Below, piece after piece: positions 1-32,718 of a stretch of 32,718 nt of DNA. Source of the stretch: an uncultured Ureaplasma sp. (GTDB taxonomy: Bacteria > Bacillota_I > Bacilli_A > Mycoplasmatales > Mycoplasmoidaceae); assembly GCA_902766725.1 (NCBI GenBank), contig CACXEQ010000020.1, forward strand, positions 1-32,718, read 5' to 3'. The notes beneath the pieces are model-generated. The model saw only the letters and a program-made list of their open reading frames with translations, was not told the origin of the DNA and ran no database searches. The translations under genes were made by a program, and so were the position numbers. The stretch's first letter is position 1. Each line of letters opens with the position of its first letter.

Positions 1-230
1 CATATTTTATATTTTAAATCATTAAAATATGATTTATGAGTTCTAACAAAAATACATCTTGCTCATTGATAAATAGCAAGACTACCTACATGATTAGCAC
101 AATATGAGTATTTGTTAATTTTTGTTAGATGTTTCTTAAAAATCTCCTTGCCTAAACTATAAGCAGATTGCTTATTAAATAATCATTTGCATGCATAAAT
201 TAATCTTGTTTTGAAGTTAATTTTTTTCAT
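1..230 (-). CDS. Probable IS3-type transposase OrfA, N-terminal part (3' end outside window)
   Basis: The frame opens with ATG at 230 and runs off the left edge after 76 codons, with two TGA codons read as Trp. A good ribosome binding site (AGAGGTGG) sits just before the ATG, so this is a real gene start. The protein is basic and helical. A helix-turn-helix-like stretch (SLGKEIFKK) is followed by SLAIYQWARCIF and a Phe-Asn motif. This resembles the arrangement in IS3/IS150 OrfA proteins, where a recognition helix ending in a Trp is followed by a 'G..F/L' segment. Just upstream (about 245-262) lies AGTGGTCCAAAAAAATT, similar to IS3-family terminal repeats. The assignment is inference from pattern. 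It could be another small DNA-binding protein. Confidence 0.45.
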
Positions 231-312
231 ATCCACCTCTTTAAAAGTGGTCCAAAAAAATTAACCAGGCTTAAGTCTCAAAATTCACTTTATGGGGATT
301 TATTTGATTTGT

Positions 313-1515
313 TTACAAGAAAAATGTAATTGCAACATAACAAAATCAAATAGTTATTACAAACCCCAAAAGTATACAACTAATGAATAAAGAAGTATTT
401 TCAGATAGTTGATTTTTATATGATGTGGAATTAAAAATCATATAAATCAAAAAGAAAATTACTTGTAGTAATGATAATAATAAAAGGATTATAGATTCTT
501 TATTTTGATAGAAAACCAATGATACATCACCTAGTTGTCAAATAATTGCAGCTGATATATTTAAGATAAATAAAAAGCATATATTAAAACTACAACTTCC
601 AATTATTACATCAATCAACATTCTATACTCTTTTTTGCGCATCATACTAATTAAAACAACAATCTCTGGAATTGAAGTAGCAATACCAATAATAACTCCT
701 CGAGCAGCAGTTGTATTGTTATTATTATTGTTAAACCACCAAGAAATGATTGCTTCTGATGAAAACTCTAATAGCATTGATGATCCAATTAAAAAAACAC
801 ATGTAAAAACCAGCAAAATAGATAATAGTTTTAAATTCTGTTTATCAAATCATGATATTTTTAATGGCTTGGGTGGAATTTTATTGGTTCTACTACTAGT
901 ATTAATTTGTGCTATTATTTTCTTAGTAGAAGCATACTTGTCATGAAAATAAGTAAAACATATTCCAAAAATATAACCTAACAAAATAAAAATTGATCAT
1001 ATATTGAAACCATGATAAACAAATATACTTGTACCATGACTAGTTTTTTTTAAAATAATAGAATCATTATCTAATAAACAAGCAAAAAAAGTAAAGATTA
1101 AACCAATTATCAAAAATGCTGTTGATATGGTAGTAGAATGTTTCAAATCCAATCTATAAAATTTTTTAATTATTACTAAAATACATATTGCTAAAACAAC
1201 AAAACAAAACATGTTTGAACCTAACATGTCACCAATTGGACTTGAGATAACATTTGATGTTTCTGTGGGATTTGATGAATTAGAGCCAGATTTTTGAAAA
1301 ATAATAATTAATGACGAAATTGATTCAGGAATAGAAGTAATAGCACCAATTAAAATACCACCAATTAGACTATCAGGAATTCTTGCTTTTTTCTTAATTG
1401 AAATAGCAATGTTTGTCATCCATGTAGATAAAATAGTTACTAAAAAAGTAAAAATTAAAAATAAAAAAATTAATGTAATTAGATTATTTTTTAAAAAATT
1501 CTGTAGTATATCCAT
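313..1515 (-). CDS. Na+/Ca2+-exchanger-type cation antiporter (paralogue A)
   Basis: 400-residue integral membrane protein, very hydrophobic, with about ten predicted membrane segments in two halves joined by a basic, Lys/Ser/Thr-rich cytoplasmic loop. Each half carries an alpha-repeat signature of the CaCA superfamily: GAITSIPESISS in the N-terminal half and GIATSIPEIVV in the C-terminal half. In both, the Thr-Ser-x-Pro-Glu supplies the ion-coordinating Glu. The family exchanges Ca2+ for Na+ (or K+/H+) across the membrane; substrate cannot be told from sequence. A second copy of the family lies at 2544-3689, with gpsA between them. The start is ATG at 1515 in a 99-bp divergent gap with gpsA. 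An in-frame TGA at about 994-996 and others must be Trp. Confidence 0.85.
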
Positions 1516-1614
1516 ATCCTATTATCTAATTATTTTTACATAAATATTTATCATTTATTTCAAATAAAAAATATTTTGCATTTATAAAATATTATAATTT
1601 TCATCAATTAAATT

Positions 1615-2613
1615 ATGAATAAAATCTTGATTTTTGGTACAGGTGCATTTGGTACAACTATTGCTAATATTTTACTTGCAAACAACAATTATGTAGCAAT
1701 GTATGGAATAGACCAAAAAGAAATAAATGATTTATTGTGTAAACAAAATACCAAATATTTTGGCAATTTTAAATTAATAAAAAAACCTAACATTGTTACA
1801 AACAATCTAGCAACGTTGCCTAAAATTAAATTTAACTTTATTATTTTGGCTGTCCCATCATTAGCAACAACTAATATTGTTCATTTAATTAAAAAATATA
1901 TTACTAATAAACCAATATTAATCAATTGTATTAAAGGATTAAATGAAAAAACAAATCAACCTTGATCTTTGTATCTAAAAAATAGTTGTCACAATAAGTT
2001 TAAAGCTATTACTTCCTTAATAGGTCCTGGATTTGCTAAAGAAATAATTAAAGGGGCAACTACCGTTGTTAATATAGTTTCTAACAATAAACTTGCTGCA
2101 AATAAAGTAATAAAATTACTTTCTACTAAAACTTTTATATGTAAATATTGTCATGATTTATCGGCTTGTTATTTATCCTCATTCAAAAATCCAGTTGCAA
2201 TTATGACAGGATTGTTAAGTGGTTTAAAATATTCCATCAATACTATAGCTGCATTTTTTACCATAGCCATTAAGGAAATCAATCAAATCATCAATACTAA
2301 AAATAAAATTAGTCCATCAATTATTGAATATTGTGGAATTGGCGACTTATTTTTAACATGTAGTAAAAAACAATCAAGAAATTTTAAATTTGGTTTATTA
2401 ATTGCAAAATATGGTGCCAAAAAAGCACTTTTAATTAATAAAACAACTGTTGAAGGGTTATCGGCTTTAAAAGTTATTCACAATATAACAATGTCAAATA
2501 AAGAAAAATATCCTTTATTTACTAATCTTTTTGAAGTAATATTTTATAATAAAAAACCAAATAATTTTGTTCAAAAAGTATTATTTTCAAATAAAAACAA
2601 TTCTGAACTATAA
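1615..2613 (+). CDS. gpsA: Glycerol-3-phosphate dehydrogenase [NAD(P)+]
   Basis: 332 residues, a normal length for GpsA. It interconverts dihydroxyacetone phosphate and sn-glycerol 3-phosphate in the cytosol, supplying the backbone for phospholipids. Visible family marks are the N-terminal dinucleotide-binding loop GTGAFGTT (residues 8-14, GxGxxG), the substrate motif IGPGFAKE (136-143), the catalytic-Lys segment SSFKNPVAIM (Lys191), and IGDLFLTCSKKQSRN (from about 242), matching the GLGDL..T..SRN block. One in-frame TGA (codon 117) must be Trp, otherwise the gene is cut in two. The gene is transcribed divergently from antiporter A, and its 3' end overlaps the convergent antiporter B by 70 bp. 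Confidence 0.93.
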
Positions 2614-3689
2614 ACTAAATTTAAAAATAAATAACTAATGAACACAAAGATAATAATTAGTAATAAAAAGGCATTAATACCTATAACATTATTTCTTTTA
2701 CAATGTTTTTTAAGTGCATTAAAACGACAATAAATATATGCCAATGCAATAATGCAAGCTAATGCAAGAATCTGAATAATGGAATATTTGTTAAATTCAT
2801 ACATTGAATTCTCACCATTTCAAATAAACATGTAAGCAATATTTCCAAAAGTTAAAATAAAGAAATTAAAACAACATGAACCAATCATTGTACTAATTAA
2901 CATGTTATATTCTTTCTTATAAGCAAGATCAATACAACAAATGACTTCTGGTAAAGATGTACTAACTCCCAATAATAATGCCCCTCCAAAAGTTTCATTT
3001 ATTTTTCAATGATTGAATATTAAACAAACTGAAGCATCACATATCAAAACACTAACTATTGATAAAACTAAAGATAATCCAATAATAATTAACACTAATC
3101 AAAATGCATTAAATTTCTTAAAATATTTATTTTCGTGTTTTACAAAATCTTGCAAAATATCTTGCTTTTCTATTTTTTGATTTTTAAACACAAAATAAAA
3201 TCATAATATATAAGAACCAAATAAAATTAATGATCAAAAATTAAAACCATTTCATGATAATCATGGAAGATAATGATCACTCAACATACCCAAAAACACA
3301 ATAATACAATCAACAAAGCAAAAAACTAAGGTAGTTATATTAACATTATTAACTTTTTGTTTTCAAAAAAAATAAACAAATAACAATAAGAAAAAACTAA
3401 GAATAGTTATATCAAAAATATTTGAACCAATAATATCCCCCACTCCAATTGATCCTTTTTTATTAGATATTACTGCTGCTATACATGTAATTAGCTCTGG
3501 TAGACTAGTAATAATACTCATAATAATACCAGCAATAACTCCATCTGATAAATGCAACTTTTGTTTTAATAAAACACAGAAATTAGAAAGTAAAGATGCA
3601 AGAACAATAATAAAAGCAACTAATACCAAATATACTAATATATTAAATCATATATGTTTACTTAAATAATTAATTAACTGAGGAATCAT
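2544..3689 (-). CDS. Na+/Ca2+-exchanger-type cation antiporter (paralogue B)
   Basis: 381 residues, multi-pass membrane protein of the same CaCA family as 313-1515. The alpha-repeats are IITSLPELITCIAA near the N-terminus and VSTSLPEVICC in the second half, each with the Thr-Ser-x-Pro-Glu core. GDIIGSNIFDITI follows the first repeat, another family hallmark. Many TGA codons are Trp. TGA at 2571-2573 would end the protein under the standard code; with code 4 it reads on to TAA at 2544, into the 3' end of gpsA. The ATG at 3689 overlaps the last 20 bp of the small membrane gene upstream, so the two are probably translationally coupled. Ion specificity is unknown. Confidence 0.85.
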
Positions 3690-3966
3690 TATGACTAGAA
3701 TTTTTTATAATTTTTTTAATTTTTAATGTATTAGATGTTAATTTCTTTTTCTTAATATACAAGTAAACAATTATCCATACCAAAACAAAAACAAATATAA
3801 AACAAATAGATACTATGAGTCAAATTAACAAAAATGTATTATTATCTTTTACTTGTGGAATAACTAAAAAGGAACTAATTATAAAAATAAGAACAAATAA
3901 TGCAAAAATAAAAATTTTATTGATTCGATTTAGATTAAAAGTTTTTCTATTAGAAAAATTAGCCAT
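3670..3966 (-). CDS. Small membrane protein, unknown function
   Basis: 98 residues. A basic N-terminus (MANFSNRKTFNLNRINK) is followed by two hydrophobic segments (about residues 18-37 and 47-67) and a Lys/Ser/Asn-rich C-terminal tail, so both ends are probably cytoplasmic. No recognised domain. It starts two bases after the rpsO stop codon and its end overlaps antiporter B, so it looks like the middle gene of an rpsO-membrane protein-antiporter operon. A decayed copy of its start codon region, together with part of rpsO, lies at about 5385-5585. Confidence 0.7.
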
Positions 3967-3968
3967 GT

Positions 3969-4244
3969 TTATTCGCTAGCTCTAATTTTTAATTTCTTGA
4001 CTAAATCTCGATATTGTTCAATATCTATTTTTTTTAAATACTTAAGTAAACTACGTTGTTTAGAATTATTTATGTAAAGTGATCTTTTAGAATTAAAATC
4101 CTTAGGATGAGATTTTAGATGTTTAGTTAATAATTTAATTTCAGATGTTAAAATTGCTATCTGAACTTTAGTATTACCAGAATCATTTTCATTTTTGCCA
4201 TATGTTTTAATTAAATGTTTTTTTTCTCTACTTGTAAGAGCCAT
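3969..4244 (-). CDS. rpsO: 30S ribosomal protein S15
   Basis: 91 residues, close to the usual 88-89. S15 is a primary 16S rRNA-binding protein that nucleates the small-subunit platform and contacts 23S rRNA. Family marks include DSGNTKVQIAILTSEI (the D.GS.EVQIA..T.RI block), LTKHLKSHPKDF (H-x-K-D) and RSLLKYLKKIDIEQY near the end. A Shine-Dalgarno (AGAAGG) precedes the ATG. It is the first gene of an apparent operon with the small membrane protein and antiporter B. The upstream 267-bp AT-rich gap to tRNA-His holds the divergent promoters; no other gene is visible there. Confidence 0.95.
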   Translation of the reverse strand: MALTSREKKHLIKTYGKNENDSGNTKVQIAILTSEIKLLTKHLKSHPKDFNSKRSLYINNSKQRSLLKYLKKIDIEQYRDLVKKLKIRASE

Positions 4245-4492
4245 TTTTATACCTTCTCTATTCTCTATATAGTAATTTTAATTTTAAATTAAACATGAAT
4301 ATTTGTTATATATTTGATCAAATCAATTTTATTGTTAAATATATTTATATTCTTATCTATTCTATTTATTTTAGAAAATTCATTTCAATTCATGATGATT
4401 GAAAAATTATTTTACATGACTTAATACTAATATACCATTCAATTTTTTTATTTTACATTTGATAAATATTATAAAACATTTAATGAAATTAT

Positions 4493-4498
4493 TATAAT
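4493..4498 (+). promoter_or_regulatory. -10 box of tRNA-His gene
   Basis: TATAAT lies 13 bp before the first base of the tRNA. No convincing -35 box is visible in the surrounding A/T-rich DNA, so this rests on the -10 match and its position only. Confidence 0.45.
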
Positions 4499-4511
4499 TA
4501 TCATTAATAAT

Positions 4512-4586
4512 GGCGCTTGTAGTGAAATGGTATCACGCCTGACTGTGACTCAAGCAGCGTGGGTTCGATTCCCACCAGGCGCCCCA
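4512..4586 (+). tRNA. tRNA-His (GTG)
   Basis: A cloverleaf can be drawn by hand. The acceptor stem is 8 bp (4512-4519 with 4576-4583), typical of tRNA-His with an encoded G-1 pairing C73. The D arm is GTG/CAC, the anticodon loop CTGTGAC (anticodon GTG), and the T arm GTGGG TTCGATT CCCAC. The CCA end is encoded. The anticodon stem (CCTGA/TCAAG) has one C-A mismatch at its second pair. Confidence 0.93.
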
Positions 4587-4666
4587 ATGAATAATTTTAA
4601 ATCTAATTTATTTTTAATGTTGCAATACATAATACAAATTACAAAAACAATAAGAGGGGTTAAATA

Positions 4667-5326
4667 ATGAAATTTAAAAAAATATTATTGGCAAGTTTAC
4701 CAATTATTTCTATAAATTCATTTGTTAGTTGTGGTAATGATGTAACAAACATAGGTCATAATGTTACATTATTAGTAAATGGTAAAGGTGCAAATTTTGT
4801 TGATATTAAAAAAAAGACTATACCTCATAAAGATTATGTTGTGTCGATTGTCTATCAACAAGGTTTTGAATTTGGCAAGATTAATGTCTTTGTTGGTATA
4901 AAAAAATTAAATATAAATTCTGAATATTCATTACTTGATAATAATACAAAGTTATTAATTCCTAGTGAATATTTAATTGGTGATATATTTATAATGTTAA
5001 TGCCTAATATTCAGTGAGATTATAATCCAATAAGATTTGAAAAAGATTTTAATTGAACAATAAATGGTGATTATGTTGCCGATATTAGATATGCTGCAAA
5101 TGTTGAGTTGCAAGAAGTGTGAATTCTTTTAAACAAAATAACATCCAGTGTTAGACCTTCAGATGATGATATATTGTTTCGTGCCAAATGTGATGAAACT
5201 GATTTTAAAGAAAAAATTCTTCAATATTTTAGTGATGAAACATGTACAAAATTAACTATTCCAGCAGAAATTTTTGAAAAAAATCCTATTGTTGCAATAA
5301 AAATAACTTGTAAAAAATCTAAATAA
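4667..5326 (+). CDS. Putative surface lipoprotein
   Basis: 219 residues. The N-terminus is a lipoprotein signal peptide: basic MKFKKI, a hydrophobic core, then a lipobox FVSC with Cys at about residue 22, followed by Gly-Asn. After cleavage the protein would be lipid-anchored on the outer face of the membrane. The mature part has no recognised domain. It shows two loosely similar halves, each ending in a segment like TKLLIPSEYL or TKLTIPAEIF, suggesting a duplicated unit. GAGGGG before the ATG is a plausible ribosome binding site. Two TGA codons are Trp. Function unknown; mollicute lipoproteins are often species-specific and antigenic. Confidence 0.8.
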
Positions 5327-5384
5327 TATTTTGTGGATTATATATTACATAAATAATTCATATTAATTTTTCTATTAAAAATTA

Positions 5385-5585
5385 ATTTATTAGAAAAATT
5401 AATCATTTAATTTATTGCAAATTTTTTAATTTTCTTAAATAATAATAGTAATACTCAATTATCTATTATTTTTAATGATTAAACAACTATATTACTTTGA
5501 ATTATGTATATAAAGCGATTTCCTAAATAATTCTTTGGTTAAAATTTTAGATGTTTATTTAATAATTTAATTTTTAATATTTAAA
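5385..5585 (-). pseudogene. Decayed partial duplicate of rpsO and the start of the next gene
   Basis: This stretch aligns by eye, in the same orientation, with 3948-4150. It covers the beginning of the small membrane gene and roughly the last two thirds of rpsO. The clearest segment is ATTTTAGATGTTTA followed by TTAATAATTTAATTT: 5544-5573 matches 4112-4141 at 29 of 30 positions. TTAGAAAAATTA plus CAT at 5390-5405 matches the start of the membrane gene at 3951-3966. Between them the similarity is broken by indels and there is no open frame, so it cannot make S15. It fills the gap between the lipoprotein gene and ispG. Boundaries are approximate. Confidence 0.7.
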
Positions 5586-5639
5586 TTCATAATATTGAAT
5601 ATATTGTTTATTTTATTGATTACTTTGTTATTTATAATT

Positions 5640-6680
5640 ATGTATATGATAAGAAATGTAGTAACAATAGGGAATATAAAATTAGGTGGTAATAATCCTA
5701 TTGTTATTCAATCAATGACAACATCCAAAACATCTAACATTTCACAGACAATCAAACAAATTAATTTTTTTGCTAAGCATGGTATTAAAATGGTAAGAGT
5801 TTCAGTATTAGATGATAATGATGCTAATGCTTTAAAAAAAATATGTCAGATTTCTCCTATTCCAATTATTGCTGATATTCATTATGTTGCTAAATATGCA
5901 ATTAATGCGATAAAAAATGGTGTAAGTAAAATAAGAATAAATCCTAATAACATAAATAATAAGATTGATATAGTTAAGATTATTCAATATGCTAAAAAGC
6001 ATCATGTTGCAATCAGAATAGGGATTAATTCTGGAAATTTTAAATTTCAAAAAAATATTCCTATTGAACAACAATTAGTTAAATTCACTATTAAATGAAT
6101 AAAATTTTTTGAAAAAAATAATTTTAAAAATTTAGTAATTAGTATAAAAGATTCTAATCCTGACATTACATATAAAGCTAATGTTTTATTGTCAAAAAAA
6201 TGTCATTATCCTATTCATTTAGGAGTAACGGAAGCAGGTCCTAATTTTCAAGCAACCGTTAATTCATGCATGGGATTAATCCCATTATTAAAACAAAAAA
6301 TCGGTAATACAATTAGAATTTCTTTAAATGGAAGTAAGGACGAGGAAATTAAATGTGCTAAATTAATTCTTAATTCATTAGGAAAATATAAAATCTATCA
6401 TCACATAATTGCATGCCCGCTTTGTGGAAGAAACAAATATAGCACAATAAAATGAGTAAAGCAAATAGATAATTTTTTAAATGATAAAAATATTGTTGCT
6501 ACAGTAGCTATAATGGGGTGTAATATTAATTGTGTTGGTGAAGCAAGAAAAAGTGATGTGGCAATATGTGTTAAAACAAATAAAATAAGTTCATTATTTA
6601 TAAAAGGAAAATATATTAAAGATATAAGAAATTCTAATGTCATCACAACTCTTAAAAAAATATTGTCAATAAAACTATAA
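5640..6680 (+). CDS. ispG: 4-hydroxy-3-methylbut-2-enyl diphosphate synthase (IspG/GcpE)
   Basis: 346 residues. IspG is the penultimate enzyme of the MEP isoprenoid pathway, converting ME-cPP to HMBPP with a [4Fe-4S] cluster. Early motifs are IVIQSMTTSKTSNI (the QSMT block), MVRVSVLDDNDA, IPIIADIHY and KIRINPNN. The cluster ligands are present: CPLCGR (Cys259, Cys262), then MGCNINC (Cys294) with Glu301 in the following GEAR. The usual NGPGEA reads NCVGEA here, adding an extra Cys. Two TGA codons are Trp. ATG 5640 or 5646 fits the homologue N-terminus; an upstream TTG at 5595 would add an unlikely hydrophobic stretch. No other MEP genes are in the window. rnhC follows after 7 bp. Confidence 0.93.
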
Positions 6681-6687
6681 TTTATTT

Positions 6688-7584
6688 ATGTCTACATTTT
6701 CCAAATCTATTACTAATATAGAAATTCAATTCATTGATAAAAAATATAAAATATATAAAAAAACAGATTTGAAAAATCCATATTTGTTTGCTTTTTATAA
6801 AGCAAAGAATTTATCTATTTCCATATTTAAAAATAATAAATTATTATTACAAGGTGATAAAAAGGCAATTGATTTATTCTTGAAATTTGCAATTACAAAC
6901 AAAAAAATACCCATTATAAAACCTACTTCAACTAAACAAATTGATGCTACCATTGGTATGGATGAGGTAGGAACGGGTGATTATTTTGGCCCAATTATTA
7001 CATGTAGTTGTTATCTTAAGAATAAAAATATACAACAAATGAAACTCCTTGGTGTGAATGATTCTAAGAAGCTAAGCGACATTAGCATAATTAATATCTT
7101 TAATAAAATAAAAAAATATTGTCTTTATGCTGTTAATGTTACTTCTCCAAAACAATATAATCAATTAATTAATAAATTTCATAATGCTAATATTGTTAAA
7201 GCTATTTCTCATAACAGCAGCTTATCAAATTTATTAAAACAAATTAAAAATAATGATTATCATATCATTTTAGATAAGTTTGTTGAACCTTTAAAATATT
7301 ATGAGTATTTAGACATAGCAAGGCAAAAGAAAATTAAAATTGATATTATGACAACCAAAGCTGAAACAAAATATTTGTCTGTAGCATGTGCCTCAATTAT
7401 TGCTAGATATACATTTATTAAACAAATGTCATCACTATCAAAAAAAATTAATCTGGTATTACCTAAAGGTTCAGCAAAAATATCTGAAATAGTTAAAATT
7501 GGTAAATTGATTAAAAAAAACAAAAATTTAGATAATTTTGCTAAACTTAATTTTACAAGTATTACTAATTTAATTAATAAATAA
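6688..7584 (+). CDS. rnhC: Ribonuclease HIII
   Basis: 298 residues, typical of RNase HIII, which cuts the RNA strand of RNA-DNA hybrids during replication and repair. An N-terminal substrate-binding domain of about 85 residues precedes the type 2 RNase H fold. Catalytic marks are MDEVGTGDYFGP (Asp92, Glu93), NDSKKL and HIILDKF (Asp196). KAETKYLSVACASIIAR is the conserved block around the active site. The GTGDYFGP form is specific to HIII rather than HII. It starts 7 bp after ispG and is probably co-transcribed with it. Its last 11 bp overlap the convergent truA. Confidence 0.94.
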   Translation: MSTFSKSITNIEIQFIDKKYKIYKKTDLKNPYLFAFYKAKNLSISIFKNNKLLLQGDKKAIDLFLKFAITNKKIPIIKPTSTKQIDATIGMDEVGTGDYFGPIITCSCYLKNKNIQQMKLLGVNDSKKLSDISIINIFNKIKKYCLYAVNVTSPKQYNQLINKFHNANIVKAISHNSSLSNLLKQIKNNDYHIILDKFVEPLKYYEYLDIARQKKIKIDIMTTKAETKYLSVACASIIARYTFIKQMSSLSKKINLVLPKGSAKISEIVKIGKLIKKNKNLDNFAKLNFTSITNLINK

Positions 7585-8311
7585 CTTTTAAAAGTGTTAA
7601 GCCACATGCTGGAGCAATATATTTAGCGCTACCTTTTTTAGGATTTAATAATAAGAAATTGATCGCTTGCTTAGTTATCTTATCTTCACAATATCTAATA
7701 ATTGTAGCAATCATCATCCTAACTTGACTTCTTAAAAAACCATTACCTTCTATATAAAGGAAAATGATAGAATCTTTATGTTCAACTCAAATTTTATATA
7801 TCTTTCTAATTGACAAAAAACTATCTCTAGCATCAGTGGAAAAGCTTAAAAATTTCTTCTTCCCAATAAATAATTTACAACATTGTTTTATTTTTTTTAT
7901 TGATAGTTTTTTATTGTATTGATAAACAAATGATGATTCAATTGGATTAATTGCTCCAGTATTTATTGTATATTTATAAATTTTCTTTTTAGCAGAATAT
8001 CTTGCATTAAAACTTTTAGCAACTCTTCTTATTTTGAGTATTTTTATGTCATCAGGCAAAAAATTATTAATTGCTGTAATAAAATTAAAATTACAAATTT
8101 TAAAGTAATTTATATCGAAATGAAAAACTTGTCCAGATGCATTAACACCAGCATCAGTCCTACTTGCTCCAAATATTTTTATTTTTTGTTTAAAACTTTT
8201 AAAAATGGCTAATTCTATTAATTGTTGAACTGTCAAACTATTGATTTGAGTTGCTCAACCATGATAATTTTTTCCATTATATGCAACTATAGCTTTATAT
8301 CTTACAATCAT
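7574..8311 (-). CDS. truA: tRNA pseudouridine(38-40) synthase TruA
   Basis: 245 residues, the usual size. TruA isomerises uridines 38-40 in the anticodon arm of many tRNAs. The catalytic Asp is in GASRTDAGVNASGQV (the G.GRTD.GVHA block). YNGKNYHGWATQ near the N-terminus, FNARYSAKKKIYKYTI and GNGFLRSQVRMM near the end are further family motifs. A TGA codon in the N-terminal YHGW motif must be Trp. The gene starts 6 bp after ecfT and is the last gene of the ecfA1-ecfA2-ecfT-truA operon, an arrangement common in Firmicutes and mollicutes. Confidence 0.94.
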
Positions 8312-8317
8312 ATTTTT

Positions 8318-9358
8318 TTAAACAAAACAATCAATTGGGGTAATTATAACTCTCCAATAAATCATACAACTAAATCCTATCAATAATAACAAAAGTAAAA
8401 TCAAAAACATAATTGAAGAAAAATTTACTGAATTAGATTTATATATGATTTTTTTTGAATTAATTGTATATCCTCTCATAATAAAAATATCTGAAATTCT
8501 ATCAGTTTGATTAAAAGCAAAAGAAAACATTGGTATAACTAAACTAACTAATGCTTTGATTTTTTCTTTTATATTATGTGATTTTATATCTAAGCCTCTT
8601 GTAGCTTGAGCATTAGAAATTATCTTGACTTGTTCCAACAAATTGGGAACAAATTTAATTGACAATGTAATTATTAAACTAATCTCAGCTATAGGTATTT
8701 TAATAAATTTTAAGGGATATAAAATGTTTTTAAATGCCGAAGATAATTCAATAGCACTAATAGTGGTAGTTAACAATAAAAAAATAACCATCACATTAAT
8801 AACTCTTATACATGTTACTAAACAATTAATTATTACACAAATATTTAATGAATATCAAGGAGCATAATAAGATAGATATCAAACAATTTCATGTCCATCA
8901 ATAATCATACTTGCAGAAACATATGTACCGTTTGTTGGTTTAATATTACTAATTACATTTGCAATCCATCCACCAAAAGAGTTTGTGTAAATTCAGTAAC
9001 CATTTGATAATTTATCAAAATGGACTATGTTCCAATTGAAAAAAATATTTCAATCTTTTAATAATAAATAATAGTTTTGTTCTATATTTATTTTAAATAT
9101 AGGTGCTTTCAGAAAAAATCAATCAAAAACAAAAATGAATAATAAAATAAAAAAAATAAACTTGAATATATTTTTTAATTTAAATAAACTTATTTTTGCA
9201 TTAAAAAATAAAATAACTACTATAGATGTAATAAATAATAATGAAAGTGTATTTTGTGATAAAAAACTAAGTGCAATCAAAAAAATGCAACAAATAACTT
9301 TTAATGTTGGATTCATTTTTCATATAAAAGAATTATGACCGGAAAATAAACTAACCAT
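8318..9358 (-). CDS. ecfT: ECF transporter transmembrane subunit EcfT
   Basis: 346 residues. EcfT is the membrane scaffold that couples the two EcfA ATPases to interchangeable substrate-binding S components for vitamin or metal uptake. The N-terminus FSGHNSFIWKMNPTLK matches the family's G.Y...S.ih.LdPR.K start. Several membrane segments follow, and the two coupling motifs are AQATRGLD and IMRGYT (both Ala/Met-x-Arg-Gly). About 100 residues between the first and later membrane segments look extra-cytoplasmic and make this protein longer than the usual roughly 265 residues. The start ATG at 9358 overlaps the ecfA2 stop by 8 bp, indicating translational coupling. Several TGA codons are Trp. Confidence 0.88.
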
Positions 9359-10229
9359 GTTTTCTCCCTGTTTTTTGAAATAAATATTGGTTTATATGAT
9401 TAGCTAATTGGTCAACATTTTTAGGTTGCTTTCTATATAAAAAAGAAAACTCGGATGGTAAATTATTAATTGTTTCAATTACTTTTGGAACACCTATTTG
9501 AGAAAGAGCCATGATTTTCTTATTACAAAATACATCATATGGTTTGCCGCTACAAATTATCTTTTTGTCATGCAAAAGTAATATTTCATCTGCTAATTCA
9601 AGAACTATATCTAAATTATGAGAAATAATTATGATAATTTTTTTATTATTGGCTAAATTGGAAATAATTTTCTTTAAATTATTTTGTGAATTAAAATCTA
9701 AACCAACAAATGGTTCATCAAATACAAGAATTTGTGGTTCAATTGATAAAATACTTGCTAAAGCTACCTTTTTCTTTGTTCCAAATGATAAAGAAAATAT
9801 AGATGAATTAAAATCATGAGATTGTATTCCTACTACTTCCAAATATTTCTTGGCCAATTTATATGCTTGTTTTTTGTTGATAGAAAAATTAATTGGTCCT
9901 GTTGCTACATCATCTAAAACATTATTTTTAAAAAATTGATTTTCTGAATGTTGAAACAATAATTGAATTTTTTTACGAATTGATTTAATTTGACTTTGTT
10001 TTAATTTATGATTAATTTCTTGATTATCAATGCTAATTCAACCTTTATTTATTGTTTTTAGTCCATTAAAATAAGATATTAATGTGGTTTTGCCAATTCC
10101 ACATCTACCTAAAATAAAATATATTTTACCAGGTGAAAAATAATAGGAAAAATTATCAAATAAAATTTTAGATTTTTTTTTCTGATCTGTAGTGACAAGT
10201 AAGCTATTAACAATAAAACTATTTAACAT
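9351..10229 (-). CDS. ecfA2: ECF transporter ATP-binding protein EcfA2
   Basis: 292-residue ABC ATPase. Walker A is GRCGIGKTT, the Q-loop region LLFQHSENQFF, Walker B ILVFDEPFVGLD and the H-loop IISHNLD. The ABC signature is unusual: SLSFGTKKKVALAS in place of LSGGQ..RVAIA. It lies between ecfA1 and ecfT, overlapping both, so the ATPase heterodimer and EcfT are made together. The C-terminal region after the H-loop is long, as in EcfA proteins, where it helps the two ATPases dimerise. Transported substrate depends on S components that are not in this window. Confidence 0.9.
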
Positions 10230-11037
10230 TGGAAACTCTTTTTATCAGATCATTAAAAATAACTGTAGGTTTAATATATTTAATTTTTGATGATAATTTT
10301 AGTGTAAATGGAGGATCAAATTTTTTCTTAGAAAAACAAAATTTCTTAACAAAAGTTATTTTATTATTAAAACATGATACACGATAATGATCAATATATA
10401 AAATCTTAGTAGCATCTTGAATATCATTTAAATCATGTGTTATTCAAATAATTGTTTTTTTATATTTTTTCCATAATAAATTAACTAATTTATCAAAATC
10501 AATTTTAGATTGATTATCCAAAAATAAATTTGCTTCATCAAATATTAGTACTTCATAATTCATAGCTAGAATTGATGCTAATATAACTAATTGTTTTTCA
10601 CCACTAGATAATTTAGAAAAATTTTGATTAATAATTTTTTCTAAATGCATAATGTTTATTATTGATGAAATAATATTTTTAATTTTTTTAATAGAAATAT
10701 GCTTATTTTGTAATCAAAAGACAATATCTTCCTCTGGTGTTTGTCCAATTATTTGGTAAGGGTCATCTAAAACTACACCAATATTAGATAACAATAATTG
10801 ATAATTATGATAATTAATTGAGTTATCATTAAAAAAAATTTTGCCATCTGTTGGTTTAAGTAAACCACCTATCAATTTAACTAGAGTAGATTTACCTGAC
10901 CCATTATCACCAACTACACAAACAAAATCATTTTTTTTAATCTTAAATGATACATTATTTAAAATTTTAACATTATTGTCATAAACAAATGAAACATCTT
11001 TAAATGTGATAATATTTTTGTTAACTAATTTATACAT
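10219..11037 (-). CDS. ecfA1: ECF transporter ATP-binding protein EcfA1
   Basis: 272-residue ABC ATPase, first gene of the ECF operon. Walker A is GDNGSGKST, the Q-loop is VVLDDPYQIIGQTPEED (EcfA proteins often have QNP.QQ here), the signature KLSSGEKQLVILAS, Walker B VLIFDEANLFLD and the H-loop ITHDL. The signature serine is present, but SSGEK departs from SGGQ. Several TGA codons are Trp. The 3' end overlaps ecfA2 by 11 bp. The start is ATG at 11037; the SRP RNA gene lies upstream on the same strand. Confidence 0.9.
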
Positions 11038-11175
11038 AAAGCAATATTTATATATACCATTCTATATTATTTACCATTGAATTAACTTAAAAATATTATG
11101 TCATACAACATAATAACATTTAGATTAAATAGATAATATTGTAATAAAAAACATCTAAATAAATTTTATTATTAA

Positions 11176-11260
11176 AATAAAAAAGCACCATACATACAGA
11201 TTTGCTTATGGCTGCTATATTTCTATCCTGACCATGTTCACACACTGTATTATGATGCAT
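11176..11260 (-). ncRNA. ffs: Signal recognition particle RNA (small bacterial type)
   Basis: On the minus strand this reads as a short SRP RNA. The conserved domain IV core is present: CATGGTCAGG, a GAAA-like apical tetraloop (ATAGAAATAT), then AGCAGCCAT. This is the Ffh-binding site with its symmetric and asymmetric internal loops. The flanks pair into a long closing stem (GCATCATAATACAG near the 5' end with CTGTATGTATGGTGC near the 3' end). A T-run right after the stem (11176-11184) acts as terminator. The length of about 75-80 nt is normal for mollicute and Gram-negative 4.5S-type RNAs. Together with Ffh it targets membrane proteins to the translocon. Confidence 0.92.
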
Positions 11261-11264
11261 TAAT

Positions 11265-11270
11265 ATTATA
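11265..11270 (-). promoter_or_regulatory. -10 box of SRP RNA gene
   Basis: TATAAT on the minus strand, about 7 bp before the predicted 5' end of the SRP RNA. No strong -35 is evident. Confidence 0.5.
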
Positions 11271-11321
11271 TTTTAGATAAGTATCATTTTAATAATAATG
11301 TTTATAGTTAAATATAACAAT

Positions 11322-13217
11322 TTAGAAATGATATTTGGTTTTCCTTTTTCTTTTGAATATATTAATTTCAATATTTAATGATTTTATTTTTGTCTTAATT
11401 TTATTTTTTTGATCATCTGAAATATTTTTGTTATTTAATTGATTTTTATATTGCAATAGCAAAATATTTCTATAACAATCATTAATATTTTCAACAATAG
11501 TTAAACATTTAGATTTAGATGATGATATGATTAAATTCCTTGCTTTATAAATGTGGTGATCAATTAGCATTTCCTTAATTTTTAAAAATGTTTTTTCGCT
11601 TATTTTTTTATTAGCAAATATTTGTTCTAATAATCTGGTTTGACCATCAATAATATTGTGTGGATCAAAATCAGTAACAGCATAATTTTTAATAACATAA
11701 ATATAATCATCGCTTAAACTAATATTCATGTGTTTATATTGCAATGATTCATAAGCATATTGAGCATTAGATGGATTATAAATCAAACAAAAAAGCAAAT
11801 TGTCAAACAACTGATCTAATTTTTTAATTAAAGGATGAACTATTTTGTGATTTTGATCAGTTTGATTGTTTTGCAAAGATATATGGGGAACAATTTTTTT
11901 AAAAGTAAGAGTAATATCATCTAAATTCAAACTAGTTTTGGCAGCAATTAATTGACAGTATTTATTTCATAATAGTTGATTACCATAAGACTTAACTAAT
12001 TGTAATATATCATGAGTGATTCTAATTAAATTGATTTGGGAAACATTAGTCAATTGTTTTTCAATATAAAAAGATAGGAAATCAATTTTATTGTCATTAT
12101 GAAGCATATCTAATACTTCTTGCTTCCCACAATTAACTAATATTTCGTTGACATCTTTATATTTAGTATCATTAACAATAATATAGACATTATTGAATCC
12201 TGCTTGTAAAAGTCTTAAACCATTTGTCAATGTAGATTGTCATCCGGCCTGATCATTATCAAGTCACAATAAAATATTTTTAATAAATTTAGCAGATTTT
12301 AATAGATTGATATGATTAGATGTAAATGCTACTCCCATCAAAGCAATAGGACCATATTTATTTTCATCAAAATTTGCTTCATATAAACTTAATAAATCAA
12401 TATTACCTTCTAAAATAATTAATGTTTCAGGTTTATTAGATAATATTCTATCCAAATTGTATAATGTGTTAGATTTAGAAAATAATTTTGTTTCTTTAGA
12501 TGACAAATATTTTAATTCACTATTTGCTAATATATCTCTAGCAATAAAAGCAATAATAAAACCATTTTTATCTTTAATAGGAAAAGTGATTCGATTATAA
12601 AAATAATCATTAACAATTAATGATTTATCATTTATATTAATTAATGATGCCTCTAATAGATCATTTTCATTTCATTTTGCATTAGAATTAATTTCTTTAT
12701 TAGTTAGCAAATCATACATAATTTGACTACTATTATTTTTACCACAAAATCCAACCTCAAATTTTTTAATAGTTGATAACGATAATTTACGATCTAATAA
12801 ATATTGTAAATATTTTTTATTTTCTGTATTAAACAATAAAGATTTAAAAATTTCATTTGCTTCAGCATTTAAACTATATAGTTTACTATTTATCAGCAAA
12901 CTTTTATTAGATTTAAAGAAATAGTCATCTATTTGTTGATCACTATAACCAAGTAATTTAGCTACTTCTTTTATTGCTTGCCCATAACTAATTTTTTTAT
13001 ATTTTTGAACAAAGTTAATCACATTACCACTTGTTCCACAACTAAAACATTTAAAAATTCTTTTTTTAGGTGATACAGACAAACTAGCATGATTATCAGG
13101 ATGAAAAGGACAAAGACCAAAATAATTAGCCCCTGATTTATGTAACTTGATAAACTGACCTATTACATCTACAATATTAGCATTATCTAAAAGTTCCTCT
13201 ATTAATTTATTACTCAT
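11322..13217 (-). CDS. dnaG: DNA primase DnaG
   Basis: 631 residues, normal for DnaG, which makes RNA primers at the replication fork. The N-terminal CHC2 zinc ribbon is intact: CPFH (Cys36, His39) and CFSC (Cys57, Cys60). The central Toprim domain has EGNIDLLSLYEANF (catalytic Glu) and LLWLDNDQAGW (the DxD metal site). The C-terminal part, beyond about residue 430, is poorly conserved and should contact the DnaB helicase. Four TGA codons are Trp. It lies downstream of glyS with 14 bp between them, so they are likely co-transcribed; mollicute primase genes often sit near glyS and rpoD. Confidence 0.93.
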
Positions 13218-13231
13218 ATATTACTATTAAT

Positions 13232-14605
13232 TTATTTACTTACATAAGATAATAATTGATTTAATTTTATTCTTTTTTGTTTCATTGTATCTCTATTCCT
13301 AATAGTAATACAATCATCTTCTAAGGAAGCAAAATCAAATGTTAAACAATAATATGTACCAATAGCATCCTGGCGACGATATCTTTTCCCAATTGATCCA
13401 GTAATATCATAAACCGCAGGTATATTATTAGATATTAATGTTTGATATACTTTATAAGCATCATTAGCTAATTTATTACTTAATGGTAAAACAGCTACTT
13501 TATAAGGACATAAGTTATAAGGAATTTGTAATACTTCTCTTGTTGTTTTATCTGGTAAATTCTGAATAGTATAACTATCACAAATAATAGCATAAAAAAG
13601 TCTTTCTACACCTACAGAAGGTTCAATAACATAAGGAATAAACCTTTTGTTTGTTTGTGGATCTAAATAACTTAAATCATTTTTAGAATGATGAAAATGA
13701 TTTTTTAAATCAAAATCAGTTCTATTGGCTAAACCTCATAATTCTGCTCAACCATGGGGAAAGTTATATTGAAAATCAATTGTTCTAGCAGAATAATGAC
13801 TTAAATCATTTTTATCATGCTCATATATTTTTACATTTTGCTTATTTAAGCAAATAATTTCAAATAAGAATTTTTCAATTTGATTAATGTATTGTTCAAA
13901 TGCATTACTTGCTTGATTAGGATAAGTAAAATATTCTAATTCCATCTGTTCAAATTCTCTAGTCCGAAAAATAAAATTACCAGGTGTTATCTCGTTTCTA
14001 AATGCCTTACCAATTTGTCCAACACCAAATGGAACTTTTAAACGCAAAGATCTTTGAATGTTGCTAAAATTAATAAAAATACCCTGGGCAGTCTCAGGTC
14101 GTAAATAAACCACATTGCTTGCATCTTCAACAACTGATTGATGAGTTTTAAACATTAAATTAAACTTTTTAATATCTGTTCAATTACATGCCCCACAATG
14201 CAGACATAGAATTTTATTTTTTTTTACTATATCTAACAATTCATCTAATTTAGCGTTTTCACAAATAACTAAATTTGGTTTTTGGAATTGAACTAATTTA
14301 TCTACTCTAAAACGTTGATGACATTTTTTACATTCAATTAATGGGTCAGAAAAATTAACTAAATGACCAGATGCACTTCATACTTGTGAATTTAAAATTA
14401 TTGATGAATCTAAACCAACAATATTAGGTTGCATAGTAACAAAATGTTTTCATCATAAATTTTTAATATTATTTTTAAGAGCTACACCTAATGGTCCATA
14501 GTCTCAAGCATTAGCTAAACCCCCATATATTTCACTACACGGAAAAACAAAACCATAATTTTTTAGAAAATTAACTATTGTTATTTGGTCAAACTTATTT
14601 TTCAT
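13232..14605 (-). CDS. glyS: Glycyl-tRNA synthetase (single-chain, class II)
   Basis: 457 residues, the alpha2-type enzyme used by mollicutes and eukaryotes rather than the GlyQ/GlyS tetramer. It charges tRNA-Gly. The N-terminal segment [20 protein letters not shown] and the paired CxxC motifs (IECKKC and LCLHCGAC) form the family's zinc-like knuckle. Class II motif 2 appears as GKAFRNEITPGNFIFRTREF, and motif 3 as IEPSVGVERLFYAI. The C-terminal anticodon-binding domain begins near LCPYKVAVLPL. Six or more TGA codons are Trp. Start ATG at 14605; a nearby ATG at 14609 hits a stop within five codons. Confidence 0.94.
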
Positions 14606-14694
14606 ACATTTATCTATTATAAATAACTAAACATATAATTTATTACCAAAACTAAAATAGTAATAAAAAAGAAAATAATTATCTATCAATAATA

Positions 14695-15162
14695 TTAATT
14701 ATTGATAATTTGTGTTTTTTCATTATTAACATCAGATGGATCATCGTGTGATAAATCATGATTATCCTCATTAAAATAAGAATTTTTTTCTATTCTAGAA
14801 TTAATTGATGTTTGGATTTTTTTGCCAAAAAACATATAGATTACACTAAAAATAATTACCAATGTCAATAAACCAGATGCTTTTGGATTTTTCAACAACA
14901 AGCCACATAAAACAATTAATATAATAAAAATTATTAATATTACACCTTGTAGCATATTATTAGTTTGTTTAAAGACAAAAATAGAAATTATTTTGATCAA
15001 TAATGAAAATCATGATAATACTCATGCTCATCAAAAAAGAAATTTTTCAGTTTTAGACATATAGTCAGAAATTGCAAGTAACAAAACAGTAGATAATGCT
15101 AAAATGAATAAAATAACAAAATGTAATATAACAAATTTTGGTGATTGTTGTTTTTTTGACAT
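14695..15162 (-). CDS. Membrane protein, unknown function
   Basis: 155 residues with about four hydrophobic segments (roughly residues 11-30, 40-60, 68-86 and 92-110) and a charged, Asp/Asn/His-rich C-terminal tail likely to be cytoplasmic. Four TGA codons are Trp, three of them clustered in the second segment (WWAWVLSW). No recognised domain. It sits between ftsH (65 bp upstream) and glyS (89 bp downstream), all on the minus strand. Confidence 0.7.
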
Positions 15163-15227
15163 ATTAACTATCCTATTTTTCCAAATATAAGTAACACATA
15201 AATTATAAATAAATAATAAAATAGCAA

Positions 15228-17351
15228 TTAATTTTTTTCACTGGCAAGATTTTTTTTACGTTCCTGCGCTTCAGGAGGTAATTGCAATTTTTTATGAATA
15301 AAATCAATTTGATCCTTAACAATTGTTTCTAATAATAGTAAAGTTTCAACAATTAAGTTTAATTCATGCAAATTATTTTTAATAATTGATTTAGCTTTAT
15401 GATATTCAAACTGAATAATGTGTTCAATTTCTTTATCAATTTTTTGATTAGTTACTTCACTAAATGTTTTTTGAGCATAAGCTGGAATAACCCCTTGACT
15501 TGGAATAAATTGTGTCATTCCAACATCTGACATACCAAGTTGACTAACCATTGATCGAACAATATTTGTTACTTTATATAAATCATTACTTGCCCCAGTA
15601 GAAATAGCATCTTTTCCATATATTATTTCTTCTGATGCACGGCCAGCTAATGTTGTTCTAACAATTGCTAGTAAATCAGATTTTTTTTGAATAGCCAATT
15701 CTTGTTTTTCTGGTGTTGCTAATGTATAACCAGCTGCTGCTCCACGAGGAATGATAGTTATTTTTTCAACTACATCACCACCTTTAGTATGTAGACCAAC
15801 TAAAGCATGTCCGGCTTCATGATAAGCAATTTGTTTTTTTTCTTCTTCTGTAATCACTCTTGAATGCTTAGCAGGACCAGCAATAACTCTATCAATGGCT
15901 TCGTCTATTTCTGCCATACCAATGGCTGTTTTACCTAATCTTACTGTTAATAAAGTAGCTTCATTTAAAACATTTTCTAATTGGGCACCAGAAAAACCAG
16001 GTGTTCGTCTAGCTATATTAGTTAAGTTAACACTATTAGAAATATTTTTATTTCTAGCATGAATTTTTAAAATAGCTTCACGTTCTTTTATATCAGGCAA
16101 ATTAACTTGGATATGGCGATCAAATCTTCCAGGTCTTAAAATAGCTTCATCTAAAGCATCTAATCTATTAGTAGCAGCCATTACTACTACTCCAGTTTTA
16201 GTATTAAAACCATCCATTTCTGCTAATAATTGATTGATTGTTTGATCAGCTATTCCACTAGAACCACCAATAACATCATTCCGACCTCTTTTACTAGCTA
16301 CTGAATCTATTTCATCAATAAATATTATTGCTGGAGCAGCTCTTTTTGCTCTATTAAATAAATCTCTCACTCTTTTAGCACCAACACCAACCAACATATC
16401 ATCAAATGAAGAACCATTAGCTTGAAAAAATGGAACTGATGCTTCACCAGCAACGGCTTTTGCTAGCAATGTCTTACCAGTACCTGGTGGACCATATAAA
16501 ATTACCCCTCGAGGTGTCCTTGCTCCCATTGCCGCATACTTTTCAGGATTTTTTAAATAATCAACAATTTCAATTAATTCATTTTTTTCTTCCTCTATCC
16601 CGGCAACATCAGAAAATTTAACAATAGATTTAGCTATTTTTGCCGTTGATCGACCAATACCAAAAATGGAATCATCAGATTTGCCAACCACTCCAGACAT
16701 TTTTGATATGTTAAACCAAAATCAAACTAGTAAACCAATCATTACTACTGTTGGTAATAGTTGAAGAATAATGTACCAAACATTAGTAGCAGGAGGGTCA
16801 ATAGTAGCATTAGCAACTGCTATATTAAGCCAGTTGTATGTGAAAACTCAATTATCACTATTAATTATTTTTTCACCACCAACAAGATAAACAGTTTTGT
16901 TATCAATAGTTTGCTCACGGAGTTTAAATTGAACAACTTTACCACTTGTCGTTACAACTCTAGCATTATAATCATCATGATCATAACCAGAATAATAATA
17001 ATAAACATTAATATTAGAATTATTTTTAACAGAAATTTCATATTCTGGATTATTAGAATTAGGATTAATCTTTAAAAATAAATTTTTTTCATTACACGAG
17101 ATAGATGTAGGATTAATAATTGTATATTTAGGAATACAACTTCTAATAATAAAAAATACAACAAATCCAATTACTAAAAGTAGTAATACCAATGAAATAA
17201 CTTGTTTTTTTCTTTTGATTCGTAGTTCGGGATCATTAGGTGCTTTGGAATTAGATTGTCCATTACTAATATTAGAACTAGACATGCTAATAACATCATC
17301 ATTATTTTTAGCAAAGCTAACATTATTATCTTTTTTATCACTTAATTGCAT
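15228..17351 (-). CDS. ftsH: ATP-dependent zinc metalloprotease FtsH
   Basis: 707 residues, membrane-anchored AAA+ protease that degrades damaged membrane proteins and short-lived regulators. A polar N-terminus is followed by a first membrane segment (about 54-73), an external domain, and a second membrane segment (about 190-212). The AAA module has Walker A GPPGTGKT (287-294), Walker B IIFIDEID and the second region of homology AATNRLDALDEAILRPGRFD. The protease site is HEAGH (511-515). Reading TGA as Trp joins the N-terminal membrane part to the catalytic part. AAAGG precedes the ATG. The external domain and the 50-residue Ser/Asn-rich leader are longer than in E. coli. Confidence 0.95.
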
Positions 17352-17536
17352 TATTAAACCTTTATTTAAATATCACTATCTATTATATATACAATAATAG
17401 ATATATCATAAATCTATAGATAAAAGCTTTTTAACATTCTCCAATTTATATCATTAGCATTTAAGATAAAAAATTTTTAATCAAAATAAAATTAATTTAT
17501 TTTTTGGATAAAACTTTTAATCCAAGTATTACATGA

Positions 17537-19027
17537 CTACTTTACATCTTTAAGAACTAATGTCAAAACATTTCAAAGATTTGCAATGCTATCTACCATT
17601 ACTGCTTCTGATGTAGAATGCTCCATTATGATTTTTGGACCACAAGATAAACTATTATTAACCATTTGAGGAGATTTTTTAATAATATCTGCTATTTCTA
17701 AACCACCAGGTACGAAAAGAATCTTTGGTTGGGTATTATGAACTTTAAAAAAGTTGTCCTTTCATGTTTGAATTAAACTTGATTTTTCAACATTAGGTAC
17801 TAATCATGCCCCACAAGCAAGTTTAACGCTAGTTTCTTTTTTGCGAATCTTAAATAAACGGCAAAAATCAATTATTTTATTAGCAATTTGTAAACAATCG
17901 CTATCAATAAAACTTCTAGACGACAAACCTAATTTACATTCACAATTAGATAATCTAATTTTACCAATATTAGAAGAATTAAACATGCATCCAACCGATT
18001 TATGTTGATTATACATACCATTAGGAAACAAACAAAGCATCCTTAACAACATTAAAGAGTCTTTTGTTGATATCATTTTATCACTATTATTTAATGTAAT
18101 AGATTCATAATTAATAGTGGCTTGATCATCATGTCCTTGGGCAATGATTTTAGCCTGAGTGAATTGTTTATCTATGATTTTTTTTAGTTTATCAATAGTA
18201 TCATTAGGAATTTTAATTGTAATATTACTATATGTTGGAATAGCATTGTCAACAAAACCACCATCTCAAGCAATAATGTTAAGATCATCATGTTTAGCAA
18301 ATTCATATAAAGCAGTTGCTAAGATAATAATAGGATTAATATGTGGTGAATGAATATTACCACCTGAATGTCCCCCAGTAAAATTAGCTAATTTTATTTG
18401 CCAATTTTGTCCTTCATTAGTTAAAATATTTTCTTTATAACTATGATTTATATGGATTGTAGCACATGCTGCAGATGCAACAAAAATACTTGTATCATCA
18501 TCGCAATCTAAATTAATAAACTGTTTAGATTTAAAGATACCTTTAGGAATAGATTTCATACAAATTGTTGAGTCAACTTCTTCACCTGTAGTAAATAAAC
18601 ACTCAATTGGTCCATGAGCAACACTAGGATTGGTTAAAACTTCCATCATTATAGCTATTGCTATACCATTATCAGCCCCTAAAGAAGTTCCCTCAGCTTT
18701 TATTCATTTTTTCTCTGTATCATAATAAGGTTTAATAGGTGTTTTAGTCATATCAATATCTAAGTTATCATCTTTGACTTGCACCATATCAGTATGACCT
18801 TGTAACATTATTCAAGGTAATTTTTCTAAACCTGCTGTAGCTTTTTTTCTTGCTAAAAAAGCACCTGAAGAAAAAGATATTATTTCACAATCTGCATTTT
18901 TTAGATTTTCTTGCAACATTTGGATTAAAACTTGTTCATGGAAAGAACCATGAGGAATGGCACATATTTTTTTAAACCAAGTTAAAATGCCTTTTGGTTC
19001 AATAGTATCGATATCATATATTTTCAT
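17537..19027 (-). CDS. pepD: M20-family aminoacyl-histidine dipeptidase (PepD-type)
   Basis: 496 residues, close to PepD (485). Cytosolic di-zinc peptidase that cleaves dipeptides, classically Xaa-His. Metal-site motifs are LQGHTDMV (His78, Asp80), LGADNGIAIA (Asp119) and TTGEEVDS (Glu-Glu), plus FTGGHSGGNIH in the lid/dimerisation domain. The C-terminal GGLEIADI and GPKIIMEHSTSEAV supply the last catalytic residues. Several TGA codons are Trp. It precedes no close partner; a YfcC-type carrier lies 87 bp upstream on the same strand, so carrier and peptidase may form a peptide or amino-acid use unit (inference). The 185 bp between its stop and ftsH hold no visible gene. Confidence 0.9.
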
Positions 19028-19114
19028 AAATATTAATTACTTGTTCCTTTTTAATAAATATTTCTATTTTCCTATTCTATTATATTAATAAAATAAATAT
19101 TTTAATTGGTACAT

Positions 19115-20998
19115 TTAGAACATTTTTGACTCAATAGGTATAACTGTTCCCAAAGCTAATAAACCTATTCCACAAACCAATAAAATAACAATTGGAATCC
19201 AAGCAACTTTAATAAATTGTTTAATATCCAATTTACTTGTTTCTAAAAAAGGTAATAACATTCCAGCAGGAGTAAATAAGTTAACTCAACCCATTGCAGT
19301 AGCAAATGATGTTAAAGAACCTGATATTAAACTAGCATTAACATTTAAAATAGCAGGACCAATAGTAGGAAACATTGCTGAGGCTAAACCAGAAGAAGAA
19401 GTAATAAATAAAGTTAGAATGGATGTCATAGCAAAAATTAATAAAATAGCACCCATAGATCCAGCCATAGATAATAAACTACCTAATCAATTAGCTATAA
19501 AAGTATTAAATCCAGAATTTGTTAATGTTATAGATAAACCTCTAGCCACAGCAATAATGAATGCTACTCCAATAAAATCTTTACAACCATCATAAAATAC
19601 TTTAAACCAATGATCTATTCCTTGCCAATTTATTGCCCCAATAATTATTGCAGCAACTAAAAATAACATTGTTGCTTCTACCATACCCCATGTTCCAATT
19701 TCTCCTGCTGATGAAATAAATGGAAAATAATTTGATAATTGATTATGTAATCAATTAAAACCTTCATAATGAAACATAGTTTTTCAATCAATAAACCCAA
19801 TAATCATTATCAAAAATGCTAAACCAAAAACAAACAAAGATCAAATATGTTTTTGAGTTAATGGTGGTAAAACATCTTTATTAAAATTGTATTTCTTAGC
19901 AAAATCTTGCTTAGACATATAAACACATGATTTAGTAGGATTTTTCTTCACATGTCAAGCATAAATCATTGTACATGTAATACAAATACTAACTAAAACT
20001 GCAAACATGATAAGTCTTCATACAATTCCAGTTACAATAGTTACATTATGAGCATCTGCAATTTCTTGAATAGAAGCAATAGCTGTTCCAATTAAAATAG
20101 GATTTATAGTAGAAGCCATTACACCTACTCCCGCTGACATAAATACTATTAAAAAACCAGTCATACGATCATAACCAGCTACAAAGAAAATAGGAATAAT
20201 TATTAAAAATAATGGTAATAATTCTTCACAAGTATTTAATGTTGAACCCAAAACAGCTAAAATAAGCATTAAAACAGGAATAATAAAAAATTCCTTACCT
20301 TTGATTTTACGTAATAATGCTCCTATTCCAGCTTCAATTGCATGGGTATCATTAACTAATGTCATTGCCCCATTAAAGACATATAAGAAAAGAATGATTG
20401 GAGCAGCCACTTGAAACCCTTTTAATGGGTTATAGAAAATATCAAATATTCCAGGGATAATACAACTATTATCTTTTATGTTTGGATCACTAGGATCAAT
20501 TATTCTTAGAATATATAAAATCCAAATAACAAAAACAATAAGTATTAAAGCAACAAATAAAATAGTGATGGAATTTGGTAATTTAAACATAACTTTGTTT
20601 GTTATTTTTGTTGATGAAGTTTCTCAGATAGATAGTTTTTCTTTTATTCTTCATATCAAACCTAAAATTAAACCTACGAAAGGTATCCAAAAACAAGGTA
20701 AAAAACCTTTCAATAATCGATTACACTTTACTTCAGGTTTTATACACACTAACAAAATGGTATAAATTAAGTCTCCAAAAATCCCAATGCCAGCAACTAT
20801 TGCTGACAAAATAATATTGGAGATGATTTTCTTTTGATTGTTATTGAAAATATAAGAAAAAAATATAGAAAGAAATAACATTAAGCAACCAAAAATTGTA
20901 ACAAGATTAAAAACTCAAAACTTGTTTCAAAATTTTTCCACTGGTCAACTTTTTTTTCTTTCAGATAATTTTACAATCTCTTTATTTTTTGCCTTCAT
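19115..20998 (-). CDS. YfcC-family (C4-dicarboxylate/arginine-ornithine-type) membrane carrier
   Basis: 627 residues with a dozen or more membrane segments, in the range of mycoplasma YfcC-like proteins, which are longer than the roughly 500-residue bacterial forms. Features include a duplicated intramembrane pattern with STINPILIGTAIAS in the first half and TSSSGLASAMFPTIGP in the second. SAGVGVMASTIN and GWVNLFTPAGMLLP match the PF03606-type carriers. Members have been tied to uptake of dicarboxylates, basic amino acids or peptides; the substrate here is not known. Several TGA codons are Trp. The start ATG at 20998 gives a basic N-terminus before the first membrane segment. Confidence 0.83.
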
Positions 20999-21016
20999 AT
21001 TGAAAATAATTTTATA

Positions 21017-21093
21017 TGGTGGTTTCAGGCAGAATTGCACTGCCCACACACAGATTTTCAGTCTGTTGCTCTACTAACTGAGCTATGAAACCC
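21017..21093 (-). tRNA. tRNA-Phe (GAA)
   Basis: Anticodon loop CTGAAAA in stem CAGA/TCTG, standard D and T arms, GGGTTTC/GAAACC acceptor, encoded CCA. Last gene of the five-tRNA operon. Confidence 0.95.
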
Positions 21094-21096
21094 TTA

Positions 21097-21172
21097 TGGC
21101 GGTCGGTACGGGAATTGAACCCGTGTCTCATCCTTGACAGGGATGTATACTAAACCATTATACTAACTGACC
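21097..21172 (-). tRNA. tRNA-Asp (GTC)
   Basis: Anticodon loop CTGTCAA, acceptor GGTCAGT with its complement before the encoded GCCA. Fourth gene of the tRNA operon, 3 bp from tRNA-Phe. Confidence 0.95.
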
Positions 21173-21176
21173 TTAA

Positions 21177-21253
<77 letters not shown>

Positions 21254-21257
21254 ATTA

Positions 21258-21347
21258 TGGCGGACAGGGTGGGATTCGAACCCACGGATGAGTAAACCCA
21301 TCTCCAGTTTTCAAGACTAGTGTCTTCAACCGCTCGGCCACCTGTCC
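21258..21347 (-). tRNA. tRNA-Ser (TGA)
   Basis: Class II tRNA with a long variable arm (90 nt in total), anticodon loop CTTGAAA, acceptor GGACAGG and encoded CCA. Second gene of the operon. Confidence 0.95.
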
Positions 21348-21386
21348 AACATAAACAAGAGTATTATACATAAACTTGTTTTATTT

Positions 21387-21462
21387 TGGTGGATCTTGTA
21401 GGACTCGAACCTACAACCTACCGATTATGAGTCGGGGGCTCTAACCATTGAGCTAAAGATCC
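21387..21462 (-). tRNA. tRNA with CAT anticodon, most likely tRNA-Ile2
   Basis: First gene of the operon. The anticodon stem-loop CGACTCATAATCG is identical to that of E. coli ileX as I recall it, and the body GGATCTTTAGCTCA resembles Bacillus tRNA-Ile(CAT). C34 would be changed to lysidine by TilS, so the tRNA would read AUA. An elongator tRNA-Met cannot be fully excluded. Confidence 0.85.
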
Positions 21463-21481
21463 ATAATTATATATATCTATT

Positions 21482-21487
21482 ATTATA
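21482..21487 (-). promoter_or_regulatory. -10 box of the five-tRNA operon
   Basis: TATAAT on the minus strand about 20 bp before tRNA-Ile2. TTGAAT and TTGACA both lie upstream, but with spacings of 15 and 22 bp, so the -35 is uncertain. The promoter diverges from that of the ncRNA at 21598. Confidence 0.5.
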
Positions 21488-21564
21488 GTAATTTTAATTT
21501 GAATTCAATTGTCAAATGTAATACTAAGTTTACACCTTGCTTAAGATTAAAGGGACAAAAATTT

Positions 21565-21591
21565 TTAACATTTGCTAAAAGATAATATAAT
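21565..21591 (+). promoter_or_regulatory. Promoter of the effector-associated ncRNA
   Basis: TTAACA (21565-21570) and a perfect TATAAT (21586-21591) are 15 bp apart. Transcription would start near 21598, exactly at the first stem of the predicted RNA. The -35 is approximate and the spacing slightly short. Confidence 0.6.
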
Positions 21592-21711
21592 TAAATTGTG
21601 CTCAAATTAAGCAGAACACTCAAGGGTTTTGAGCACCAATACCACGTTAAGTTCTGCAGTGTTGTAATTAATACAACATTTCACTTGGTGGCAATCATAA
21701 CTTCATTTGAG

Positions 21712-21747
21712 GTTTTGGTTGGATGTCAAATGATAGTGGACTAAAAC
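21712..21747 (+). repeat. Single Cas13a repeat-like element inside the ncRNA
   Basis: 36 nt, the usual length of type VI-A repeats, running from GTTTTGG to GGACTAAAAC. The two ends can pair (GTTTTGG with CTAAAAC, 7 bp with one G-U, extendable by two). This resembles Cas13a repeats, which begin G-A/T-T-T and end CTAAAAC. Unlike a real array there is only one copy in the window, and the usual C-rich/G-rich central stem is absent. Only the last ten bases are a convincing match, so this is a candidate, not a confirmed repeat. Confidence 0.45.
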
Positions 21748-21796
21748 ATCAAATGTCTTAGTCGCACTATCACGCAATAACTACTAATCGAACAAA

Positions 21797-21834
21797 GAAA
21801 AAAAGAGAGAAAGTTTCTCTCTTTTTTTCTTTTA
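21797..21834 (+). terminator. Rho-independent terminator of the ncRNA
   Basis: Near-perfect hairpin centred on 21813: GAGAGAA (21805-21811) pairs with TTCTCTC (21815-21821), and flanking A and T runs extend it, ending in T7. It separates the ncRNA from the effector start codon (21853) by about 20 bp, so effector mRNA needs read-through or its own weak promoter. Confidence 0.85.
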
Positions 21835-21852
21835 AAAATATAAAATAAACAT

Positions 21853-24668
21853 ATGAATCAAATAACTAAATGAAAACTAAAAAACAAAAAAAGTTGTGTC
21901 AAAATTAATGGCTTAAAAACTATTTATGTAAAAGGACAACAACTTTACTTTGATGGATTCGATGCACTATCATTTGACACCCAACCAAGTAGTAATATAA
22001 AATCAGCACTTGAATATATTATTGATGATAATAATCTAATAGATGATTTATTAGAAAATGAAAAAGAACATCAATTTTCCGTTAAAACTATTAAAGATAA
22101 TAAATATTTCTCCATTTCTAAGTTGAGAAAAGGAGAGCAAAAACCAATTAACAATAAACCTGGACGAGCTCATAATCCATTAATTAACAACAAAAAAGAA
22201 CTAAACATCTTACAAAAATGTCTACTTAAGCATTATTTTAATATTGATATAGGTACTAAACCACTAACAAATATCCCAATACAAATAATCTCATATATCC
22301 GATCTATTGAAAAACTATTTGTCTTATACATAAGTGAAATAATTAATTCACTGAATAATCAATACTATAATTTAAAAAATAATGATAATACCAATAAAAA
22401 CCATTCAGATTTATATGGCAAAACAGATTTCGGATATACAAATCATTATCAAAATAACGATAAACAAAAAGACGAATGTATTGCATTTGTTAAAAAACAC
22501 TTATATCTTTATAAAAACATAGTTTCTAATGTATCAATAAAGAAAAATAATGAATCAAAAGAACAAGTACGTAAATTATTACAGATTTTGTCATTCATTA
22601 GAAATAATCATGTTTTAGGTTTATTCTATCATCAAAATAGTTGTAATTGTAATGCAAGAAAAATTCAAAATAATGCAAATGATTTTTTAAAAAGAGCAAT
22701 TAATAACTTCACTAATGAATATAATAATTCAGAACTTTATCAATACCCAAAAATATTTTTACAAAAAATACTAAACATTAATAATTTCAATGATCTTTTT
22801 TATAAATTTAATTTTAATAATGTAATCAAAAATTTTGGTATTTCCATCAAAAAAATACGTGAATATATTATTGATGATAATGATAAAAAAGAATATATTG
22901 AAAATAAAACTATAAGATATGTTAATAAATGTTATGATTTTATAATTTGAAACTATTTTTATACTCATAAAAAAGAAACTAACAATTTTTTAAATGAAAT
23001 TAGGACATGTAATACAAATGAAAAAATCAATCAAATTTATGAAGAAAAAATAAGTTTAGAAATTAAAAAAAGTTCATTATCGATGTTTAATGAATTAAAG
23101 AAACATTTTAATAATAAGAAAAATGAAGATCTTAAAAACGAATATAAAAAAGATAAATTTGCTAAATCAAATTACAAAAACCTAGATGATAATAATCCTC
23201 CTGATTTTGCTGGTTTTATTTATGTTATGTGTTGTTTTCTTGATGAAAAGGAAATAAATGAATTTACTAATTTTTTAATTAAATATTTTTCCTCAATAAG
23301 ATCATTATTAATTGTTCATGAAAACAATTTTAAAAATGATGAAAATTTTGACAATTTCTATCAGAACTATCCGACATTTAAAATAGAAAATATTGAGAAT
23401 TTAATTTGTTATTTGCATAGAATTCAATCAATATGTAAACTAAATAAAAAAATTTTCAATGACAAAAAAATGACAATTCAAAAACAAACATTACACGATT
23501 GGAATTAAATAATTTTTGCCATAAATTATTTAATAATTCTAATCAAAATAAGATAAACCAAAACACACTAAATTCAATTGAATCTCAACATTATCTAAAT
23601 ATTGCTAATGATAGAAAATTTATTTATGTAATAAAACATATTAATTTGTCAAATAGTCAATATCTTCTAAACAATTATTCATTAATAAAATGCATAGTTT
23701 CATACCAAATATCTGAAAATCAAAAAAATAATTTTTTTAATTTGAAGAAGAATAAATCAACCGAAAATTATTTGATAGATACAATTTGCAAATTAAAGGA
23801 TGTTAATTTCATTAATGAGCAAATTAATAAGAGTGAGGCAAATAAAAATGAAATAAGATATGCAATGCAAATTTATTTATCGGCATTATACCTTTTTACA
23901 AAAAGTCTTAAAAGAATTAATTCACTATATGCTATTGCATGAATATCATATGAACAAGATTGGTATTTATTTAATAAATATTTCAAAAGAAAAACTAATG
24001 TTCCTGATAAACATAAAAAATATAAAAGAGATGATTATACATTTGATATTTCCCAAGCAATATTATTTAATGAAAACAACTCAAATAACTTTTACAAACA
24101 AAACAAAAAATCTTATATGTTTAGAAAAAATTTTCAAGCACTTAAAAAAACATATGATGATTATTTATTAACAATATCAAAAGACAAAAAAATTAATATA
24201 ACAAAAATTAGACCTTTTATTAAACAATTTAGAAATGCTGTCATGCATTTTGATGTATTAAACAAATGATCAAATCTGTCAATTCTTACCAACCATCAGA
24301 TTTATAAAAATGAAAATGCAAATTGTTTTTATTTTGATATATATCAATATCTTTATCAAGCAAGTTTTGTTAAAAACATCAATGAAATAATTAAAAAAAA
24401 TGATGTGGCTAATCTACTAAAAAAAGAAGATATTGAATTATTAGGCAAAGATTTTTATGCATTTAACTTAAAAGGTTATAAGAATGATAAGTCTCAAGAT
24501 ATATACGATAAAAACATGAATAAAATATCACAATATTCAAAAAGATTTTTAAAATTAATAAATTTACCATTCGCCTATTGTATTGCAAGATACAAATCAT
24601 TGACAAATAAGCAAATTTTTAATAAATTACAAAAATTTGGGATGGATAATACAAAAATTAACCAATAA
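21853..24668 (+). CDS. Cas13-like two-HEPN RNA-guided ribonuclease candidate (one frameshift)
   Basis: About 938 residues in two overlapping frames: 21853-23508 (ATG to TAA) and an open frame from 23439 to 24668. Joining needs a -1 shift, most simply at one of two A7 tracts (23446-23452, 23464-23470). The C-terminal half holds a textbook HEPN RNase motif, QFRNAVMHFD (RNxxxH, 24231-24248, joined residue about 794). The N-terminal half has LSFIRNNHVLGLFYH at residue 250: Arg-Asn is kept but the expected His at +5 is Leu. The motifs are about 544 residues apart, similar to Cas13a (about 576 in the Leptotrichia buccalis enzyme as I recall), while the region before the first motif is about 220 residues shorter. 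The protein is Lys/Asn/Ile-rich and helical with no signal peptide. Three TGA codons or more are Trp. No Shine-Dalgarno precedes the ATG. It follows the ncRNA at 21598 and has no Cas1, Cas2 or array nearby. Alternative: a large AbiF/Abi_2-like HEPN toxin. Confidence 0.62.
21965..21988 (+). promoter_or_regulatory. Site in effector mRNA complementary to the ncRNA
   Basis: These 24 nt (codons 38-46) are the reverse complement of ncRNA positions 21715-21738 at 23 of 24 bases; the mismatch is A21723 opposite C21980. One G-U pair extends it. Such pairing would form in trans between ncRNA and mRNA, or in cis on a read-through transcript. Its function (repression, self-targeting or immunity switch) is inference. 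Confidence 0.6.
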
Positions 24669-24705
24669 AGATAAAGAAACATTCACCTTTATTGGATAAT
24701 TTTAT
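24662..24705 (+). terminator. Bidirectional terminator between effector and groL
   Basis: Perfect 9-bp stem CCAATAAAG (24662-24670) with CTTTATTGG (24687-24695) and a 16-nt loop, followed by an A/T-rich tail. It contains the effector's TAA stop and lies 28 bp from the convergent groL stop, so it may serve both genes. Confidence 0.6.
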
Positions 24706-24723
24706 TAATTTGTTGCTATGTAA

Positions 24724-26361
<1,638 letters not shown>

Positions 26362-26369
26362 TTATTATT

Positions 26370-26648
26370 TTATTTAACAATTGCTAATATATCCTTATAA
26401 GAAACAATTAAATATTCCTCATTATTGTATTTAACATCAGTTGAACTATAACTTTTGTAAATTACATCGTCTCCTGGTTTAAGAGGAATATCTATTTTCT
26501 TTCCATTTTCTATATTACAATCACTAACAGCAACAATAGTTGCATAATCTTCATTTTCTTGCTTATTAGATAAAATTATGCCACTAACTGTAGTGTTTTT
26601 CTTAATCTTTTTCTTTAAAACTATGTTACCATTAATAGGTTTTATCAT
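26370..26648 (-). CDS. groS: Co-chaperonin GroES
   Basis: 92 residues, usual size. Caps the GroEL cavity. Typical fold segments are IKPINGNIVLKKKIKKNTTVSGIILSN-like N-terminus (mobile loop at about 17-31), KPGDDVIYKSYSSTDVKY and EEYLIVSYKDILAIVK at the end. Shine-Dalgarno AAGGAGAA precedes the ATG. First gene of the groS-groL operon, preceded by a CIRCE operator. Confidence 0.96.
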   Translation of the reverse strand: MIKPINGNIVLKKKIKKNTTVSGIILSNKQENEDYATIVAVSDCNIENGKKIDIPLKPGDDVIYKSYSSTDVKYNNEEYLIVSYKDILAIVK

Positions 26649-26666
26649 AATCTTCTCCTTTATAAA

Positions 26667-26693
26667 TTAGCACTATTTATACTTGAGTGCTAT
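26667..26693. promoter_or_regulatory. CIRCE operator (HrcA binding site)
   Basis: TTAGCACTA, 9-bp spacer, GAGTGCTAT. This matches the CIRCE consensus TTAGCACTC-N9-GAGTGCTAA at 16 of 18 arm positions. It lies 19 bp upstream of the groS start codon and just downstream of the -10 box, overlapping the expected transcription start, so HrcA should repress groS-groL until heat or protein stress. Confidence 0.93.
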
Positions 26694-26696
26694 TTC

Positions 26697-26724
26697 ATTA
26701 TAGCACATATTAAAAAAAAATCAA
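26697..26724 (-). promoter_or_regulatory. groS-groL promoter
   Basis: On the minus strand, TTGATT (26724-26719) and TATAAT (26702-26697) with a 16-bp spacer, immediately upstream of the CIRCE operator. Confidence 0.75.
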
Positions 26725-26925
26725 ATAAATTTATCAAATGTTCAAATATCATATGTTAGAAAATAGTTTTTCATTACTTAATCATAAACATCTACATTCT
26801 TAAATAAAGTTTCAAAAAATAATTAAATGCTAAAATGAATATAATCTACTAATTGATTCAAACAAATGAAAATTAGTTAATATAAAAATATAAATTATTT
26901 TGTATTATTTTCAATAAATAAATTT

Positions 26926-29900
26926 ATGATTTTGAACAATTATAGAAATAAATTCATTGATAAAATTAATCCAATCACTGAATGCAACAGAAAAATGAAA
27001 TATGGAGAAGTTTTTACTCCATGTAATGTTGTACTATATATGCTGCACTTAATAGGTATTGATAGAGAATGTAATTATCAAACTAAAATATTTGAACCAG
27101 GATGCGGAAAAGGTAATTTTCTTATTGAAATTCTTAATTATAAATTACAAAATATTATTAATGTCATAAATAAAAATATTAAAAGAGATCAAACATGAAT
27201 TGAATGTTTAATTCTACTTGCAATAAGTTCAATTTATGGTTGTGATATCAATAATGATAATTTAAATTTTACTAGAAACCGATTATTAAGTTATGTTAAA
27301 AAATTTTGCCTATCAAAATTAAAAATCAAACCAACAAATACTTTTTTAGTCTGTCTTGAAAAATTATTGTCACTAACTATTTTTAAATTAAATTTACTTG
27401 ATAATATAAAAATTATCGAAAAACAATTACCAATATTTAAATTGATAGATAAGCAAATTTTTTATTGTTATTACAATTGTTTTTTAAATGCATATATAGA
27501 TGATAATGATGATCAAGAATCATTATTTGATCCACAATCATTTAATTCACGTGCGCCAAAAAACAAATGGAAAAAAATAGAATATAATAAAATATTCAAT
27601 TTCATAATGCATAATATGACAACTTCTAAATTAGGCAGAGAGAGAGAGAGTATCAACAATTAACTAATGAAATTAAAAACCAATTTGGTTTTAGTGATAA
27701 TTTCAAATTTGACTATATAATTTCTAACCCGCCTTATCAAATATCAGAGAAAACTAAAAATATTGATATTTGAGATAAATTTGTTTCTTTAGCAAATAAT
27801 TTATCCAATAAATCTATTTTGATTCATCCGGCAAGATGATTATTTCCAAAAAGACACATGGAAAATGTTTATAAAAGAATTATTAACTATCCCTTAAATA
27901 AAATTTTTTATTTTCCAAATGCAAGTCAATTATTTAAAACCACATCTATCGATTCAGGTTTAACAATAACTATTTTTAATCATGATAATAAACATAAAAA
28001 TGTATATTTTGAAAATTCACAAACTCCTGATGATGATAAATTTAATTTTTACATAAATTTAAAAAATGAAACAATTAAATTTACAAATAAATTTGAATCT
28101 GAAATATATAACAAATTAAGTTGTCAAATGCTTAAAACAAAAAGCATAGAAAAAAGAATAAAGGGAAATGTAGGCTCACTTGGTGGTTCTGAATATGGTT
28201 ACAAAAAACAATATCATATTCAATCTTTACATGATACTTCAAATGGTCTTATTAATCCCATAAAAATATGAGCCAACAAAAATTTCGGTAAAGGGAGCAA
28301 ATATAAATTTTATTTTATAGAAAAAAATAAATTAACATTTCTACCTAATGAAATATTACAGTCCCGAAAAGTGATGTTAGATAAAAAAGGGCATGCAATT
28401 ACAACAAATAAAAAAGGAAACATAATTAATAATAATCCAATGATTGTAGATAAAAATGTTATTGCTTCAGGTGATGTTTTTTTCGTTCTACCAGAAATTG
28501 ATTCAGATTATCATTTGAATTTAATTAAAACATATTTTATGACAAAAACTATACGATTTTTATTAACAATAAAACAAAAAGATCTATATGTAAGAGGATT
28601 TGAAATTTTACCTGATTATACATTTTTTTTAAATCAATTAAAAAATAAATTATTTGATGATAAATTTTTTTACAATAACTTTAATTTTAGTCAGGACCTA
28701 ATAAATCATATTGAAAGTGTAATCACAGAAAAAAACAATCCAACAATGAATAAATTATCATTATGACAATTAAATAACAATGAAAAATTAGCATATTCTA
28801 CTCAAAATGCTAATGAATATAGGGGCATATATTGCTTTACCTTTAAAAGTGATAAATATAAAAAAAATCTTATGAAAATTGGTCAATTTACAATGCCAAA
28901 TCCATTAGATATTAATGATAATGAAAATAAAATTACAGCAGAAAAGAGAATTAAACAACAAGAAGGTATCAGTGAAAAAGTGAATGGTGTAGAATTTGAA
29001 CCAAACTGGTATTATCCAGCTAAATTTAAAGATACTAGAAATACATTTACTGATAAAGATTTTCACAAATGACTAAGAAAAAATTTAGGTGATAATATCA
29101 ATATAAAATATCATAAAAATAATAGATATTCTGAACTTTTTGATTTAACTGCTAATCAATCTTGAAATTATTTCAACAATTTTATAAATCATGAACCACC
29201 AAATAATCATGATAATATTAAAACACCTTTTTACATTAGACCAGAACAAGAAAATGGCATCAATAAATTAACAAAATTCTGAAAAAAATGTTGTTCTAAT
29301 CCAAATCAAAAAAAATTTTTTTTATTCAATGCTATTATGCGTTTTGGAAAATGTATAACAACATATGAATTTATTAGAAGAAATAATGATATAAAACATA
29401 TTTTAATTCTTAGTCATCGACCCGATGTTTTTAATTCATGAGAAGATGATTATAAAAACTATTTATGTGATTTTTGCGAAGAAAAAAAGTATAAAATTTG
29501 AAATAAAAGTCTTAAAGAATCAATAAATAGTTTTAATAAGGTATCTAATAATATTATCGCTTTTGTTTCTATCCAAGATTTACGTGGAGAAGAAAAAATT
29601 AAATGAAATGAAGATGAAAACACAAATGAACAGGATATACAAGAAATAGTTACTAGGTTTAAGCAAAATAATAAGGAAATTTTTGATTTTCAATGAGATT
29701 TAGTTGTTGTAGATGAAGCACATGAAGGGATATTAACAAAGTTAGCTGCAAGGATGTTTAATAATTTTACTTATAAGCCAAAAATGTATATCTTATTATC
29801 AGGTACACCTTTCAATTTAAAATCACACGCTGAACAAATATATGATAATATAGACAAATTTAATGAAGCTAATAGTTTTGAATATAGCTTCTTAGATGAA

Positions 29901-31658
29901 GATTCTTTAAAAGATGAACAAAAAAAATTAAAATACCAATATCAATATTATCAGGACATTCCTGAATTACGTATATTAACTATAACTGTCACTGATCCAA
30001 ATATGAAAAATACTTTTAAAAATGATTATTTTGGATTTAATAAATTTTTTGAATTGAATGATAATAATAAATTTGTTGATGAACAAGCAATTGATATTTT
30101 TTTAAATAATTTATGTAGTGATGATCAAAAATTCATTAATTATCCATATTCAAGAAAGTGTAGAAATGATACAAAATGTGCAATGTGAATGTTACCTAGT
30201 GTTAAAGTGGCAAAAGCATTAAAGAAAAAACTTCAAGCACATCGTTTTTTTAAAGAATATGACATATTTGATGTCACTGGTGAAGCATATAGTTCAGATA
30301 ATTTTTCATCACTTAAAAAAGAAGTAGATACAATAGATAAAAAGATAATTATTTTATCATTTAGAAGATTGACAACTGGTGTAACATTAAAAGGGTTATC
30401 TACTATCCTATTTTTAAATGATACTACATCACTTATTTCTTACTACCAAACAATGTTCAGAGTTAAAAACCCTTATCCACTAAATTGGGATAAAAAAAAG
30501 AAAATAGGATTGATATTTGATTTTAATACCTTTAGATGTCTTAATAATACTTATGAACTTGCTAATGAAACTAGTAAAAATGGTCAAGCAAATGATGAAC
30601 AATATAACAAGATAATTAATTATTTTAACATCCATGGTATAGATGATAAATCAAATGTATTTAATTTAACAAAAATATCAATTAATAAATTGACTGAGCA
30701 AGCAAATAAAGCTATTGCCGCTGCGGCCTATGACTCTGGTTGTTTAAGAATTAGTAAATTTTTTGATCCACATAATTATCAAAGCATTAATAAATTTATT
30801 AATAAACTTGATGGCTATAGTTATTCAAGGAACAAAAATTTAGATGTAAATGTAATAATAAATAACACAACTGGTAAGCCGATTTTAGCATCCAAAAAAA
30901 ACTTAACACCTAAGGAAAAAGACAAATTAAAAAAAGAAAAAATAGAAATTCATAAAATAATAGGAATATTTGTAAAAATTCCTATTCTGATGCTTGGTAT
31001 GTATGATAAATTACATGATCTTATTTTTAATCAAAATGTTAATAATCCTGATTTTGATCAAATGTTTAATGATAATATAATTAATATTGATGAATGAAAA
31101 TCAATAATGTCCCCTAATAAAGATGAAACTAAATGCATTGAGAAAAAAGATTTCAAAGAATTATGCAAAATGGCTAAACCAGGAGTTTTTCTTGAAACTT
31201 TTAAAAGATATTTAAAAGAAATAGAAAAAATATTTAGTTATGCTAGTCCATTAGCAAGAGAAGAACAATGAATTGAATTCTTCAAAAAGATTCAAAATCC
31301 TAACAAAGAAACTGTCTTTACACCTTATGATGTCATTAAATTACAATATGATAAGGCTAAAATAAATTGACCCAATGCTTATAAAACTAAACAAAAATTT
31401 CTTGATATTTATTCCAAAGAGTCATTATATAGTTATTATGCAGCTTGTAGATTATATGAGCAAGCTATTAAAAATATAAATCTAGATAACAACAAGGATA
31501 AAATTCAAAGAATTTGAAACAAAATTATCTACAATCAAATATATTGTTGTTACCAAAATGGAATGTTTTCAACTATTGCACAAAAAATTTTAGGTTTCAA
31601 ACCAAAATCTAAATATATTTGTCAAATAGATCTAGTAAATAAACTCAATAATGAATAA
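26926..31658 (+). CDS. Single-chain restriction-modification protein: N6-adenine methyltransferase plus DEAH helicase (phase OFF)
   Basis: About 1,577 residues if whole. Frame 1 runs 26926-27663 and stops; the rest continues in another frame to TAA at 31658. The break coincides with (AG)7 at 27637-27650. Losing one AG or gaining two restores one frame, so this copy is OFF and makes a 245-residue stub. Domains in order: methyltransferase with KYGEVFTP (from about residue 25), AdoMet loop FEPGCGKGNF, second acidic motif YGCDINND, and catalytic NPPY (27726-27737); a probable target-recognition region; a segment GIYCFTFKSD...MKIGQF...AEKRIKQQ (28818-29090) like GIY-YIG/T5orf172 domains; then an SF2 helicase with FNAIMRFGKC (motif I), VVDEAHEG (29712-29723) and SGTPF. 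The C-terminal 200 residues are unassigned. No Shine-Dalgarno. Many TGA codons are Trp. Confidence 0.85.
27637..27650 (+). repeat. (AG)7 dinucleotide tract in methyltransferase coding region
   Basis: Seven AG units at the exact point where the reading frame changes. In mollicutes and other bacteria, such tracts within mod genes cause phase variation by slipped-strand mispairing. Copy numbers divisible by three (6 or 9) give the full protein; seven gives a stop 11 bp later. Confidence 0.9.
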
Positions 31659-31839
31659 GGAAATATTTTGGTCTTAATCTAATAATTTATTTTTGAATAA
31701 AGATTAACATTAATCCAAATTAATTTTAACCAAAAACATTAAATGAGCATTTTTATTTATGGGCACTTTAAGGACAAACTCAGCTATGCAATCACATTGA
31801 ACAATAAGACATATAATTTATACAAAATGTATAAAATTG

Positions 31840-32160
31840 TTAATTTTTTAAATTATTAACTCTAACTGTTCTATCAAACCTTTTTTCTAATCGATCAAGT
31901 CTTTTATCCATCTTTTCAAATCTTTGATCTATTTTTTCAAATTTTTTGTCTATCTGTTCAAATTTTTCATCTATTTTTTCAAATTTTTGGTTATTTCTTT
32001 TTTCAAATTCAATAAATCAAACTGGAGGTTTAGTTCTTGGTTTGATTATAGATCTACCTTTAGATTCAACTCTTTCTAAATCTATTTTTTTGCCAATAAA
32101 GCTTTTATCTATATTGGTATTTACTACTTTGTATTTAAGAATTTTTGTTTTCTTACACAT
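31840..32160 (-). CDS. Short coiled-coil protein, resembles mycoplasma DUF16 proteins
   Basis: 106 residues. A basic N-terminal part (to about residue 50) is followed by an almost perfect heptad repeat: FEKIDEK, FEQIDKK, FEKIDQR, FEKMDKR, LDRLEKR. The a/d positions are Phe and Ile/Met/Leu, so this is a strong parallel coiled coil that should oligomerise. DUF16 proteins of M. pneumoniae end in similar coiled coils; family membership is inferred from this only. One TGA is Trp. It is convergent with the restriction-modification gene. The 181-bp gap between them holds only a weak inverted repeat (TTAATCT...AGATTAA, 31674-31707) that may act in termination. Confidence 0.75.
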
Positions 32161-32243
32161 GCTATCTTTATACATATTATATATTTACCACTTAAATTAG
32201 ACATTTCAATTTAGATTGATTTTTTTCTAAATATAATTTACAA

Positions 32244-32583
32244 ATGTTGAAAATAAGAAACAATTTCAATTTTATAGATGCAAATCTTCCTCATAAATAT
32301 TTTTATGATTTGTTTAATGAAATAATTGAAAAATATATTGAACCAAAAACTCCTATTAATTATAGTCATATTTTGCTTCCAAATAATCAGATAAATGGAT
32401 GGATACAATTTTGCGAAAATTTTTTTTATTTAATGCCAAATTTATTAAAGATAATGATAATTCTAAAATTTTTACAGATTTTGTCATTTTTTAGATTATG
32501 AACTTTATAATTTAAGTCAGCGTATATATGATATTAATATCTTAAGATGATGAATTAATCATCCAATTACTTATCAAAAATAA
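32244..32583 (+). pseudogene. Frameshifted gene remnant, unknown function
   Basis: An ATG frame at 32244 encodes MLKIRNNFNFIDANLPHKY and continues to about 32410. It then loses protein-like character at a T8 run, after which a second frame (FNAKFIKDNDNSKIFTDFVI) takes over. A third frame takes over after a T6 run near 32490 (DYELYNLSQRIYDIN to TAA at 32583). Stitching the three gives about 112 residues with consistent composition and two TGA-encoded Trp. No family recognised. Either a decayed gene or sequencing errors in homopolymers. Confidence 0.5.
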
Positions 32584-32655
32584 AATCTAAAGTGGATCAA
32601 CATAAATATCTAATTGATCAAAAAATAGAGTTATGTTGCAAAAAGTGAGCATTTT

Positions 32656-32718
32656 TTACCAGAAATCATTTCTAAAATCTTGCTTCAAAACATACTTCTT
32701 TTTACCAAATAAATTTCA
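32656..32718 (-). CDS. Possible C-terminal end of a protein entering from the right edge
   Basis: Twenty open codons on the minus strand ending in FRNDFW and TAA at 32656. Too short to judge; included because the frame is open to the edge and composition is protein-like. Confidence 0.25.

Follow-up and report, generated by a model that had tools for sequence, protein, structure and literature searches.

An uncultured Ureaplasma sp. carries, as judged from its sequence, what is very probably a phase-variable (contingency) restriction-modification (R-M) gene, assembled in the off state. The gene lies in the window, by which we mean the whole 32,718-nucleotide stretch of DNA that was analysed, corresponding to contig C20 of a 614,885-base, 38-contig assembly that is 81.7% complete. 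The window has a G+C content of 24% and its genes require TGA to be read as tryptophan (code 4). R-M genes switched by AG repeats have already been described in mycoplasmas; the novelty lies in the class of the enzyme and in repeats having been gained more than once. Most phase-variable methyltransferases known so far belong to type I, III or IIG systems; here, the same device would act on another enzyme class, in a mollicute.

The AG tract and the reading-frame break

The features of the R-M locus, with their window coordinates and strand, are as follows:

26926..27663, +, ORF1 (module A), AdoMet-binding half of the methyltransferase, with a 245-aa product predicted for (AG)7 (code-4 ORF; Pfam; PADLOC)
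27637..27650, +, (AG)7 candidate slippage tract where modules A and B meet (repeat scan; equivalent tract in relative G292, L076 5440-5455)
27661..27667, +, two out-of-frame TAA stops, one per wrong frame, directly after the tract, at 27661-27663 and 27665-27667 (sequence; layout similar to that of MmyCI mod, PMC3498834)
27651..28769, +, module B, with NPPY and a presumed target-recognition region (tblastn matches to the G014 methyltransferase and to the G292, G298 and G265 loci)
28770..29210, +, putative T5orf172/GIY-YIG-like nuclease domain (alignments A1 and A2, with conserved IY, KIG, R, H and E residues)
29235..30629, +, SF2 helicase/translocase (Pfam ResIII, 4e-13; alignment A1; RFGK at 29340-29351, DEAH at about 29712, SGTP at about 29799)
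31278..31658, +, C-terminal stretch, related to the N-terminal part of methyltransferases, containing the degenerate motif-I-like sequence FLDIYSKESLYSYY (alignment)

ORF1 starts with the ATG at 26926 and terminates, after 245 aa, at a TAA (27661-27663, code 4) directly past a perfect (AG)7 tract, which is preceded by GGC and followed by TATC. The downstream frame (ORF2) is closed at its upstream end by the TAA at 27627-27629 and remains open up to the stop at 31656-31658. Because these two TAA codons bound both frames, the frame change is confined to a 31-bp zone (27630-27660). An earlier, sequence-only reading had placed the (AG)7 tract exactly at the frame break, between the AdoMet loop and NPPY, and both points were borne out: the tract falls within the forced zone, with motif I (FEPGCGKGNF) upstream at 27091-27120 and NPPY downstream at 27726-27737.

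A scripted reading of unit counts produced one uninterrupted protein of 1576, 1578 or 1580 aa with 6, 9 or 12 units, respectively. The claim that 6 or 9 units would restore a single protein thus stands, but the figure of 1,577 residues given with it is a count of codons including the stop, the predicted products having 1576 or 1578 aa. Counts of 4, 5, 7, 8, 10 or 11 units yielded products of 243-249 aa (245 aa for the assembled 7), because either wrong frame runs into a TAA just past the tract (27661 and 27665). As in a phase-variable R-M gene, the unit count sets the reading frame, the wrong frames meet stops shortly past the repeat, and the repeat exceeds what chance would give. The tract appeared in 0 of 100 dinucleotide shuffles of the window, and its expected number under a first-order model was 9.6e-6 per window and 1.8e-4 per 615 kb; leaving aside (AG)7, which can also be read as GA, no dinucleotide run in the window is longer than four units.

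In the mechanism that we propose, slipped-strand mispairing during replication would add or remove AG units, such that 6, 9 and 12 units would keep one frame and counts such as the assembled 7 would not. An in-frame count would let translation run through to a chain of about 1,576 residues, in which an Eco57I-like adenine methyltransferase and its recognition region would be followed by a T5orf172/GIY-YIG nuclease and an SF2 translocase. An out-of-frame count would stop translation directly past the tract, ahead of NPPY, abolishing methylation and cleavage at once. By analogy with described systems such as MmyCI and Cj0031c, we infer slippage in the host species, activity of the enzyme and an effect on phage or gene expression.

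The downstream frame contains 1,342 open codons in code 4, with a chance of about 1e-44 at the base composition of the window, and over its approximately 4 kb it shows coding-type codon positions and intact conserved motifs, which argues against an old pseudogene. We also considered a natural split of the gene, in which ORF1 would supply an independent AdoMet-binding subunit and ORF2 would have a start of its own. Relatives G014, G257, G267 and G270 and lactobacillus and lactococcus plasmids indeed have stand-alone motif-I genes of comparable size beside an NPPY gene. However, the ORF2 frame lacks ATG, GTG and TTG in 27630-27819, and hence has none before NPPY at 27726, which argues against two proteins and led us to drop a separate ORF2 start; moreover, both halves are joined across the equivalent position in relatives G292, G030 and G265, making a natural split highly improbable. 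The probability that programmed ribosomal frameshifting generates both products from the 7-unit gene is close to negligible: the two frames do overlap in a short zone, but 27600-27662 contains no slippery heptamer of the X XXY YYZ type, on which ground this candidate was dropped, and the relative with (AG)8 needs no shift. Searches of the window against Rfam matched only tRNAs and the SRP RNA, with no match at the R-M locus.

Domains of the predicted enzyme

Judging by its domains, the in-frame enzyme would be a single chain comprising an Eco57I-like methyltransferase, a T5orf172/GIY-YIG-type nuclease and a helicase, and the earlier proposal that methylation and cleavage reside in one chain holds at the domain level. 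ORF1 matched Pfam N6_Mtase (3.8e-5, above the curated cut-off) and PADLOC MTase_II (4e-8).

In the alignment of the nuclease domain, residues Y, K, G, R, H and E were invariant in 25 sequences, window included. Pfam T5orf172 matched two of four aligned members (best 5.1e-10), the window protein itself being unmatched. The predicted structure of this region had a pLDDT of 80, and a Foldseek comparison of the model with PDB returned no solved relative, only meaningless matches. Because of this Foldseek result, the nuclease call rests on sequence, and we designate 28770-29210 a putative T5orf172/GIY-YIG-type nuclease-like domain. Sequence searches of PDB with the window enzyme gave no match at E 0.01. 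As for the C-terminal stretch, residues 957-1058 of the enzyme from relative G023 match the N-terminus of the G014 methyltransferase.

Repeats in the assembly and in relatives

Only three AG tracts in the 615-kb assembly reach 5 units or more: they have 7, 10 and 15 units, tracts of exactly 5 or 6 being absent, and all three sit in R-M genes and are out of frame. On C16, (AG)10 at 4916 breaks a type I hsdS gene adjoining hsdR (L009, G000:C16, 4311-6082, -); in G013 (L031), an hsdS relative whose flanks are very similar carries (AG)9, and its 609-aa frame is open. On C26, a small methyltransferase gene has (AG)15 at 10954, close to its start, with the ATG in another frame, and is followed by an HNH-type gene (L010, G000:C26, 10929-12873, +). 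The counterparts of the C26 gene in G001 and G003, from the same genus, contain 16 and 14 units and are also out of frame, but in different frames. The 11 bases directly before the tract, CTAAATTAGGC, are common to the window and C26. A search for poly-G tracts of at least 8, as another class of switch, found none in the window's own genome. Independent switching, if it occurs in all three AG-tract R-M genes, would allow as many as eight restriction/methylation states within one clonal population of a cell whose genome is very small.

Upstream of the R-M locus, the window contains a Cas13d-like gene (21853-24668, +) with NCBIfam VI_Cas13d matches of 1e-34 and 1e-17 on its two halves, the only Cas13d match among 59 genomes searched. 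The frame of this gene breaks somewhere in 23448-23505, an interval with a run of seven A. The region between the tRNA cluster and the Cas13d-like gene (21540-21850) contains inverted repeats and the sequence TGGACTAAAAC, which we take to resemble the end of Cas13d direct repeats; neither direct repeats nor an array were found in this region. Elsewhere, a coiled-coil-like protein is encoded at 31840-32175 (-), and its 21-bp tandem repeats (31895-31988) preserve the reading frame.

The frame of the neighbouring Cas13d-like gene is interrupted as well, with no dinucleotide tract involved, so some weight must be given to local decay or assembly error. A young pseudogene, in which a fixed, recent inactivating mutation happened to fall in the tract, would be in line with this second broken gene and with all three AG-tract genes being out of frame, although the latter is expected about 30% of the time if frames are equally likely. 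We consider it quite unlikely, since the tract coincides with the forced zone, the roughly 4 kb of downstream frame are intact and include conserved motifs, and relatives retain repeats in the same module, some of them in open frames. Alternatively, the unit count could be an assembly or sequencing error, the true majority count being 6 or 9 and the gene on; the tract would then still be a switch. The draft nature of the assembly (38 contigs, 81.7% complete) and the presence of AG tracts at the start or end of some relatives' contigs speak for such an error. Nevertheless, short reads easily span a 14-bp dinucleotide tract and the long housekeeping ORFs of the window (FtsH-, DnaG- and GroEL-like) are unbroken, making this very unlikely. 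Weighing against the phase-switch reading itself, (AG)7 is short in comparison with most AG tracts in relatives; its switching may be slow.

We searched 320 genomes of the order and detected the nuclease-helicase part at E <= 1e-20 in 19 of them, the window's own included. Relatives were recovered by profile search; a single-protein search of genome contigs returned no relative, and the five other genomes of the window's genus gave no match. In the loci of the 18 relatives, taken with their flanks and chosen by the nuclease-helicase match, not by repeats, we mapped methyltransferase matches, nuclease-helicase matches and repeats.

G292, from another genus and only distantly related (identity to the window protein about 30-35%), carries (AG)8 at the equivalent position within an open methyltransferase frame of 626 codons, that is, a different count with an open frame; its nuclease-helicase is a second gene. 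The equivalence of the tract is seen from the comparison of ETREREREKHIYNQIKNEI...ISNPPYQ with KLGRERE...YQQLTNEI...ISNPPYQ. Just past NPPY, (CT)7 in G030 and (CT)8 in G265 occur in broken frames and a poly-G run of 11 in G014 occurs in an open one. In G023, a poly-C run of 8 within NPP accompanies a broken frame, and a paralogue in the same genome, with a run of 7, is open. G299 has two copies, with poly-G runs of 9 and 10, both broken; the frames are also broken in G298, with a poly-G run of 11, and in G257, with (TA)9, and open in G181, with (AC)11. Different repeat types therefore occur in the same protein module across genera.

Altogether, methyltransferase repeats were found in nine genomes besides the window, counting G298 even though its tract is just outside the automatic mask. 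With this mask and including the window, 11 of the 14 counted repeats fell within methyltransferase modules, which represent 17% of the 268.6 kb examined (binomial p = 7e-7). The open (AG)8 gene of G292, the slippery repeats in the methyltransferases of relatives and the two additional AG-tract R-M genes of the assembly lend strong support to the original suggestion of a phase-variable R-M gene in the OFF state.

Among the mollicute loci read, a single chain that opens with the methyltransferase and also includes nuclease and helicase occurs only in the window. The other loci consist of two genes, or have the nuclease-helicase first with methyltransferase sequence behind (G181, G298 and G299, and likewise the plasmid relatives). 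Several relatives encode the motif-I half in a gene of its own (213-243 aa) next to the NPPY gene, and the window tract sits at that junction.

Other variable-looking sequences were observed during this mapping. In G085 and G088, belonging to another family, the middle 1.8 kb of a homologous gene (L084 4762-6549 and L085 4893-6689) is inverted relative to its ends and bounded by 10-bp inverted repeats (AATGGAAATT; AATGGATATT), possibly constituting an inversion-type switch. Long AG/CT tracts in L018, L019, L020, L021, L023, L029 and L033 are mostly located in hsdS-, type III mod- and other methyltransferase-like genes, according to motifs recognized by eye, which gave no clear assignment for L022 and L028. 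Three contigs begin or end in AG tracts (G004:C6:1, the end of G007:C3, and G029:C1:1), a pattern that variable tract length in the sampled population, or failed assembly at these sites, would produce.

A broader proposal, which we regard as possible if rather doubtful, is that these enzymes form a separate class of ATP-dependent R-M enzyme, composed of an Eco57I-like methyltransferase, a GIY-YIG-type nuclease and an SF2 translocase and existing in permuted one-chain and two-gene forms. Phase switches would have been gained many times independently in this class in mollicutes, through AG, CT, AC, TA or poly-G repeats and perhaps DNA inversion. They would often lie near NPPY, where the AdoMet-binding half meets the catalytic half, so that the off state of the window gene would leave a stand-alone AdoMet-binding module sized like the separate gene of relatives. 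The set of loci is a concrete test bed for how often and where such repeats arise.

Enzyme class and comparison with known systems

By its domains, the window enzyme is neither type III, type ISP nor type IIG. A type III assignment was rejected because, in frame, no stop separates the methyltransferase and helicase parts, as opposed to separate mod and res genes. With regard to type III Res, a ResIII helicase is present and the GIY-YIG/T5orf172-type nuclease-like domain is N-terminal to it; family profiles (E up to 1) revealed no C-terminal nuclease family in the window enzyme. To our knowledge, type IIG enzymes have no helicase, and this class, being defined without one, was discarded in view of the ResIII helicase.

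Type ISP enzymes (LlaGI, LlaBIII) are single chains of around 1,570 residues, in the order Mrr-like nuclease, helicase, methyltransferase and TRD. The window enzyme is like them in uniting nuclease, SF2 translocase and methyltransferase in one chain of similar length, but it begins with the methyltransferase and its nuclease is GIY-YIG-like; we rejected the type ISP assignment on this order, methyltransferase-nuclease-helicase. Plasmids of Lactococcus, Vagococcus and Lactiplantibacillus encode proteins annotated as 'Eco57I restriction-modification methylase domain-containing protein' that also combine, in one chain, a homologous helicase part and an Eco57I-like methyltransferase. In these plasmid enzymes, unlike in the window, the methyltransferase is C-terminal, and a separate small N-6 methylase gene adjoins in two of the three records viewed.

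As regards the switch, a single phase-variable gene for both methylation and cleavage is known in Cj0031c of Campylobacter jejuni, a type IIG system in which a change of phase affected methylation, transcript levels and the restriction of phages (PMC4889913); in the window, this double role is deduced from domains, and the enzyme differs in having a helicase. MhoVII of Mycoplasma hominis likewise contains a simple repeat within a mollicute methyltransferase, a TA repeat in the recognition region that was suggested to be phase variable (PMC12898733), but it is a type II fusion of two methyltransferases. The window gene shares with MmyCI of Mycoplasma mycoides subsp. capri and with the mod genes of M. 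agalactiae an AG/GA tract within a mollicute methyltransferase gene, and would share with them on and off alleles that differ in units: the MmyCI mod gene is off with AG12 and on with AG10 (PMC3498834), and the poly(GA) mod genes of M. agalactiae have 4-17 GA units (PMC9465063). Those systems are type III, with separate mod and res genes, whereas the window gene would specify one chain; as in the window, a TAA stands directly behind the MmyCI repeat in the wrong frames.
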